Positions 1 through 64,000 of a stretch of DNA of 64,000 bases are shown here, piece after piece. The position numbers and the translations under genes are program-made. Positions within the stretch are counted from its first letter, which is position 1; each line of letters opens with the position of its first letter. Origin of the DNA: Paenibacillus amylolyticus (GTDB taxonomy: Bacteria > Bacillota > Bacilli > Paenibacillales > Paenibacillaceae); the NCBI RefSeq assembly GCF_001570725.1, contig NZ_BCNV01000001.1:682001-746000 (forward strand), given 5' to 3'. Under the pieces are notes generated by a model. That model was given only the letters and a program-made list of their open reading frames with translations. It ran no database searches and was not told the origin of the DNA.

Positions 1-1
1 C

Positions 2-988
2 ACATCCAACGCAGGCATGCCGAAGCTGAGAGAAGCCATCAGCGATTATCTCGATACTCAGTTTGATACTAAATATGATCCCAAGGATGAGATTATTGTT
101 ACCGTGGGTGGCAGTGAAGCAATTGACCTTGCTTTGCGTGCATTAATCGTACCTGGCGACGAGATTCTTATTCCTGAACCTTCGTACGTGGCTTATTCAC
201 CAATCGCCTCCATCGGTGGCGGTATACCCGTCGGTGTTGAAACTTATGCGAAAGATCAGTTCAAGTTAACGGCCGAAGCACTTGAAGCTGGCATCACACC
301 GAAGTCAAAAGTGGTTATTCTGTGTTATCCGAGTAATCCTACAGGAGCCATCATGACGTATGAAGAGTGGCTGCCTATTGCTGAAGTGATCAAAAAGCAT
401 GATCTGATTGTGATCGCTGATGAAATTTACGCTGAATTGACGTATACGCAAAAACATGTTAGCTTTGCAGCTATTCCTGACATGAAGGAGCGGACCATTC
501 TCGTAAGCGGATTTTCCAAGGCTTTTGCAATGACAGGTTGGCGGATCGGGTACATGTGTGGTCATCCTGAGCTTATTGCAGCCATGCTCAAAATCCATCA
601 GTATACGGTAATGTGTGCACCGGCCATGGGTCAGGTTGCTGCGCTTGAAGCATTGACGAACGGTTTGGGTGAGAAGGACCGAATGGTAGAATCGTATAAT
701 CAGCGCAGACGTTTGATTGTGCAGGGATTCCGGGATATTGGACTTGATTGTCATGAACCTCAAGGCGCATTCTATGCATTCCCGAGTATTCAAAAGACGG
801 GCATGAGTTCCGATCTGTTTGCTGAGCGATTGTTAACCGAGAATAAAGTTGCTGCTGTTCCCGGCAATGTTTTTGGACCTCAAGGTGAAGGCTTCTTGCG
901 CTGCTCGTATGCTACTTCTGTAACCCAATTGAATGAAGCATTGGAACGAATCGGAAACTTTGTTTACAAAGTGCAAAAAGAGGGTTAA
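2..988 (+). CDS. PLP-dependent aminotransferase, class I/II (5' truncated)
   Basis: The reading frame is open from base 2, so the gene begins before the window; the first internal Met is at base 17. The residues just before it read TSNAG, the usual start of the second block of aspartate/alanine-type aminotransferases. About 328 of an expected 390 residues are present. The CYPSNPTG substrate-cofactor loop is visible, as is SGFSKAFAMTGWRIGY with the Schiff-base lysine (codon 518-520) and the C-terminal RCSYA segment holding the substrate-carboxylate arginine. The family transfers amino groups between amino acids and 2-oxo acids in the cytoplasm. It resembles PatA/AlaT of bacilli, but the substrate cannot be read from sequence. 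No terminator is obvious directly behind it. Confidence 0.93.
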   Translation, partial: TSNAGMPKLREAISDYLDTQFDTKYDPKDEIIVTVGGSEAIDLALRALIVPGDEILIPEPSYVAYSPIASIGGGIPVGVETYAKDQFKLTAEALEAGITPKSKVVILCYPSNPTGAIMTYEEWLPIAEVIKKHDLIVIADEIYAELTYTQKHVSFAAIPDMKERTILVSGFSKAFAMTGWRIGYMCGHPELIAAMLKIHQYTVMCAPAMGQVAALEALTNGLGEKDRMVESYNQRRRLIVQGFRDIGLDCHEPQGAFYAFPSIQKTGMSSDLFAERLLTENKVAAVPGNVFGPQGEGFLRCSYATSVTQLNEALERIGNFVYKVQKEG

Positions 989-1130
989 TACTAAAATAGA
1001 AGTATAGAAAAACTGTGGCATTGTATTATTGGAAAAAAATAACTTTCTTTTACAAAATATTGTGATATAATTTCAATTTGAAATAAGTTTTCATATATTT
1101 GGAAACCATTTTTCCAAGGAGGGGTTGGCT

Positions 1131-1397
1131 TTGTTTTGTGTTGAATATGATTTACCGACTAATCGTGGGCACTATCTGGCAGAAGGCGATCATGGCGACC
1201 GATGGTCGGTGAAACCTGATAACGCATCTTTGCATGACATTTCCTTGGAAGATGAGATTCATATGCTTCGTCGCAAGATGGAACAGATCTTCCTCGAAGA
1301 GAAATCATTCACATCCGATATTGTAATTGAAATCAGCAGTTTGCTGGATTTAAAGATTAATGAATACATGAAGGCTAACCCGATTAAAGGAAAATAA
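1131..1397 (+). CDS. Spo0E-family aspartyl-phosphate phosphatase
   Basis: The C-terminal half matches the short helical-hairpin family of Spo0E/YnzD phosphatases: MLRRKMEQIF in helix 1 and ISSLLDLKINEYMK in helix 2, carrying the S-x-x-L-D signature. These proteins remove phosphate from Spo0A~P and so delay sporulation. An N-terminal extension of about 40 residues (charged, no obvious domain) is unusual for a family of 50-85 residues. The AAGGAGG at 1116-1122 is 8 nt before TTG 1131; a TTG at 1125 is also in frame but sits only 2 nt from the Shine-Dalgarno. Monocistronic, with a terminator 40 nt downstream. The family call is firm; the start is not. Confidence 0.8.
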   Translation: MFCVEYDLPTNRGHYLAEGDHGDRWSVKPDNASLHDISLEDEIHMLRRKMEQIFLEEKSFTSDIVIEISSLLDLKINEYMKANPIKGK

Positions 1398-1411
1398 CGT
1401 TTTCGCTGGAT

Positions 1412-1423
1412 TGAAACGTTTCA
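1412..1423. promoter_or_regulatory. Perfect 12-bp palindrome with LacI-type operator look
   Basis: TGAAACGTTTCA lies between the Spo0E-like stop and its terminator. The core GAAACGTTTC recurs at 42962-42971, and the half-site GAAACG is shared with the operators at 43186 and 43263. A position downstream of a gene is unusual for an operator, so this may be chance. Confidence 0.25.
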
Positions 1424-1436
1424 TTTTATTGCGTTA

Positions 1437-1466
1437 GAAGGAAGACCTGAGAGGGTCTTCTTTTTT
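1437..1466 (+). terminator. Rho-independent terminator
   Basis: The stem GAAGACC/GGTCTTC with a 6-nt loop is followed directly by six T. It ends the Spo0E-like transcript. Confidence 0.85.
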
Positions 1467-1564
1467 GTGTGCATAGCAAGGGTGATCCCCTGATAAGACA
1501 GGTTATTTTTTTGCGTGGAACAATTGTGATATATTGGACGTAGGAGACTAAAGGGGGAACTGGA

Positions 1565-2116
1565 ATGAAGAGATTTTGGGGGCTTACTGCGATCATTTCT
1601 ATCGTTTTTCTGCTTGCGGGTTGTGGTGGTAAAGATGGTTTTTCCATTTTCATCATTGATAACCAAGGAAATCCATCTGTAATCTCAGAGCAGTTGCAGG
1701 CTAATTTGCAACAAAAATTGGGCGAGGAACCCAAGGTGGAAGTGATCACCAGTGCGATGTATGATGTTCAGAAAATTATGGTAGAGTATGCGGCTGGTGG
1801 ACATGATATCTTCATTTTGCCTGAAGCCGACATGAAACAATATGGAAGCAATGGCTCCAACATTCCGCTGGATGATACCTTTGATCCGAAGAAGTTTGAG
1901 CGGGGTGTATTTGAAGGCGGTGTATTGGTGGAGAAAGGTGAGGGAGATGACGGTTCAGATCTCAAGCAGGAATCACATCTTTACGGCATTCCGCTCGAAG
2001 ACATGAAGATGTTTAAAGATGTAGAATATGCTGCGAGTAATTTGTTCGCCACCATTCCGGTGTCCACGTCCAATGTCGAAGAATCCAAGAAAGTGCTGAA
2101 GGCGCTGACAGAGTAA
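1565..2116 (+). CDS. Small lipoprotein of unknown function
   Basis: The 183-residue product begins MKRFWGLTAIISIVFLLAGCGG: a basic N-terminus, hydrophobic core and LLAGC lipobox, so Cys20 should be lipidated and the protein anchored outside the membrane. The mature part has a Rossmann-like pattern (FSIFIIDNQG, then VEVITSAMYD, then HDIFILPEADM) reminiscent of a small half of a periplasmic-binding fold, but I recognise no named family. An RBS (AAGGGGGAA) precedes ATG 1565. The CobU-like gene follows 37 nt later on the same strand with its own RBS, so the two are probably co-transcribed. A role in corrinoid uptake would be only a guess from that neighbour. Confidence 0.75.
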   Translation: MKRFWGLTAIISIVFLLAGCGGKDGFSIFIIDNQGNPSVISEQLQANLQQKLGEEPKVEVITSAMYDVQKIMVEYAAGGHDIFILPEADMKQYGSNGSNIPLDDTFDPKKFERGVFEGGVLVEKGEGDDGSDLKQESHLYGIPLEDMKMFKDVEYAASNLFATIPVSTSNVEESKKVLKALTE

Positions 2117-2153
2117 AGAAAATACAGAATGGCTATGGAAGGAGGGAAGCGGA

Positions 2154-2696
2154 TTGTTGATTACGGTCACAGGCGGCATAGGTAGTGGTAAAACCCGGTT
2201 TGCCCTCAATTACGCAGCCGGGATTAGCCGGGAGGGCGTATATTTATCCACTGGTGATCATGATCCCGTTATTCCCGAATTGCCATCCGCTCATTATCGT
2301 GCCATTCATGCCGGGAACGGTCAGCAACTGACAGAGGTGATCACCCAGATTAATCGGGAATCCAATCTGTTTTTGGCGGATCAGCGCATTGTAATTGTAG
2401 ACAGTCTGACCTCATGGATGGCTGCCGGTTTCAGGGCAACAGATGATCTGAATCATCAGCGTTCAGAGACTCAGCTTTTGCTCGATGCGTTGTTGTCTTA
2501 TCAGGGGAAGTTGCTTGTGATTACCAATGAAATGCATGGTACATTGCATCCTACCGAGGAAGAACGGATATTTACAGCAAGAATGGCCTCGGTTAACCGG
2601 ATGCTGCAGATCCATGCTGAAAAGATGTACATGCTGGTATCCGGTCTGGCTATTGATCTGAAAAGTCAGGAAATGCGGTATGAAGACGAACGGTAA
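2154..2696 (+). CDS. CobU/CobP-like adenosylcobinamide kinase / guanylyltransferase
   Basis: Starts at TTG 2154, with AAGGAGGG 7 nt upstream. At 180 residues it has the family length. The N-terminal P-loop MLITVTGGIGSGKTRFAL corresponds to the CobU GGxRSGKS motif, VIVDSLTSWM to the Walker-B-like VDCLTLW, and LVITNEMHGTLHP to the VSNEVGxGIVP segment, ending in VSGLAIDLK. CobU phosphorylates adenosylcobinamide and transfers GMP to it during cobalamin nucleotide-loop assembly. The region around the guanylylated histidine is diverged (SAHYRAIHAG), so the guanylyltransferase step is less certain than the kinase fold. No cobS, cobC or cobD is nearby; the only other corrinoid gene is the adenosyltransferase at 3546. 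Confidence 0.72.
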   Translation: MLITVTGGIGSGKTRFALNYAAGISREGVYLSTGDHDPVIPELPSAHYRAIHAGNGQQLTEVITQINRESNLFLADQRIVIVDSLTSWMAAGFRATDDLNHQRSETQLLLDALLSYQGKLLVITNEMHGTLHPTEEERIFTARMASVNRMLQIHAEKMYMLVSGLAIDLKSQEMRYEDER

Positions 2697-2724
2697 CGAG
2701 ATGACATAAACGGGTGATATGAAG

Positions 2725-2766
2725 AAGCCTCCTCGACCACGATCATGGTGGCAAGGAGGCTTTATT
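2725..2766. terminator. Bidirectional terminator between convergent genes
   Basis: AAGCCTCCT (2725) pairs with AGGAGGCTT (2754), with an inner CCAC/GTGG stem and T-rich flanks on both strands. It serves both the CobU-like gene and the dedA gene. Confidence 0.8.
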
Positions 2767-2785
2767 TATGAAGTCTATCCTTTTT

Positions 2786-3397
2786 TTATTTCTGCTTTTT
2801 GCTACGTCTGATCCACCAGATGATACATCCGATGACAATGATGGCCAGAATGACGTACACTACAATGGAATAAACGTCCATAAAGTGTAAAATGCTCTCC
2901 CATGATGCGCCAAGTGCAGCGCCAACGGAGACAAGAATGACATTCCAGATCAGTGTACCAATGGTTGTAAAGAGAAGGAATAAACCAAATTTCATGTTGG
3001 ACATGCCTGCAGGAATGGAGATGAGACTACGGACGAGGGGAACCATTCGACAGAACAATACGGTCCACATGCCATATTTGTCAAACCATGCATCGACACG
3101 GTGAATATCTTCTTTTTTGATGCGCAGAACATGTCCCCAGCGTTCCACAATTTTCTCAAGGCGTTCGACGTCAATGAGGAGTCCGATACCATAGAGTAAC
3201 ACTGCACCAAGGACGGAGCCGATGGTAGCGGCAATAATTACACCTGGAAGGGTGAGACTGGTATAGGTGGTCATGAACCCGCCAAACGGCAAGATGATTT
3301 CGGATGGAATCGGGGGAAATACGTTCTCAAGAGCAATAATGAGTGCAATGCCTATGTAGCCGTATTGTTCCATGAAATCGGTTATCCAGTTTTGCAT
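2786..3397 (-). CDS. DedA-family membrane protein
   Basis: The ATG at 3397 is chosen because AAGGAGA sits a few bases upstream; a longer frame to 3457 lacks an RBS. The product is 203 residues with four to five hydrophobic segments. It carries family marks: an acidic residue and prolines in ALENVFPPIPSEIILPFGGF, and the CRMVPLVRSLISIPAGMSNM block with the conserved arginines. DedA proteins are proton-motive-force-dependent membrane proteins; several act as flippases for undecaprenyl phosphate or phospholipids. Members of the family are numerous in Paenibacillus, so the exact substrate is unknown. Convergent with the CobU-like gene and divergent from pduO. Confidence 0.93.
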   Translation of the reverse strand: MQNWITDFMEQYGYIGIALIIALENVFPPIPSEIILPFGGFMTTYTSLTLPGVIIAATIGSVLGAVLLYGIGLLIDVERLEKIVERWGHVLRIKKEDIHRVDAWFDKYGMWTVLFCRMVPLVRSLISIPAGMSNMKFGLFLLFTTIGTLIWNVILVSVGAALGASWESILHFMDVYSIVVYVILAIIVIGCIIWWIRRSKKQK

Positions 3398-3545
3398 AAT
3401 CGTCTCCTTTACTTTTGGTTTCCAAAGATTTGTCGTATACTCGGCAGAGCACACCAATTCTTATATACGTGTAAAGCGATAGACTGGTTTCTGAAAAAAT
3501 GGCATTCCCGTATTCATTATTATAATAACAATTGGAGGGATAACA

Positions 3546-4121
3546 ATGGGTATATATACACGAACAGGTGACGAAGGACAGACTTCGGTCATCGGTGGAC
3601 GTGTCATCAAGGATGATGATCGAGTTGAGGCGTATGGCACGATTGATGAACTGAACTGTTTTGTCGGTCAGGCGATCAGCCTTATTGACTCTGCTCAGGG
3701 AGAATTCGAAGATCTGCGTGAACATCTGCTGGAAGTTCAGCAGGAACTATTCGATTGTGGGTCCGATCTGGCTTTCGTTAAGATTAGTGAAACCAAATAT
3801 AAGGTAAGAGATGAAATGGTCACGCGTCTGGAACAATGGATCGACCAGTATGATGCTGAGAATCCAAAAGTGGAACGATTCATTATTCCTGGTGGCAGTC
3901 AGCTATCCTCTGCTCTACATGTGTGCCGTACGGTATGTCGCCGTGCAGAGCGTCGCACCGTAACACTTGGACAACATACAGATATTAATCCGTCTGTACG
4001 ACGGTATCTAAACCGACTGTCTGATTATTTCTTCGTGGTTGCACGGACGGCCAACGCGAGACAACAGGTGGCGGATATTGAATATGTGCGGAGCAAAAAA
4101 GTCTTCCGCCGCAAAGAATGA
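3546..4121 (+). CDS. pduO: PduO-type ATP:cob(I)alamin adenosyltransferase
   Basis: The N-terminus MGIYTRTGDEGQTSVIGGRV is the ATP-binding signature of PduO/MMAB adenosyltransferases, followed by DDDRVEAYGTIDELNCFVG. The C-terminal half has CRTVCRRAERR and NRLSDYFFVVARTAN, the ATP- and corrin-contacting helices. It transfers the 5'-deoxyadenosyl group from ATP to cob(I)alamin, making coenzyme B12, and works as a trimer. Length is 191 residues, as expected. The RBS TGGAGGG lies just before ATG. Its stop overlaps the start of the pseudouridine synthase by 4 nt (ATGA), so the two are translationally coupled. Confidence 0.96.
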   Translation: MGIYTRTGDEGQTSVIGGRVIKDDDRVEAYGTIDELNCFVGQAISLIDSAQGEFEDLREHLLEVQQELFDCGSDLAFVKISETKYKVRDEMVTRLEQWIDQYDAENPKVERFIIPGGSQLSSALHVCRTVCRRAERRTVTLGQHTDINPSVRRYLNRLSDYFFVVARTANARQQVADIEYVRSKKVFRRKE

Positions 4122-5101
4122 GCCACTACTATTCGCCCATTGTCTACACGGTGACCGAGCAAGAAGATGGCTGGCTGCTGAAGACCGTGCTTCAGCGCCG
4201 GCTGCTGGTGTCGCGCAAGCTTTTGTCCAAAATCAAGCTGACCGAACAAGGTGTCATGTTAAATGGAGAGCGCGTGTATATTAGCGTCAAGGTAGCTGCG
4301 GGTGATGTCGTTGAAGTTCGGATGGAGCAAGAGGAATCGGATGATATTTTGCCTGAACCTATTCCCTTTACTGTTCTGTATGAAGATGAGCACTTGCTTA
4401 TTGTCAACAAGGATGCGGGCATCATCGTTCATCCGACACATGGACATTATACGGGTACTTTGGCAAATGGCGTTGTTCATTACTGGAAAACCAAGGGCGA
4501 ACGCTTCCGGTTCAGACCGATTCATCGACTTGATCAGGAAACGTCAGGTGTGCTCGCAATAGCCAAGAACCCTTATGTGCATCAGCATGTGTCTGAACAG
4601 ATGATTGCGGGAACGGTGGATAAGAAATATATTGCGCTTGTACACGGAAGCCCTGTTCCGAAAGAGGGCGCAGTGGATGGTCCGATTGATCGTGATCCTG
4701 AAGAGCCGCATCGCAGAATCGTTACACCTGATGGCTACGCTGCAAGAACGTTGTACACGACCTTAACACGTTGGGCAGAAGGCAGCGCCAGTGCAGTAAG
4801 TCTTAAGCTGGAAAGTGGCAGAACCCATCAGATCAGGGTACATATGACTTCCATCGGCTGCCCGTTGATCGGTGACCGGATGTACAAGACACTACCTGTG
4901 CACGAGATCGATGAGCAGACCATAGCTGTTCGGGATGAAAGGGACAGCTGGATCGAACGCCAGGCCTTGCATGCCTGTGAGCTGACGTTCGAACATCCCA
5001 TTCTACAGGAACGTATAACGTTCCAGGCCCCTTTTCCAGCAGATATGGCTGCGCTGGAGCAGCGTTTGAATGATGAGGCAGCTCCCAGAGAAGAACTGTA
5101 G
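4118..5101 (+). CDS. RluA-family 23S rRNA/tRNA pseudouridine synthase
   Basis: 327 residues. An N-terminal S4-like RNA-binding region (about 25-75: VSRKLLSKIKLTEQGVMLNG) precedes the catalytic domain, which starts at VLYEDEHLLIVNKDAGIIVHP. The catalytic aspartate lies in HRLDQETSG, and KLESGRTHQIRVH is the conserved motif III. RluA enzymes isomerise specific uridines in 23S rRNA or tRNA; members with S4 domains resemble RluD or RluC, but site specificity cannot be assigned. Overlaps pduO by 4 nt. The C-terminus is acidic and variable (AALEQRLNDEAAPREEL). Confidence 0.93.
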   Translation: MSHYYSPIVYTVTEQEDGWLLKTVLQRRLLVSRKLLSKIKLTEQGVMLNGERVYISVKVAAGDVVEVRMEQEESDDILPEPIPFTVLYEDEHLLIVNKDAGIIVHPTHGHYTGTLANGVVHYWKTKGERFRFRPIHRLDQETSGVLAIAKNPYVHQHVSEQMIAGTVDKKYIALVHGSPVPKEGAVDGPIDRDPEEPHRRIVTPDGYAARTLYTTLTRWAEGSASAVSLKLESGRTHQIRVHMTSIGCPLIGDRMYKTLPVHEIDEQTIAVRDERDSWIERQALHACELTFEHPILQERITFQAPFPADMAALEQRLNDEAAPREEL

Positions 5102-5412
5102 GAAGCTGCGCCGGGGCGTTTAGTTCTAAACCCTGTTTCACAGGTACCTGCATGGGCTCGTCCTGCTGGGAGTAACGCTGACTGGCTAACTTGTGTGAGG
5201 GATGCTTCATGAACCCGAACAACATGCCGTAGGCTAATCCTTATGGTTGTATGGTTTAATGTATTGATGTTTAGCAGTTTCATGTTAAATCTTTTAAGAT
5301 TTCAAATCTTTTAAAGCTTTTTAAGAGATTAAAGCTGTAAGGTCTTGATCCAAAAAATATAGCGAATGTGTTTTGATCTCATTCGCAAAAGTCAGTAAAA
5401 TTACATGGCAAT
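5102..5412. other. Intergenic AT-rich stretch with short palindromes
   Basis: No gene is supported here. It contains the 16-bp palindrome AAATCTTTTAAGATTT at 5287-5302, followed by related AAATCTTTT and TTTTTAAGAGATT tracts to 5330. No convincing terminator for the pseudouridine synthase was found. Confidence 0.4.
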
Positions 5413-5476
5413 GGTATCGATTTGGAGCGACTTTTGGATTTGCGAAGCAAACCAAGGGAAGCGAGAAGTCGATACC
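5413..5476 (+). repeat. 64-nt imperfect inverted repeat before yusI
   Basis: The ends GGTATCGA (5413) and TCGATACC (5469) are exact complements. The centre forms TTGGATTTGC-GAA-GCAAACCAA. The whole unit would fold into a long hairpin ending 7 nt before the yusI RBS. The GAAGC/GCGAAG flavour recalls other Paenibacillus intergenic palindromes, including those listed below, but the sequence itself differs. Confidence 0.6.
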
Positions 5477-5499
5477 GGAGCATTTGGAGGAACACATAC

Positions 5500-5865
5500 A
5501 TGAGTAACTTAAAAGTATATCAATATGCCAAATGCGGCACATGCCGCAAAGCTGTGAAATGGCTTGAAGCGCAAGGCCATGAGCTGGAGCTGATCCCTAT
5601 TTTTGACACACCGCCATCAGAAGTTGAACTAACAGAACTAATCCAAAAGAGCGGATTGGAAGTGAAGAAGTTCTTTAATACGAGCGGGGAAGTGTACAAA
5701 GAACAACAATTGAAGGACAAGCTTCCGGGCATGTCCGCTGATGAACAGATTCGTTTGTTGGCTTCCAATGGTCGTCTGATCAAACGTCCGATCGTTACGG
5801 ATGGAGAAAAGGTGACGGTTGGATTCAAGGAAGAAACGTATGAGCAGGAATGGAATAACGCATAA
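5500..5865 (+). CDS. yusI: ArsC-family thioredoxin-fold protein, YusI-like
   Basis: ATG 5500 has TTGGAGG 9 nt upstream; a longer frame to 5422 is rejected because it runs through the hairpin. The 121-residue product begins with a C-x-x-C motif in YAKCGTCRKAVKWLEAQGHE, then KKFFNTSGEVYKE and the C-terminal LIKRPIVTDGEKVTVGFKEE. This matches YusI of Bacillus almost block for block. Relatives include arsenate reductase ArsC and the RNA-polymerase-binding Spx/MgsR. The R-P-I/L motif is present, but the physiological substrate of YusI is not known. Monocistronic, followed by a terminator. Confidence 0.88.
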   Translation: MSNLKVYQYAKCGTCRKAVKWLEAQGHELELIPIFDTPPSEVELTELIQKSGLEVKKFFNTSGEVYKEQQLKDKLPGMSADEQIRLLASNGRLIKRPIVTDGEKVTVGFKEETYEQEWNNA

Positions 5866-5879
5866 ACGCGCTGAATATC

Positions 5880-5912
5880 AGCCTTGAATTGTTCAAAATT
5901 CAGGGCTTTTTT
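5880..5912 (+). terminator. Rho-independent terminator after yusI
   Basis: AGCCTTGAATT pairs with AATTCAGGGCT, followed by six T. Confidence 0.85.
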
Positions 5913-5937
5913 GGCTGATCGATGGTTGGCGGAACTA

Positions 5938-5946
5938 TGCTATAAT
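5938..5946 (+). promoter_or_regulatory. Extended -10 promoter upstream of ypcP
   Basis: TGCTATAAT is a perfect extended -10. No good -35 at 17 nt is seen. Transcription would start near 5953 and carry the 197-bp palindromic element in the 5' untranslated region of ypcP. Confidence 0.5.
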
Positions 5947-5973
5947 GATAGAATTAATTCGATATTTTATTTG

Positions 5974-6170
5974 CTATAGAAATTGAACTAAACATTTACA
6001 CGAAAATGGAGAGGACAGAAAGAACCTGAAGAAGTGGAGCGTTCGCCTTTATCCCCGGATTTTCCCCCTTTGGAAAAGGGAATCAAAAAAATCTGGGGAT
6101 AACAGCGATCAGAAGGTTGTTCTGTCATCGGAATGGTAAGTGTAAATATACTTTAGTTTAATTTCTATAG
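5974..6170 (+). repeat. Structured palindromic intergenic element, copy 1
   Basis: The outer arms CTATAGAAATTGAACTAAA (5974) and TTTAGTTTAATTTCTATAG (6152-6170) are complementary, and ATTTACAC/GTGTAAAT continues the stem. Inside, ACAGAAAGAACCT pairs with AGGTTGTTCTGT, and TATCCCCGGATTTT pairs with AAAATCTGGGGATA, where the single discrepancy is a G-U pair on the plus-strand RNA. A CCCCTTTGGAAAAGGG hairpin caps it. A second copy lies at 19854-20037 in the same orientation. The element ends 28 nt before the ypcP start. No target-site duplication or ORF is seen. Confidence 0.85.
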
Positions 6171-6197
6171 AATCAGGACAGGAGAGAACAAATTCAA

Positions 6198-7091
6198 GTG
6201 AATCAACGTAATGAACCTACTTTGTTGCTGGTAGACGGTATGGCGGTGTTGTTCCGTGCTTTTTATGCGACATCTGCAAGCGGATATATCAGACGTACAA
6301 AGGCAGGATTGCCTACCAACGCAGTCTACGGATTTATCCGTTATTTCTGGGATGCGGTTCAGACTTTTGGGCCAAGTCATGTCGTATGTTGTTGGGATAT
6401 GGGCGGTAAGACGTTCCGCGGTGAAGAATACGCAGCTTACAAAGGCAACCGGGCCGAAGCTCCGGATGACCTGATTCCCCAGTTTGCCCTGATTCGTGAA
6501 GTGATGGATAGCCTGGGTATTCCGAATATAGGTGCACAAGGATTCGAAGCCGACGATTGCATCGGAACGCTTGCTAAGTATTACACCGAAGAGACAGATA
6601 TGAATGTTATGGTACTGACGGGTGACCACGACATGCTGCAACTGATTAATGACCGCACAAGTATCATTATTATGAAAAAAGGCCATGGCAACTACATGGT
6701 GTACAACCCTGAAACGCTCATGGCAGAGAAACAACTGACACCTCGTCAAGTGATTGACATGAAGGGTCTGATGGGAGACGCCAGCGACAATTATCCTGGA
6801 GTACGGGGAATTGGTGAGAAAACAGCGTTGAAGCTTGTACAGGAATACGGCTCCATTGAAGGGATTTTGAGCAACATGGATAAACTGACCCCTTCGGTGC
6901 GTAACAAGATTGAGAATGATCTGGACATGCTTCATCTGTCCCGCAAACTGGCAGAGATTCATTGTGCTGTTCCGGTTGCCTGTGCGCTGGATATCTGTGA
7001 ATTGCGTCTTGATCCGGATATGGTGATGGACAAGTTTGAACAACTTGAGATGAAGAGCCTTGGCTCTTGGATGGGAGTGGCAATAGGGTGA
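6198..7091 (+). CDS. ypcP: Stand-alone 5'-3' exonuclease (FEN superfamily)
   Basis: 297 residues beginning at GTG 6198 with GGAGAG upstream. The protein equals the N-terminal exonuclease domain of DNA polymerase I without the polymerase: LLLVDGMAVLFRAFYA (first metal aspartate), FEADDCIGTLAKY and VLTGDHDMLQLI (acidic cluster), then the helix-3-turn region MGDASDNYPGVRGIGEKTALKLVQEYGS. It should degrade flaps and RNA primers and overlaps in function with PolA, like YpcP in B. subtilis. Its stop overlaps the next start (GTGA), so the two are coupled. The structured repeat fills its leader. Confidence 0.95.
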   Translation: MNQRNEPTLLLVDGMAVLFRAFYATSASGYIRRTKAGLPTNAVYGFIRYFWDAVQTFGPSHVVCCWDMGGKTFRGEEYAAYKGNRAEAPDDLIPQFALIREVMDSLGIPNIGAQGFEADDCIGTLAKYYTEETDMNVMVLTGDHDMLQLINDRTSIIIMKKGHGNYMVYNPETLMAEKQLTPRQVIDMKGLMGDASDNYPGVRGIGEKTALKLVQEYGSIEGILSNMDKLTPSVRNKIENDLDMLHLSRKLAEIHCAVPVACALDICELRLDPDMVMDKFEQLEMKSLGSWMGVAIG

Positions 7092-8203
7092 GCAACATGA
7101 AGAACGTACGAACAGGTAAAAAGTGGTGGACAGGGGCTATGGCCCTCGTCCTGGCCTTGCCCGTAATTCTTTCGGGAGCAGTAAGTGCGCCACAGACAGC
7201 AGATGCCAAAGCAGCAATTAGCACCAAAGTGCAGAAAGTAAAAGCAGCAGGACGTAATTTTACCGTACAGACGGTTACGATTCCGAAGGGAACACCCGTT
7301 ACGGTGGGACTCGCGAAGAAGCAAGTGGGCCAAACGGCAACATTGCCGTCGATAGTGAAAGCTTATGGCGCACAAGCAGCCATTAACGGAGCATTTTTTG
7401 AAGCATATAACGGAGCACCAGATCCATATGGCATGTTAATAGCAAATGGTAAGGTCATACATATTGGTAGATATGGAACATCCATCGGATTTAAGGAAGA
7501 CGGCTCGGCGATCATGGATTCACTTCAGGTGAGCCTGACAGGTAAAGTGACAGATACGAAAGGCAAATCACGCAGTTGGTATGCAACCTTTATTAATCGA
7601 ACACCTTCAGCGAACGCGAGCATTACGATGCTTTATACACCTGAAAGAGGTGCTACAGTCGGGTTCAAAGGTGGAACTGCGGTTGTCATGGAAAATGGCG
7701 TCGTGACCAAAAAAGTACCCAATACGAATGTAGCGATTCCTAAGAATGGCTCGGTATTGGTGTTCACAGGTAATCAGAAGTCTTCTTCGGACCGTTTCAC
7801 CGTTGGTTCAACCGTAGAAATGAATTATAAGTATACGAACGCCGCAGGCAAAGAGATCCCTTGGCAAGATGTAGTGACGGCTGTTGGAGCAGGACCACGT
7901 CTGGTAAAAGACGGTAAGGTAGCTGTTAATCCGACGAGCGAAGGTTTCAAGGATGCCAAGATTCTTACTGCATCCGGTGCCAGAAGTGGTATCGCCATCA
8001 TGGCGGATGGTTCTGTCATGCTGGCTACCGTTTCCGGAGCGACAGTCAAGGAGTGGGCAGCGGTGATGCAGAAGCTTGGTGCCAAACAGGCCATGAATCT
8101 GGATGGCGGTGCATCCTCGGGCATGTATGCCGGGGGCAAAATGCTAACTTCACCAGGCCGGCTCTTGAGTAACGCACTGGTATTTGGTGGCTCTGTGCGT
8201 TAA
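7088..8203 (+). CDS. Secreted phosphodiester glycosidase (NAGPA-domain) protein
   Basis: GTG 7088 overlaps the preceding TGA; ATG 7097 is the alternative. A signal peptide (about residues 10-45: KKWWTGAMALVLALPVILSG, ending near ADAKA) indicates export. The rest is a NAGPA/DUF2233 domain: AAINGAFFEAYNGAPDPYGMLIANG, VTAVGAGPRLVKDGK, and the C-terminal MNLDGGASSGMYAGG. Family members hydrolyse sugar-phosphate diester linkages and are related to the human uncovering enzyme; in bacteria they are thought to act on wall or exopolysaccharide polymers. 371 residues. A paralogue lies at 51356-52420. Confidence 0.88.
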   Translation: MSNMKNVRTGKKWWTGAMALVLALPVILSGAVSAPQTADAKAAISTKVQKVKAAGRNFTVQTVTIPKGTPVTVGLAKKQVGQTATLPSIVKAYGAQAAINGAFFEAYNGAPDPYGMLIANGKVIHIGRYGTSIGFKEDGSAIMDSLQVSLTGKVTDTKGKSRSWYATFINRTPSANASITMLYTPERGATVGFKGGTAVVMENGVVTKKVPNTNVAIPKNGSVLVFTGNQKSSSDRFTVGSTVEMNYKYTNAAGKEIPWQDVVTAVGAGPRLVKDGKVAVNPTSEGFKDAKILTASGARSGIAIMADGSVMLATVSGATVKEWAAVMQKLGAKQAMNLDGGASSGMYAGGKMLTSPGRLLSNALVFGGSVR

Positions 8204-8233
8204 AAGAAAGTAATTATGGGAGGGATGATGCAA

Positions 8234-8920
8234 ATGACACTCACATCTGATCGAAAGCCAGGGGGAGGCAACACAGCAGTTCTGACTATTAATGTAGGTC
8301 TGCCGCAGCCGCTCTCTGGACAGAAGCGTGAAGTGATGAGCGGCATTGTGAAACATCCTGTAACCGACGCGGTTTTCCTGTCATTCTCTGGAATGACAGG
8401 GGATGCCCAGGCGGATCTGGTGCATCATGGCGGACCTGATAAGGCCGTTTGTGTATACGATTACAGTCGGTATCCGGCGTTGGAACAGCTGATGAATCGC
8501 AAGCTGGACTGGGGAGCTTGTGGAGAAAATCTGACGGTTGAAGGCTGTGCCGAAGAAGACGTACGGATTGGTGATGTGTACGAGTTGGGCGAAGCCACGG
8601 TGCAGGTCAGTCAGCCCAGACAACCTTGCTTCAAGCTGGGTGCGAGGTATGACTATAAGGAACTTCCTGTTTATTTTCAGGAGAGTGGGCATACGGGCTT
8701 TTACTTTCGTGTACTGCAAGAAGGGGAGGTAAGGCCTTCGTCGATATTTCGACGGATCAGCACCGATCCTACATCAATGACGGTTCTTGAAGCCAATCGA
8801 ATTATGCATCAGGGGAAAGAAAATGCCGAAGGTATTCAGGCGTTACTGGCCATTCCTGCGCTGTCAGACAGCTGGAGGCAGACGTTAATGAAACGATTGT
8901 CCAAGCTGGAGATTAAGTAG
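8234..8920 (+). CDS. MOSC-domain protein, YiiM-like
   Basis: ATG 8234 is preferred, 9 nt after GGGAGGG; the upstream ATGs overlap that site. The 228-residue product has the MOSC core: VFLSFSGMTGDAQADLVHHGGPDKAVCVYDYSRYP, then GACGENLTVEG and the conserved cysteine in QPRQPCFKLGAR, with a C-terminal helical YiiM extension. MOSC proteins bind molybdenum cofactor or sulfur carriers; the YiiM branch reduces N-hydroxylated compounds such as 6-hydroxylaminopurine. The conserved Cys supports a cofactor role. It follows the glycosidase gene by 30 nt and may share its transcript, though no functional link is apparent. Confidence 0.88.
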   Translation: MTLTSDRKPGGGNTAVLTINVGLPQPLSGQKREVMSGIVKHPVTDAVFLSFSGMTGDAQADLVHHGGPDKAVCVYDYSRYPALEQLMNRKLDWGACGENLTVEGCAEEDVRIGDVYELGEATVQVSQPRQPCFKLGARYDYKELPVYFQESGHTGFYFRVLQEGEVRPSSIFRRISTDPTSMTVLEANRIMHQGKENAEGIQALLAIPALSDSWRQTLMKRLSKLEIK

Positions 8921-8992
8921 CAGGGTAATTATAGTGTCATCAAGTAAAGCAATATCAATTCCTTTTTAAACTAACTTGGGAGTGTGACTAAC

Positions 8993-9871
8993 ATGACGAT
9001 CTTAGGCGCAATTGAAGCAGGCGGAACGAAATTTGTATGTGGTATTGGCACGGAAAATGGAGAAGTTCTGGAACGCGTAAGTTTTCCCACGACGACACCG
9101 GAAGAGACAATGGCTCAAGTGATTTCGTTTTTTGAAGGCAAAGGCATTGAAGCTCTGGGCGTAGGTTCATTTGGCCCGATTGATCCGATTGAAGGAAGCC
9201 CAACGTATGGTTATATCACAACAACACCGAAACCACATTGGGGACAGTATAACGTCATTGGCAAGCTCAAGGAGCATTTTGATGTACCGATGACATTTGA
9301 TACGGATGTGAATGGTGCGGCACTTGGAGAAGCAACCTGGGGCGCTGCACAAGGTCTTGAGAGCTGTCTGTATATCACTGTGGGTACAGGCATTGGTGCA
9401 GGTGCTGTGGTTGGCGGTAAAATGGTCCATGGATTGTCACATCCAGAGATGGGACATATCATTGTACGCAGACATCCGGAGGATACATACGAGGGTTTCT
9501 GTCCATACCATGGTGACTGCCTCGAAGGTCTTGCAGCAGGACCGGCCATTAACAAACGTTGGGAGCAACCGGCTTATGAACTGCCAGCAGATCATAAAGC
9601 ATGGGAGATCGAGGCGCATTACCTTGCACATGCACTGATGAACTATGTTCTGATACTCTCACCGCAGAAAATCGTAATGGGTGGCGGGGTAATGAAGCAG
9701 GAGCATTTGTTCCCGATGGTTCGCAGCAAACTGCAGGAGTTGCTTGCAGGATACGTTCAGCATCCGGCACTTCAATCTGATATTGACCAGTATGTTGTTT
9801 CACCAGGACTTGGCGACAATGCAGGGCTGTGCGGTTCACTGGCGCTTGCCAAATTGGCGTTGAACAAGTAG
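8993..9871 (+). CDS. ROK-family fructokinase
   Basis: ATG 8993 follows GGGAG by 10 nt; the in-frame GTG 8984 is too near the RBS. The 292 residues show the ROK plan: GAIEAGGTKFVCGIG (phosphate 1), TFDTDVNGAALGEATWG (catalytic Asp region), LYITVGTGIGAG (phosphate 2), and a zinc site in the insert HPEMGHIIVRRHPE...CPYHGDCLEGLAAGPA typical of ScrK/GmuE fructokinases. It phosphorylates fructose to fructose-6-phosphate using ATP. No sucrase or transporter gene is adjacent, so the sugar source is not defined here. Confidence 0.93.
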   Translation: MTILGAIEAGGTKFVCGIGTENGEVLERVSFPTTTPEETMAQVISFFEGKGIEALGVGSFGPIDPIEGSPTYGYITTTPKPHWGQYNVIGKLKEHFDVPMTFDTDVNGAALGEATWGAAQGLESCLYITVGTGIGAGAVVGGKMVHGLSHPEMGHIIVRRHPEDTYEGFCPYHGDCLEGLAAGPAINKRWEQPAYELPADHKAWEIEAHYLAHALMNYVLILSPQKIVMGGGVMKQEHLFPMVRSKLQELLAGYVQHPALQSDIDQYVVSPGLGDNAGLCGSLALAKLALNK

Positions 9872-9883
9872 AACAATAAGGGA

Positions 9884-9911
9884 TTGACGAATTTTACCAT
9901 TGTGGTATGAT
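9884..9911 (+). promoter_or_regulatory. Sigma-A promoter with internal dyad
   Basis: TTGACG (9884) and TATGAT (9906) are spaced by 16 nt. TACCA-ttg-TGGTA (9895-9907) forms a dyad that covers the spacer and touches the -10, so a repressor could sit there. The next downstream signal is a terminator, not a gene. Confidence 0.6.
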
Positions 9912-9942
9912 ATGGGCAACAGCATAGCACGGTTAATGAGGA

Positions 9943-9984
9943 AGCACCTCTCTTGCATGGATTTTGCAGGAGAGGTGTTTTTTT
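9943..9984 (+). terminator. Strong terminator downstream of a promoter
   Basis: GCACCTCTCTTGCA pairs with TGCAGGAGAGGTGT (one mismatch), followed by eight T. It lies between promoter 9884-9911 and the HRDC gene, so it either attenuates that gene or ends a short RNA of about 70 nt. It also stops read-through from the fructokinase gene. Confidence 0.85.
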
Positions 9985-10048
9985 TGTGCGCCTGTAGGTA
10001 GCATAACTAACCCGTATAGGCTGAAATGTGAAAGGGAGGGAACGGAAA

Positions 10049-11050
10049 ATGGAAGTCATTTTCATGAACAGATTGTCCAGATTGTCAGATCAGAATGCAG
10101 AATATGCGCAGCTATGGATTGGGGAAGAGGATGATAGCTGGCAGCTGGGATGGAGTTGCTACGAGGAAGGAGAGCGTGAGGACAGCATCTGGTACGAAGG
10201 GACCTCTTGGGAGGAGCTGCTTCATATCTACCGTCATCAGCTTGCCATACAGATGAGTGAGGGGTACCGACCGCAGTTGCAGGGTTTATTTCACGAGAAT
10301 GATGAACTGAAGTCACGCAGTTATGGTGGACAGCGGCTCCATTGTTACAGTGAAGTATACGGCAATGAGCAGTTATACACGGATCTGTGCACATGGCGCA
10401 GGAAGAGAGCTGTATCTGATCGGAAGGCACCATATTTTATTGCAACGAACCGCCTGCTGCGTTTAATCAGTGCCTTCGTTCCGCAGTCGATGGATGAACT
10501 CATGCAACTGCCCGGCGTAGGGGAGAGCAAAGCAAACGAGTATGGTACAGAGTGGATGGAGATTACGAATGGGTTGGAGCGTTCAACGACATTCCCGCTG
10601 GACTGGGTATACACGGCACTGAAGGAAGAAGAGTATGAGAGCTGGTTATATAAGCAGAGAGAGCAGAAGTACAAGCAGGAACTCGACAAGTTCACCACGC
10701 GCAAGCAAGTGCTTGAGGGTATGAAGGAAGGATATACGTTAGAGGAGATTGTTCATCGATCTGGATTATCCCGACGTGAGTTGATTGAGCTGTTAGAGAC
10801 ACTGGATCTCGAAGGTTATGATACCGATTGTCTTCTGGATGTGGAGCTGGCAGTGATGCCAGAGAACGAACAAGAGGCCGTATGGAGTGCGTATGAGGAG
10901 CTGGGAGATACGTTCCTGAAGCCAGTATTACATAAGGTATATGGAGGAGAGAAGCCCGACGGAGGCAGTCTGGAGCAGGTCTATGAAAGACTGCGCATGA
11001 TTCGAATCCGCTTTCGTCGGCATGCAGAGACAGAGCAGAATGTAGGTTAG
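10049..11050 (+). CDS. HRDC-domain protein without helicase
   Basis: ATG 10049 has AAGGGAGGG 8 nt upstream. The 333-residue product contains one HRDC domain (about residues 118-180): LYTDLCTWRRKRAVSDRKAPYFIATNRLLRLISAFVPQSMDELMQLPGVGESKANEYG. HRDC domains bind DNA or RNA in RecQ and RNase D. There is no helicase or DEDD nuclease domain. The N-terminal 115 residues are acidic and Trp-rich; the C-terminal part has a helix-turn-helix-like segment (TLEEIVHRSGLSRRELIELLETLDLEGY) resembling the RecQ-associated HTH. A nucleic-acid-binding role is inferred; no function is established. Confidence 0.85.
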   Translation: MEVIFMNRLSRLSDQNAEYAQLWIGEEDDSWQLGWSCYEEGEREDSIWYEGTSWEELLHIYRHQLAIQMSEGYRPQLQGLFHENDELKSRSYGGQRLHCYSEVYGNEQLYTDLCTWRRKRAVSDRKAPYFIATNRLLRLISAFVPQSMDELMQLPGVGESKANEYGTEWMEITNGLERSTTFPLDWVYTALKEEEYESWLYKQREQKYKQELDKFTTRKQVLEGMKEGYTLEEIVHRSGLSRRELIELLETLDLEGYDTDCLLDVELAVMPENEQEAVWSAYEELGDTFLKPVLHKVYGGEKPDGGSLEQVYERLRMIRIRFRRHAETEQNVG

Positions 11051-11063
11051 GTGAAGGAAATGA

Positions 11064-11108
11064 AAAAAAGACGAGGCGTTTCTCCCACAGGAGCGCTTCG
11101 TCTTTGTT
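11064..11108. terminator. Bidirectional terminator
   Basis: AAAGACGA (11068) pairs with TCGTCTTT (11098), with inner pairing around a CCCACAG loop and A/T tracts on both sides. It separates the convergent HRDC and corA genes. Confidence 0.75.
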
Positions 11109-11126
11109 ATTTCATTTCATTCTAGT

Positions 11127-12062
11127 TCATACCCAGTCTTTTTTGCGGAAAATGAAGAACATGCTCAGGCCCAGTGTGACCATCAGGCCAATCACAACAA
11201 AATAGCTGTATTTCCAGTTAAGCTCTGGCATATTCGTAAAGTTCATGCCGTAGATACCGGTAATGACCGTCAGCGGCATGAAGACTGTGGTAATGGCGGT
11301 AAACACACGCATGATCTCATTCGCCCGATTCGCAATACTGGATTGGTAGGCTTCTCGTAAGTTGCCCATCAGGTCGCGATATGTTTCAAAGGTTTCAGAT
11401 ATTTTTACAGCATTCTCATAGATGTCACTGAAATACTTTTGCAGCTGATCATCAATGAGACGCAGATCTTTTTTGTTCAGTGTGTTAATAACCTCTTTCT
11501 GAGGTCCGAGCACTTTCTTCAGCCACAGAATCTCACTGCGCAGCCCGATGATTTCATTCAGATGTGACTTTTTGGTGTGCATCAGAATGTCTTCCTCAAG
11601 CTTCTCGATCCGAGCTTCAATTCGGTCACCTACGGTGAAATAATTATCAACAATCAAGTCAACCAGCAAGTAGAGCAGACGATCCGGTGTGCTGATTTCC
11701 TGTTCCCACAGGATGGGTTTCAGTGTGCGCAATTCGCTGACCTTCTGCTTCGTAACACTAATGATGAAATGTCTGCCGAGGAACAAGTTCACCGCACGTA
11801 GAAATATCTCTTCATCATCGAAACGAATGCTATTAATCACAATAAAGTAATGGTTCTCATAAATTTCAATCTTCGGACGTTGTTCTTCATCACTGAGACA
11901 GTCTTCCACTGCCAGATCATGCATCAAGAACAGCGGCTGAAGCACCGCCAAATCATCTACGTCCGCATCAATCCAGTAAAATCCTTCCGCTGGTGGAGTC
12001 AGCGCCTGCTGAATGTCGTCCACCGGAATAAATACACCGTTGTTAACCAACCGGATTTTCAT
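11127..12062 (-). CDS. corA: CorA-family Mg2+/Co2+ transporter
   Basis: 311 residues with a large N-terminal cytoplasmic domain, a long helix (about 150-245) and two C-terminal membrane helices. The selectivity motif is present in ITGIYGMNFTNMPEL (GMN), and the protein ends with the usual basic tail RKKDWV. CorA forms pentameric channels for magnesium, sometimes cobalt or nickel. The start ATG 12062 has AGAAGGAGTAG upstream. Transcribed alone and divergent from the methionine operon. Confidence 0.95.
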   Translation of the reverse strand: MKIRLVNNGVFIPVDDIQQALTPPAEGFYWIDADVDDLAVLQPLFLMHDLAVEDCLSDEEQRPKIEIYENHYFIVINSIRFDDEEIFLRAVNLFLGRHFIISVTKQKVSELRTLKPILWEQEISTPDRLLYLLVDLIVDNYFTVGDRIEARIEKLEEDILMHTKKSHLNEIIGLRSEILWLKKVLGPQKEVINTLNKKDLRLIDDQLQKYFSDIYENAVKISETFETYRDLMGNLREAYQSSIANRANEIMRVFTAITTVFMPLTVITGIYGMNFTNMPELNWKYSYFVVIGLMVTLGLSMFFIFRKKDWV

Positions 12063-12444
12063 TGTTAATCTACTCCTTCTGCACCCGCCAACCTGGCGGA
12101 TATTATCATTATGGGCGCAAAAAGAACAAATCAGCCGGTCGGCAGCGGAGCCTGGAGATCAGGGCTGCGTTCACTATATAATCAAACGGAAGTCACGTCC
12201 CGCTGCCGGCATGCTGATGTCAATTCTCTATGCAGTTTGTCGGAATTCGGCTGCCAGTCAGGCCTCGGGTCGCCATCCATTTAATATGTCACCTCTCACA
12301 TAAGGGTTTATAACACCTTGTTTAGTATACCGCTGGTACAAGGTGCTTTCAAGCGCAAAAATGTGTCTATTTCGCGCCCTGAGGCAGTGTATGACAACGG
12401 ATGATGAACGGTTCCGATCTGGAATGCAGACGTAGAACTGCAAC
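12063..12444. other. Intergenic region between corA and the S-box leader
   Basis: No coding sequence is supported. The only structure seen is the inverted repeat CACCTTGT (12314-12321) / ACAAGGTG (12338-12345) followed by CTTTC, which could be a weak terminator on the plus strand although nothing upstream on that strand needs ending. Confidence 0.35.
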
Positions 12445-12473
12445 TTGACGTGATGGCATTAATGTAATAAAGT
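12445..12473 (+). promoter_or_regulatory. Putative promoter of the met operon
   Basis: TTGACG (12445) and TAAAGT (12468) are spaced by 17 nt, placing the start about 35 nt before the SAM aptamer. Confidence 0.45.
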
Positions 12474-12513
12474 AGACGGTGAACCATATTAAATTACAAC
12501 TTAATACAGCGAA

Positions 12514-12645
12514 ATCTTATCAAGAGTAGGTGGAGGGACTGGCCCGATGAAACCCGGCAACCGGCGGTATACCGCACGGTGCTAATTCTTGCAGCGACCA
12601 AGTGTCCGAGTGACACTGTTGTAACTGAGAGATGAGAGAGGCGCA
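12514..12645 (+). ncRNA. SAM-I (S-box) riboswitch
   Basis: The conserved S-box landmarks occur in order: CTTATCAAGAG at the P1/kink-turn start, GGTGGAGGGACTGGCCCGATG, AAACCCGGCAACC, a variable P3/P4 region, and the closing GATGAGAGAGGCG. Binding of S-adenosylmethionine should turn off metA-metI-metC. The following hairpin (12656-12698; CATATGAC/GTCATATG outside, GACCTT/AAGGTC inside) is the likely expression platform. Its T run is short, so the exact off-mechanism is less certain than the aptamer. Confidence 0.95.
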
Positions 12646-12874
12646 TATCTATTTACATATGACCTTTCTCGAAATCCGAGGAAGGTCTTTGTCATATGCC
12701 CCGACTTCTCAGCAGTGATTTTCGCTAAGGAACTTGAGATTGTCGTAACTTTGGATGGAACTTCAATTCAATGTTTGGAGACAAGCTCATGGCAGCCTAT
12801 AACTGTATTGATGTGAAGACATCAAGCCAGCGGTGGCTGCATCTATTTATGCACAAGGAGGAGTTAGACTTACC

Positions 12875-13792
12875 ATGCCAATCAAAATACCCGATACTCT
12901 ACCAGCAAAAGAAGTACTTGAAGGAGAGAATATCTTCGTCATGGATGAAACTTCTGCATACAAGCAGGATATTCGTCCACTCCGTATCGCTATATTAAAC
13001 CTGATGCCTACGAAGGAAACGACCGAAACACAATTGCTTCGTCTGGTGGGAAACACACCCATTCAGGTGGATGTCGTTCTGGTGCATCCGAAATCCCATA
13101 CGTCGAAGAATACGTCACAGGAGTATTTGGATTTGTTCTATAAAACCTTCGATGAGATTGAGCATCGTCGTTTCGATGGCATGATCATTACGGGTGCCCC
13201 TGTGGAACAGATGGATTTCGAAGACGTGAACTATTGGAATGAAATCCAGGAGATCTTCGAATGGACCAAAACCAATGTGACTTCAACTCTGCACATATGT
13301 TGGGCTTCCCAGGCAGGTTTGTACCATCATTTTGACGTACCCAAGGTTGCGCTTGATGAAAAGTGTTTTGGCGTCTTCCCGCATACGATCAACAAGCCTC
13401 ATGTTCCGTTGTTGCGTGGATTCGATGAAGTATTCAACGTTCCACATTCCCGTCATACGGAAGTGAGACGTGAAGATATTGAAAAGAATGAGAATTTAGA
13501 GATTTTGGCTGAATCCGAAGAAGCCGGTATTTTCCTGGTTGCTACCAAAGACGGCAAACAGATTTTTGCCACAGGACATGCCGAGTATGACCCCTTCTCA
13601 TTAAAGTGGGAGTATGACCGGGATGCAGCGAAAGGGTTGGATATCGCGCTGCCTAGACATTATTATCCGAATGATGATCCTTCCCGTGTGCCACCGGCTA
13701 CTTGGCGCGCTCATGCCAACTTATTATTCTCTAATTGGCTCAATTACTATGTGTATCAAGAAACACCTTACGATATTGGCCCGCAAATCTAA
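12875..13792 (+). CDS. metA: Homoserine O-acetyltransferase (MetA)
   Basis: ATG 12875 follows AAGGAGGAG; the 14-residue upstream extension overlaps that site and is rejected. 305 residues of the glutamine-amidotransferase-like MetA family. The acyl-enzyme Cys142 is in [10 protein letters not shown]. Residue 111 is Glu (GAPVEQ); established work on MetA shows Glu111 gives acetyl-CoA preference, whereas Gly gives succinyl-CoA. The product is therefore assigned as an acetyltransferase, making O-acetyl-L-homoserine for the next two enzymes. First gene of the SAM-regulated operon. Confidence 0.96.
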
Positions 13793-13816
13793 TCGAGATT
13801 ACAGGAGGATGCAGCA

Positions 13817-15004
13817 ATGGAAGACAACAACAAGTTGAAAATCGAAAGCCGCTTAGCACAAATTGGGTCCATCAATGAACCGGTAACAGGCGCCATTAAC
13901 TTTCCGATCTATCAATCCACTGCGTTTCGCCACCCGAAGCTTGGACAAAGCACGGGGTTTGATTATATTCGTACGACCAACCCAACACGCAAAGTGTTGG
14001 AAGAAGCAGCCGCCGCGCTGGAGTCCGGTGATGCAGGGTTCGCCTGTAGCTCGGGTATGGCCGCGCTGCAAACCATCTTTGCCATGTTTGGTCAAGGGGA
14101 TCATCTGATTGTATCGCTGGATCTGTATGGCGGAACCTATCGTCTGCTTGAACGCATCTTGTCCCGTTTCGGCGTAACTGCAAGTTATGTGGACACGAAT
14201 GACCTTGCAGCACTGGAGAATGTTCGTCAGCCGAATACAAAAGCTGTATTCATCGAGACACCAACCAATCCACTGATGATGATTACCGATGTTGAAGCTG
14301 TCGCTTCCTGGGCGAAAAGTTACAACGTGTTGACAATTGTTGACAACACGTTGTTGACTCCATTTTTCCAACGTCCGATTGAACTGGGTGCCGATATCAT
14401 CATTCATAGTGCTACCAAATATCTGGGCGGACACAATGATGTGCTAGCCGGATTAATCATAACTAAGGGTGAGGCGTTATCTGCGGAAATGGCGTTCCTG
14501 CATAATTCAATTGGGGCGGTGTTGTCTCCAAGTGACTCCTACCAGTTGATGAAAGGCATGAAAACGCTGGCTCTTCGCATGGAGCGTCACGAGTACAATG
14601 CGCTTACCATTGCCAAATACTTGCTTGAGCATCCGGCAGTGGGTGAAGTATATCATCCAGGCTTGTCGGATCATCCGGGGTATGAAGTTCAGAATAAACA
14701 ATCCACGGGTAACACAGGTATCTTCTCTTTCAAAGTGAAGGATGCACGTTATGTTGAACCATTGCTGCGTCATATCAAACTGATCGCTTTTGCCGAAAGT
14801 CTTGGTGGCGTAGAATCACTTATGACTTACCCGGCGGTACAAACGCATGCGGATATACCGCTTGAAATTCGTGACGCCGTAGGTGTGGATGACCGTCTGC
14901 TTCGATTCTCCGTGGGTATTGAACATGCAGATGATCTGATTGCAGATCTCGGCAATGCTCTGACAGCTGCACAACAGGAAGTGGAAGGAGGCGTGCACTC
15001 ATGA
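13817..15004 (+). CDS. metI: Cystathionine gamma-synthase / O-acetylhomoserine thiolyase
   Basis: 395 residues of the Cys/Met-metabolism PLP family. Visible motifs are YIRTTNPTRKVLEEAAAALE, the phosphate-binding SSGMAALQ, and SATKYLGGHNDVLAG with the PLP lysine. It condenses O-acetylhomoserine with cysteine to cystathionine; MetI of bacilli can also use sulfide. AGGAGG is 8 nt before ATG. It follows metA by 24 nt and overlaps metC by 4 nt. Confidence 0.93.
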   Translation: MEDNNKLKIESRLAQIGSINEPVTGAINFPIYQSTAFRHPKLGQSTGFDYIRTTNPTRKVLEEAAAALESGDAGFACSSGMAALQTIFAMFGQGDHLIVSLDLYGGTYRLLERILSRFGVTASYVDTNDLAALENVRQPNTKAVFIETPTNPLMMITDVEAVASWAKSYNVLTIVDNTLLTPFFQRPIELGADIIIHSATKYLGGHNDVLAGLIITKGEALSAEMAFLHNSIGAVLSPSDSYQLMKGMKTLALRMERHEYNALTIAKYLLEHPAVGEVYHPGLSDHPGYEVQNKQSTGNTGIFSFKVKDARYVEPLLRHIKLIAFAESLGGVESLMTYPAVQTHADIPLEIRDAVGVDDRLLRFSVGIEHADDLIADLGNALTAAQQEVEGGVHS

Positions 15005-16173
15005 GTGAGTCCAATAACAAGCCAAATTCCGAGTTGAAATTTGATACCAAATTGCTTCATTTCGGTGATGAGATCGACAAAACAACTGGAGCCTCAAGTG
15101 TACCGATCTATCAAGCTTCGACGTTCCATCATTTTGATATTTTCAATCCACCTCAACATGATTACAGTCGTTCAGGTAATCCGACACGTCAGGCTTTGGA
15201 AGATTACATCACACTGCTGGAGGGTGGAGCACGAGGATTCGCCTATTCATCGGGAATGGCCGCGATATCCAGCGTGTTCATGATGTTCTCCGCAGGGGAT
15301 CACATGATTGTAACGGAAGATGTATATGGAGGTACGTATCGTTTGCTTACTTCCATATTGAGCCGTATGCAGATCGAGACGACCTTTGTAGACATGACCA
15401 ATATAGATGAAGTAAAAGCGGCGCTCAAGCCGAACACCAAGGCAGTTTATATGGAAACACCGTCCAACCCGACACTGCGAATCACGGATATCGCTGCTGT
15501 GACTGACTGGTCGAAGGAACATGACCTGATCACGATTCTGGATAACACTTTTATGACACCTTACTATCAGCGTCCAATTGAGCTTGGTGTGGATATCGTC
15601 GTACATAGTGCTACGAAGTTTCTCGGAGGTCACAGTGACGTACTGGCAGGGTTAGCCGTTGCTCGCACGGAATCACTTGGCGTACAACTGAAACAGTTGC
15701 AAAATGGACTCGGAACTGTACTTGGTGCACAAGAATCCTGGCTTCTGATGCGCGGCATGAAAACCTTGGGGGCTCGCATGGCTCACAGTGAACAGAGCAC
15801 AGCCAAACTGGCAGCTTGGCTTAATGAGCGCAGTGATATTACCGCTGTCTTTTATCCAGGGCTGGAGGATCATCCGGGCCGCGAGGCACATGAGCGTCAG
15901 TCAACAGGATATGGAGCTGTCGTTTCGTTTGACGTTGGTTCAGGTGATCGGGCAAAAGCAGTCCTTAACCGGGTGAAGCTACCCATTGTTGCTGTAAGCT
16001 TGGGAGCTGTGGAGAGTATTTTGTCTTACCCAGCGATGATGTCTCATGCGGCAATGCCGGCTGAGGTTCGCCGTGACCGAGGTATTACAGACGGGTTGCT
16101 GCGTTTCTCTGTGGGTCTGGAAGATATCGAAGATCTGATTGTAGATTTGGAACAAGCACTTCAGGAATCCTAG
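15001..16173 (+). CDS. metC: Cystathionine beta-lyase
   Basis: 390 residues and a paralogue of the preceding gene: YSRSGNPTRQALEDYI, YSSGMAAISSVF, and SATKFLGGHSDVLAG with the PLP lysine. It cleaves cystathionine to homocysteine, pyruvate and ammonia. The assignment as lyase rather than synthase rests on order (metI-metC in bacilli) and on similarity to PatB/MetC types; the two activities are hard to separate by eye. Start ATG 15001 overlaps the metI stop. Homocysteine methylase is not in the window. Confidence 0.9.
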   Translation: MSESNNKPNSELKFDTKLLHFGDEIDKTTGASSVPIYQASTFHHFDIFNPPQHDYSRSGNPTRQALEDYITLLEGGARGFAYSSGMAAISSVFMMFSAGDHMIVTEDVYGGTYRLLTSILSRMQIETTFVDMTNIDEVKAALKPNTKAVYMETPSNPTLRITDIAAVTDWSKEHDLITILDNTFMTPYYQRPIELGVDIVVHSATKFLGGHSDVLAGLAVARTESLGVQLKQLQNGLGTVLGAQESWLLMRGMKTLGARMAHSEQSTAKLAAWLNERSDITAVFYPGLEDHPGREAHERQSTGYGAVVSFDVGSGDRAKAVLNRVKLPIVAVSLGAVESILSYPAMMSHAAMPAEVRRDRGITDGLLRFSVGLEDIEDLIVDLEQALQES

Positions 16174-16258
16174 AAAAGAAGGGTACCCGAATACGCCTAT
16201 GCGTATCGTTTAATATCGAATAAATTTGATTCCATATGTAAAAATTTTTACTTATTTT

Positions 16259-16288
16259 TAAAGCACCTGTACATAAGGTGCTTTTTTT
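16259..16288 (+). terminator. Terminator of the met operon
   Basis: AAAGCACC/GGTGCTTT with an 8-nt loop, then a seven-T run. Confidence 0.88.
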
Positions 16289-16355
16289 CACATGTAACCT
16301 GTGTTACGATATGTGGAGTACAGAAATACGATGTTGCCACCAGAACTTGCTTCTC

Positions 16356-16386
16356 TTGAACAAGTTGGGACGGATCGTTATATAAT
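16356..16386 (+). promoter_or_regulatory. Putative mqnC promoter
   Basis: TTGAAC (16356) with TATATA (16379, 17-nt spacing) or TATAAT (16381, 19-nt spacing). It lies inside a longer open frame, which supports starting mqnC at 16415. Confidence 0.5.
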
Positions 16387-16414
16387 TTCTCTTCATGAGG
16401 GAGGCTTTTTTACG

Positions 16415-17551
16415 ATGAGTACGGTAGACCGTATCTTAGATAAAGCCCTTCGGGGCGAACGTTTGGACTTGGAAGACACGATTGAGCTATTTGAATCGAA
16501 TGAAGTGGACAAAATCGGGGCAGCTGCTAATGTTATTATGAAACGCATGCACCCTGAACCATACAGAACATTTGTAATTGGGCGTAACGTCAACTACACG
16601 AACGTGTGTGATGTGTACTGCCGTTTTTGTGCTTTCTATCGCAGACCTGGTTCGGATGAAGGTTACGTGCTTCCGGATGAAGTTATTTTCCAGAAGATTC
16701 AGGAAACGGAAGATGTGAATGGTACCGAGATTCTGATGCAAGGCGGAACGAATCCGAACCTGCCTTTCAGCTATTACACAGACCTGTTGAAAGCCATCAA
16801 GGAGCGGTTCCCGAATATCACGATGCACTCGTTCTCACCAGCTGAGATTATGAAAATGGTTGAAGTATCCGATGGTCTTACATTGGAAGAGGTTGTTCGT
16901 GCCATTCACGAAGCTGGACTGGATTCCCTGCCTGGTGGTGGTGCTGAAATTCTGGATGACCGCACACGCCGGAAAATCAGCCGCTTGAAAGGTTCATGGC
17001 GGGATTGGATGGACGTGATGCAAACGGCACACCGTATCGGCATGAACACCACGGCAACAATGGTTATCGGTCTTGGTGAATCGATGGAAGAGCGTGCATT
17101 GCACTTGCTCCGTGTACGTGAAGCTCAGGACGAATGTATTGCGAACAAATATGACTCCGAAGGTTTCTTGGCGTTCATTCCTTGGACTTTCCAACCGGAT
17201 AATACAAACCTCAAGCTGGAGCGTCAGACGCCGGAAGAGTACTTGAAGACTGTAGCCATCAGCCGACTGGTGCTGGATAATATCAAGAATATACAATCCT
17301 CTTGGGTAACCATGGGTCCTGAGATCGGTAAGAAGTCGCTTGAATTTGGCTGTAATGACTTCGGTAGCACGATGATTGAAGAGAACGTTGTATCTGCTGC
17401 TGGTGCAACATATAAAGTTAACATTGAATCCATTCTCCGTTTGATTCGGGAGTCCGGTTATATTCCGGCACAACGTAACACGCGATATGACATCGTGCGC
17501 ATGTTCGACGAAGAGAATTCCGTGCATGAAGATTTCGTAATGCAGAACTAA
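16415..17551 (+). CDS. mqnC: Cyclic dehypoxanthine futalosine synthase (MqnC)
   Basis: ATG 16415, with GAGGGAGG 10 nt upstream, gives 378 residues; a longer frame from 16301 runs through the promoter and is rejected. It is a radical SAM enzyme: the 4Fe-4S ligands lie in NVCDVYCRFCAFYRR (CxxxCxxC), with the SAM-binding MQGGTNP, and downstream HSFSPAEI and LPGGGAEIL typical of MqnC/CofH. It cyclises dehypoxanthine futalosine in the futalosine route to menaquinone. The other mqn genes are not in this window, so mqnC stands alone. Confidence 0.95.
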   Translation: MSTVDRILDKALRGERLDLEDTIELFESNEVDKIGAAANVIMKRMHPEPYRTFVIGRNVNYTNVCDVYCRFCAFYRRPGSDEGYVLPDEVIFQKIQETEDVNGTEILMQGGTNPNLPFSYYTDLLKAIKERFPNITMHSFSPAEIMKMVEVSDGLTLEEVVRAIHEAGLDSLPGGGAEILDDRTRRKISRLKGSWRDWMDVMQTAHRIGMNTTATMVIGLGESMEERALHLLRVREAQDECIANKYDSEGFLAFIPWTFQPDNTNLKLERQTPEEYLKTVAISRLVLDNIKNIQSSWVTMGPEIGKKSLEFGCNDFGSTMIEENVVSAAGATYKVNIESILRLIRESGYIPAQRNTRYDIVRMFDEENSVHEDFVMQN

Positions 17552-17610
17552 TTATAATTAATTCAATACTCTCCATAAACACTGATCGTTAGATAAGTAA
17601 TTATGAAGCC

Positions 17611-17653
17611 AAGCCTGCCGACTACTCCGTTTGGAGAGACGGCGGGCTTTTTT
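17611..17653 (+). terminator. Terminator after mqnC
   Basis: AAGCCTGCCG pairs with CGGCGGGCTT, then T6. Confidence 0.85.
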
Positions 17654-17782
17654 GATTTTATTCTGCGGATTGAGGTCATTAAACAGTACATGTTACGCAA
17701 TTGGCGATATTTTATATTGAAATTGAACTGTTACAATGAAAGGGAACTTGTGTAGTCAGACACGCTGGAAGGGGTTAAACCG

Positions 17783-18757
17783 ATGAAGAGAAGAATACTT
17801 GGCAAGACGGAACTGGACGTACCTGTATTGAGCTTTGGAGCATCCTCACTCGGTTCAGTATTTCGTGACATTGACCGGGACGAAGGGGTTCGTACTGTTC
17901 ATGCTGCCGTAGATGCGGGGATGAATTACATAGACGTTTCACCTTACTACGGACTGACGAAGGCAGAGACGGTGCTGGGTGAAGCCATTCGTAGCTTGCC
18001 GCGCAGTTCGTATATTTTATCCACCAAAGCCGGACGGTATGGGGAAAGTGAGTTTGATTTTTCACGTCAGCGGATTCTGAATAGTGTGCAAGAGAGTCTG
18101 AATCGACTGCATACGGACTATATTGACATTTTATTCCTGCATGATATTGAATTTGTACCAGCAGAGATTATTGTAGAAGAAGCTTTTCCAACGTTGCTGC
18201 GGCTGAAAGATCAGGGTGTTATTCGTCAGGCGGGGATATGCGGATTGCCTTTACCGTTGTTCGAGAAGGTTCTGCCACAGATCGATGCGGATGCCATTAT
18301 ATCGTATTGCCATTATTCATTGAATGATACCTCATTATTATCGTTGTTACCTTTGTTGGAAAAGAAAGAAATTGGCCTTGTTAATGCTTCGCCTCTTTCT
18401 ATGGGCTTGTTAAGTACCCGAGGTGCTCCTGCCTGGCATCCGGCAGATGAACGGGTGAAACAGCTCTGCTTGAAGGCTGCCCGCTTCTGTGCAGAACAAG
18501 GCAGTGATATTGCTAAGCTGGCTGTTCAATTCTCGACGGCGAATGAACAAATTCCCACAACACTGGTGAGCAGTGCCAACCAACGCAATATCATCAATAA
18601 CGCAACGTGGATAGAAGAACCGATAGATCAGAGTCTGCTGGAGGAAGTGCTGCGCATTCTGGCACCATTGCATAATGAGACGTGGTCAAGCGGACGTCCT
18701 GAATATAATACTGAGTATAGCAACATGCCATCAGAAGCATCCAAGGGGGAACAATGA
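17783..18757 (+). CDS. Aldo/keto reductase
   Basis: 324 residues of the AKR barrel family. The catalytic tetrad positions are visible: Asp and Tyr in IDVSPYYGLTKAE, Lys in STKAGRYG, and His in LFLHDIEF. Overall it resembles L-galactose/L-fucose dehydrogenase-type AKRs (pyridoxal 4-dehydrogenase group). It should oxidise or reduce a sugar or aldehyde with NAD(P). Start ATG 17783 follows GGAAGGGG. It overlaps the zinc dehydrogenase by 4 nt, so the two probably act in one pathway, likely sugar oxidation; substrate unknown. Confidence 0.88.
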   Translation: MKRRILGKTELDVPVLSFGASSLGSVFRDIDRDEGVRTVHAAVDAGMNYIDVSPYYGLTKAETVLGEAIRSLPRSSYILSTKAGRYGESEFDFSRQRILNSVQESLNRLHTDYIDILFLHDIEFVPAEIIVEEAFPTLLRLKDQGVIRQAGICGLPLPLFEKVLPQIDADAIISYCHYSLNDTSLLSLLPLLEKKEIGLVNASPLSMGLLSTRGAPAWHPADERVKQLCLKAARFCAEQGSDIAKLAVQFSTANEQIPTTLVSSANQRNIINNATWIEEPIDQSLLEEVLRILAPLHNETWSSGRPEYNTEYSNMPSEASKGEQ

Positions 18758-19770
18758 TGAGAGCCGTTGTATGTGAAGAAATAGACCGTTTAGAGCTCCA
18801 AGACCTGCCTCAACCGGAACGAGCAGAAGGAGAGGCATTGGTTGCCATTCGACGGATTGGGATCTGTGGTACGGATCTGCATGCGTACAAAGGCAATCAG
18901 CCATTCTTTACCTATCCTCGCGTACTCGGTCATGAACTGGCGGCTGTTATTGAAGAGATCGGTCCGAACGATGCAGGGCTACAGCCAGGGGATCAGGTAA
19001 GCGTTATTCCGTATCTGCACTGTGGTCATTGTATTGCATGTCGTAGTGGAAAAAGTAATTGCTGTGTGTCCATGCAGGTCATGGGTGTGCACCTCGACGG
19101 AGGCATGAGAGAAAGAATCAGCGTGCCTGTCTCACATCTGCTCTCAGCAGAAGGTTTGACACTGGATGAGACAGCGATGGTAGAACCATTAAGCATTGGT
19201 GCCCATGCCGTCAGGAGAGCAGGAATCAAGCTTGGTGAGCATGTGGTTGTGATTGGAGCTGGCCCCATTGGACTTGGCGTGATGGCATTCGCCAAACAGG
19301 CGGGAGCACGTGTTATTGCCGTTGATCGTAATCTGGACAGGTTGGAGCTTAGCCGGGCTTGGGCTGGAGCGGATGATCTGGTTCAGGCCAATGAGCGTAC
19401 TGTAGAACAAGTGGCTGAAATCACCGGAGGTGACTATGCTACGGCTGTTTTTGACGCAACCGGTAACGTGAACTCCATGAATGAAGCCATTCAATATGTG
19501 GCGCATAGTGGTCAGCTCATTTTTGTAGGACTGGTAAAAGCGGATATTACCTTTCATGATCCTGAGTTTCACAAACGGGAGATGAGCATCCTGGGCAGTC
19601 GAAACGCAACCCGAGCAGATTTTGAACATGTCCTGTCGACCTTGCGTCAAAAGAAATTAAGCATGGATGGTTATATTACACACCGTGTGGATTTTGATGA
19701 ATTACCTTCTGCAATGGACCAATGGCTTTTGCCAGATTCACATGTAGTCAAAGCTATCGTTGAACTATAA
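18754..19770 (+). CDS. Zinc-dependent medium-chain alcohol/polyol dehydrogenase
   Basis: 338 residues. Catalytic zinc ligands lie in IGICGTDLHAYKG (Cys) and LGHELAAVIEE (His, Glu); the structural zinc lobe is CGHCIACRSGKSNCC. The Rossmann motif VIGAGPIGLG with aspartate at the end of strand 2 (IAVDRN) points to NAD. Relatives include L-galactonate 5-dehydrogenase, threonine and sorbitol dehydrogenases. Start at ATG 18754 (or 18757) overlaps the aldo/keto reductase stop, giving a two-gene operon that ends in a strong terminator. Confidence 0.9.
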   Translation: MMRAVVCEEIDRLELQDLPQPERAEGEALVAIRRIGICGTDLHAYKGNQPFFTYPRVLGHELAAVIEEIGPNDAGLQPGDQVSVIPYLHCGHCIACRSGKSNCCVSMQVMGVHLDGGMRERISVPVSHLLSAEGLTLDETAMVEPLSIGAHAVRRAGIKLGEHVVVIGAGPIGLGVMAFAKQAGARVIAVDRNLDRLELSRAWAGADDLVQANERTVEQVAEITGGDYATAVFDATGNVNSMNEAIQYVAHSGQLIFVGLVKADITFHDPEFHKREMSILGSRNATRADFEHVLSTLRQKKLSMDGYITHRVDFDELPSAMDQWLLPDSHVVKAIVEL

Positions 19771-19790
19771 TCACTATTAAGTCTGATAAC

Positions 19791-19853
19791 AAAAAACGCT
19801 CTCTGACCTTGGTGGACAATACTGTCCATCCATAGGGGAAGAGAGCGTTTTTT
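19791..19853 (+). terminator. Long-stem terminator
   Basis: AAAAAACGCTCTCT (19791) pairs perfectly with AGAGAGCGTTTTTT (19840); an inner TGGACA/TGTCCA stem lengthens it. T tracts on both strands make it bidirectional. The structured repeat begins immediately at its edge. Confidence 0.9.
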
Positions 19854-20037
19854 GTAAGTTGAATTAAAATTACACGATAACGAAGAGGGCAGAAAAAACC
19901 TGAAAAAGCGAAGCGTTCGCCTTTATCCCCGGATTTTTCCCTTGAGAAAAGGGAATAGAAAAAATCTGGGGATAACAGCGATTGGAAGGTTGTTCTGTCA
20001 TCGTAGTGTCAGTGTAAGTATCTTTAGTTCAACTTAC
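19854..20037 (+). repeat. Structured palindromic intergenic element, copy 2
   Basis: The core is close to copy 1 (5974-6170): AGCGTTCGCCTTTATCCCCG, AAATCTGGGGATAACAGCGAT and AGGTTGTTCTGTCATCG are shared, with scattered differences elsewhere. The outer arms here are GTAAGTTGAA (19854) and TTCAACTTAC (20028-20037), different from copy 1 but still self-complementary. It lies between the dehydrogenase terminator and the 3' end of yitT, 8 bp from the yitT stop. No ORF and no clear target duplication. Confidence 0.85.
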
Positions 20038-20045
20038 ATGAGCTA

Positions 20046-20951
20046 TTATTTTTCCGGATTTGTCACAATGCCCGCATGTGGATCAATGTGACGCACAATG
20101 GACTTCAACCAGATCATCTCCAGCACGTGTACCTCATAATAAAGTGCACCCGGGATCTGTTTGATCCATCCTTCCGCCATAGCGAGTTGTGTTGAGTCAG
20201 AAGCTGCTTCCAGCGTTCCAGGTTCACGGCGCAGCCGTTTGCGTACAGCTTTTTCAACTTGAGAGCTTTGCGTAGTCAAAATGCATATTTTGCGCTTGGA
20301 AGAGAATCCCCTGAACGCAATGTACACCATTTCATAAGCTATAAGATAGGCGATTACGGAATACATCGCTTGGTCCCAACCAAAGACAACACCAGCGGCT
20401 GTCAGTATCAACAAGTTAAGCAGCATGATTATTTTTTCGATAAGCATCCGTTTCCCGCTAAATACACGTTCAGGTGGACGGGAAGAAGGATCACCGATTT
20501 CCAGCGTATCCAGTGTCCCACCATACCGCACGACAAGCCCAATTCCGAGTCCGAGGCATAATCCGCCAAACATGGCGGCAGCCAGCGGGTGCTCTACAAG
20601 TGGCGGCATGGGATGAAGCACAATGGCACCGATCGAAAAGACAACCAGACCTAGAACAGTTACCAGTACAAATTTCTTCTGCACAATCTTGTAGGACAGA
20701 AATATAAACGGAACATTGAATAAAAATAGGAACAATCCAATCCTCATTTCGGTCCAGTGGGCGAACAGTGAGGAAATGCCTGTAATGCCTCCAATAATGA
20801 TCTTATTGGGGTGTAAGAACAATTCAAGTCCCACGGAGGCCAGAATTCCGCCCGCAATCACAAGCAACAAATTTAACCAGCGGCGGGTAGAAGATATTCT
20901 GGTCTTGGCGGTGTTTGGCACCGGATTAGCCGATATCAGAGGTGCTTTCAT
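20046..20951 (-). CDS. YitT-family membrane protein with DUF2179
   Basis: 301 residues with about five membrane helices (NLLLVIAGGILASVGLELFL, GLFLFLFNVPFIFLSY, and so on), the family motif HPNKIIIGGITGISS, and GLVVRYGGTLDTLEI. A C-terminal soluble DUF2179 domain (about 215-295: RKICILTTQSSQVEKAVRKRLRREPGTLEA) follows. YitT proteins are common in Firmicutes and presumed transporters, but the substrate is unknown. ATG 20951 has AAAGGAGG upstream. Confidence 0.92.
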   Translation of the reverse strand: MKAPLISANPVPNTAKTRISSTRRWLNLLLVIAGGILASVGLELFLHPNKIIIGGITGISSLFAHWTEMRIGLFLFLFNVPFIFLSYKIVQKKFVLVTVLGLVVFSIGAIVLHPMPPLVEHPLAAAMFGGLCLGLGIGLVVRYGGTLDTLEIGDPSSRPPERVFSGKRMLIEKIIMLLNLLILTAAGVVFGWDQAMYSVIAYLIAYEMVYIAFRGFSSKRKICILTTQSSQVEKAVRKRLRREPGTLEAASDSTQLAMAEGWIKQIPGALYYEVHVLEMIWLKSIVRHIDPHAGIVTNPEK

Positions 20952-21035
20952 AGGTCAGCCTCCTTTGTGCGGCTTTCGAGCCATTCTCCCTGGGTTAATC
21001 ACAGAAAGATCGGCGTAGAGCCGCGAAGTACGATA

Positions 21036-21060
21036 TTATGTCTGTTCTGTACAGACATAA
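21036..21060. other. Perfect 10-bp hairpin downstream of khtU
   Basis: TTATGTCTGT-tctgt-ACAGACATAA sits 3 nt after the khtU stop and 85 nt upstream of the yitT start on the same strand. No long T tract follows in the minus direction, so it may be a weak terminator or an operator of yitT. Confidence 0.5.
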
Positions 21061-21063
21061 GAA

Positions 21064-22302
21064 TTATCCTTCTTTCTGCAGAACCTTCGGTTCTTCTTTC
21101 TTTTTCCGATTATCTTTGAACTTGAATATTTTATCCAATAAACGGAATACATGTTTGGACTCTTTCGTTAATAAAGGACCCAGAATGGCCAGAATCAGTA
21201 CATACAACGCGGCAAACGGTTGAATCATTGGTAACAGTCCACCGGCTTTACCCATGTTGGCCAAGATGATGGAGAATTCACCCCGTGACACAATGGTTAA
21301 ACCAATATTGGCCGATGCTTTGGGAGATAGTCCTGCACTGCGTCCAGCCAGCATGCCTGCCAGGAAGTTACCGAACAATGTAATAACAACTGCAATCAGA
21401 GCCAGCCATACGGCTTCGCCACCCAGGGACAACGGATCAATGGACAATCCGAAGCTGAAGAAGAAGATTGCTCCGAAGAAGTCACGGAACGGCAGAATCA
21501 AGTGCTCAATCCGTTTCGCATGTTCTGTTTCAGCAAGCACCAGTCCAACCAGCAATGCACCGATCGCTTCGGCGACATGAATGGTTTCAGAGAAACCGGC
21601 TACCAGGAACAAGGCTCCGAATACAACGAGAGAGAATAGCTCATTCGATCGAATTTTTAGCAATTTGTTTAAGAGCGGTGTTGCTTTACGTCCAAGGATA
21701 ATCACGATAAGCATGAATCCGAGGGCAATGAGAGCGGACATGAAGACGCCTCCGATGGAGGATGAATCACTGAGCACAAGTCCGGACAAGATCGAGATAT
21801 ATACAGCGAGGAATACATCTTCGAACATAATAATTCCCAGTATCATCTCTGTCTCCGGATTGGCCGTTCGTTTCAAATCGACGAGTACCTTAGCTACAAT
21901 GGCACTGGAAGAGATGGTGGTTATACCTGCGATAATGAGTGCTTCTGCAGCCGGGAAGCCGGACATAAAACCAAATAATAATCCCAACGTAAAGTTAATT
22001 CCGATGTAGATCGAGCCGCCAACTGCAATAGAGCGGCCCGATTTAATTAAACGACCTACCGAGAATTCAAGTCCAAGGTAGAAGAGCAGGAACAGAATAC
22101 CGATCCGACCCATAAAATCAATAAAAGGCTGACTTTCAATGAAACGGAAGTCCAGATGCCAGATTTTCATGGCATGTGGGCCAACGGCCATACCGATCAG
22201 AATATAAAATGGAACGACCGAAAATCTTAGTTTTGCCGATAAAAGGCCGGCTGCCGCAATGAGCACAAGGGCCAGACCTACTTCGAATATCAGATGATCC
22301 AT
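21064..22302 (-). CDS. khtU: K+/H+ antiporter subunit KhtU (CPA2 family)
   Basis: 412 residues with 11-13 membrane helices of the CPA2 monovalent cation:proton antiporter type. Motifs include FMGRIGILFLLFYLGLEFS and the ion-site region AGITTISSSAIVAKVL. The call as KhtU rests on the khtT gene just upstream (gap of 4 nt) encoding its regulatory subunit, as in B. subtilis khtSTU. It exports K+ in exchange for protons under alkaline or high-K+ stress. RBS AAGGGGGT before ATG 22302. Confidence 0.9.
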   Translation of the reverse strand: MDHLIFEVGLALVLIAAAGLLSAKLRFSVVPFYILIGMAVGPHAMKIWHLDFRFIESQPFIDFMGRIGILFLLFYLGLEFSVGRLIKSGRSIAVGGSIYIGINFTLGLLFGFMSGFPAAEALIIAGITTISSSAIVAKVLVDLKRTANPETEMILGIIMFEDVFLAVYISILSGLVLSDSSSIGGVFMSALIALGFMLIVIILGRKATPLLNKLLKIRSNELFSLVVFGALFLVAGFSETIHVAEAIGALLVGLVLAETEHAKRIEHLILPFRDFFGAIFFFSFGLSIDPLSLGGEAVWLALIAVVITLFGNFLAGMLAGRSAGLSPKASANIGLTIVSRGEFSIILANMGKAGGLLPMIQPFAALYVLILAILGPLLTKESKHVFRLLDKIFKFKDNRKKKEEPKVLQKEG

Positions 22303-22306
22303 CTAT

Positions 22307-22801
22307 TTACCCCCTTCCAGTCAGGAGGAGGGATTTAAACAGTTTCTGCTGATTGCGTTCGCCAACGGCTACCACCGTGGATTCTGCACTGATAACTACC
22401 TCCGGACCTGGGCTGATATGTTTTTTGTGATTTTTCTCTACAACGGCGATCACCGTTGCCCCAGAGTTTTGACGTACGTCCAATTCACCAATGGATTTAC
22501 CGATACATCCGAAGGATGCTTCGATTTTGTACCACTCGATAATGAGGTCGTCAAACGTTACTTCAATATTTTCAAGCTGCTTCGGTTTGTAAGTCAATCC
22601 GCCAACAATAGCAGCAATCTGTCGTGCTTCGTAATCGTCAAGCGTAATCATCGAGATACTTTGATCGGGATCATCATACTCGAAGTGGTACATTTCCCGG
22701 CGACCGTCATCGTGAATAATAATGACGATTTTATCACCGCTGCTTGTTTCAATCTGAAATTTTTTGCCGATTCCCGGCAAGTCTGTTTCGCGTACATCCA
22801 T
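22307..22801 (-). CDS. khtT: KhtT regulatory subunit (TrkA-C/RCK_C domain)
   Basis: 164 residues. The N-terminal part [19 protein letters not shown] is the KhtT-specific start; the C-terminal RCK_C domain covers about 80-160 ([39 protein letters not shown]). Established work on the B. subtilis homologue shows KhtT gates KhtU and binds c-di-AMP through this domain. Start ATG 22801 with AAGGAGG. First gene of a khtT-khtU operon. Confidence 0.92.
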
Positions 22802-23094
22802 GGATTGTTGCCTCCTTATAATTAGGGGCTGGCCACAGAAGACAGGCTTATTTCCCGAAAATGAATAATCTGCTGCTCAAAGGAACATCAAATGATGCGG
22901 GTAAACAGAGCCAGAAATTCCTGACACAGCCATATGATTTGAATTTGTCGGTGTGGGTACAACAAAAATAGGTACTGTCATAAACATTCGTTTATCTAAC
23001 GTGTGCTAAAAGGGTTATAAGTTATGCACAAGAACACCGTCTTAAATACAGAGGTGTCTCCATGCAAAAGCAACCTGTAAATACGTCGTAACGG
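22802..23094. other. Intergenic region upstream of khtT
   Basis: Nothing codes convincingly here. It must hold the khtT promoter. A weak hairpin GAACACC/GGTGTC near 23032-23060 could end the small minus-strand gene upstream. I saw no riboswitch consensus by eye. Confidence 0.3.
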
Positions 23095-23499
23095 CTAGTG
23101 AAGAGCGTTCACGTATTTTGGTGCCATTGGGGTGAGGGATACATACATGCTGGTAAACTTAATAGGCAGCAGAAATAATCTGCGTTTGAACAGACAATAC
23201 CACGGTTTAAAGGACAGACCCGTTGTAGGGATTCGCAGCATCAATAACAATGCGAGGACAAGAAAGACAGGCTTATTATGCGTAACCGCAATCAGCTTGG
23301 ACATGACTTGTGGATATTTGCGAATAACAGGTTTCTGCTGGGATTCGGGTATTTGTAGCAACACTTCCTTATTGGAAGTTGCGTCAACAGACACCCCAAC
23401 GGCAGACTCGGACTGCATCGGAATAGGGAAGCACAAGGCTTGGAAAACGCACAAAATGATAATAATGGTGTAGTGGAGTATTCTAGGTTGTTGTCTCAT
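23095..23499 (-). CDS. Small exported or membrane protein, unknown
   Basis: 134 residues with a strong RBS (AAGGAGGGA, 8 nt before ATG 23499), the main reason to accept it. The N-terminus RQQPRILHYTIIIILCVFQALCF looks like a signal peptide or anchor, residues about 75-92 (PVFLVLALLLMLRIPTTG) form a second hydrophobic segment, and the tail is basic. No family is recognised. Same strand as khtTU but separated by about 290 nt; a KhtS-like role is possible but not supported by similarity I can see. Confidence 0.6.
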   Translation of the reverse strand: MRQQPRILHYTIIIILCVFQALCFPIPMQSESAVGVSVDATSNKEVLLQIPESQQKPVIRKYPQVMSKLIAVTHNKPVFLVLALLLMLRIPTTGLSFKPWYCLFKRRLFLLPIKFTSMYVSLTPMAPKYVNALH

Positions 23500-23679
23500 T
23501 TTGGCTTCCCTCCTTTTCCGTGAAACATACTGTTATTAAAATAATAACACATTTTTGTCTTAACTCCAAACCTCTTCATAATATACTGAGAAATCATGAC
23601 ACGCTTTCCATCAATCCGCTTCGTATATCCCCATCAGCCTTGCCATATACTTTGAACAGGAAGGAAAGGAGTGATTCTT

Positions 23680-24624
23680 GTGGAACTGTTCGCTGTATGG
23701 ACCGATGTATCGGGGCAAGAGGAAGCAGATCAATTTTATCGTTGTGTCAAGGAAAAAACCAAAGGTTTACATATAAGTAAAAGAGGATTTCGGCTCACCT
23801 TCAAACATAATGATGGAAGAGCAACCTGGGTATGCAGAGGGAATGAGAATCACGAAGACTTCCAGCAATGGCTTCCCCGGATCAGTGATCTGCTCTCCCT
23901 TGGACTCGCTGACTTCATTATGGAGACACAAGAACGGAACATGGTGGAGGATATGATTGCCAAGGCATGTTCTGTCATGGATGAGCACGAGGTGGAAAAG
24001 GTTAATCGGATATGTATGCCTCTACTATTAAATGGTGATCTGGATCAACCCGGACTTCGGGAACGCCGCCGTACTACGTTGGCCAGTGGATTGCGTCAGG
24101 ATCTGGAGGATGTTCATTTTTTTCATCTTGAAGGCATTATCAATTTCCGCATACGTCCATATAAGCAGGAGCTTCAGGAATTAGTGGAGTATGCGCTGGA
24201 TGAATTCTGGATGGATCGGCAGTATGAAGAGTTTATGGGGCTGTTAAAATATTTTGTGTTTTTTCAGGAAGCCAAAGTACCTCTGGTCCATCTTGTGCAC
24301 AAGGGAATGCATGAATTTCAGGTGCTTGATGCCGGACTTAATCTGTTACCTGTGCAAAAGGATGAGCAGGTCGTCGTAGAGATGCCGGGTCTAGAATTGG
24401 AGATGGATATTGAAGATATGATTGTAAGTACACTCATTTCGATCTCTCCAGAGAAAGTCATATTGCATACACGCACCCCGGATTTGCCGATCATCTCGAC
24501 CATATGCCAGATCTTTGAAGACAAGGTGCAAATATGTCATCATTGCCCGGAATGTGAAGTACTGCGTTCAGGATTGTTGACAGGTCTTGACGCAAGTGAT
24601 CTCGGCAATTATAATAACTGTTGA
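23680..24624 (+). CDS. ytxC: YtxC-like sporulation protein
   Basis: GTG 23680 is 8 nt after AAAGGAG; GTG 23671 overlaps the RBS. 314 residues. The C-terminal half carries the YtxC pattern: FHLEGIINFRIRPYKQELQELVEYALDEF, LKYFVFFQEAK, and the metal-ligand-like HHCPECEVL near the end. YtxC is a sporulation-linked protein of unknown biochemical role; in bacilli its gene also precedes thrS, as here. Transcribed before the T-box but probably as a separate unit. Confidence 0.88.
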   Translation: MELFAVWTDVSGQEEADQFYRCVKEKTKGLHISKRGFRLTFKHNDGRATWVCRGNENHEDFQQWLPRISDLLSLGLADFIMETQERNMVEDMIAKACSVMDEHEVEKVNRICMPLLLNGDLDQPGLRERRRTTLASGLRQDLEDVHFFHLEGIINFRIRPYKQELQELVEYALDEFWMDRQYEEFMGLLKYFVFFQEAKVPLVHLVHKGMHEFQVLDAGLNLLPVQKDEQVVVEMPGLELEMDIEDMIVSTLISISPEKVILHTRTPDLPIISTICQIFEDKVQICHHCPECEVLRSGLLTGLDASDLGNYNNC

Positions 24625-24659
24625 TCCATGATTTTTTCATGTGAACCATTGAACCAAAA

Positions 24660-24948
24660 GCGTTGACAAAGACAACAACCACACGCAAGATCGGTGCAGA
24701 GAGAGGAACCTTGGCTGAAATTTCCTCCGGATATCACGTATGGTTTACCCCTTTGTAGCTGCAATTTTGAAAGTGGAGTTAAAATGTCGCCTTTATTGGG
24801 GATTATCCGCGAGTAAGGATCTGCCGGGTCATGCCCGTTATCGACATGCCAATGAGGGCTGTATTTCCGCATAGGAATGAATCAGCTGAATTAGGGTGGA
24901 ACCACGAGTATATGTCACTCGTCCCTTTGCCGGGACGGGTGTTTTTTG
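24660..24948 (+). ncRNA. T-box leader of thrS
   Basis: The T-box core AGGGTGGAACCACGAG (24893-24908) is followed by a classic terminator (24917-24946: ACTCGTCCC/GGGACGGGT, then T6). Upstream 24665-24880 is the structured stem I region with the purine-rich AGAGAG element. Uncharged tRNA-Thr should pair with TGGA and stabilise the antiterminator. I could not fix the specifier codon by eye; an ACC near 24751 is a candidate. Confidence 0.92.
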
Positions 24949-25039
24949 CGTTCCTTTGCATACTGACTGGAATAGCAATAGATAATCAGTCCATGAATAT
25001 CTGGACACGAAGGTTACATTTACAGGAGGAATGAGACAA

Positions 25040-26977
25040 ATGGCAGTGAACATTAAATTACCGGATGGTTCGGTACGTGAGTACGCAGATGGCAGCACTA
25101 TTGAGGACGTAGCCGCTTCGATTAGCAGTGGATTGCGCAAAAATGCCGTAGCCGGCAAGCTGGATGGTATCGTGGTGGACTTGTCCACAACGCTTCATGA
25201 GGGAGCTTTGGTGGAGATCGTAACTCTGGATTCACCAGAAGGCCTTGAAGTGATGCGTCATAGTACAGCTCACTTGATGGCTCAAGCAGTGAAACGTTTA
25301 TATGGTAACCAAGAGGTACGCCTTGGTATCGGTCCTGTCATTGAAGATGGTTTCTACTATGATATGGACCTTGAACATGCGCTCAATCCTGAAGATCTGC
25401 AAAAGATCGAGAAGGAAATGGAACGTATTGTGAACGAGAACTTGCCAATTGTACGTAAGGAAGTTAGCCGCGAGGACGCGATCAAAACGTTCGAAGAAGT
25501 AGGCGATCCGTACAAACTTGAGTTGATTCGTGACTTGCCAGAAGACAGCGTGATTACGATTTATGAGCAAGGCGAATTCTTCGACTTGTGTCGTGGTCCT
25601 CACGTACCATCGACTAGCAAAATCAAAGTGTTCAAACTGATGAATGTCGCGGGTGCTTACTGGCGTGGAGATAGCAAAAACAAAATGCTTCAACGTATCT
25701 ATGGTACGGCTTTTGTGAAAAAAGCACAGCTGGACGAGCATTTGCACTTCCTTGAAGAAGCTCGCAAACGGGATCACCGCAAGCTGGGTAAAGAGCTCGA
25801 AATGTTCACATTCTCCCAACTGGTCGGACAAGGCCTGCCAATCTGGTTGCCTAATGGTGCGAAGCTGCGCCGTACTCTGGAACGTTATATTGTGGATCTG
25901 GAAGAAAGTCTTGGATACCAGCATGTATACACACCGGTGCTGGGTAACGTGGAATTGTACAAAACATCCGGACACTGGGAGCACTACCAGGAAGATATGT
26001 TCCCGAAAATGGTTATGGATAACGAGGAACTCGTTCTCCGTCCAATGAACTGTCCTCACCATATGATGGTGTACAAGTCCAGCATGCACAGCTACCGTGA
26101 TCTGCCAATCCGGATTGCCGAGCTTGGCATGATGCACCGTTACGAAATGTCGGGGGCGCTAACAGGTTTGCACCGTGTACGTGCAATGACACTGAACGAC
26201 TCACACATTTTTGCACGCCCAGATCAGATCAAAGAAGAGTTTGCTCGTGTTATCGAATTGATTCAAACGGTGTACAAAGATTTCGGTATCAACGAATACC
26301 GTTTCCGTCTGTCCTATCGCGATCCGAAGGATACCGAGAAATACTTCCAAAACGACGAGATGTGGGAAATGTCTCAACGCATGCTGCGTGAAGTTGTGGA
26401 AGAACTTGACCTTCCATTCTATGAAGCTGAAGGTGAAGCGGCGTTCTACGGTCCGAAACTGGATGTACAGATCAAAACAGCACTGGGCAAAGAAGAGACA
26501 TTGTCTACAGTCCAACTGGACTTCCTGTTGCCTGAGCGCTTTGAACTTGAATATGTGGGAGATGACGGACAGAAACATCGTCCAGTCGTTATTCACCGCG
26601 GTGTAATTAGTACAATGGAACGTTTCACAGCATTCTTGCTGGAGAACTTTGCAGGAGCTTTCCCGCTGTGGTTGTCTCCGGTTCAGGCGAAAGTGATCCC
26701 GGTATCTGGAAACTTCGACGATTATGCGCGTGAAGTGGAAGCGAAGTTGAAACGTGCGGGAATCTCTGCTGAAGCCGATCTGCGGAATGAGAAGCTTGGA
26801 TATAAAATCCGTGAGGCACAGCTGGAGAAAATGCCTTATATGTTTGTTGTCGGTGAGAATGAGCGTAATGCAGAAGCGGTATCCGTGCGTAAGCGTGGAG
26901 AAGGCGATCTGGGCATGAAACCGCTCGATGAGATTATCGCTCAACTGAAAGAGGAAATTGCAACACGTTTGGTGTAA
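25040..26977 (+). CDS. thrS: Threonyl-tRNA synthetase
   Basis: ATG 25040 lies 10 nt from AGGAGG; ATG 25031 is too near it. 645 residues with a TGS domain (1-65), the tRNA-SAD editing domain with [11 protein letters not shown], and the class II catalytic core with [10 protein letters not shown] (zinc Cys), [23 protein letters not shown] (motif 2) and a motif 3 region near [21 protein letters not shown]-terminal anticodon domain ends at TRLV. Charges tRNA-Thr with threonine. Controlled by the upstream T-box. Confidence 0.98.
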
Positions 26978-27030
26978 ATGAACAAATGATCTATCAGATA
27001 ACCAGTGCATAAGTTGCGCTGATCAATCAG

Positions 27031-27080
27031 AAAAACGCTTGAATGACATGGGATTGACCTATGTTATTCAGGCGTTTTTT
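27031..27080 (+). terminator. Terminator after thrS
   Basis: AAAAACGCTTGAATGACATGGG pairs with CCTATGTTATTCAGGCGTTTTTT over about 20 positions with few mismatches. Confidence 0.88.
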
Positions 27081-27153
27081 CGTCGTGTTTGTTGTGAAAA
27101 GTATAGATTAATTGCTTTTTGGAAAACCTTTGCAGTGAGGGGGAGGTTATACA

Positions 27154-27945
27154 ATGAAAAAGCAATTCTCAATTCAAAAAAAACATATACGGGGTTTACT
27201 GGTTGGCTGTGTGATGTTCGCCGGGATGATCATTGGACTGGATCAGGCGGATGCGTATACATTTGAAGAGGAAAGTGCAGTACTGCATATCGAGAGTCGC
27301 AACAGCAGCATTGAAGGTCCGGTTATTGAGACTTATAGCAAGCCTATTCAGGAATCTCCGGAACAGGTCAGCGTTCAATACAGCGATGAGGCACAGCTGA
27401 CAACGATGGTGTATATGGCTTTATTGTGGTCACCGCAACCGATGGTCATTCCAAGGCCTGAGCTTCCTGAGAAACAAGTGGCAGATCCGTCTATGCCGGT
27501 GCTTGCTCCGCGTTCAGAACAAATTCTGGGTACACAAAAGGTTACAGCAACGGGATATACGGCAGGTGTGGAGTCTACAGGAAAAGGACCAAAACATCCT
27601 CAATACGGAATTACGTATTCCGGTGTAAAAGTACGTCGTGATAAAGAAACAGTTTCCACAATTGCGGCTGATCCGAAATTATTCCCGATGGGTTCCATTC
27701 TGTACATTCCGGGCTATGGTTACGGCATTGTTGCAGATACCGGTTCAGCGATCAAAGGCAATAAAATCGATCTGTATTTCCCGACAACCAAGCAAGTGTA
27801 CAAAGAGTGGGGCAAGAAGGATGTGGAGGTACAGGTGATCAGGCAAGGCGCTGGGAAGTGCACAGAAAAGATGCTCAGCGAGTTGGCCGATGCGATCGAT
27901 GTGTACAAATCCGTACCGGATTCGTGGTTGGACAAGGCCATATAA
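27154..27945 (+). CDS. 3D-domain secreted wall protein
   Basis: 263 residues. A signal peptide or anchor ([23 protein letters not shown]) is followed by a linker and a 3D domain from about residue 127: [24 protein letters not shown], with the three conserved aspartates in [25 protein letters not shown] and KIDLYFPT. The 3D fold resembles the catalytic core of lytic transglycosylase MltA and occurs in YocH, YuiC and Rpf-like proteins; the role is peptidoglycan cleavage. No LysM or G5 domain is present. RBS GGGGGAGG before ATG 27154. Confidence 0.9.
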
Positions 27946-28056
27946 TTTCACATGGTCACATGAATAACTGAAGTGCTCTCTCCACATAATACTGACTGGG
28001 GACGAACCCCGCGGTGCAGCAATGCAGCGTAAATATGAAGAGAGAGGTGATTCGTT

Positions 28057-28266
28057 GTGGCTAAAAAATCACAAGGGTACCAAACGCCAAACGAGAAGTA
28101 CAATGCAGAGTTTGGAGAAGAGAATGCAGCAGCTAAAGTGAAGCAATCCGCTCAACACAAAGTACAAGATAATTTCCAAACACCTGATGAAAAATACAAT
28201 GCCGAGTTTGGTGTAGAAAACACAGGCCAAACAAGCCAAGGCAAAGCATCAAAATACAAAAAATAA
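28057..28266 (+). CDS. sspE: Gamma-type small acid-soluble spore protein
   Basis: 69 residues with two near repeats (YQTPNEKYNAEFG and FQTPDEKYNAEFG), rich in Gln, Asn and Lys and lacking Cys or Trp, the mark of gamma-type SASP. These proteins are made in the forespore and degraded at germination as an amino acid store. Start GTG 28057 after AGAGAGGTGA. Expression is expected from sigma-G; I did not resolve the promoter. Terminator follows. Confidence 0.92.
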   Translation: MAKKSQGYQTPNEKYNAEFGEENAAAKVKQSAQHKVQDNFQTPDEKYNAEFGVENTGQTSQGKASKYKK

Positions 28267-28298
28267 TTGAAGATTCATTAACTAAAATGATGATTCAG

Positions 28299-28328
28299 CA
28301 CCCTGGAGCAGCAGCTCCGGGGTGTTTT
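28299..28328 (+). terminator. Terminator after sspE
   Basis: CACCCTGGAGC-AGCA-GCTCCGGGGTG followed by TTTT. Confidence 0.85.
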
Positions 28329-28363
28329 ACATATGTGAAGTTTTTACAAATATATCCTCCCAT

Positions 28364-28381
28364 CTCAGTCTCGAGACCGAG
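28364..28381. promoter_or_regulatory. 18-bp dyad upstream of liaFSR (candidate LiaR site)
   Basis: CTCAGTCTC/GAGACCGAG is a near-perfect palindrome (8 of 9 pairs) with TCxGTC-TCGA-GACxGA symmetry. It lies about 30 nt upstream of a candidate -35 (TTGTCT, 28411) and 84 nt before liaF. Its spacing is similar to that reported for LiaR-type operators. Confidence 0.4.
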
Positions 28382-28410
28382 AAGACTTCCATCTGCCGCC
28401 GCTGTTCTCA

Positions 28411-28440
28411 TTGTCTTGTCTGAGTTACACTGGATACATA
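28411..28440 (+). promoter_or_regulatory. Candidate liaFSR promoter
   Basis: TTGTCT (28411) and TACATA (28435), 18-nt spacing. Moderate match only. Confidence 0.4.
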
Positions 28441-28464
28441 ATACAGACGAAGGAGACATGAGCG

Positions 28465-29493
28465 ATGAAACGATCTACGCGTGACCGCTGGTGGGTAGGC
28501 ATACCTCTTATTGCTATTGGTGCGATGATCTTGTTCAGACAATTGGGATATGACATTGATGTAGGATATATTTTCAGAACATATTGGCCGTTATTTTTAA
28601 TCTGGTGGGGAGTCAAAGGGATCTCCGAGATACGTCGCAACGGGGGCTATGCCTTCATTGGACCGGTAATTGTACTGGCGATTGGTGGATACTTTCTTGC
28701 CCGCAACCTGGGATGGATTGATTACTCCATGGGGGAGTTCATTCGTTATCTGATTCCGGTTATGCTGATTGGCGGAGGATTGTTCGTACTGATTGGGCCG
28801 CGACGTCGTGATCGGAAACATCATGACAAGATGCAGCCACCTCCAGCACCTGAGCAACCTTATAAACCGTTGTCCCCTGAGGATTTGGAGATGCCATCTT
28901 CGTTTGACGAACAATTCGAGAAAACATTTGGCAAACCGAAACAGGAACAGAAGAACGATTCACATGGCCCTCATTTCACAGGATCAACGGATTCATCTTC
29001 ACAAGGGCATCAATATAAGAAGAAATATCAATCGTATAACTCCAGTGATACCGGATATGAAGAACATTATGACGATGGCTACGGGAATGGTTATGGAGAT
29101 TATGGCAGTGGAAATACCATTAATAAATCAGCATTCATTGGAGATCTGTACATGGGACAGGAAGTGTTCTCGCTAAAACCGATGAACATCTCGGCCTTTA
29201 TCGGAGATACCGTGATTGATTTGACCAAAGCACAGATTCCTTACGGGGAGACGAAGATTGTCATTTCTTCATTTATCGGTGATGTAAAAGTATTTGTACC
29301 AGAGGATATGGATCTGGGTGTGACAGTGACGACGAATTCATTCATTGGAGACATGTCATTGTTGAACCAGAAACGCGGCGGATTCCTAAGTAGTGCTCAA
29401 GCTGAAACTGCTCATTATCGTGAAGCCAGCAAAAAGGTGCGGATTATTGTAAGTGTGTTTATCGGAGACGTCAAAGTCAATAAGGTGGGTTAA
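28465..29493 (+). CDS. liaF: LiaF-like cell-envelope stress inhibitor
   Basis: 342 residues: four N-terminal membrane segments (to about 112), a Gln/Ser/Gly/Tyr-rich linker (115-215), and a C-terminal DUF2154 domain with five FIGD motifs (SAFIGDLYM, SAFIGDTVI, SSFIGDVKV, NSFIGDMSL, SVFIGDVKV). LiaF keeps the LiaS kinase inactive until lipid-II-cycle damage occurs. First gene of liaF-liaS-liaR. The linker is longer than in B. subtilis LiaF (241 residues). RBS AAGGAG is about 10 nt before ATG. Confidence 0.92.
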   Translation: MKRSTRDRWWVGIPLIAIGAMILFRQLGYDIDVGYIFRTYWPLFLIWWGVKGISEIRRNGGYAFIGPVIVLAIGGYFLARNLGWIDYSMGEFIRYLIPVMLIGGGLFVLIGPRRRDRKHHDKMQPPPAPEQPYKPLSPEDLEMPSSFDEQFEKTFGKPKQEQKNDSHGPHFTGSTDSSSQGHQYKKKYQSYNSSDTGYEEHYDDGYGNGYGDYGSGNTINKSAFIGDLYMGQEVFSLKPMNISAFIGDTVIDLTKAQIPYGETKIVISSFIGDVKVFVPEDMDLGVTVTTNSFIGDMSLLNQKRGGFLSSAQAETAHYREASKKVRIIVSVFIGDVKVNKVG

Positions 29494-29496
29494 TGC

Positions 29497-30522
29497 ATGA
29501 TCCGAACAATTCTCAAGGCCAATAAGTGGGAACTGATGATGTATTTTGCGCTAACCGGTCTGATTACGCTGGGTGGATTCTATCTATTGTATGGAGAGGT
29601 ATTGATGGGGGCTGGACGTCAGCGGGCATGGACCTATGTTGCCGTTGTTGTGCTGGCCACCGTTATCACCGGATACATTGCTGCTTTGCGGCTTCAGCGC
29701 AAGATCGATTTGCTTGATCTCAACATGTTGAAAGTGTCCAAGGGCAATCTGGCGGTGCGCATGCCTGAAGCGGATGATGCTTCGTTCGGTCGTGTATATC
29801 AGGAGTTCAATGTCATGATGGATTCAATTGAGAAAAAGATGAGACTGCTTCAGCGCCTTGGTGAGCAGGAAGTCATTGAGAAGGAGCAAGCCTCGGAACG
29901 GGCTGTGATTGAAGAGCGCAAACGAATGGCAAGGGATCTTCATGACACGGTTAGCCAGCAGCTGTTTGCCATGCATATGTCGGCTTCATCCTTGCCGCGT
30001 TTGCTGGAGATGAATCCGGAACATGGCGGGAAAGTACTGGACCAGTTGATTCAGATGTCACATATTGCACAACGTCAGATGCGAGGACTGATTGCCCAAC
30101 TTCGACCGGTGGAGTTGGAAGGGCGTGATCTCACCGCGGCACTGGATAGCTGGTTTCCCGACTATTGCAGGCAGAATGGTCTCAAAGGTGTGAAGGAGCT
30201 GGAACTGGATGGCGGAATCTCGGATGCCATTGAGCACCAGCTGTTTCTTGTTATTCAGGAGGCGGTTGCCAATGTCGTGAAGCATGCAGAGGCAGGACTG
30301 GTCAGTCTGTCCATACGGGAGAGTGAACATCAGATCAGCATGAGCATCAGCGATGATGGCCAGGGATTTTTGCAGCAAGCCGAGCGTCCAGGGTCTTATG
30401 GATTATCCACCATGCGTGAACGGGCAGAGAAGCTTGGGGGGCAAGTTCAGATTATATCAAAGCCGGGAGCGGGAACAACGGTACGGGTATTCATCCCGAA
30501 ATTCCCGAACGTTCCTGAGTGA
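29497..30522 (+). CDS. liaS: LiaS-like sensor histidine kinase
   Basis: 341 residues. Two membrane helices (WELMMYFALTGLITLGGFYL and AWTYVAVVVLATVITGYIAA) with a short outer loop make it an intramembrane-sensing kinase. A HAMP region follows, then HisKA_3 with the phosphorylated His in ARDLHDTVSQQLFAMHM, and a HATPase domain (QEAVANVVKHAEAG, DDGQGF, GSYGLSTMRERAEKLGG). Starts 3 nt after liaF ends. Phosphorylates LiaR on envelope stress. Confidence 0.94.
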   Translation: MIRTILKANKWELMMYFALTGLITLGGFYLLYGEVLMGAGRQRAWTYVAVVVLATVITGYIAALRLQRKIDLLDLNMLKVSKGNLAVRMPEADDASFGRVYQEFNVMMDSIEKKMRLLQRLGEQEVIEKEQASERAVIEERKRMARDLHDTVSQQLFAMHMSASSLPRLLEMNPEHGGKVLDQLIQMSHIAQRQMRGLIAQLRPVELEGRDLTAALDSWFPDYCRQNGLKGVKELELDGGISDAIEHQLFLVIQEAVANVVKHAEAGLVSLSIRESEHQISMSISDDGQGFLQQAERPGSYGLSTMRERAEKLGGQVQIISKPGAGTTVRVFIPKFPNVPE

Positions 30523-30540
30523 ACTAGAGGGGGAGACGGA

Positions 30541-31203
30541 ATGAGCGGTAAAGTAAACGTGATGATTGTGGATGATCATGATATGGTGCGAATGGGGTTG
30601 AAAACGTATCTGATGCTGGAGCCTACTTTTCATGTGATGGGGGAAGCTGGCCATGGACAGGATGCGCTTGATCAGTTGCGTAAGTTAAATGATAGTGAAA
30701 TGCCGGACCTGATCCTGATGGATCTGATGATGCCGGTTATGAATGGTGCTGAGGCGACACAAGCCATCATGACTGAGTTTCCGGGGATGAAGATTGTGAT
30801 GCTCACGAGTTTCCTAGAGGATGATCTTGTTGTTCAAGCGATTGAAGCCGGAGCGGTCAGTTATGTCCTGAAGACGGTCTCTGCCGAAGAACTGATCTAT
30901 GCTCTTCAAGGGGCCTATAGAGGCATGCCTGTGATGACAGGTGATGTGTCACAGGCCTTAACTCGGGGAATCAGGCAACGTACAGCGAGAGAGAGTGAAT
31001 CAGGTCTGACTGAACGGGAGAAGGAAGTACTGTTGCTTATTGCAGAGGGAAAGACCAACAAAGACATTGGAGAAGAACTACATATCAGTATCAAAACCGT
31101 CAAAACACATGTGAGCAACCTGCTGATGAAATGCGAGATGGATGATCGTACACAATTGGCTATCTATGCGCATCGTCAGGGCTGGGTGAAAACGAAAGGG
31201 TAA
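30541..31203 (+). CDS. liaR: LiaR-like response regulator
   Basis: 220 residues of the NarL/FixJ class. The receiver domain has Asp in LILMDLMMPVMNG and Lys in VLKTVSAEE; the LuxR-type HTH spans about 153-217 (LTEREKEVLLLIAEGKTNKDIGEELHISIKTVKTHVSNL). AGGGGGAG precedes ATG 30541. The typical target liaIH is not in the window, so its regulon lies elsewhere or is autoregulatory. Confidence 0.94.
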   Translation: MSGKVNVMIVDDHDMVRMGLKTYLMLEPTFHVMGEAGHGQDALDQLRKLNDSEMPDLILMDLMMPVMNGAEATQAIMTEFPGMKIVMLTSFLEDDLVVQAIEAGAVSYVLKTVSAEELIYALQGAYRGMPVMTGDVSQALTRGIRQRTARESESGLTEREKEVLLLIAEGKTNKDIGEELHISIKTVKTHVSNLLMKCEMDDRTQLAIYAHRQGWVKTKG

Positions 31204-31351
31204 AATGCTGTCATGACGGGGAAAATAATCTATTCTTACGTGCTTTTATCTCCTTTTTAATTGTTTTTAAGGTACGGTTAAGGTTTAAAGTACAAAATAA
31301 GGACAGTTAAAGAATATCTCTTGGGAATAAGAGATTGGGAGGTAGAGAGGC

Positions 31352-33016
31352 ATGGACGAACGTAATTATAGATCGAACCGTCAAGACGAGGAAAACGAAA
31401 CCAAACAAACGGAGAACCGGAATTCTTCCGGAACGGACGAATCCTCCTATTATTATTCTTATGGACCTTTTCAGTCCGTGAATCAGGAAGATACAGCAAA
31501 TCACATGGGAAGCAATAATCAGCGTGAAGAAGGTAATGTAGAGATTACAAAACCTGATCCGGTGAGACCCGTACCTACTTACTATAACAGTGAACCATCC
31601 GAGCAAGCGAAAAGATCGTCCGGAGGCGGCGGAAACGCCTCAGGTAACGGTGGAGATCAAGGGAATGGCGGCAAAGGCAACTGGAATTATAATAACCGCA
31701 AGCCGCGTTCTTCCGTAAGATCACTTTTGTTCTCCTTTATTGCCGGCATGCTGGTCATTACCGTTCTCATGTACACAGCCGACAGAACGAACATGTTCAC
31801 ACCGGAGACGGCACTTACGAACACAGGCAATGAAAGCTCGGGACAGGAAGCGTCTACGAACACAGGCGGAGGCAACAATGTGACAGCGTCGTTACTGCCA
31901 ACAGGCAAAGAAGATGTTTCTTCCGTAGTAACGAGTACAAGTCCAGCAGTCGTCAAAATCGAAACACTCGCGAAGCAGTCCTCACGCACAGGTACTGGTC
32001 AAGGTGGATCGAATACAAGCGATCCGTTGTACCAATACTTCTTCGGTAATGGAACGGAAGGTAATCAAGGCCAGAGCCAGCAACAACAACAGCAAAGCAG
32101 TAATCAGTTAGTCCCACTGGGCATTGGCTCTGGATTTATTTTTGACAAAGAAGGATATATCCTGACGAACCAGCACGTGGTTCAGGGTGCAGATGTGATT
32201 CAGGTTACACTGGAGAACAACAGCAAGCCTTATGAAGCGAAACTGCTCGGTAGCAGCTTCGATCTGGATTTAGCCGTATTGAAAATTGAGAAAAACAGTG
32301 GTGACGATGCGTTCCCTGTAGCTCCATTGGGCGATTCCAACAGTACGCAAGTCGGTGAATGGCTTGTAGCTATTGGTAACCCTGAAGGGTTCGAACACAC
32401 CGTTACAGCAGGTGTATTGAGTGCCAAAGAACGTACGATTAGCATTCCGGATGAAGAAACAGGTAAAACACGTGAATATAGCCACTTGCTGCAAACGGAT
32501 GCTTCCATTAACCCGGGTAACTCCGGTGGTCCGTTGCTTAACCTGAACGGAGAAGTTATCGGGATGAACGTTGCAGTAAGCGCAGATGCACAGGGAATTG
32601 GTTTTGCGATCCCGTCAAGCGTCATCTCTGAAGCGGTTAAATATCTTAAAGAGAACAAAGAAGTTCCCAAAGAGCCAGTACCATTTATCGGTGCATCTCT
32701 GATGGCTCTCACGCCTGAAGTCGCTAAACAAATGGGAACAGATGTGACCGAAGGTTCTGTCGTAGCCAGCACGATCTTCCAATCACCGGCTTACCAAGCA
32801 GATCTTCGTGCATATGACATCATCACAGGTGCCAACGGTACGCCATACGCCACAAGTCAGGATCTGATTGATTTTATCAAGAAACAGGAAATCGGCAGTG
32901 AAGTGACATTGAATGTGGTTCGTGACGGTAAGAAAATGGATCTGAAAATCAAAATCGGTAACAAAAATGATTTTGATACTTCACAAACAACGGATACACA
33001 ACAGCAGCAACCATAA
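31352..33016 (+). CDS. htrA: HtrA-family membrane-anchored serine protease
   Basis: 554 residues. A long hydrophilic cytoplasmic N-terminus (about 120, Asn/Gly/Ser-rich) precedes one membrane helix (VRSLLFSFIAGMLVITVLMY). The trypsin-like domain has the triad His in LTNQHVV, Asp in DLDLAVLKI and Ser in NPGNSGGPLLN; one PDZ domain covers the last 110 residues (PFIGASLMALTPEVAKQMG). It degrades or refolds misfolded exported proteins. The N-terminal tail is unusually long. A two-component system follows, as with htrB-cssRS or pepD-mprAB. Confidence 0.94.
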   Translation: MDERNYRSNRQDEENETKQTENRNSSGTDESSYYYSYGPFQSVNQEDTANHMGSNNQREEGNVEITKPDPVRPVPTYYNSEPSEQAKRSSGGGGNASGNGGDQGNGGKGNWNYNNRKPRSSVRSLLFSFIAGMLVITVLMYTADRTNMFTPETALTNTGNESSGQEASTNTGGGNNVTASLLPTGKEDVSSVVTSTSPAVVKIETLAKQSSRTGTGQGGSNTSDPLYQYFFGNGTEGNQGQSQQQQQQSSNQLVPLGIGSGFIFDKEGYILTNQHVVQGADVIQVTLENNSKPYEAKLLGSSFDLDLAVLKIEKNSGDDAFPVAPLGDSNSTQVGEWLVAIGNPEGFEHTVTAGVLSAKERTISIPDEETGKTREYSHLLQTDASINPGNSGGPLLNLNGEVIGMNVAVSADAQGIGFAIPSSVISEAVKYLKENKEVPKEPVPFIGASLMALTPEVAKQMGTDVTEGSVVASTIFQSPAYQADLRAYDIITGANGTPYATSQDLIDFIKKQEIGSEVTLNVVRDGKKMDLKIKIGNKNDFDTSQTTDTQQQQP

Positions 33017-33037
33017 TATTGGGTTAACGATTGGCAG

Positions 33038-33069
33038 AACGGAAGGGTTTGAAGGCCCTTCCGTTTTTT
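33038..33069 (+). terminator. Terminator after htrA
   Basis: AACGGAAGGG/CCCTTCCGTT with an 8-nt loop and T8. Confidence 0.9.
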
Positions 33070-33188
33070 TTGCCCTGAACTAACGGGATAACAATGGAGC
33101 ACGCTTGGATGGAACTTTTACTTGAAGATGCAGATTGTGCTTCTGCCTGTTACAATGGGATAAAACGTTAGGATAAAGGAGAAAGACC

Positions 33189-33878
33189 ATGCGCTCAACT
33201 ATTTTGATTGTGGATGATGACGAAAAAATTGTGTCCATGCTCCGCCGCGGGCTGGCTTTTGAAGGATATGAGGTACAGACCGCTTCCAATGGAGCTGAAG
33301 GTCTCAGCAAACTGATGGATAAAGAGCCGGACATCGTTGTGCTGGATGTGATGATGCCGCAGATTGACGGATTTGAGGTATGTCGCAGATTGAGGGAAGC
33401 AGGCAGCAAAGTGCCAGTGCTGATGCTTACGGCCAAGGATGAAGTACAGAGCCGGGTGACCGGACTGGACACAGGGGCCGATGACTATCTCGTGAAGCCG
33501 TTTGCGTTGGAAGAATTATTGGCACGTGTCCGTGCATTACTGCGCCGCAAGTCAGATATCGCGGGTACACCGGACAATCGTCTGATGTATGAAGATATTA
33601 TTCTGGACAATGACTCACGTGAAGTGGTGCGAGATGGGCAACGCCTGGAACTGACCGCCAAGGAATTTGAACTGTTGAATTTGTTTATGCAAAATCCAAG
33701 ACGGGTACTGTCACGCGATCTGATTATGGATAAAATCTGGGGTTATGATTACAGCGGTGAGTCTAACGTGCTTGAAGTGTACATTGCCATGCTCAGACAG
33801 AAGACTGAAGAGTACGGTGGCAAACGTCTAATCCAGACCATCCGGGGAGCCGGTTATATTCTGAGAGGTGACTCCTGA
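33189..33878 (+). CDS. OmpR-family response regulator (MprA/CssR-like)
   Basis: 229 residues. The receiver domain has the acidic pair in ILIVDDDEK, Asp in IVVLDVMMPQIDG, Thr in MLTAKDE and Lys in YLVKPFALEEL; the winged helix ends in LIQTIRGAGYILRG. ATG 33189 follows AAGGAGAAAG. The kinase gene starts 1 nt after its stop. Proximity to htrA suggests a secretion- or envelope-stress system controlling that protease, by analogy with CssRS and MprAB. Confidence 0.93.
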   Translation: MRSTILIVDDDEKIVSMLRRGLAFEGYEVQTASNGAEGLSKLMDKEPDIVVLDVMMPQIDGFEVCRRLREAGSKVPVLMLTAKDEVQSRVTGLDTGADDYLVKPFALEELLARVRALLRRKSDIAGTPDNRLMYEDIILDNDSREVVRDGQRLELTAKEFELLNLFMQNPRRVLSRDLIMDKIWGYDYSGESNVLEVYIAMLRQKTEEYGGKRLIQTIRGAGYILRGDS

Positions 33879-33879
33879 C

Positions 33880-35340
33880 ATGTCCATTCGGTTAAGACTA
33901 ACCGCATGGTATTCTGGCATTTTGGCGGCCGTGCTTATCTTTTGGGGCGTTGTAATCTATGCCTTTGTATACTTTAACTCCTATCAGGAAGTCGAACAGC
34001 AATTGAAGGTAAAAAGTGCCCGGATTACGGATCAAATTGGTGTAAATCCTCTTTCGCAGTCGTTGGATCTGGACCCATTTACAGAGAGCCAGCTTCAGGA
34101 GGCACAAATTTACATTCAACTCTGGGATTATCAGAGTCGTTCAGGCATAATTTCTGGCAATATGAAGAAACTGGAGATTCAGTTTCCGGTATTGAAATCC
34201 AATGAAATTCTTGAAAAGCGTGGCATATCCAAAATCTATGTGGATGGAACACCATTTCTGGTGAATCAGCTTCCCCTTTCTCTTCAAGGAACCAATGAGG
34301 TACGTGGAATACTTCAGGTAGGAGCTAACGTAAGTTCACAGGAGCGCTTATTAGAAGCGCTTCTTAATATTTTGGTATTTGGCTGGCTGGTGGCGATGGC
34401 TTTGGCTATTACCTCAGGTCTCGTACTGGCTCGGAAGTCGATGCGTCCACTTGTGAATGTCATTGATGCTGCGAACCAGATTCAATCCGGGGATGACTTG
34501 AGTGTACGAATTCAATATGCAGGACCGAAGGATGAGATTGGGCGTTTGATCGAAACGGTGAATAACATGCTTGAACGTACAGAATTGTCCTTCCGCGGGT
34601 TGGAGGAGACGAATGCTGCCCAGCGCCGCTTTGTATCCGATGCATCGCATGAGCTGCGTACGCCGCTGACGACCATTCGCGGGAATGTTGACTTCCTGAA
34701 GAAGCTGTGGGATCAGGAGGGAACCGACCGACCGAATCTGGATGAAGAAACGGTAAGACAGATGTCCGTCGAGGCGTTGGAGGACATGGCCGATGAAGGC
34801 AAGCGCATGAGCAGATTGATCAGTGACATGCTGTCATTGGCGAGAGCGGATACAGGCCAGAAAATTGAACTCAATCCGATTCCTCTACAGATCTTGGTAC
34901 AGGAAGTGGCGCGTAGATCGCAATTTCTGGATCATCATGCGGACTGGCGTCCGGGTGATCTGTCAATACTCAATGGTATCTATGTGAACGGCAGCAAGGA
35001 TTATCTGCAACAGATGTTGTTTATTTTCATCGAAAATGCGTTTAAATACACACCGGAAGGCTCGGTGACCCTGGATGCTGTATTGTACAAAGGTCAGGTA
35101 GGACTACGCATCAGCGACACCGGTATTGGGATGGATCGGGACGAAGTGCCGTTCATCTTTGATCGCTTCTATCGGGCAGATGAATCCCGCGGGGCTACAC
35201 CGGGCATAGGTCTGGGACTTTCCATTGCCAAGTGGATCATTGAGGAACACCATGGATCGGTTGAGGTTGTGACCAGACGTGGAGAAGGAACCACCTTTAT
35301 TATCTGGTTGCCGGTTGTCTTTGCTCCGCCTATCGAATAA
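33880..35340 (+). CDS. Sensor histidine kinase (MprB/CssS-like)
   Basis: ATG 33880 is chosen, with GAGAGGTG 9 nt upstream inside the previous gene; GTG 33868 is an alternative. 486 residues: membrane helix (about 10-32), extracellular sensor of about 135 residues, second helix ([21 protein letters not shown]), HAMP, HisKA with [21 protein letters not shown], and HATPase with [15 protein letters not shown] and [16 protein letters not shown]. It should phosphorylate the preceding regulator. The sensor domain has no recognised fold. Confidence 0.93.
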
Positions 35341-35407
35341 AGGTATAATAGACAGGACTGCAATTACATCGGCAACGTTGCCGAGAAAGAAAGCGGGTGG
35401 CAACCAA

Positions 35408-36361
35408 GTGGAAGTACTGCGAATTTCACCGCGGGGATATTGTTACGGCGTTGTGGATGCGATGGTGCTCGCGCGTCAAGCGGCACGCAATCTGGATTTA
35501 CCACGACCTATTTATATATTGGGTATGATTGTGCATAACCAACATGTGACGGATTCCTTTGAGGATGAAGGTATTATTACATTGGATGGTCCGAACCGGA
35601 TGGATATTTTGAGTCAAGTGGAGAGTGGCACGATTATTTTCACAGCTCATGGTGTTTCTCCAGAAGTGCGCAAGCTAGCACGGGACAAAGGGTTGACGAC
35701 AGTGGATGCAACATGCCCTGATGTCACCAAGACCCATGATCTCATTCGGGAGAAGACGGCAGAAGGTTATCAGATCATCTATATCGGCAAAAAGAACCAT
35801 CCTGAACCAGAAGGTGCTGTAGGTGTTGCACCAGATCTTGTTCATCTGATCGAAAAGGAAGAAGAGATTGATGAACTGAACGTACCTGCAGGCAAAATTC
35901 TGATCACGAATCAGACCACAATGAGTCAATGGGACATCAAGCATATTATGAGTCGTCTGCTGGAGAAGTTTCCGGGTGCAGAGATTCATAATGAAATCTG
36001 CTTGGCGACTCAAGTGCGTCAGGAAGCTGTCGCTGAACAGGCGGGGCAGTCTGATCTGGTTATTGTTGTAGGTGATCCTCGCAGCAATAACTCTAACCGT
36101 CTGGCACAAGTGTCGGAGGAGATCGCGGGGGTTACGGCCTATCGTGTATCCGATGTGGCAGAGATTCAGCAAGAATGGCTTAAAGGTGTAAATAAGGTGG
36201 CCGTTACTTCGGGTGCTTCAACACCAACACCGATTACGAAGGAAGTCATCCTTTATCTGGAGCAGTATGAACATGATAAGCCGGAGACGTGGGAAATTAA
36301 GCGTACCGTGAACATGAGTAAACTGCTGCCACCAGTTAGAGAAAAAACACGTACCCCGTAG
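35408..36361 (+). CDS. ispH: 4-hydroxy-3-methylbut-2-enyl diphosphate reductase
   Basis: GTG 35408 gives 317 residues, near the family length; the longer frame from 35279 overlaps the kinase gene. The three 4Fe-4S cysteines are in [20 protein letters not shown] and [11 protein letters not shown]; catalytic and diphosphate-binding residues appear in [20 protein letters not shown] and [13 protein letters not shown]. It performs the last step of the MEP isoprenoid pathway. RBS is weak (AAGCGGGTGG). Terminator follows. Confidence 0.96.
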
Positions 36362-36405
36362 GGCAAGGGCATGTAAGTGAAGATCAAAAGTTATAAATGA
36401 ATTGA

Positions 36406-36458
36406 GAAGAACCCTGTTACGCAGAACCGAATTCGGAGCCTGCGGAGCAGGGTTCTTT
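36406..36458 (+). terminator. Terminator after ispH
   Basis: AGAACCCTG/CAGGGTTCT with inner pairing (CGCAG/CTGCG), then TTTGTG. The T run is short. Confidence 0.7.
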
Positions 36459-36634
36459 GTGTATATGGATAAGGAATGCGTACCTTGACGCAATAGGAGA
36501 ACTATGGTATATTTACTTTAACGGATAAAAGCTTAAAAGCGAACAAGCGTTTAAGCGCGACAGAGTTTTCGGATTTAATCAGACGCACGTTAAGAAATTA
36601 TTGTGCTCTCATACAAGGAAGGATGGGAATTAAT

Positions 36635-37699
36635 ATGATCGTTATTGCAGGCAAGGCTACTCCGGAGGAACAGATTCAGGATATCGTTGCAGTTATTGAA
36701 AAAGAAGGGCTTCAGGTGCACATCTCTCGCGGAGAGGATCGTACTATTATCGGTTTGATTGGCAAAGTTGAACCTAAAATGCAGGAGCATCTTCGCCAAA
36801 TGAAAGGTGTCGAGAATGTCGTGAAAATCTCGAAGTCCTACAAATTGGCAAGCCGTGACTTCCACCCTGAAGATACGGTGATCTCCATCAAAGGTGTAGA
36901 TATCGGCGGGAAAGAACTTGTTGTCATGGGTGGACCATGTGCGGTTGAATCCGCTGCGCAGATTGATGAGATTGCCGGGCTTGTGAAAGCTGCTGGTGGG
37001 CAAGTGCTGCGTGGAGGTGCATTTAAGCCGCGTACAGGTCCTTACAGCTTCCAGGGAACAGGTGTAGAGGGATTGATCATGATGGCAGAAGCAGGCAAGA
37101 AACATGACCTACTGACTATTACAGAAGTTATGACACCCGAGTATGTGGATATTTGTGCCGAGTACGCAGATATTCTGCAAGTAGGCACACGTAACATGCA
37201 GAACTTTGACCTGCTCCGCAAATTGGGCGAGTGTGGCAAACCGGTATTGTTGAAACGTGGCTTCAGTGCGACATACGATGAATTGTTGAATGCGGCTGAA
37301 TACATTCTTGCGGGTGGTAACCCGAATGTCATGCTGTGTGAGCGCGGTATTCGTACGTTTGAATCCTACACACGGAATACGCTTGATCTGTCCGCGATCC
37401 CTGTTCTGCAGTCTCTGAGCCATTTGCCGGTTATTTCAGACCCGAGCCATGGTACTGGGCGCCGTGAACTGGTGGAACCAATGACGAAAGCTTCTGTGGC
37501 TGCAGGTGCCAATGGTCTGATCATTGAGATGCATACCGATCCGGATAACTCCATGACAGGAGATGGTGTGCAGTCCTTGTTCCCTGACCAATTCGCCAAC
37601 CTGCTGCAGGATCTGGAGAAATTGGCACCAATCGTGGGTAAATCATTCAGCACAGCCAAACAACCGGCAGAATTTTTCCCGGCACGTGTAGGCGTGTAA
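36635..37699 (+). CDS. aroF: 3-deoxy-7-phosphoheptulonate synthase (DAHP synthase, type I-beta)
   Basis: ATG 36635 gives 354 residues; ATG 36623 abuts the RBS AAGGAAGG. An N-terminal ferredoxin-like regulatory domain (1-70: MIVIAGKATPEEQIQDIVAVIEKEGLQ) precedes the KDO8P/DAHP synthase barrel: VVMGGPCAVES, LRGGAFKPRTGPYSFQG, QVGTRNMQNFDLL, SDPSHGTGRRELV. It condenses PEP with erythrose-4-phosphate to open the shikimate pathway; the N-terminal domain gives feedback control. No chorismate mutase fusion is seen. Terminator follows. Confidence 0.96.
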   Translation: MIVIAGKATPEEQIQDIVAVIEKEGLQVHISRGEDRTIIGLIGKVEPKMQEHLRQMKGVENVVKISKSYKLASRDFHPEDTVISIKGVDIGGKELVVMGGPCAVESAAQIDEIAGLVKAAGGQVLRGGAFKPRTGPYSFQGTGVEGLIMMAEAGKKHDLLTITEVMTPEYVDICAEYADILQVGTRNMQNFDLLRKLGECGKPVLLKRGFSATYDELLNAAEYILAGGNPNVMLCERGIRTFESYTRNTLDLSAIPVLQSLSHLPVISDPSHGTGRRELVEPMTKASVAAGANGLIIEMHTDPDNSMTGDGVQSLFPDQFANLLQDLEKLAPIVGKSFSTAKQPAEFFPARVGV

Positions 37700-37732
37700 T
37701 AAGAATTTTATAGTCAAGGTCTGGATCATCAT

Positions 37733-37791
37733 CCGGGCATCTCCTCTGGTCTCGTTCATTGCAACGGAATCAGATAGATGCTCGGTTTTTT
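37733..37791 (+). terminator. Terminator after the DAHP synthase gene
   Basis: CCGGGCATCT pairs with AGATGCTCGG (one mismatch), with an inner CTGGTCTCGTT/AACGGAATCAG stem, then T6. Confidence 0.75.
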
Positions 37792-37958
37792 GCATATTTT
37801 GCAGTTTTGAACGTATTTATTAATCAATAGTGATAAGAAACATTTATGATGTGAAGTTTTTTCCATGATTTAGGTTAAAATAGGGGTCGCTTTACCGCAT
37901 TAAACCAGTTAAATGTATATAAAAATAGTTGTTATATGAATTTTTGTTATTTATAAAG

Positions 37959-37975
37959 TGTGAGTATAGCTAACA
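37959..37975. promoter_or_regulatory. GlnR/TnrA-type box
   Basis: TGTGA-gtatagc-TAACA fits the consensus TGTNA-N7-TNACA exactly. It lies 138 nt before the glnA start and about 30 nt upstream of the promoter at 38004. A second weak promoter (TTGTTA 37944, TATAGC 37965) would overlap it directly. Confidence 0.7.
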
Positions 37976-38003
37976 TCCCTTCAAAAAATACCTTACATAA
38001 GTA

Positions 38004-38033
38004 TTGACGATGTCATGTTTTGAAATTTATAAT
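38004..38033 (+). promoter_or_regulatory. Sigma-A promoter of glnA
   Basis: TTGACG (38004) and TATAAT (38028) with 18-nt spacing. The dyad TGTCAT (38011) / ATGACG (38032) spans spacer and -10 and may be an operator. Confidence 0.75.
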
Positions 38034-38112
38034 GACGACAGAAAAAAATTCGAATTTAGACATTTTCTTAGTGGGGTTGTTTAATGTTCGGAATATTTGG
38101 GAGGACGAATAC

Positions 38113-39537
38113 ATGTCGGTTGAAAACGTATTGAAATCAATTCAAGAGAACAACATCGAGTGGGTAGATTTTCGTTTTGTAGATTTAGCTGGTCGTGCAC
38201 ATCACATCTCGTTGCCAGCTTCGGCTGTTGATGCAGACACGTTCGTAAATGGAGTAGCTTTTGACGGTTCTTCTATCCAAGGTTTCCGCGGAATTGAAGA
38301 GTCCGATATGGTTATGATGCCAGATCCTGAAGCGACTTATGTCGATCCGTTCACAGCACACCCTACATTGAATGTTATGTGTGATATCTTCACTCCGGAT
38401 GGCGAGCGTTATGAGCGTGACCCACGTAGTATCGCTGTTAAAGCAGAAGCTTATTTGCAAGAGAGCGGTGTAGGTACAGCAGCATTCTTCGCACCTGAAT
38501 CCGAGTTCTTCATCTTCGACGATGTACGTTATGAGAGCGGCACGAACAGCTCTTCCTACTTCGTAGATTCCGAAGAAGCTTCATGGAACACGAACCGCAA
38601 AGAAGAAGGCGGAAACCTGGGCTTCAAAGTTCGCACTAAAGGTGGATATGTTCCAGTAGCGCCAGTGGATACACAACAAGATATTCGTAGCGAAATGTGT
38701 CGTCTTTTGGAAGAAGCAGGCCTGTCGATCGAGCGTCATCACCATGAAGTGGCGACAGCGGGTCAAGCCGAAATCAACTTCCGTTTTGATACACTGAAGA
38801 AAACAGCAGATAACCTGCTTGCATACAAATACATCGTGCACAACACTGCACGTCAATATGGTAAAGTAGCAACATTCATGCCAAAACCATTGTTCGGTGA
38901 TAATGGTAGCGGAATGCACGTTCACCAATCCATCTTCGATGGCGATTCCCCATTGTTCTATGACAAAGCGGGATATGCTAACCTGAGTGAAATGGCTTTG
39001 CACTACATCGGAGGTATCCTGTACCATGCTCCGGCCCTGATCGCTTTGACTAACCCTAGTACCAACTCGTTCAAACGTCTCGTACCTGGTTACGAAGCAC
39101 CAGTAAACCTGGTTTACTCCAAAGGTAACCGTTCCGCAGCAGTTCGTATTCCGGTTGCAGCGGTTACACCTAAAGGTTGTCGTATCGAGTTCCGTACACC
39201 TGACTCCACAGCTAACCCATACTTGGCATTCTCCGCAATGTTGATGGCTGGTCTGGATGGAATCAAACGTAAAATCAACCCAACTGAGCTTGGATATGGT
39301 CCGCTCGACAAAAACATCTATGACCTGTCTGATGCAGATAAAGAAAACATCCGCAGTGTGCCAGCTTCCCTCGAAGAAGCGCTTGATGCATTGGCAGCTG
39401 ATAACGAGTTCTTGACTGAAGGCGGCGTATTCACGAAAGAATTCATTGAAAACTACATCAACCTCAAACGTGATGAAGCGAAAGCAGTAGCGATCCGCAT
39501 TCATCCGCACGAGTACAGCCTCTACTTCGACTGCTAA
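38113..39537 (+). CDS. glnA: Glutamine synthetase, type I-beta
   Basis: ATG 38113 (GGGAGGA upstream) gives 474 residues, longer than the 444-residue GSI-alpha of bacilli. Sequence follows the enterobacterial/beta type: FDGSSIQGFRGIEESDM, FFAPESEFFIFDDV, HHHEVATAGQAEINFRF, FMPKPLFGDNGSGMHVHQS, RLVPGYEAPVN. Tyr403 in KNIYDLSDADKEN matches the adenylylation site region of E. coli GS. It makes glutamine from glutamate, ammonia and ATP. Firmicutes normally rely on GSI-alpha with GlnR and lack an adenylyltransferase, so this is probably an additional enzyme. A GlnR/TnrA box is upstream. Confidence 0.95.
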   Translation: MSVENVLKSIQENNIEWVDFRFVDLAGRAHHISLPASAVDADTFVNGVAFDGSSIQGFRGIEESDMVMMPDPEATYVDPFTAHPTLNVMCDIFTPDGERYERDPRSIAVKAEAYLQESGVGTAAFFAPESEFFIFDDVRYESGTNSSSYFVDSEEASWNTNRKEEGGNLGFKVRTKGGYVPVAPVDTQQDIRSEMCRLLEEAGLSIERHHHEVATAGQAEINFRFDTLKKTADNLLAYKYIVHNTARQYGKVATFMPKPLFGDNGSGMHVHQSIFDGDSPLFYDKAGYANLSEMALHYIGGILYHAPALIALTNPSTNSFKRLVPGYEAPVNLVYSKGNRSAAVRIPVAAVTPKGCRIEFRTPDSTANPYLAFSAMLMAGLDGIKRKINPTELGYGPLDKNIYDLSDADKENIRSVPASLEEALDALAADNEFLTEGGVFTKEFIENYINLKRDEAKAVAIRIHPHEYSLYFDC

Positions 39538-39573
39538 TCAGTCGAGGTCGGAACAGATCTTGTTCCAACCTAA

Positions 39574-39604
39574 AGCCTCCGGGACACGCTCTCGGAGGCT
39601 TTTC
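39574..39604 (+). terminator. Terminator after glnA
   Basis: AAGCCTCCG/CGGAGGCTT with T4. Confidence 0.82.
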
Positions 39605-39776
39605 CTTGAATTAAACAATGTAGCGCTTTAACTTTGCAGGGTGATAAAGGAATTTGATGGCCTGAATTCAACACTTCAGTGCATATTGCCCTTGAAGCAG
39701 ATAGAGAATACTGATATCATAGCGATAATATTCACTTAATATGTCAGAGTTACGGATGGAAAGGGCGGGGGATTTT

Positions 39777-40865
39777 GTGACAAAAAGAGCGTATAACTTT
39801 AATGCAGGACCTGCGGCGTTACCACTTGAGGTACTGGAGCGTGCACAGGCGGAATTTGTAGATTTTCGTAATACAGGCATGTCGATTATGGAGATGTCTC
39901 ACCGTGGAGCGGTGTACGAGTCTGTACATAATGAAGCTCAGGAGCGTTTGTTGTCGCTTCTAGGCAATCCAAAAGGATACAAGGTTCTCTTTCTGCAGGG
40001 TGGTGCAAGCACTCAGTTCGCGATGCTGCCCATGAACCTGCTCGGAGCAGGACAGACAGCAAGTTACTTAATGACTGGCAGCTGGGCCAAGAAGGCTCTG
40101 TCTGAGGCGAAGCTGATCGGCGAGACACATGTTGCTGCATCTTCGGAAGCAGAGAAGTTCATGAAATTGCCGGATGTTTCGAATCTGAGTCTGCCTGAAC
40201 GTACGGCTTATGTGCATTTGACTTCCAACGAAACGATTGAAGGTACGCAATTCAAATCATTCCCGGATACCGGTTCAGTACCTCTGATTGCGGACATGTC
40301 GAGTGATATTTTCTGTAAACCATTCGATCTCAATCAATTCGGCATGATCTACGCAGGTGCACAGAAGAACCTGGGTCCATCTGGAATTACGGTTGTGATT
40401 GCTCGTGAGGAACTGGTGAGTGAATCGCCTAAAACGATTCCAACCATGCTTCGTTACAGCACGCATGTAGACAACAACTCCCTATACAATACGCCACCTT
40501 CCTTCTCGGTATATATGGTGAATGAAGTATTGAAATGGATTGAAGAACAGGGCGGACTGGCTGGTATTGAGCAAAAAAATACGAAAAAAGCGGAATTGCT
40601 CTATAACACGATCGATTCTTCCGGTGATTTCTACCGTGGTTGTGTGGAAGCAGAAGATCGTTCCCTCATGAATGTAACCTTCCGTCTTGCTTCTGAGGAA
40701 CTGGAGAAGAAGTTCATTAAGGCATCGGAAGAAGAAGGATTCGTAGGTCTGAAAGGACATCGCAGTGTGGGTGGTCTCCGTGCCTCCATTTACAATGCTG
40801 CTCCTTATGAGAGTGTTAAGGCACTGACAGACTTCATGAGCCACTTCCAGAAGACAAATGGATAA
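39777..40865 (+). CDS. serC: Phosphoserine aminotransferase
   Basis: GTG 39777 (RBS AAGGGCGGGGG) starts TKRAYNFNAGPAALP, the typical N-terminus; the frame from 39741 is rejected. 362 residues. LFLQGGASTQFAMLPMNL and the PLP lysine in MIYAGAQKNLGPSGITVV are diagnostic, with KGHRSVGGLRASIYNA near the end. It converts 3-phosphohydroxypyruvate and glutamate to phosphoserine for serine and, indirectly, B6 synthesis. Single gene with terminator. Confidence 0.97.
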   Translation: MTKRAYNFNAGPAALPLEVLERAQAEFVDFRNTGMSIMEMSHRGAVYESVHNEAQERLLSLLGNPKGYKVLFLQGGASTQFAMLPMNLLGAGQTASYLMTGSWAKKALSEAKLIGETHVAASSEAEKFMKLPDVSNLSLPERTAYVHLTSNETIEGTQFKSFPDTGSVPLIADMSSDIFCKPFDLNQFGMIYAGAQKNLGPSGITVVIAREELVSESPKTIPTMLRYSTHVDNNSLYNTPPSFSVYMVNEVLKWIEEQGGLAGIEQKNTKKAELLYNTIDSSGDFYRGCVEAEDRSLMNVTFRLASEELEKKFIKASEEEGFVGLKGHRSVGGLRASIYNAAPYESVKALTDFMSHFQKTNG

Positions 40866-40919
40866 TTAAGTATAGGTACGGTGTCATGGACCTTCGTGTC
40901 TAATCCTGTGCCTTACCAG

Positions 40920-40955
40920 AGCCTTCCACATTGACGTGTGGAGGGCTTTTCTTTA
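40920..40955 (+). terminator. Terminator after serC
   Basis: GCCTTCCACA-TTGACG-TGTGGAGGGC then TTTTCTTT. Confidence 0.85.
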
Positions 40956-41004
40956 AGATTAGAGGGTTGTCGTCAACATGAAATGAAAAGGAGATTGAAC
41001 ACAT

Positions 41005-41472
41005 ATGGCTTTACACATCGTTCTGGTTGAACCAGAAATTCCGGCGAACACAGGCAATATTTCGCGTACTTGTGCGGCGACCGGCACCCATCTGCATCTC
41101 GTGCGTCCACTTGGATTTCGAACAGATGATGCTACATTGAAACGGGCAGGGCTGGATTATTGGCATGCCGTTCATATTGAATACCACGACTCATTCGAAG
41201 AGGTTCAGGAGAAGTACTCGGAAGGTCGTTTCTTCTACGCAACTACGAAGGCCAAGAATCGATATAGTGATTTTAAATTTCAAGATGGGGATTTCCTTGT
41301 CTTTGGTAAAGAGACTAAAGGCCTGCCGCCTGAATTAATTGCTGCGAATCCCGACACATGTATGAAAATGCCAATGACTGGTGACGTTAGATCATTAAAT
41401 CTGTCCAATTCGGCAGCAATTATTGTGTATGAAGCATTGCGCCAGCTTAATTTTCCGGGGTTAGAGGGTTAA
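41005..41472 (+). CDS. trmL: tRNA (cytidine/uridine-34-2'-O)-methyltransferase TrmL
   Basis: 155 residues of the SPOUT class, the minimal TrmL/CspR form. Conserved blocks are VLVEPEIPANTGNISRTCAATG (motif 1), LVFGKETKGLPPELI and MPMTGDVRSLNLSNSAAIIVYEALRQL, which make the knotted SAM site. It methylates the 2'-O of the wobble nucleotide in tRNA-Leu isoacceptors. AAAAGGAGA precedes ATG 41005. Confidence 0.96.
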   Translation: MALHIVLVEPEIPANTGNISRTCAATGTHLHLVRPLGFRTDDATLKRAGLDYWHAVHIEYHDSFEEVQEKYSEGRFFYATTKAKNRYSDFKFQDGDFLVFGKETKGLPPELIAANPDTCMKMPMTGDVRSLNLSNSAAIIVYEALRQLNFPGLEG

Positions 41473-41554
41473 ATTCGGGTTATTAATGACGGCTAGAATT
41501 CGGTAAAAAAACATTTTTCAAAAAAAAGGACAAAAAATGTTTATTTCCAGCAGG

Positions 41555-41566
41555 ATTCGACAAAAT
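41555..41566 (-). promoter_or_regulatory. Consensus Spo0A (0A) box
   Basis: On the minus strand this reads ATTTTGTCGAAT, matching the 0A box core TGTCGAA. It overlaps the -35 region of the AbrB-like gene. A poorer relative (TTTTTTGTCC) lies at about 41528-41537 on the same strand. Confidence 0.6.
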
Positions 41567-41583
41567 GTTGGCGAATCTATAAA
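41556..41583 (+). promoter_or_regulatory. Candidate promoter of the AbrB-like gene
   Basis: TTCGAC (41556) and TATAAA (41578), 16-nt spacing. The inverted repeat GTACAAATGTAC at 41588-41599 lies just downstream. Confidence 0.5.
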
Positions 41584-41639
41584 CATAGTACAAATGTACC
41601 TAGAAATTTAGAGTAAGATAGGAGAGGTGTGCCGTAGCT

Positions 41640-41894
41640 ATGAAGCCAGCTGGAGTAGTTCGCAAAGTTGACCAATTAGGTAGGATCGTATTGCCTAAAT
41701 CTTTGCGTAAAAGGTATCAAATGAATGAGGGAGATCCTGTAGAGATCTTAGTACAAGGGGACCATATTATCTTGGAGAGATATCGTCCAAAATGTATTTT
41801 CTGCGGATCCATCGAGGAAGTCAACGAGTTCAAAGAGCGTTACATATGCGCACAATGTTTAGATGAAATGACTCAGCTTCCACAGCACGGGTAA
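41640..41894 (+). CDS. AbrB-family regulator with C-terminal zinc-ribbon-like motif
   Basis: 84 residues. Positions 1-50 (KPAGVVRKVDQLGRIVLPKSLRKRY...EGDPVEILVQGDHIILERYRP) match the AbrB swapped-hairpin DNA-binding domain, including the basic surface residues. Instead of the AbrB C-terminal multimerisation domain it has Cys52-x2-Cys55 and Cys70-x2-Cys73, spaced like a zinc ribbon. It probably represses post-exponential genes as a dimer. RBS AGGAGAGGTG. The upstream 0A box suggests Spo0A control, as for abrB in B. subtilis. Confidence 0.88.
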   Translation: MKPAGVVRKVDQLGRIVLPKSLRKRYQMNEGDPVEILVQGDHIILERYRPKCIFCGSIEEVNEFKERYICAQCLDEMTQLPQHG

Positions 41895-41900
41895 GAAATA

Positions 41901-41938
41901 ACGTCATGGGGTCCATTGACCCCGTGGCGTTTTTTTTT
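41901..41938 (+). terminator. Terminator after the AbrB-like gene
   Basis: CATGGGGTC-CATT-GACCCCGTG with flanking ACG/CGT pairs and T8 or more. Confidence 0.9.
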
Positions 41939-41997
41939 GTATTTTTATTATTCAGCCGAGGGTACGTTTCCAAATGAATAAAAGGAAAATACGTAAA

Positions 41998-42915
41998 CTA
42001 AGGTTGGATGCAAGTAGGTAAAACCTTATCCCATACGGCATCCAGGATGCCTTGTATATTGTCCTCTTCACTGTTAATACATATGACAGCTTCCCTTGAG
42101 GGAAGGATGATGCACAACTGACCATAGGCGCCATCAGCGCGGTAAGCATCGTGGGAACACATCCAGAACTGATATCCGTAACCTTTTCCCCAATCACCGT
42201 CTCCAGTCGTTTCGATCTGCTGGGAAGTAGCCTCTCTAATCCAATCCGCAGGTACAAGCTGTGTGCCTTCCCAGAGGCCCTTCTGCAGCAGTAATTGTCC
42301 AAATCGACTTAGCTCCTCATTGCTTATCCAAAGACCAGCACAACCGAGTGTTACCCCCAGTGGAGAGGTTTCCCACTCTACATCATGTATGCCAAGCGGC
42401 TCAAATAACCGTGGAGTCAGGTAATCTTTCACGGTTTGGCCGGTAGCAGCCTGCAGCATGGCCGAGATCATAAACGTATCGCCACTGCTGTATGTAAATT
42501 GTTCTCCAGGCATCCGGTCCAGAGGTAGAGACATGTAATGTTTCACCCAATCCTTCTCGGTCAATGAAGCACGTTCATCCGCCCAAAGAGGCGGCGAGTC
42601 ATGGCCTGAAGACATTCGGAGAAGATCACGTAACTTCAGTTCCCGCGGCGAGGGGAGATGGTCCTGCGCAATGGGGACATGATTATAGGTGAAATAATCA
42701 CCAAGTGTGGCATCCAGATGTATCAGACCTTCTTCAAGCGCAAGTCCAACGGCCATACAGGTGAAGGATTTGCTGATGGAATGTTGTACCCGGCGCTGAT
42801 CTGTATCCCGGTCCCAATGGGCAAGCAGGTGTCCTTTTTGTAATATGCGAATGGAGATAACATTCAATTGTTGCTCGGTAATCGCTTGGATGAAGCCTTG
42901 GAGTTTCTCAGACAT
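41998..42915 (-). CDS. Serine hydrolase, beta-lactamase/PBP-like
   Basis: ATG 42915 is preferred (TTAGGGAGG upstream); the longer frame to 42987 has no RBS. 305 residues. The catalytic S-x-x-K is in QHSISKSFTCMAVGL; the Tyr motif is YSSGD (Y-x-S/N); LRDLLRMSSGHDSPP is typical of family S12 / class C beta-lactamase-related proteins. No signal peptide is seen, so it is probably cytoplasmic and more likely an esterase or peptidase than a resistance enzyme. GAAACGTTTC at 42962-42971 lies in its promoter region. Confidence 0.88.
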   Translation of the reverse strand: MSEKLQGFIQAITEQQLNVISIRILQKGHLLAHWDRDTDQRRVQHSISKSFTCMAVGLALEEGLIHLDATLGDYFTYNHVPIAQDHLPSPRELKLRDLLRMSSGHDSPPLWADERASLTEKDWVKHYMSLPLDRMPGEQFTYSSGDTFMISAMLQAATGQTVKDYLTPRLFEPLGIHDVEWETSPLGVTLGCAGLWISNEELSRFGQLLLQKGLWEGTQLVPADWIREATSQQIETTGDGDWGKGYGYQFWMCSHDAYRADGAYGQLCIILPSREAVICINSEEDNIQGILDAVWDKVLPTCIQP

Positions 42916-42961
42916 ATTAACCTCCCTAATATCAGGTGAAACCTGAGTAAAATCGGTTGGT

Positions 42962-42971
42962 GAAACGTTTC
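42962..42971. promoter_or_regulatory. 10-bp palindrome upstream of the serine hydrolase
   Basis: GAAACGTTTC, 47-56 nt upstream of ATG 42915. It resembles LacI-family operators; it is not a standard cre because one base is missing between the halves. Confidence 0.3.
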
Positions 42972-43149
42972 CGTAATTCGATTGCAAAATCAGAACCCAT
43001 GTTAGTATAAAGCTGGTTTGATGTCAATTAAAGTTGTAATAGTACTGACTAAAATTTCATTTTTTCGCAATAATAGTGTCTTTGGGCGCAAATTCAGACT
43101 TAAAATAGCATGTTTTCGAGAAAATAACGCGAAATTTGTAAAAAGGTTA

Positions 43150-43179
43150 TTGACAGGATTTACTCATCGGGCTTATGAT
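43150..43179 (+). promoter_or_regulatory. Sigma-A promoter of the sugar-uptake operon
   Basis: TTGACA (43150) and TATGAT (43174), 18-nt spacing, a near-consensus promoter. Transcription would start around 43186, inside operator 1. The leader of about 200 nt runs to the esterase gene at 43388. Confidence 0.75.
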
Positions 43180-43185
43180 TTATTC

Positions 43186-43209
43186 GAAACGATTCGAAGA
43201 AATCGCTTC
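43186..43209. promoter_or_regulatory. LacI-type operator 1
   Basis: GAAACGATT-cgaaga-AATCGCTTC (one mismatch between halves). It begins 7 nt after the -10, an ideal repressor position. Confidence 0.65.
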
Positions 43210-43262
43210 CACATTAAAAGTGTTGTAATGAAGTCCATGTGGATCAACGTTGGTTATGTTTT

Positions 43263-43286
43263 GAAACGATTCGAGAAAATCGTTTC
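43263..43286. promoter_or_regulatory. LacI-type operator 2
   Basis: GAAACGATT-cgagaa-AATCGTTTC, a perfect 9-6-9 palindrome, centred 77 bp after operator 1. Two sites at this spacing could allow looping or a roadblock by the LacI protein encoded at 50034. Confidence 0.7.
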
Positions 43287-43387
43287 GATAACCCATCGTA
43301 TTACAAGGGAATCTACAACAGCCTGCAATCCAACGCCAGTGAAACGAATGAGTAAAGACAGCAGGCGATGATGAGAGGGGTTACATT

Positions 43388-44152
43388 ATGGCACATATAA
43401 CGATCGAAACTGGGTCGCCAACCTTATGCATGAATACGAGCATACATGTTGTGTCCAGTGACTCCGGAGAGACTTCAGGCGGTACACTATATCTGTTGCA
43501 CGGGGCAGGCGATAATGCGAGTACCTGGCAGCGGTTAACCACAATTGAGATGTATGCAGCCCAATACGGCTGTACCGTCATTATGCCAGAAGCGAATCGA
43601 AGCTATTACACCGATATGGAATACGGCCTGAATTACTTCCACTACATCACTCAGGAGTTACCTGAAGTATGCAAGCGTCTACTCAATCTGAATCCTGATC
43701 CGGAGAAAACGTACATTGCCGGTTTATCGATGGGTGGATATGGTGCACTGAAATGTGGGCTAACTTATCCAGAGCGATATCGCAAAGTAGTGTCTTTATC
43801 CGGCGTTACGGATATCCAGACACGCCTTCATGATCCCCATATGCCAGCGACCATGATCAAGGAAATGAAAGCGGTTTTTGGAGAACGGTTACAGGTAAAA
43901 GCCGATCAGGATATTTACAAACTGTCAGCCAAGCTGCTGGAACAGGGTGCACCTTTACCGGATATCCTCAGTTGCTGCGGCGACAGTGACCCCTTCGTTG
44001 AGATGAATCGCGATTTTGCGAAATACATGCAGGGGACGGCCTTTGATTTTCGGTATGTGGAGACGCCGGGGGCTCATGAATGGAGATTTTGGGAGCACCA
44101 CCTTAGAACGATGTTTGATTTTCTGTACAACGACAAGACCACAGTAGAGTGA
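43388..44152 (+). CDS. Esterase (alpha/beta hydrolase, EstA/esterase-D type)
   Basis: 254 residues, no signal peptide. The triad is visible: Ser114 in GLSMGGYGA, Asp199/Asp201 in CGDSDPF, and His230 in GAHEWRFW; the oxyanion region is LLHGAGDNASTW. It resembles tributyrin esterase EstA and carbohydrate esterases that remove acetyl or feruloyl groups. As first gene of the sugar operon it may deacylate imported oligosaccharides. Its stop overlaps the 44149 region, and the permease RBS lies at its end. Confidence 0.88.
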   Translation: MAHITIETGSPTLCMNTSIHVVSSDSGETSGGTLYLLHGAGDNASTWQRLTTIEMYAAQYGCTVIMPEANRSYYTDMEYGLNYFHYITQELPEVCKRLLNLNPDPEKTYIAGLSMGGYGALKCGLTYPERYRKVVSLSGVTDIQTRLHDPHMPATMIKEMKAVFGERLQVKADQDIYKLSAKLLEQGAPLPDILSCCGDSDPFVEMNRDFAKYMQGTAFDFRYVETPGAHEWRFWEHHLRTMFDFLYNDKTTVE

Positions 44153-44163
44153 GGAGATGCAAT

Positions 44164-45123
44164 GTGAAACCTGCAGCCGAAGGACCTAGCAAAAAGCTGA
44201 AGGGAAACGTGAAGGGCAATTCGCTCTGGACTGAAATCTGGAAGCACCGAATGACATACACCCTGCTTATTCCGGGGCTTGTCTGGCTAATCTTGTTTGC
44301 CTACATGCCGATGGGCGGCCTGTCTCTGGCATTCAAAGATTACAAGGCCAATCTGGGCATCTGGGGAAGTCCATGGAGCGGATTCGAGAACTTCAAATAT
44401 GTTTTCCGTGATCCAACCTTTATCGATGCCGTATGGCGTACGCTGTACATCAATATTCTGAAACTGATTATTCAGTTCCCGTTCCCGATCATTCTGGCGT
44501 TGTTGCTGAATGAATTGCGGATGCGTAGAGGGAAAAAATTGTTCCAAACCGTTCTTACGTTCCCGCACTTCCTGTCCTGGATCATCGTATCCGGTGTAGT
44601 CATCAATGTGCTGGCATATGACGGACTGGTAAACAGCGCGCTCGGATTACTCGGGTTGCCAACGATTAACTTCCTGGGATCCGAATCCAACTTTGTACCG
44701 ATGTTGCTGTTAACTGATATTTGGAAATCAAGTGGATGGGGCGCAATTATATTCCTGGCTGCCATTTCCGGTATTGACCAGGATCAGTATGAATCAGCAC
44801 AGATTGACGGGGCTTCCCGTATGCAACAGATGTTCAGAATTACTTTACCGAACATCCTTCCAACTATCACGATCATGTTTATTTTGTCCGTTGGTGGATT
44901 GATGTCTTCCGGTTTCGACCAGATCTTCAACTTGGCGAATGCGGCTACCAAAAATGTATCGGAAGTACTCGATGTATACATCTATCGGATTACGTTCCAG
45001 TCATCAACCGATTTCTCATTCTCGACAGCGGTCAGCTTGTTCCGTTCCCTGGTGAATATGGCCTTGCTGCTTCTTGCTGACAGATTTGCCAAGTGGCTTG
45101 GCGGAGACGGTTTGTTCCGATAA
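44164..45123 (+). CDS. Carbohydrate ABC permease, LplB-type
   Basis: GTG 44164 has GAGGAG 7 nt upstream; the GTG at 44149 overlaps the esterase stop. 319 residues with six membrane helices (first YTLLIPGLVWLILFAYMPMGG) and the MalF/G-type EAA loop YESAQIDGASRMQQMFRITLPNILPT, which contacts the ATPase. Together with the next gene it forms the membrane channel for an oligosaccharide. No ATPase is encoded in the cluster, so a shared MsmX-like ATPase is expected. Confidence 0.93.
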   Translation: MKPAAEGPSKKLKGNVKGNSLWTEIWKHRMTYTLLIPGLVWLILFAYMPMGGLSLAFKDYKANLGIWGSPWSGFENFKYVFRDPTFIDAVWRTLYINILKLIIQFPFPIILALLLNELRMRRGKKLFQTVLTFPHFLSWIIVSGVVINVLAYDGLVNSALGLLGLPTINFLGSESNFVPMLLLTDIWKSSGWGAIIFLAAISGIDQDQYESAQIDGASRMQQMFRITLPNILPTITIMFILSVGGLMSSGFDQIFNLANAATKNVSEVLDVYIYRITFQSSTDFSFSTAVSLFRSLVNMALLLLADRFAKWLGGDGLFR

Positions 45124-45141
45124 GAGAGGAGGAGAAATGAA

Positions 45142-46044
45142 ATGAGCAAGAAAGCTAACAAAAAACCGAGAATTGGCACGGAAAGAATGACACTTCTCGA
45201 TTACTTCATATTTGCGATATTACTTGTGCTTGCCTTGATGATTCTGATTCCATTCTGGAATGTCATCATGATCTCGTTTGCAACACAAAAAGAGTATGCT
45301 GACAATCCATTTTTGATGTTCCCTAAAGAATGGACATTGGATTCCTACAAGGCATTGTTCGCTGACGGAACGATTCTGTCGGGGTACAAAAATACAATTA
45401 TTTTGCTAGTCATCGGCTTGCCACTCAGCTTGTTCCTGACAACGAGCATGGCATATGGCCTTAGTCGTAACAAATTTCCGTTTAAGAAATTTATCTTTTT
45501 CCTGGTACTGTTCACCATGATCTTTAATGGTGGTATCGTACCGCTCTACCTGATCATGAAATCACTTCATCTTACTGGTACGCTGTGGTCCGTTATCCTG
45601 GCGGGAAGTTTCAGTGCGTTTAACATGATTCTGATGATGAACTACTTCTACACCTTGCCTGAATCACTCATGGAATCGGCGAGACTGGATGGAGCCGGAG
45701 AGTGGAGAATTTTGTTCTCTGTTGTTCTTCCGCTGGCTACACCAATTATGGCTACAATCACATTGTTCTACGGTGTGGCTTACTGGAACAGTTGGTATGA
45801 TGCGATGATATTCCTTCGAAAAGCGGATCAGTTACCGCTCCAGAATGTACTCCGAAATATTATCGTGACATCTACGACGAATGCATCCAATGCATCCAGT
45901 GTGGATGCTGCCCAAGCGAGCAATTTCTCCATGGGCATGAAGATGGCGGCCGTATTTGTCACCATGGTACCAATTATGTGTTTCTTCCCAATGCTGCAAA
46001 AACACTTTGCCAAAGGGGTATTAACAGGGGCAATCAAGACCTGA
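45142..46044 (+). CDS. Carbohydrate ABC permease, YtcP/LplC-type
   Basis: 300 residues, six membrane helices (DYFIFAILLVLALMILIPFWN first) and the EAA motif LMESARLDGAGEWRILFSVVLPLATP. The C-terminal GMKMAAVFVTMVPIMCFFPMLQKHFAKGVLTGAIK is typical of YtcP/LplC partners of LplB. AGAGGAGGAG precedes ATG 45142. It sits 18 nt after the first permease and 53 nt before the binding protein. Confidence 0.94.
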   Translation: MSKKANKKPRIGTERMTLLDYFIFAILLVLALMILIPFWNVIMISFATQKEYADNPFLMFPKEWTLDSYKALFADGTILSGYKNTIILLVIGLPLSLFLTTSMAYGLSRNKFPFKKFIFFLVLFTMIFNGGIVPLYLIMKSLHLTGTLWSVILAGSFSAFNMILMMNYFYTLPESLMESARLDGAGEWRILFSVVLPLATPIMATITLFYGVAYWNSWYDAMIFLRKADQLPLQNVLRNIIVTSTTNASNASSVDAAQASNFSMGMKMAAVFVTMVPIMCFFPMLQKHFAKGVLTGAIKT

Positions 46045-46097
46045 TTATACGTATAGGATTTTGCAATAAAATTCTACTAAAAACATGGGGGTAAAAC

Positions 46098-47693
46098 ATG
46101 AAAACGAACAAAAAGTTGTCAGTACGAGCTCTCTTTGCCATCACGCTTAGTGTAGTTATGCTGATGGTGACCGCTTGTTCCAGCCAAGGAGCTTCAGGTG
46201 GTAACGAAAAAGATGCAGAGGGAAATTACAAAGACAACCTGACCATCTCTGTAGCTAACCTGACAGAAATTAAAAACGGGAACCTGGATAATGACTTCCA
46301 CAAGTTCTGGACAGACAAATTCAATGTAACTTGGGACTACAACTATATCGATTGGGATTCATGGGGCGAGAAGCTTCGTCTGTGGATCAACTCTGGCGAC
46401 TTGCCGGATGTAGCGGTATGGAACTACGTACATGGCGATGCCATGAACAGTATTGAACAAGGCTTGTTCTACAAATTCCCGGATGACTGGAAAGAACGCT
46501 GGCCTAACGTGGCAGCAGCTTACAATTTGACGGGTCTTGGAGACAAGTTGGAAGAATTGACGGGTGGAACATATGTCCTGCCTAGACCAATCTATTTCGA
46601 GAACAAACCAGCTGACCCACTGACGAACCAAATTGGTGTCATTGCGCTTCGTAAAGACTGGGCTGAAGCGGTTGGTTTTGAACTGAAAGATGCGTATACA
46701 ACAACTGAATTGAACGAATATGCTGCGCTTGTGAAAGAAAAAGATCCAGGCAAAGTGGGTAACAAACTTGTACCTCTGTCTTACAATGCTGGAGATGCAA
46801 TGACAAACATGATTATGCCGAACAGTGTGCATGCCATGACTGACTCTCCGTTCTACAAAGGTGAAGATGGCCAGTTCCACTGGGGACCAGCAGATCCTGA
46901 AACGCTGACAGGACTTAAATTGATGCAAAAAGCTTATAAAGATGGACTGCTCAATCCTGAGTTCTACACATGGAAAAACAATGAAGGTCAAAACAACTTC
47001 AAAGTAACCGGTACAGCTGCTGTAACAAGTCTGGGCGGACTCGCTTCGTACAGACAAGGCCTGGATTCTGATATGAGAAAAAATCTGGGTGTAGATAGTG
47101 ATGAACTGGTACACACAGCAATCGTAGTAGGCGATGACGGGAAATACCGTAACATGGAGCAAGCCAACTTCTGGTCGGCATTGATCTTCAATCCGGACAT
47201 CAGTGATGAGAAATTCGAACGGATCATGGATCTGATCGATTACTCCGCAACAAAAGAAGGACAGTTGCTTATTAACATGGGCTTTGAAGGAACTGATTGG
47301 AAATATGATGAGAACCAAGAACTGGTTAGCTTGTTGCCAGAAGGAACAGTATTGGAAGATAAATATCCAGCACGTTTCGAAGGTCTCTACCTGCTGGGTG
47401 ACGACTTCAGTGTTGTAAACCCTGCAATTAAAAAGGATTACCGTGATAGAGCCGTGAAATTGTTCGAAGAAAAAGCAAAACTCGGTACAGAAGGCAAATC
47501 ACTTGCAACATACGATTGGGATGTCAACCTGTATGATTCCAAAGCTAAGAGTCAGGCTTCATTCGACTACCAGAACGAATATGCCAACCTGATCCTCAAA
47601 AACGGAGATCTGGAGGCAAACTGGAAAGAATGGGTGAACAGTAAAATGTCCCTGGTTCAGCCTTACTTGGATGAGCTAAACGATAAATTCTAG
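46098..47693 (+). CDS. Extracellular solute-binding lipoprotein (family 1)
   Basis: 531 residues. Signal and lipobox are in RALFAITLSVVMLMVTACSSQG, so the mature protein starts at the Cys. The long binding protein (Trp- and Tyr-rich; WDYNYIDWDSWGEKLRLWINSGDLPDVAVW) resembles LipO/YtcQ, partners of LplB-type permeases for oligosaccharides. Ligand specificity is unknown; GH3 enzyme and esterase in the operon suggest a plant-wall oligosaccharide. A terminator-like hairpin follows, so downstream genes may be expressed at a lower level. Confidence 0.93.
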   Translation: MKTNKKLSVRALFAITLSVVMLMVTACSSQGASGGNEKDAEGNYKDNLTISVANLTEIKNGNLDNDFHKFWTDKFNVTWDYNYIDWDSWGEKLRLWINSGDLPDVAVWNYVHGDAMNSIEQGLFYKFPDDWKERWPNVAAAYNLTGLGDKLEELTGGTYVLPRPIYFENKPADPLTNQIGVIALRKDWAEAVGFELKDAYTTTELNEYAALVKEKDPGKVGNKLVPLSYNAGDAMTNMIMPNSVHAMTDSPFYKGEDGQFHWGPADPETLTGLKLMQKAYKDGLLNPEFYTWKNNEGQNNFKVTGTAAVTSLGGLASYRQGLDSDMRKNLGVDSDELVHTAIVVGDDGKYRNMEQANFWSALIFNPDISDEKFERIMDLIDYSATKEGQLLINMGFEGTDWKYDENQELVSLLPEGTVLEDKYPARFEGLYLLGDDFSVVNPAIKKDYRDRAVKLFEEKAKLGTEGKSLATYDWDVNLYDSKAKSQASFDYQNEYANLILKNGDLEANWKEWVNSKMSLVQPYLDELNDKF

Positions 47694-47715
47694 TAATCAT
47701 TCAGTAATTAATTTT

Positions 47716-47760
47716 GAACCCGGTGCGCGGTCTCTCCCCGAACGCAGCCGGGTTCTTTAT
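47716..47760 (+). terminator. Hairpin between the binding protein and beta-glucosidase genes
   Basis: GAACCCGG pairs with CCGGGTTC, followed by TTTATTT. Probably an intra-operon attenuator that keeps binding-protein message in excess. Confidence 0.75.
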
Positions 47761-47790
47761 TTCAACAATTTGTAGTGGAGGATACTATTG

Positions 47791-49956
47791 ATGAATAACG
47801 AGCAGTTGCTTGACTTGGTAAAACAGATGACGTTGGAGGAAAAAACAGCGCAGCTTCTTCAGTTGACTGCCAACTTTTATGAAGGAACGAATGTTGAAGG
47901 CCAGATCACAGGGCCCATGGAAGAGATGGGAATTACGGAGCAGTCCGTGGATGCCAGTGGGTCCATTCTAGGGTTGTCCGGTGCGCAGGCCATCATTGAT
48001 GTGCAGCAAGCTTATATGAAAAAAAGCCGTTTGGGCATTCCGCTCTTGTTCATGGCTGACGTGGTACATGGATTCAAAACCATTTTCCCGATTCCGCTGG
48101 CGATTGGTTGCTCATGGGACACAGAACTGGCTGAGAAAAGTGCTGAAATTGCAGCACGTGAATCAGCTGTATCCGGTTTGCATGTAACCTTTGCACCGAT
48201 GGTGGATCTAGTTCGTGACCCGCGCTGGGGTCGTGTGATGGAGACGACAGGAGAAGATCCTTATCTGAACAGCTTGTTCGCAGCTGCGTTCGTAAGAGGA
48301 TATCAAGGAGATAGCTTGAAAGATGAGCCTGATCGCCTTGCTGCCTGTGTCAAACACTTTGCGGCTTATGGAGCGGCTGAAGGTGGTCGGGATTACAATA
48401 CGGTGGACATGTCCGAGCGTAACTTGCGTGAGTACTATTTGCCAGCGTACAAAGCAGCATTGGATGCGGGTGTGGAAATGGTCATGACTTCGTTCAATAC
48501 GGTTGACGGTATTCCGGCAAGTGGCAATGAGAAGTTAATGCGTGGCATTTTGCGTGAAGAGTGGGGCTTTGATGGCGTATTGATCTCGGATTGGGCTTCC
48601 ATTCGGGAGATGATTGCACATGGAGCTGCGGAAGATGACCGTGAAGCGGCGTATCGTGCCATTCGTGCAGGGGTAGATATGGAGATGATGACACCTTGTT
48701 ATGTGCATCATTTGCCTGAGCTGATTGAGAGCGGTGAAGTGGAAGAGGAGCTCATTGATGAAGCCGTTCTGCGAATTCTGCAACTGAAAGAAAAATTGGG
48801 ATTGTTCGACAATCCGCTGCGTGCAGCCGATCCGGAACGGGAGCGCGAGATTGTTTTCTCCAAAGAGCATCGTCAGGTATCGTATGAATTGGCAACGAAA
48901 TCAGCTGTGCTCTTGAAGAATGATGGCAATGTTCTTCCGCTTCAACCGGAAGCTAATGTAGCCCTCATTGGTCCTTTTGCACAGAGTACAGACATTCTGG
49001 GTTGGTGGTCCTGTGAAGGGGTTAAGGAAGATGCAGTCAAGCTGGGAACAGCTCTGCAAGAGCGCCTGACGAGTGGGAAAGTTCAATTTGCCCAAGGTAG
49101 TGATGTTCATACCATTACAGCTGAGCAGATTGCCGAAGCCCTGGAAGTGGCAAGCAAAGCAGATCTGATTGTTCTCGCTCTGGGAGAAGACTCCGAGATG
49201 AGCGGAGAAGGTGGCTCACGCACGGATATCCGTCTGCCAGCGGCCCAATTGGAATTGGTCAAACAGCTCAAAGCAGCCGGCAAACCAATTGCCACCGTTA
49301 TTTTCAACGGCCGTCCATTGGATCTTCATGGTGTCATCGATGAATCGGATGCCCTTCTTGAAGCCTGGTTCCCGGGCAGTGAAGGCGGAGCAGCGATTGC
49401 AGATGTTCTGACAGGTGTAGTGAATCCATCTGCACGTCTGACGATGTCCTTCCCGCAGTCTGTAGGTCAGATTCCGGTCTATTACAACCATTTCAATACT
49501 GGTCGTCCACTGAACCCGGAGAAGACGGAAGAACGTTATGTTTCCAAATACATTGACAGCCCGAATGAACCGTTGCTTCCGTTCGGTTATGGTCTCTCTT
49601 ATACTTCCTTCTCTTATGGTGGTCTCGAAGTCTCAAGTAATGAGTTGACTGCTGATGAGTCCCTGAGCATCCAGGTACGTGTAACCAACACGGGCGAGCG
49701 TGCAGGTGTGGAGACGGTTCAATTGTATGTTCGTGATGTAACGGGTGAAGTGGTTCGTCCAATGCGTGAGTTAAAAGGATATGTGAAACTTGCCCTTGCG
49801 CCAGGAGAGAGTGGTACAGCCACGTTTACATTAAATGAAGAACAGCTTCGTTATCACCATTCGGACTTAAGTCATCGCAGTGATAAAGGCGAGTTCCATC
49901 TTCTTGTTGGTGCAAACAGTCGGGATACCCAGAAGAAATCATTCAGACTCGTTTAA
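47791..49956 (+). CDS. bglX: GH3 beta-glucosidase (BglX-like), cytoplasmic
   Basis: ATG 47791 is 9 nt from TGGAGG. 721 residues without signal peptide. The GH3 N-terminal barrel carries the nucleophile Asp267 in VLISDWASI and the substrate-binding KHFAAYGAAEGGRDYN; the second domain has LGEDSEMSGEGGSRTDI, where the acid/base Glu is expected; a C-terminal fibronectin-III-like domain follows (from about 610). It removes terminal beta-glucose or beta-xylose from imported oligosaccharides. The lack of export signal agrees with the ABC transporter feeding it. Confidence 0.94.
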   Translation: MNNEQLLDLVKQMTLEEKTAQLLQLTANFYEGTNVEGQITGPMEEMGITEQSVDASGSILGLSGAQAIIDVQQAYMKKSRLGIPLLFMADVVHGFKTIFPIPLAIGCSWDTELAEKSAEIAARESAVSGLHVTFAPMVDLVRDPRWGRVMETTGEDPYLNSLFAAAFVRGYQGDSLKDEPDRLAACVKHFAAYGAAEGGRDYNTVDMSERNLREYYLPAYKAALDAGVEMVMTSFNTVDGIPASGNEKLMRGILREEWGFDGVLISDWASIREMIAHGAAEDDREAAYRAIRAGVDMEMMTPCYVHHLPELIESGEVEEELIDEAVLRILQLKEKLGLFDNPLRAADPEREREIVFSKEHRQVSYELATKSAVLLKNDGNVLPLQPEANVALIGPFAQSTDILGWWSCEGVKEDAVKLGTALQERLTSGKVQFAQGSDVHTITAEQIAEALEVASKADLIVLALGEDSEMSGEGGSRTDIRLPAAQLELVKQLKAAGKPIATVIFNGRPLDLHGVIDESDALLEAWFPGSEGGAAIADVLTGVVNPSARLTMSFPQSVGQIPVYYNHFNTGRPLNPEKTEERYVSKYIDSPNEPLLPFGYGLSYTSFSYGGLEVSSNELTADESLSIQVRVTNTGERAGVETVQLYVRDVTGEVVRPMRELKGYVKLALAPGESGTATFTLNEEQLRYHHSDLSHRSDKGEFHLLVGANSRDTQKKSFRLV

Positions 49957-49981
49957 TCAGGGAGATGGAAAGAGTAATGTG

Positions 49982-50008
49982 TCAGGCCTTTCGCTATGGA
50001 AGGCCTGA
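49982..50008 (+). other. Perfect 9-bp hairpin before the LacI gene
   Basis: TCAGGCCTT-9 nt-AAGGCCTGA, without a T tract. It ends 26 nt before GTG 50034 and may affect message stability or translation of the repressor. Confidence 0.5.
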
Positions 50009-50033
50009 CAAACATAACAGGGGAGCGAAGAAT

Positions 50034-51050
50034 GTGGTCAGTATCAAGGATATCGCCAAACAGGCGGGAGTTTCCATCTCCACCGTGTCATATGCGCTGA
50101 ATGGCAGCAACAAAGTGACCGATGAGACGAGTTCCAAAATTTTGGCCATTGCCAAAGAGCTGAACTATGTTCCTAATGCCGCTGCAAGAACACTTAAGAA
50201 GAGGGAATCCAAAATTCTGGGTGTATTCTTGACCGATTTTAGCGGAGATGTATATGGAGACTTGCTGAGTGGCATGAAAGCCGTATGTAATGCCCAAGGT
50301 TATGACCTGATCGTGTGCAGCGGTAAACAATCCCATCGCATGCTTCCGGAACGGATGATTGATGGTGCAATCATTCTGGATCATACCTTTGCAAGTGAAG
50401 AACTGATGCAATATGCCGATCGAGGGCACAAAATTGTTGTATTGGACCGTGAGATGGATCATCCCAACATTAATCAGGTTCTGCTGGATAACAAAGCCGG
50501 GGCGACACTTGCGATGGAACATCTGATTGAACAGGGACACAAGAAGATCTACGTGGTAACAGGACCGGAAGGTTCGTTTGACTCTGTGCAGCGGATGAAG
50601 GCTGTAAGACAGGTCGCTGAACGTGAAGCCGATGTGGAATGGATTGAGATCACGGGTGATTTTGAGAAGAGTGGTGGAGAACGAGCCGCAGATCAGATTG
50701 TGCAGGCGTATGATGGGCCCGCAGCGGTATTCTGCCTCAATGATGAGATGGCTATTGGCCTGTGTGATCGTCTGGCGGAAAGTGTACTTGGCGTTGGGCA
50801 GGAGATTGATGTCATCGGATTCGATAATATTGAACTAAGCAAATACGTGCAGCCGAGATTGGCAAGCATTGATTATTCCAAACGCAAGTGGGGATCGCTC
50901 GCTGCTGAACAATTGATCAAGATTATCGCCGGAGAACCCGTAGACCATGAACGGATATACGTGACATTGGTTGAAGGTGGGTCAGTGAGTGGACCTATTC
51001 AGTCTGATTCTGTGATATCCATGCGGAATGACCGGGCGGTTAGCTATTGA
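50034..51050 (+). CDS. LacI-family repressor of the sugar operon
   Basis: GTG 50034 has AGGGGAG 8 nt upstream; the frame from 49965 contains the hairpin and is rejected. 338 residues: the LacI HTH at the N-terminus (SIKDIAKQAGVSISTVSYALNGSNKVTDETSSKILAIAKELNYVPNAAARTLK) with hinge helix, then a periplasmic-binding-like ligand domain with VIGFDNIELSKYVQPRLASIDY. Likely controls the operators at 43186 and 43263, responding to the transported sugar. A strong terminator ends the locus. Confidence 0.93.
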   Translation: MVSIKDIAKQAGVSISTVSYALNGSNKVTDETSSKILAIAKELNYVPNAAARTLKKRESKILGVFLTDFSGDVYGDLLSGMKAVCNAQGYDLIVCSGKQSHRMLPERMIDGAIILDHTFASEELMQYADRGHKIVVLDREMDHPNINQVLLDNKAGATLAMEHLIEQGHKKIYVVTGPEGSFDSVQRMKAVRQVAEREADVEWIEITGDFEKSGGERAADQIVQAYDGPAAVFCLNDEMAIGLCDRLAESVLGVGQEIDVIGFDNIELSKYVQPRLASIDYSKRKWGSLAAEQLIKIIAGEPVDHERIYVTLVEGGSVSGPIQSDSVISMRNDRAVSY

Positions 51051-51060
51051 TCCCGAATAC

Positions 51061-51117
51061 AGCAAGAGACAAGGCTTAGAAGAATTGCATCATTCTTTTA
51101 AGCCTTGTCTCTTGCTA
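51061..51117 (+). terminator. Long perfect terminator ending the sugar locus
   Basis: AGCAAGAGACAAGGCTTA (51061) pairs with TAAGCCTTGTCTCTTGCT and the stem extends inwards to AAGAAT/ATTCTT. Confidence 0.88.
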
Positions 51118-51146
51118 TTTCGAGGATAAAGCATTAAAACATTAAA

Positions 51147-51170
51147 AAAGCCTCTCCGGAGAGAGGCTTG
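51147..51170 (-). terminator. Terminator of the 34-residue gene
   Basis: Read on the minus strand, AAGCCTCTC-tccg-GAGAGGCTT is followed by a T-rich tract, a few bases after the stop at 51175. Confidence 0.8.
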
Positions 51171-51174
51171 GCCT

Positions 51175-51279
51175 TTACAGACCTTTTGTTTTGTCATTGT
51201 TGTAGGATGAAGTGAGAATGCCTGTAATGAAGAGAGTCAATACGACTGCAATAATCCAGAATGTCAGTGAAAACGACAT
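51175..51279 (-). CDS. 34-residue single-pass membrane peptide
   Basis: A short gene read from the minus strand: ATG 51279, stop at 51175, with AGGAGGTG 9 nt upstream and its own terminator. The peptide starts MSFSLTFWIIAVVLTLFITG and continues ILTSSYNNDKTKGL: one hydrophobic helix of about 20 residues, then a short polar tail. No family is recognised. It could be a small regulatory subunit of a membrane complex, as CydX- or CcoQ-like peptides are, but nothing nearby is a respiratory enzyme. The combination of strong RBS, membrane helix and dedicated terminator makes it likely real. Confidence 0.7.
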   Translation of the reverse strand: MSFSLTFWIIAVVLTLFITGILTSSYNNDKTKGL

Positions 51280-51355
51280 ACCCTTCGCACCTCCTGCACA
51301 AGCTCATTTTCTTCTATTATAACCATTATAGGTAGAAAAGAAATGCTTCACCCTA

Positions 51356-52420
51356 TTATTTGTAAAATAAAAAGTGTGTGGGTACCGGTCTGAGGCTGCC
51401 ATCTGAAGGGTTATTCACAACCCGATTATTCAGAATAAGCGAGGAAGATCCACCGCCATCCAGATTATAGGCGTCGATGACCCCAAGCTTGTACAACCGT
51501 CCTTGCAACTCTTCAAGGGTAGCACCGGAACTTCCACCCTCATTATATCCGTCGACCACAATGATCAATAACTGGTCGTCTTTATAATTGCCAATGACTG
51601 TACGTGGCGCTCGTTTGGGTGATACCTTCCACTTGGCGGGAATCGCGGTTTTGCGCCCATTCTGTAGTAGTACCGGCACAAAGGTAGCCCCGAATTGCGG
51701 TTGCAGGCGATCCAGGGAGTTTTTGTCGAAGAACTTGCCTCCGACCAGCTTGCCGGCATCATTAAGTCCTACAAAGAACAGATCTTTGAAACTGGCCTGA
51801 AAACCATTCACGTATTTCCCGTCCATGACGGTGGTGCTGAGCGGATAACGTTTGCCACCACTGTCAGCAAATCCCCCTGCATTGATCCCGGCAATTGCAC
51901 CGTTACGTTTCACAGCCTGCATGGTCGTCTCAGATCGTCCAGGTTCGCTGTCTAGAGCCATCTGCATGGCCGTGGGATCTTTAAGCTTAATCTTCATGGC
52001 ATAGCCCTTATAGCTGCCAGGATTGACTCTATACATTTCAATTGTCAATCGGTCACTGTCTACCCGTTCAAATGGAACGCCCAGCTTGGCCGAAATCCGC
52101 TTGTTATAAATGGTTTCTGGGCGATCCGCCTGAGCAGTAGCCTTCTGCACAAGTGTAGACATCGTACTCGTTGTTTTATTATAGAGCTGCGTCGTTCTTT
52201 TAATAGAAGAAGAAGTTTGGACAGCAGCGTCTTTAGCCCCTGCAAGCTCTTGGCTAATTGCTTGGGTCCGGGGTGTAATCGTATCCTCTGACAGTTCGGC
52301 AGGAATCAAACCTCCGGGTTCAAGTGGAGGACGAAGCAGCAGCAGGCATAATATCAATCCAACAAAAGGAGCGAGTGCAAGCATAAAAAAACGATTAACC
52401 TGTTTGACGGGTGTAATCAT
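51356..52420 (-). CDS. Phosphodiester glycosidase (NAGPA-domain) protein, membrane anchored
   Basis: 354 residues. An N-terminal anchor or signal (NRFFMLALAPFVGLILCLLLL) precedes a Ser/Thr-rich linker, then a NAGPA/DUF2233 domain from about 130: AIAGINAGGFADSGGKRYPLSTTVMDGK, KDQLLIIVVDGYNEGGSSGATLEEL, and the signature YNLDGGGSSSLILNN. Paralogue of the protein at 7088. Its start overlaps the stop of the coiled-coil gene (ATGA), so the two are coupled and may work as a pair at the wall. Confidence 0.88.
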   Translation of the reverse strand: MITPVKQVNRFFMLALAPFVGLILCLLLLRPPLEPGGLIPAELSEDTITPRTQAISQELAGAKDAAVQTSSSIKRTTQLYNKTTSTMSTLVQKATAQADRPETIYNKRISAKLGVPFERVDSDRLTIEMYRVNPGSYKGYAMKIKLKDPTAMQMALDSEPGRSETTMQAVKRNGAIAGINAGGFADSGGKRYPLSTTVMDGKYVNGFQASFKDLFFVGLNDAGKLVGGKFFDKNSLDRLQPQFGATFVPVLLQNGRKTAIPAKWKVSPKRAPRTVIGNYKDDQLLIIVVDGYNEGGSSGATLEELQGRLYKLGVIDAYNLDGGGSSSLILNNRVVNNPSDGSLRPVPTHFLFYK

Positions 52421-52827
52421 TTGAGCAGGTCCATCTTTTTCTGGAGTGTCTCCAGTTGTTTTTTGACTTCGCTCAGCTGGGTATACAGTTTGTTGCTGTT
52501 ATCCGTTTTGTCACTTGCATTATCCTTGGTAAAAGTCAGCAATTCATTGAAGGATTGCACCTGTCCTTGCAGGTCTGCGACTTCCTTCGATATCGTTGTT
52601 AGCTGCTTTTCGTAGTCGGTTTTTAGCGCTGCAATCTGCTGCTGATTATGGGCCTGAAGCTGGTTAATCATCTGTTGCTGGAGATGGTTACTATAATAGT
52701 AGGTTCCAACGACTCCGAGTGCAATGAGAACAATCCACATTACCAGAAACAGCTTGATTGAAGATCCGGCCTTGCCTTTGGCGCTCCGGGTGTGATGGAT
52801 GTCAGAGGGCGGGGCAGATGGTTTCAT
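52417..52827 (-). CDS. Membrane-anchored coiled-coil protein
   Basis: ATG 52827 has AGGAG 7 nt upstream; ATG 52845 has none. 136 residues: polar N-terminus, one membrane helix (IKLFLVMWIVLIALGVVGTYYY) and a long extracellular coiled coil (HLQQQMINQLQAHNQQQ...LQGQVQSFNELL...QLSEVKKQLETLQKKMDLL). No family recognised. The 4-nt overlap with the glycosidase gene suggests it is a partner or tether of that protein. Confidence 0.78.
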   Translation of the reverse strand: MKPSAPPSDIHHTRSAKGKAGSSIKLFLVMWIVLIALGVVGTYYYSNHLQQQMINQLQAHNQQQIAALKTDYEKQLTTISKEVADLQGQVQSFNELLTFTKDNASDKTDNSNKLYTQLSEVKKQLETLQKKMDLLK

Positions 52828-52845
52828 ATCATCACTCCTGGTCAT

Positions 52846-53266
52846 TTATAGGTACAAAAATTTTTCCAGTCCTCATTCTATCATGCCCCTATTGATTACG
52901 CAAAAATGAAATTCTTTACTTAATAGAGTAAAAAGAGATTGCATCGGAAGGAAGTCCTAGGATACAATTTCTTATAGATGCAATAAGTAGGAACTTTGGG
53001 CAGGTTTTTCGACTTTTTTAGATAGAAATGCAGGAAATTTATACTATATTTTGACCTTTCCGGGCATGGAAAGATGAACGTCATGGTGTTTTTATGACAA
53101 AATACAGTGAAAATAGAGCTTATTTAGCAAGTTTACCCTGTATTTTTCTGTTTTTCGACATAATCCGACCTATGCTTCTTCTATACTCGGACTGTCGCAT
53201 AGACAGTGGAACCATCATGGCAGAAGGTAGAAGTTATTTGTCCAATACATAACAGGGGGAACAACA
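52846..53266. promoter_or_regulatory. Divergent intergenic region with dyads and a 0A-like box
   Basis: Signals seen here are CTTTCC-gggcat-GGAAAG (53056-53073); TTCGACA at 53155-53161, which on the minus strand reads TGTCGAA, the Spo0A core; a -10 TATACT at 53182; and the perfect dyad ACTGTC-gcata-GACAGT at 53191-53207, directly at the expected start of transcription. A clear -35 is lacking. These probably regulate the response regulator gene. Nothing codes here. Confidence 0.45.
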
Positions 53267-53923
53267 ATGAAAAAAGTATGGCAGGTGGTCATCGTAGATA
53301 TCCACCCCACCAGCATGCTCGGTACAAAATTGATTTTGGAAGAGCAGCAGGATCTGACGGTACGTGGCATGACTTCGACCGGAACAGAAGGGCTCGATCT
53401 GGTGAATATTCACCAGCCTGATCTGATTCTCATGGATTATCGACTTCCAGAGGGCCAGGCAGATCAATATATTGCCCAGATGAAGAATCTGTCGGCACAT
53501 AGTCACATCATCATTTTGACAGATGAAGACAATGTGAAGCTGTTTCGTCATCTGATGAGTCTTGGTGCAAGCGGCATGCTATCGAAACAGGCTTCCCCTA
53601 GCCAGCTGATTCATCTGATCTCGGGGTTACGTGAGGGCCATGTATCCATTCCATTATCGTGGTTAAACAGTGCGGAGTGGGCGCAACCCGTCGAGTCTCC
53701 AACCGAAGAACGTGTCATTGAATTAACCGAAACCGAAACTTTTATCATGGAAAGAATTGTTCAGGGTGTAACCTATGATAAAATAGCGAGTGAGATCAAC
53801 GTTAGCAGGCGCTCGATTGATAATTATCTGCGTAAAATATACGTGAAGCTGGAAGTAAGCAGCAGAGCACAGGCCATTGAACGTTATGCCTTGCATGCAA
53901 GGCAGGCGAAGACGGTATCCTGA
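53267..53923 (+). CDS. Orphan NarL/LuxR-type response regulator
   Basis: 218 residues. Receiver: phosphorylatable Asp in LILMDYRLPEG, Lys in LSKQASPSQ; the first acidic pair is reduced to a single Asp (VVIVDIHPTS). The C-terminal HTH is LTETETFIMERIVQGVTYDKIASEINVSRRSIDNYLRKIYVKLEVSSRAQAIERY. It resembles ComA/DegU-type regulators but no kinase is adjacent. RBS AGGGGGAAC. The N-terminal receiver is somewhat diverged, so phosphorylation should not be taken for granted. Confidence 0.9.
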   Translation: MKKVWQVVIVDIHPTSMLGTKLILEEQQDLTVRGMTSTGTEGLDLVNIHQPDLILMDYRLPEGQADQYIAQMKNLSAHSHIIILTDEDNVKLFRHLMSLGASGMLSKQASPSQLIHLISGLREGHVSIPLSWLNSAEWAQPVESPTEERVIELTETETFIMERIVQGVTYDKIASEINVSRRSIDNYLRKIYVKLEVSSRAQAIERYALHARQAKTVS

Positions 53924-54058
53924 CGAACCGGTTTAGTTTTTCCCATCCTCATAACAGGTCAGGTGTGCATCCGGTCATATTCGATGGCGAGCAGGAATAG
54001 GTTGTAGGGCTGCGAACTGCGAGTTCAGTTTCGATAGGGATGAAAGGGGATCGGATCG

Positions 54059-55282
54059 ATGAAATATTTCTTTGCTTCCCGTACCAACAGGCTTTTGTCA
54101 TCACCGCTGAGGGATATACGTGAGATGTCTGGCAGGGATTATTTCATTTCTCTGGCAGAGGAATTGCCTGCGGAGGAATTGTTTCCTTTCAAATTGCTGG
54201 AAGAAGCAGCGGTGTCTGTCTTTAGTTCAGGCCCTTCCGCATTGCAATATGGAGAGCCAGCAGGCTACACACCCTTGAGAGAGTGGTTGAACAAAGACTG
54301 GAATGCACGCAAAGGCATACGAACGGTACCCGAGCAGATTCTGTTGACAACTGGTACCCAGCAGGCCATCGATCTGGTGATGCGTCTATTACTTGAGCCA
54401 GGGGACTCCGTACTGGTGGAACATCCCACATCTCCAGGCTGTTTAGAGGTTCTGGAGATGCAAGGAGCCAAGATTGTACCCGTAATGGGTGATCGGGACG
54501 GGATACTGCCAGACCTTTTGGAGCAGCACATGCAGCAGGTGAGACCGAAGCTGCTTTTTGCTGCACCCAGCTTCTCGAATCCGACGGGTGCTCTGTGGAG
54601 TATGGAGCGGCGGGAGGCTGTCCTTGAGCTGTGTTCGCGCTATGGTGTGTTGCTTGTGGAAGATGATTCTTACGGAGAGCTTCATTTCGATGGCCTTGAG
54701 CCGGCGGAATTCTATCGTAAATATCCTTCACTTTTTGCACTGGATACTGCCGACCAGGGTGGACATGTTCTCTACATCGGTTCGTTTAGCAAAACGGTAG
54801 CGCCCGCTCTTCGGACCGGATGGGCTGCTGGACATCCTGCGCTGATTCAGGCCATGGCCTCCGTTAAACGGATTGCAGATGGTCAGTCCAGTCCGATGAA
54901 TCAGCGGCTGTTGTATCAACTGCTCGCCCATTCCCCTTTTCGATGGAGTGATCACCTGTCCATGCTGAACCGGGAATATAAGACAAGGCTCAAACTGATG
55001 CTTGAATTGTTGAAGAGACCGGGCTGGAAAGGATGTCAGTACAACATCCCTGAGGGCGGTATGTATCTGTGGGTACAGTTGCCGGAAGGATTGGATAGTG
55101 GCGCTCTGCTCAAGGCGGCTCTGCCCAAAGGTGTATCTTTTCTTCCAGGCTCGCTATGCTCCACAGGTGTACAGGATCAACGTTACATTCGATTGAACTT
55201 TAGCCATCCGGGACGCGATGAATTGCTGCTCGGCATGAACTTGATCAGTGAAGCCATATCCGAATTTACGGCTCGCAGCTGA
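54059..55282 (+). CDS. PLP aminotransferase, MocR/LysN-type without HTH
   Basis: 407 residues, the 2-aminoadipate aminotransferase-like branch: LQYGEPAGYTPLREWL, LLTTGTQQAIDLVMRLL, PSFSNPTGALWS, and the PLP lysine in YIGSFSKTVAPALRTGW, ending IRLNFSHPG. No N-terminal GntR domain is present, so it is an enzyme rather than a MocR regulator. Substrate is not clear (aromatic amino acids or 2-aminoadipate are typical). AAAGGGGATC precedes ATG 54059. It follows the response regulator by 135 nt and has no other partner. Confidence 0.9.
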   Translation: MKYFFASRTNRLLSSPLRDIREMSGRDYFISLAEELPAEELFPFKLLEEAAVSVFSSGPSALQYGEPAGYTPLREWLNKDWNARKGIRTVPEQILLTTGTQQAIDLVMRLLLEPGDSVLVEHPTSPGCLEVLEMQGAKIVPVMGDRDGILPDLLEQHMQQVRPKLLFAAPSFSNPTGALWSMERREAVLELCSRYGVLLVEDDSYGELHFDGLEPAEFYRKYPSLFALDTADQGGHVLYIGSFSKTVAPALRTGWAAGHPALIQAMASVKRIADGQSSPMNQRLLYQLLAHSPFRWSDHLSMLNREYKTRLKLMLELLKRPGWKGCQYNIPEGGMYLWVQLPEGLDSGALLKAALPKGVSFLPGSLCSTGVQDQRYIRLNFSHPGRDELLLGMNLISEAISEFTARS

Positions 55283-55343
55283 GTCGAATCAAAATAGATT
55301 GTAGCAAAATGCAAATTGGTTCATGAACTTAGTGATTACGTTA

Positions 55344-55372
55344 TTGCATCCACTAACATTTTTATATATAAT
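55344..55372 (+). promoter_or_regulatory. Sigma-A promoter of azoR
   Basis: TTGCAT (55344) and TATAAT (55367), 17-nt spacing, an excellent match. It gives a leader of about 90 nt. Confidence 0.7.
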
Positions 55373-55469
55373 ATGTATTAATGAGTTGTTGGTTTCTTTA
55401 TATAAGCTGCAATTGTGGTGAATTCAGAAAGAGCACTCATATATTTTATCTAACGGGGGAAAATTCAAC

Positions 55470-56096
55470 ATGTCTAATATTTTATTCGTTAAAGCAAATG
55501 ACCGTCCTGCAGATCAAGCAGTCAGCGTTAAATTGTACGATGCATTCTTGAGCGCATACAAAGAGTCCCACCCAGGTGACACAGTTACTGAGCTGGATCT
55601 CTACAATACAGATCTTCCTTACTATGGCAACACTGTAATTACAGGTGGCTACAAAGCAGCAAACGGCATTGAAGCAACTGCTGAAGAGCAAAAAGCTGCA
55701 GCACTGGCTGCACAACTGCAAGATCAATTCCTGGCAGCAGACAAAGTGGTATTTGCATTCCCGCTCTGGAACTTCACTGTTCCTGCTCCACTGGTGAACT
55801 ACATTTCCTACCTGAGCCAAGCTGGTAAAATGTTCAAATACACAGCTGAAGGCCCTGTAGGTCTCGTAGGCGACAAAAAAGTGGCATTGTTGAACGCACG
55901 TGGTGGCGTTTATTCCGTAGAGCCTATGGCTTCTGTTGAAATGTCTGTTAAATATGTAACTAACGTATTGGCTTTCTGGGGCATTCAAAACCCTGAGCTG
56001 GTTATCGTTGAAGGACATAACGCTGCTGCAGATCGTGCTGAAGAAATCGTTACTGCAGGTCTGAAATTGGCTTCCGAAGTAGCTGTGAAATTCTAA
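55470..56096 (+). CDS. azoR: FMN-dependent NADH-azoreductase
   Basis: 208 residues of the flavodoxin-like AzoR family: start MSNILFVKANDRPADQAVSVKLYDAF, then DKVVFAFPLWNFTVPAPLVNYI (FMN contacts) and ALLNARGGVYSVEPMASVEMSVKYVTNVLAFWGI. It reduces quinones and azo or nitro compounds with NADH and protects against thiol or electrophile stress. Codon use here is strongly biased, suggesting high expression. Monocistronic with strong promoter and terminator. Confidence 0.95.
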   Translation: MSNILFVKANDRPADQAVSVKLYDAFLSAYKESHPGDTVTELDLYNTDLPYYGNTVITGGYKAANGIEATAEEQKAAALAAQLQDQFLAADKVVFAFPLWNFTVPAPLVNYISYLSQAGKMFKYTAEGPVGLVGDKKVALLNARGGVYSVEPMASVEMSVKYVTNVLAFWGIQNPELVIVEGHNAAADRAEEIVTAGLKLASEVAVKF

Positions 56097-56120
56097 TAGC
56101 ATTCTTTTATATAGTACACA

Positions 56121-56164
56121 CAAAAACACCTGTATTCTCCACTGGAGATTACAGGTGTTTTTGT
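56121..56164. terminator. Bidirectional terminator
   Basis: AAAAACACCTGTA pairs with TACAGGTGTTTTT, with an inner CTCCACTGGAG stem. It serves azoR and probably the convergent gene at 56206. Confidence 0.88.
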
Positions 56165-56205
56165 ATTCTCATTTTTTTGAATACGATACGCCAGATGATT
56201 CCGAA

Positions 56206-57051
56206 TTAGATATGGCCTGTATTTTTCAAGTACTGCTCCGCTGCTTCAGCGATGTGCGCAAGGTCGTCCTGGTTCTCACCAGATACATAATATGTTACAT
56301 CAAGTTCATTCATGGTTCGTTCGATCATATCATTATCCTCAAGCATGTGTGCATGCTCGGTTAACGCTTGTACTCCCTTGATCGTCAGAATATACTTTCC
56401 GCGGGAGAGGCGTTCAAACCAGCCATAATAATTTTTTTGCAGAATCGCCGCTGCAGAGCCTATACCTGTCTGTCTGGCAAGGTTGGCGGGAGAGGATTCT
56501 CCGTTCGTCCGTAGAGCGGATGCGACACGTAAGGCCTTCTCACGATATGCGGTGACCAGCTGTCTGCGTGTACTGCCTCCCGTATTGTAGTCTCCACTGC
56601 GTTCGTCGAATTCCTTGAGCAAACGTTTCCGCCGAATGCCGCTTTTGCGGGTAACTTGATTGTGGCTAGTGAGGGCCGTCTGGGCAGATGGTTCGCACAG
56701 TACATCAATTAAGGGAGCTTTGGTTTTGTAAAATGTGACAGTCAGCAGCCCAAGACCGAGTTGTCTGCATAGTGCGGTCAGTTCGCTCCAGCGTTGGTTC
56801 ACGGCTCCGCGTTTGCTACGGTTGCGCTCGACGGCCAGATACACAAACGGGCTAAGCTTCAATCGCTGCATGCCCTGCAACAACAGGGAGAGGTTAAATG
56901 TTTTTTTCATTTCCACAATGAGTGGTTCGTCCTGGTCCGATCTGACCCCTACGAGGTCACAATGTCTGACTTCCGCCTTGACGTCGAAGCCGCGCTGCTC
57001 GAAGAAAGCCTTCACAGGCGAATATAATTCAGTTTCGTATTGCACAGCCAT
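56206..57051 (-). CDS. DUF2161-like protein with PD-(D/E)xK nuclease-type motif
   Basis: 281 residues. The N-terminal 110 residues fit DUF2161: YSPVKAFFEQRGFDVKAEVRHCDLVGVRSDQDEPLIVEMKKTFNLSLLLQGMQRLKLSPFVYLAVER, in which D...E-x-K spacing resembles a restriction-like nuclease core. The middle is basic (SGIRRKRLLKEF), and the C-terminal half looks like winged-helix DNA-binding (ANLARQTGIGSAAAILQKNYYGWFERLSRGKYILTIKG). A DNA-binding or DNA-processing role is inferred. RBS AAAGGAGT before ATG 57051. Confidence 0.8.
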   Translation of the reverse strand: MAVQYETELYSPVKAFFEQRGFDVKAEVRHCDLVGVRSDQDEPLIVEMKKTFNLSLLLQGMQRLKLSPFVYLAVERNRSKRGAVNQRWSELTALCRQLGLGLLTVTFYKTKAPLIDVLCEPSAQTALTSHNQVTRKSGIRRKRLLKEFDERSGDYNTGGSTRRQLVTAYREKALRVASALRTNGESSPANLARQTGIGSAAAILQKNYYGWFERLSRGKYILTIKGVQALTEHAHMLEDNDMIERTMNELDVTYYVSGENQDDLAHIAEAAEQYLKNTGHI

Positions 57052-57412
57052 CGTCCGTACTCCTTTCCTGAAGTGGCCTGTCTTTGACCATGTGTTGTCC
57101 GGTTTCCTGAATTTAGAACCCTCATTATATCATATTCGTTCATTTTTTTCTGAGGGCACAAGATGTCTGATAGAACAGGGAAAAGCCAAAATTCGAAGTG
57201 GTTGATTGAAAAAAAGAGGTCAACTTATCCGAATTGCCGCATAGGTATGTAATACACTTTTCACAACAAAACAAGACGTTTGGACAGAGGGTGGCGGGAC
57301 TACACAGGACCGCGAGATTGGTATTCAAGCAGGAGCCGCAATTCTATTGATTTCTTCATACCATTCGGAATGGTTGACAATCACACTAAAGGAGCCATGG
57401 GAGGTACCAAGC

Positions 57413-59308
57413 ATGAATATTTTTGAACGCGTTGCGGAACATCGGGCAGAGAGTGACCGTTTGACATGGAACGGAACATTTGAAGATTATATTGCGCTGC
57501 TGAGAGAGGACCCGACTCCGGCAATGACGGCTCACGCCAGAGTGTATGAGATGATTGAATCGTTTGGCGTGGAAGAAGTAGGTGGGCATAAGCGGTACAA
57601 GTTTTTTGAACAGGAGATATTTGGACTGGATCGATCGATTGAAAAGCTGGTCGAAGAATACTTTCACTCGGCAGCACGCCGTCTGGATGTACGTAAACGG
57701 ATCTTGCTCCTGATGGGTCCCGTAAGCGGAGGTAAATCGACGTTGGTGACGCTGCTCAAGCGGGGGCTTGAACAGTTCTCGCGGACAGAGAAAGGTGCCA
57801 TATACGCTATTGATGGATGCCCGATGCATGAGGAACCACTGCATCTGATTCCATTGGAGCTTCGTCCTGAAGTGGAAAAGGAAATTGGAGTCCGCATTGA
57901 GGGCAACCTTTGCCCATCCTGCCAGATGAGACTGCGTACCGAATATGGTGGTGATATCAGCAAGGTGCCCGTGGAACGAGTCCTTGTTTCCGAAGATAAT
58001 CGGGTGGGGATAGGAACGTTCAGTCCATCTGATCCGAAATCACAGGACATAGCCGATCTGACCGGTAGTATCGACTTTTCTACCATTACGGAGTTTGGTT
58101 CCGAATCCGATCCACGTGCCTATCGTTTTGATGGGGAGCTGAACAAGGCAAACCGTGGGCTGATGGAGTTCCAGGAGATGTTGAAATGTGATGAGAAATT
58201 CCTGTGGAATCTCTTGTCGCTCACGCAAGAAGGTAATTTCAAAGCAGGACGCTTCGCCCTAATCAGTGCGGATGAAATGATTGTGGCGCATACGAATGAA
58301 TCGGAGTATAAGTCCTTTATCTCCAACAAGAAAAATGAGGCGCTGCAATCCCGGATGATTGTCATGCCGATTCCGTACAATCTGAAGGTGTCCGAGGAAG
58401 AGAAAATCTATGCCAAGCTGATTCAACAAAGTGACATGAAGCATGTTCATATTGCACCGCATGCACTGCGGACTGCAGCCATTTTTTCCATACTTACCCG
58501 CTTGAAGGAAACAAAGAAACAGGGCATGGATCTCGTGAAAAAAATGCGGATGTATGATGGTGAAGAAGTGGAAGGATACAAAGAAGCCGATCTGCGCGAG
58601 ATGCAAAATGAGTATCTGGATGAAGGGATGTCTGGCATTGACCCACGGTATGTCATCAACCGGATATCCAGTGCTTTGATCAAGCAAAATCTTCAGTGCA
58701 TTAACGCGCTGGACATTCTGCGGGCCATCAAGGACGGTCTGGACCAGCATGCTTCGATTACGAAGGAAGAGCGGGAGCGTTATCTGAACTTTATCGCTCT
58801 TGCACGCAAGGAGTATGATGAACTGGCCAAGAAGGAAGTACAGAAAGCATTTGTGTACTCGTTCGAGGAGTCAGCCAGAACGTTATTCGAGAATTATCTC
58901 GATAACATCGAAGCATTCTGCAACTGGTCCAAGATTCGTGATCCGCTCACGGATGAAGAGATGGACCCGGATGAGCGTTTGATGCGTTCCATTGAAGAGC
59001 AGATCGGGATCTCCGAGAATGCGAAGAAAGCGTTCAGGGAAGAGATTTTGATTCGAATCTCGGCATACTCCCGCAAGGAGCGCAAGTTTGAATACAGCAG
59101 CCATGATCGTCTGCGTGAAGCGATTGAGAAGAAGTTGTTTACCGATCTGAAAGACATCGTCAAGATCACAACTTCAACCAAAACACCGGATGCCACACAA
59201 TTGAAACGAATGAATGAAGTGATCAAACGGTTAATTGAGGAACATGGATATACCGCAGCCAGTGCGAATGAACTGCTACGTTATGTGGGCAGTCTGCTTA
59301 ATCGCTAA
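57413..59308 (+). CDS. prkA: PrkA serine protein kinase / AAA+ protein
   Basis: ATG 57413 (GGGAGGT 7 nt upstream) gives 631 residues, the same length as B. subtilis PrkA; the frame from 57347 is rejected. The AAA domain has the P-loop LLLMGPVSGGKSTLVTLLKRG, and LCPSCQMRLRTEYGGD is conserved in PrkA. The C-terminal half carries a kinase-like domain. PrkA is a sporulation-associated protein, made under sigma-E in Bacillus, influencing late spore gene expression; recent work in B. subtilis also describes protease activity. The yeaH/spoVR partners are not adjacent. Confidence 0.96.
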   Translation: MNIFERVAEHRAESDRLTWNGTFEDYIALLREDPTPAMTAHARVYEMIESFGVEEVGGHKRYKFFEQEIFGLDRSIEKLVEEYFHSAARRLDVRKRILLLMGPVSGGKSTLVTLLKRGLEQFSRTEKGAIYAIDGCPMHEEPLHLIPLELRPEVEKEIGVRIEGNLCPSCQMRLRTEYGGDISKVPVERVLVSEDNRVGIGTFSPSDPKSQDIADLTGSIDFSTITEFGSESDPRAYRFDGELNKANRGLMEFQEMLKCDEKFLWNLLSLTQEGNFKAGRFALISADEMIVAHTNESEYKSFISNKKNEALQSRMIVMPIPYNLKVSEEEKIYAKLIQQSDMKHVHIAPHALRTAAIFSILTRLKETKKQGMDLVKKMRMYDGEEVEGYKEADLREMQNEYLDEGMSGIDPRYVINRISSALIKQNLQCINALDILRAIKDGLDQHASITKEERERYLNFIALARKEYDELAKKEVQKAFVYSFEESARTLFENYLDNIEAFCNWSKIRDPLTDEEMDPDERLMRSIEEQIGISENAKKAFREEILIRISAYSRKERKFEYSSHDRLREAIEKKLFTDLKDIVKITTSTKTPDATQLKRMNEVIKRLIEEHGYTAASANELLRYVGSLLNR

Positions 59309-59325
59309 TCGGCAACGAACCATTC

Positions 59326-59386
59326 CGGATCAGGCTCCTGATGCCTGCTGTGAGGCTCCTTCACAGCAGGGTCGGGGCCTTTTTAG
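59326..59386 (+). terminator. Terminator after prkA
   Basis: CCTGCTGTGA-GGCTCCT-TCACAGCAGG, extended by GGCTCCTG/CGGGGCC pairs, then T5. Confidence 0.85.
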
Positions 59387-59483
59387 TTCGATGAGGATCT
59401 TATACATCTAAAAAGCTGACAAATAAGGTTAATTTTAAAGAGAATTAGTTCTAATGGTATATGTATATTTAGGTATTTTAGTC

Positions 59484-59489
59484 TATAAT
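59484..59489 (+). promoter_or_regulatory. Candidate -10 of the globin sensor gene
   Basis: TATAAT at 59484 in a very AT-rich region; no convincing -35 was found. Confidence 0.35.
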
Positions 59490-59551
59490 CGATACATATA
59501 TTTACAATTTAAAGTAATATAGTGTTTATTAAGGAGCTGACTGAACCAGAT

Positions 59552-60559
59552 ATGAGCAGTATTTCCGCAACAAGACAGAAGCAACTTGATTACATGGGAT
59601 TAACCGCAGGGGATTTAGCCCTGCTTGCCGATCATCGGCCTGTTTTTAAAAAAGTCGTTAATGAAGTGGTAGATCATTTCTACAATCATGTGGGAAATTA
59701 TCCTGAATTGGTAGATCTGATTGCCCGATTCTCTACGATTGATCGTCTCAAAGAAACACAGAAGATGTACTGGTTATCGATGACGGACGGGGTCGTTGAC
59801 GACGCATATATTGAGCAACGGATTGCGATTGGACTTGTGCATTCCCGTATTGGTTTGTCCGAGGATTATTATCTGGGCACTTATATGGTCTACCTAGATA
59901 TCGCAACAAGCATATTCCAACAGGTTATCCCTGATTCCTGGCATCTTGTTATCCAGGCGCTTAGCAAAATGTTCAATCTGGATTCACAGCTTGTCCTTGA
60001 GGCCTATGAGAAGAAGGAAAAAGAAAAGTTATCACAGCTTGCCGATGATCAACAACATACATTACAGGCGATCACGCAGATTACGCAAGAACTTACGGGC
60101 ATGATTAGTGAATTAAATGAAAATGCCCTGGCGATCTCGAGTGTAGCGAAGGAAACAGCGGCTTCTCAGGATCAGGCTCAAGTTCTGCTTACCGAATTGA
60201 CGGGGGAGATCAATCAGATTGGAAAAATGGGTGAACTCATTCGCGAGATATCGGATCAGAGTCATCTTGTCGGTCTGAATGCAGCGATTGAAGCTGCTCA
60301 TGCAGGAGAGTTTGGACGAGGCTTCGAAGTGGTCGCCAGTGAGGTGCGCAAGCTTGCAGCCAGTTCCCGAGATGCCCAGGGTAAAATTCAGTCTAATTTG
60401 GAGCAGATCATGAAGAAACTGAGCAGTGTGCAGCAGGAGTCGGATCATACGTCCCGCGGTGCTCGGAGCCAAGCTTCACGCTCGGCTGAACTCGCTGTAT
60501 TTGCGACAACAATGGAGAAACTGTCTCTGGATTTGAAGAAACTGGAACAGCAGGAATAG
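59552..60559 (+). CDS. Globin-coupled sensor with short MCP signalling domain (HemAT-like)
   Basis: 335 residues from ATG 59552, with AAGGAG 15 nt upstream. The N-terminal globin domain (about 1-165) has the proximal haem ligand His97 in [16 protein letters not shown] and a B10 Tyr44 in DHFYNHV, as in HemAT. The C-terminal part has the MCP hairpin tip [37 protein letters not shown], flanked by short helices. No membrane helix. It should sense oxygen and signal to CheA. It is shorter than HemAT of B. subtilis (432), so one or more coiled-coil segments are missing. The spacing between RBS and ATG is slightly long. Confidence 0.92.
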
Positions 60560-60688
60560 ACGTTAAAACCATTAGGAAGCTTCCATACCGTTTCAGGCTG
60601 TTTTAAGCTATAATGGGTAGACAAACCTGCCGATGTTATAGAAAATGCAGCCGGAGACAGGGGATTTGAAAGAGGTTGAGGTGATCAG

Positions 60689-61696
60689 ATGGCTTCTATC
60701 CATGATGTGGCCAAGGAAGCGGGAGTATCTGTTGCAACCGTTTCCAAAGTGATAAACGATTATCCCGATGTAAGTGAAAAAACGCGCAAAAAAGTCAATA
60801 TAGCCATCGAATTATTGAAATATCAACCCAATGTGGTCGCACGTGGACTTGTAAAACGCCGTTCATGGACGGTGGGTGTACTGTTAACAGTTCCGTTTAC
60901 GAACCCGTTTGTGTCGGAGTTGCTGGAAGGGATCAAGACAGCGCTGGAGAACAGTGGATACGATCTGGTCCGGTTGTCTACTCGATTCGATGACCCGACA
61001 TACTCGTTCATCAAACATTGCCGCAGCCGTAATGTGGATGGCGTTGTAGTATTCGGGGAAGGCAGAGAAAACGCGAGTATTCAGGAACTGGTGGATGCAG
61101 AGATTCCGACGATGTTTGTTGATACAGATATGTTAGGTAAGCGTGCCGGATACATTACAACGGATAACGCAAACGGGATCTCCATGAGTGTCAAACATTT
61201 GCATGAGCTTGGGCATCACAAGATTGCCTATATTTCAGGCACCCTTGGACCTGCCGTAGCCAATCTGCGATTGGAAGGATATCGGGAAGGGCTGAAAGAA
61301 TGTGGTATTCCGTATTCTACGGTATATCTGGAAGTCTGCGATTATTCATTCGACGGGGGAAGCAAGGCTGCCCGACGATTGTTGGCACTTCAGGATCAAC
61401 CAACGGGGATTGTCTGTGCTTCGGATATGTCTGCTTTTGGTGCGATTCATGAGATTGAAAAGCATGGACTGCGTGTACCAGAAGATATCTCGGTTGTTGG
61501 ATTCGACAACACGTATTATGCCGAGGTGTTCAAACCAGGATTGACCACGGTGAATCAGAATATCTATTCCATTGGCATTAAGTCCATTGAATATCTGATT
61601 GCCATGATCGAAAATCCGGCGTATTCTCCTCCTGTTGTTACGGAACCCTCCAATCTGGTTATCCGTCAGACGACAGCACCAGTCAATGAATCATAA
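60689..61696 (+). CDS. LacI-family transcriptional regulator
   Basis: 335 residues: HTH SIHDVAKEAGVSVATVSKVINDYPDVSEKTRKKVNIAIELLKYQPNVVARGL, then ligand domain with TDNANGISMSVKHLHELGHHKIAYISG and VVGFDNTYYAEVFKPGLTTVNQ. Its closeness to the xylanase gene suggests a role in xylan or xylose control, but no matching operator was found. AGGTGAT precedes ATG 60689. Terminator follows. Confidence 0.93.
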   Translation: MASIHDVAKEAGVSVATVSKVINDYPDVSEKTRKKVNIAIELLKYQPNVVARGLVKRRSWTVGVLLTVPFTNPFVSELLEGIKTALENSGYDLVRLSTRFDDPTYSFIKHCRSRNVDGVVVFGEGRENASIQELVDAEIPTMFVDTDMLGKRAGYITTDNANGISMSVKHLHELGHHKIAYISGTLGPAVANLRLEGYREGLKECGIPYSTVYLEVCDYSFDGGSKAARRLLALQDQPTGIVCASDMSAFGAIHEIEKHGLRVPEDISVVGFDNTYYAEVFKPGLTTVNQNIYSIGIKSIEYLIAMIENPAYSPPVVTEPSNLVIRQTTAPVNES

Positions 61697-61710
61697 TTTG
61701 GAACAAACAA

Positions 61711-61738
61711 GAGCACAGCCATAGGCTGTGCTTTTTTA
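61711..61738 (+). terminator. Terminator after the LacI-type gene
   Basis: AGCACAGCC-ata-GGCTGTGCT then T5 or more. Confidence 0.9.
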
Positions 61739-61844
61739 TCGTATCGTCTTGTTATGATGATAATAGATAGTTCATTGATTTTCACCGCTGGATAGAGGGT
61801 TAACAACAATTTAAAGGGGGTGTTATTTTCACTTATTATGTGTA

Positions 61845-61893
61845 TTGACAATAAAAGGTATAATAACATAAATTTATTTGTAACCGCTTACTT
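61845..61893 (+). promoter_or_regulatory. Xylanase promoter with cre-like site
   Basis: TTGACA (61845) with ATAAAT (61868, 17-nt spacing); TATAAT at 61859 also exists but sits only 8 nt from the -35. TGTAACCGCTTACT at 61879-61892 resembles a catabolite-responsive element (consensus TGWAANCGNTNWCA) with one or two mismatches and would cover the start of transcription. The leader to the xylanase ATG is about 230 nt; it holds no gene I trust. Confidence 0.5.
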
Positions 61894-62111
61894 AATATCG
61901 AAAAAGTAAGTATGAGTGGCAAAAGTCATACTCACTCGTAAAGGTTGATGACCATGCATCAGGTGTCCCTGATGCCATCCGTGCAACAATGAAGATTGTT
62001 GCCAGCGTAATGATCAACAAGTATATCCATGTATGCAGTACATTGTTGTGAAAGGCCCAACGCTTGGCAGAGTCATAGGACGTTGACATGAACCTACTAG
62101 GAGGAGATGGA

Positions 62112-64000
62112 ATGCGCGGGAAATGGTTAAGGTTATGCTTGGTAGCTGTGATGGTTTTCAGTTTGTTACCAGGTATCGGTACAGAAGGATCACGTGTGAA
62201 TGCTGCAGCAGCCGGGGATATGTTACTGGCTCACTCGTATGAGGATGGTACGACTCAAGGGTGGACGGCGAGAGGCGGAGTAACCGTCGCGGCTACCGGA
62301 GATCAGGCATATGAAGGGGCGTATTCACTTCAGACCACGGGACGAACAGCGGCATGGCATGGCCCTGCATTATCTTTGACAGGTGTAGTAGAGAAGGATG
62401 CAGTAGTTGAGATCTCCGGTTATGTGAAGCTGGTCCCAGGCTCCGTACCTGCCAATCTGAAATTTACGGTGGAACGTCGGGATGGCAACGAGCCTGCGCA
62501 GTACGATCAAGTGAATGCAGCTCAGCAAGTGACGGATCAGGAGTGGGTCAAACTGCAGGGTCAGTACAGTTTCCAGCAAGGAACCGATCTGTTGTTGTAT
62601 CTGGAGAGTGGCGATCCCACCAGTGCATACCTGCTGGATGCGTTCAACGTTCGGATGGTGACACCTGCACCAGAGAATCCGGGTGAGCCTGGCGAACCTG
62701 GCGCACAACTGTTTGCGGCTGATTTTGAAGACGGGAACCTTGGCAGTTGGCGTTCACGGGGCAGTGAGCATTTGGAGGTAGTAACTGGCATCGGTCATAA
62801 CAGCACACACAGCCTGAAAACCTCGTCCCGGACAGAGACGTTCCACGGACCACTGATTGAGGTGCTGGATCATCTGCAAAAGGGAAGTACCGTTCATGTG
62901 TCGTTCTGGGCGATGTATGATGAAGGACCTGCGAGTCAGGTTATTAACGGTTCATTGGAGAAAGAGTACAATAACGACGCTTCAAGTCGAGAATATGCTA
63001 CGTTTGCCTCTGCAACTCTGAACAAAGGACAGTGGAAAAAAATCGAGGCGGATGTGGTGATCCCCGGAGAAAATAGCGGCATCACCGGATTCCGCATGTA
63101 TGCAGAGACACCTTGGAAGACGTCAGCGGAAGTGACGCCGGCGGATACGATTACTTTTTACGTGGATGATGTACTAATCACGGAAGCCGAAAAAATTGAA
63201 ATAGAGCCGAACATTCCGAATCTAGTGGATGTTGTGGGACAACACTATGCAATGGGAGCGGCAATCGACCAGTCTGCAATGGATGCCGAAGATCCGCATT
63301 CCCAGTTGTTGACGAAACATTTTAATAGTATTACAGCTGGGAACTTCATGAAAATGGATGCGATGCAGCCTCAGGAAGGACAGTTTGTCTGGTCAGAGGC
63401 GGATCGTCTGGTGAACTTCGCCGAAGCAAATGACATGGAGGTAAGAGGTCATACACTGTTATGGCATAGTCAGGTGCCGGACTGGTTCTTTACCGATCCA
63501 AATGATGCATCGAAACCTGCCACGCGGGAACAGTTGCTTGCACGGATGAAAACCCATATTCAAACCATCGTGACCCGGTACAAAGGAAAGGTTCATACAT
63601 GGGATGTCGTCAATGAAGTCATCTCAGACGGAGGCGGCTTGCGGAATGAGGCAAGTAATTCCAAGTGGAGAGATATTATTGGGGATGTGGATGGCGACGG
63701 AGATGACAGTGATTACATTGAGCTAGCTTTCCGATATGCACGTGAGGCTGACCCTGATGCTGTACTGGTGATTAATGACTATGGAATGGAAGGCAATGGA
63801 AACAAGGTGAATGATATGGTGAAGCTTGTAGAGAAGCTGCTTGCCAAAGGAACACCGATTGATGCGGTTGGATTCCAGATGCATGTATCCATGTACGGAC
63901 CGGATGTAAAGCTCATTCGTGAGGCTTTTGAGAAAGTGATCGCTCTGGGTGTAAATGTACAGGTTACAGAGCTGGACGTTTCGATCTATTCGAGTAATTC
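62112..64000 (+). CDS. Secreted GH10 endo-xylanase with two N-terminal CBM22-type modules (3' truncated)
   Basis: ATG 62112 with AGGAGGAG upstream; the frame stays open to the window end (629 residues seen). Signal peptide about 1-33 (KWLRLCLVAVMVFSLLPGIG). Two CBM22/CBM_4_9-type beta-sandwich modules span about 36-190 and 198-360, joined by a PENPGEPGEPG linker. The GH10 barrel starts near 372 (VVGQHYAMGAAID). Acid/base Glu502 is in DVVNEV and nucleophile Glu620 in TELDVS. It cleaves beta-1,4-xylan outside the cell. Further C-terminal modules (CBM9, SLH) are common in Paenibacillus and may follow beyond the window. Confidence 0.96.
   Translation, partial: MRGKWLRLCLVAVMVFSLLPGIGTEGSRVNAAAAGDMLLAHSYEDGTTQGWTARGGVTVAATGDQAYEGAYSLQTTGRTAAWHGPALSLTGVVEKDAVVEISGYVKLVPGSVPANLKFTVERRDGNEPAQYDQVNAAQQVTDQEWVKLQGQYSFQQGTDLLLYLESGDPTSAYLLDAFNVRMVTPAPENPGEPGEPGAQLFAADFEDGNLGSWRSRGSEHLEVVTGIGHNSTHSLKTSSRTETFHGPLIEVLDHLQKGSTVHVSFWAMYDEGPASQVINGSLEKEYNNDASSREYATFASATLNKGQWKKIEADVVIPGENSGITGFRMYAETPWKTSAEVTPADTITFYVDDVLITEAEKIEIEPNIPNLVDVVGQHYAMGAAIDQSAMDAEDPHSQLLTKHFNSITAGNFMKMDAMQPQEGQFVWSEADRLVNFAEANDMEVRGHTLLWHSQVPDWFFTDPNDASKPATREQLLARMKTHIQTIVTRYKGKVHTWDVVNEVISDGGGLRNEASNSKWRDIIGDVDGDGDDSDYIELAFRYAREADPDAVLVINDYGMEGNGNKVNDMVKLVEKLLAKGTPIDAVGFQMHVSMYGPDVKLIREAFEKVIALGVNVQVTELDVSIYSSN

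Follow-up and report, generated by a model that had tools for sequence, protein, structure and literature searches.

AbrB is a model transition-state regulator whose multimerisation domain is known mainly in its Bacillus form. In B. subtilis AbrB, residues 54-94 make up the tetramerisation part, for which C54, N64, L67 and the last residues are needed; this C-terminal domain, AbrB_C, is composed of β1-2 and α elements, and C54 is essential in it (PMC4022651). The same cysteine is conserved in all AbrBs compared in a second study, which reports a DNLKLAGGKL stretch as missing in Clostridia (PMC9598496). The word zinc is absent from the text of both articles, and a literature search by title and abstract opening found no zinc site in AbrB; an earlier statement is possible in the AbrB_C structure paper or in the Yao and Strauch domain paper. 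In P. polymyxa SC2, Spo0A is described as activating abh and repressing abrB3, two genes for AbrB-domain proteins whose promoters bind Spo0A and whose products bind the polymyxin promoter (PMC10782996).

The gene analyzed here lies in a 64,000-nucleotide stretch of Paenibacillus amylolyticus DNA (the window), in a host genome of 6.76 Mb (15 contigs) with four AbrB-domain proteins above cut-off. The locus is organized as follows, in window coordinates:

41005-41472, plus strand: TrmL-like tRNA methyltransferase ORF, the 5' neighbour (from the ORF list)
41550-41558, plus strand: SigH-like -35 element GCAGGATTC, with conserved AGGA-GAA spacing
41556-41564, minus strand: exact match to the 0A box, TTTGTCGAA, overlapping the end of the -35 element and the spacer; its core reads TTCGACA at 41556-41562 on the plus strand
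41570-41578, plus strand: SigH-like -10 element GGCGAATCT, N11 from the -35 element, the same spacing as in the host spo0A promoter
41620-41628, plus strand: ribosome binding site AGGAGAGGT, read from the sequence and largely kept in the upstream alignment
41640-41894, plus strand: ORF of the AbrB paralogue, 84 aa, ATG start, stop included (from the sequence and the ORF list)
41640-41792, plus strand: AbrB swapped-hairpin DNA-binding domain, residues 1-51 (Pfam, TIGR01439 and PDB matches)
41793-41879, plus strand: treble-clef-like tail, residues 52-80 (invariant cysteines and a tail-only AlphaFold model)
41793-41795, 41802-41804, 41847-41849 and 41856-41858, plus strand: cysteine codons of the tail
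41900-41931, plus strand: strong intrinsic terminator with a stem of 14 pairs and a T run behind it (from the sequence)

A preliminary description of this DNA had the feature begin at 41555; that span takes in the 0A box, while the gene itself begins at 41640. With B. subtilis AbrB (PF04014 plus PF18277) the protein shares the N-domain family, the position of the tail, a cysteine at the place of the first tail cysteine and a presumed regulatory link to Spo0A.

By its N-terminal domain the window protein can be assigned to the AbrB/SpoVT-AbrB family, and DNA binding is predicted. PF04014 matches residues 7-51 with 42.5 bits (cut-off 24.7) and TIGR01439 residues 8-49 with 42.7 bits (cut-off 28.3), and this half also matches the N-domains of AbrB, Abh and SpoVT in the PDB, so the AbrB-type DNA-binding half recognized earlier is borne out. 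Arginines R8, R15, R23 and R24 have been identified as DNA-contacting (PMC4022651); the first three are invariant in a 76-sequence alignment of proteins with the cysteine tail, and the position of R24 is K24 in the window protein. Across 80 orthologue loci, the best 80 of 377 relatives picked by exact peptide patterns, residues 1-52 (41640-41795) are identical in 79. When seven of these orthologues were compared, the N-half showed 0 amino-acid changes against 22-34 synonymous codon changes, and tail codons 53-79 showed 4-10 amino-acid changes. Since the relatives were found by exact peptide patterns, this freezing of the N-domain is somewhat overstated. Given the frozen DNA-binding half, the targets of the protein are probably many or demanding.

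The gene itself has a narrow distribution. Proteins 100% identical to it occur in Paenibacillus sp. SZ31, OVF10 and LS1, P. xylanexedens DE0301 and P. polymyxa ISL-58. Within the order of Paenibacillus, Paenibacillales, the paralogue was matched in 141 of 149 sampled genomes at E ≤5.8e-33 and in 143 of 149 at E 1e-22. A sample of 200 genomes of the class gave 18 matches at E 1e-26, namely all 17 sampled genomes of the family and one other, the sole match outside the family, with 57% identity to the window protein. Judged by these searches, the window gene is an AbrB paralogue limited, within the sampling, to the order of Paenibacillus. In 79 of the 80 orthologue loci, a same-strand homologue of the 5' neighbour, a presumably TrmL-like ORF, ends upstream of the gene (more than 600 bases off in two); no such homologue was found in the remaining one, L032.

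An assignment of the window gene as the abrB orthologue was rejected, as the same genome holds a better candidate (L002) and the window gene adjoins the trmL-like ORF. L002 encodes a protein of 83 or 84 aa whose N-domain is near-identical to that of AbrB in the PDB, and it lies near an ORF that is presumably rsmI-like, in keeping with the gene order of B. subtilis. It has the same C-x2-C-x14-C-x2-C tail as the window protein and a similar length, as do the ribbon-tailed AbrBs of Bacillota generally, but differs in locus (rsmI-like against trmL-like neighbour) and in N-domain sequence. In the host genome the motif is borne by L002, by the window gene and by L003 (P0003, 1135-1650, minus strand), a 172-aa AbrB-ribbon-HTH protein by Pfam; SpoVT (L001) is the fourth AbrB-domain protein. 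In P. brasilensis KACC 13842, the ten AbrB-domain ORFs read above cut-off comprise one SpoVT and nine proteins with the motif by eye, an eleventh match lying below the cut-off and outside the count. Seven of these ORFs (L283, L285-L290) have, by eye, a C-terminal HTH-like part. Proteins of this AbrB-ribbon-HTH type share the AbrB domain and the ribbon with the window protein but are longer, owing to the added C-terminal part; they end in a SQ[GA]R[VI]SQ-type sequence, and four of the P. brasilensis ORFs lie within about 67 kb.

The tail of the window protein carries Cys52, Cys55, Cys70 and Cys73 in the arrangement C-x2-C-x14-C-x2-C. The motif is present in 80 of the 80 orthologue loci, and none of the four cysteines varies across the 76 rows of the ribbon-protein alignment, which, like a smaller one of 46 rows, is a subset of the ribbon proteins found, with Bacillus-type and coil-type tails excluded. 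The conserved CxxC-x14-CxxC tail of the preliminary description therefore stands. A Pfam scan of the tail gave no family above cut-off and sub-threshold zinc-ribbon matches, the best being DZR_2 at E 0.0015. AlphaFold2 modeling of the full protein reached a mean pLDDT of 82.7, and the tail-only model reached 90.4, with a hairpin (15-18/21-24 in tail numbering) and a helix (25-32). In this predicted model the cysteines stand at 6, 9, 24 and 27, the helix starting just past the third and including the fourth. Two conserved CxxC knuckles in 80 of 80 loci, together with a hairpin and a helix at the second knuckle in the predicted models, are what a treble clef comprises, and this name fits the predicted tail better than zinc ribbon. 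The tail looks like a zinc-binding fold, and a bound zinc is predicted.

In fold searches with the 38-residue tail model, Foldseek returned no match at E 0.001. The top VIA-align row was 2ds5, titled ZBD (Z 4.5, rmsd 3.5, 38 aligned), and the ZBD-titled 2ds8 followed with Z 4.3, rmsd 2.0 and 36 aligned; both were tied with ribosomal chains, some of them named uS14, and all Z values were low. Z values of this size speak for arrangement alone. We take 2ds5 and 2ds8 to be the zinc-binding (dimerisation) domain of ClpX, which resembles the tail as a small zinc fold and differs from it in being attached to an unfoldase; common descent is not claimed. The full-protein model matched 9a4b, itself an integrative model, and 2mjg (AbrB_C) was not among the fold-search matches listed for either the full or the tail model, an absence that carries no weight either way. 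With ribosomal chains among the nearest folds, one could also see in the tail a zinc ribbon that touches nucleic acid and would contribute to DNA specificity, not to multimerisation. We consider this quite improbable, because the top row, despite the tie, is a presumed dimerisation domain, and because nearly all amino-acid changes fall in the tail while the DNA-binding half is frozen.

To place the tail in a wider context, Bacillota genomes were searched with a tail-only profile built from 46 rows with four invariant cysteines. It matched 232 of 299 sampled genomes at E 1e-6, an AbrB domain ahead of the match not being confirmed case by case. A full-length AbrB query matched 270 of the 299 at E 1e-8 and 174 of the 200 genomes of the class, both counts including N-domain-only and SpoVT matches. 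In the 299-genome sample, none of six same-class genomes outside the Paenibacillus family was matched by the tail profile; in the class sample, full-length AbrB matches also occurred outside the family, for example in G317, G326 and G347, with 83-88% identity over at least 80 residues. Among 85 AbrB-domain loci that were read, 62 had the motif, always with x14, and 23 did not. These 23, which came from 30 genomes chosen mostly for low scores, all have Bacillus-type tails with exactly one cysteine each. The ribbon tail is thus not exotic but a common state in the sampled phylum, and the Bacillus tail, though well studied, is the exceptional one.

The same breadth bears on the idea that the cysteines form a metal or redox switch, in which loss of zinc or formation of a disulfide would turn the regulator off. 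In its favor, 80 of 80 orthologues keep the four cysteines where the multimerisation site lies, and the C54Y mutant of B. subtilis AbrB is defective in DNA binding (PMC4022651). Matches to the motif in 232 of 299 sampled Bacillota genomes suggest a structural role instead, a purely structural zinc site would be expected to conserve the cysteines and their spacing just as well, and the 23 Bacillus-type AbrBs do without three of the four residues. Moreover, the cysteines are the sole positive evidence for a sensor, and among the neighbouring ORFs at 34-50 kb of the window none was seen by eye to be obviously metal- or redox-related. A switch of this kind is accordingly very unlikely in our judgement.

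Phage-borne AbrBs offered forms that stand between the two tails. Among 80 viral or prophage loci kept for the L002 query, 65 carried the ribbon, and two viral scans with overlapping contigs yielded 68 distinct proteins with the ribbon, 11 with a CxxTG tail and 13 of other kinds. Seven of the 11 CxxTG tails (L321-L327, all distinct and phage-borne) have the length of the ribbon with cysteines 2-4 replaced: CxxTG takes the place of the first knuckle, S stands at Cys3 in 7/7, and A, V or G stands at Cys4. A further phage AbrB (L340) has a CxxC...CxxH tail, a possible C3H zinc site. A third type of tail, coil-like by eye and without cysteine, was observed on other phage AbrBs (L261, L265-L267, L269, L272, L374, L377-L379 and others).

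The tails alone were then compared by hhalign as four sets, comprising 119 ribbon, 7 intermediate, 27 Bacillus-type and 12 coil sequences, with L340 and viral ribbon proteins longer than 110 aa excluded; the E-values given are those of single comparisons rather than of a database search. In local mode, ribbon and intermediates aligned with Prob 96 and E 4.3e-9, and intermediates and Bacillus tails with Prob 95.5 and E 1.6e-8, and 0 of 100 column-permuted controls reached the score in either case. Global alignment was weaker, with Prob 88 for ribbon and intermediates and 56 for intermediates and Bacillus tails, again with 0/100 controls each. Compared directly, ribbon and Bacillus tails gave Prob 0.3 in local mode, with 21 of 100 permuted controls as high, and in global mode 17 of 100 controls were at or above the score (Prob 0.4 in a separate comparison); this direct comparison was not significant and counts against kinship. 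The coil tails showed no hhalign similarity to the ribbon, intermediate or Bacillus sets. The alignment registers concur: the single cysteine of Bacillus tails falls on Cys1, TG on CG and GK on GK. PF18277 (AbrB_C) gave no match in the window tail up to E 5 and none in the one phage intermediate scanned. The Bacillus-type AbrB tail, in contrast to the unrecognized window tail with its four cysteines, lacks Cys2-4 and is recognized by PF18277 with 67.8 bits.

The simplest reading of these comparisons is that ribbon, intermediate and Bacillus tails may be one domain in three states, joined by a transitive link. The alternative is that the ribbon tail and AbrB_C are unrelated, that the Bacillus line swapped its domain and that the shared cysteine arose by chance. 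Such a swap would fit the lack of direct profile similarity, and the coil-like third tail on phage AbrBs implies that tails do get exchanged. We nevertheless regard it as unlikely, as ribbon-length intermediates link both tails with local E-values of about 1e-8 and in concurring registers. A single domain in three states remains our preferred reading; on its side there is also the hairpin plus helix predicted for the ribbon tail, beside the β1-2 and α elements described for AbrB_C. The preliminary description had the tail stand instead of the AbrB multimerisation domain; this is not supported, since the tail occupies the same place, is linked to AbrB_C, though through intermediates only, and is the common state in the sampled phylum. 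Through that link, the ribbon tail is probably a metal-bearing form of the multimerisation domain. Because the ribbon state is broad, we infer that the direction was metal loss rather than gain. We lean towards the view that the multimerisation domain known from textbooks is a former zinc treble clef whose metal was lost, that most Bacillota keep the zinc protein, that in B. subtilis AbrB the first ligand survives as Cys54 and that phage AbrBs preserve a halfway state.

The region upstream of the window gene was analyzed in the gene and its 80 orthologues, 81 regions of which the 77 distinct ones were counted. SigH promoters follow the consensus RnAGGAwww-N11-12-RnnGAAtww, and the window promoter, GCAGGATTC-N11-GGCGAATCT, fits it. 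All 77 regions show AGGA and then GAA at N16-18, with N17 in 73 and GAAT at N17 in 43. The TTCGACA core (TGTCGAA on the other strand) is present in 70 of the 77; the seven regions without it belong to six Saccharibacillus loci and L087. Among 18 representatives with flanks less than 60% alike, AGGA was kept in 18 and TTCGACA in 16, against a mean top-base frequency of 0.55 outside the motif. The final base of the -35 element is C in the regions that keep the box and A or T in those that have lost it (GAAGGAATT, GCAGGAAAT, GCAGGATTA), the latter in agreement with the SigH consensus; competition of two overlapping sites for this base would produce such a pattern.

Taken singly, neither element stands out in the window. 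The SigH-like score of the promoter is reached, with a -35 element at least as good, at 47 places, the promoter itself included (31 and 16 by strand), and the exact 0A 9-mer occurs twice where 0.94 copies are expected, a number reached in 22 of 100 shuffles. The second copy (51722-51730), inside an ORF at 51356-52420 on the minus strand, is probably due to chance. It is conservation, not the exact 9-mer match, that gives the box its weight. No site was found by a SigA-type promoter scan between 41472 and 41640. The pattern AGGAWWYGACA was also tried as a regulon signature in the host genome and set aside as too weak, since it gave 29 matches where the backward control gave 19.

Both presumed regulators are encoded by the host (Spo0A, 417 bits; SigH, 371 bits). 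Upstream of host spo0A lies a SigH-like promoter, GGAGGAATT-N11-GTCGAAAAT, whose two ends carry TGTCGAA boxes, and upstream of spoIIAA lies GCAGGAAAA-N12-GTAGAAATC. The spo0A promoter resembles the Ps promoter of B. subtilis spo0A, in which the -10 element is overlapped by box 0A4 (PMC12090719). The window gene carries a conserved SigH-like promoter and a putative Spo0A box, and its dependence on either factor is predicted. A Spo0A-type box in the promoter, as proposed earlier, is supported by the core in 70 of 77 regions and by the presence of Spo0A; the proposed echo of the abrB promoter is not. In the window gene the promoter is SigH-like and the box lies between its elements, whereas host abrB (L002) has a SigA-like promoter, TTGACT-17-TATGAT, with AATGTCGAATAATGACA between promoter and gene. 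The P. brasilensis abrB counterpart has a promoter layout like that of L002, the arrangement expected of Spo0A repression. TGTCGAA-like boxes (GATTCGACACG, TTTGTCGAATA, AATCGACAAAG) were also seen clustered upstream of the abrB promoter, at L002 1210-1300.

As to the sign of this control, that Spo0A represses the window gene rather than activates it is a guess that leans modestly to repression. The box sits within the core promoter, from which occlusion would be expected. Activation by Spo0A~P, which has been reported for P. polymyxa SC2 abh, is a reading that we do not favor but hold to be quite possible. In that strain Spo0A binds P-abh, and abh drops in the spo0A mutant (PMC10782996); in B. 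subtilis, spo0A has a SigH promoter that is activated through box 0A3 (PMC12090719). The precedent is weakened by the likelihood that abh is not the orthologue of the window gene. The SC2 locus tags are PPSC2_03710 for abh and PPSC2_00125 for abrB (PMC7931354), so that, if tags rise by 5 per gene, some 0.85 Mb would separate the two. The corresponding distances from abrB in P. brasilensis are 1.64 Mb for the window orthologue and 0.70 Mb for L288, an AbrB paralogue with an HTH tail. The distance for abh is nearer to that of L288, so abh is probably not the window gene, and the identification of SC2 abh with the window orthologue was dropped because locus tags and map positions disagree. Neither TTCGACA nor TGTCGAA occurs in the 250 bases upstream of L288, which makes this argument from map position a tentative one.

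Together, these observations suggest an order-wide AbrB paralogue with a zinc tail that joins dimers and a SigH promoter tuned by Spo0A~P, an explanation that, as a whole, we consider fairly likely. Two N-halves would form the swapped-hairpin DNA-binding dimer. The tail, with its two CxxC knuckles in a treble clef, would wrap one structural zinc and assemble dimers into the active higher multimer, the job done in Bacillus by the zinc-free AbrB_C. The SigH-type promoter would transcribe the gene, which would thus be switched on at the transition out of growth. Spo0A~P would bind the box in the core promoter and tune the gene, the most likely effect at high Spo0A~P being repression through occlusion of the promoter. 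In B. subtilis, SigH rises once Spo0A~P represses AbrB (PMC12090719), so the window gene would be on while abrB goes off. We hypothesize that the outcome is a hand-over between AbrB-type regulators with different DNA-binding halves.

The ribbon tail belongs to no Pfam family above cut-off in our scans, yet its profile was matched in 232 of 299 sampled genomes. With its conserved SigH-like promoter and Spo0A box, the window gene would be a node at which action of both regulators can be tested. If the Bacillus form is a metal-free derivative, AbrB would be a case of metal loss with surviving intermediates, which would explain why Cys54 is essential. The common form of the phylum would then be a metalloprotein, and this, if true, would bear on sporulation and on solvent and antibiotic production in Clostridia and Paenibacillus.
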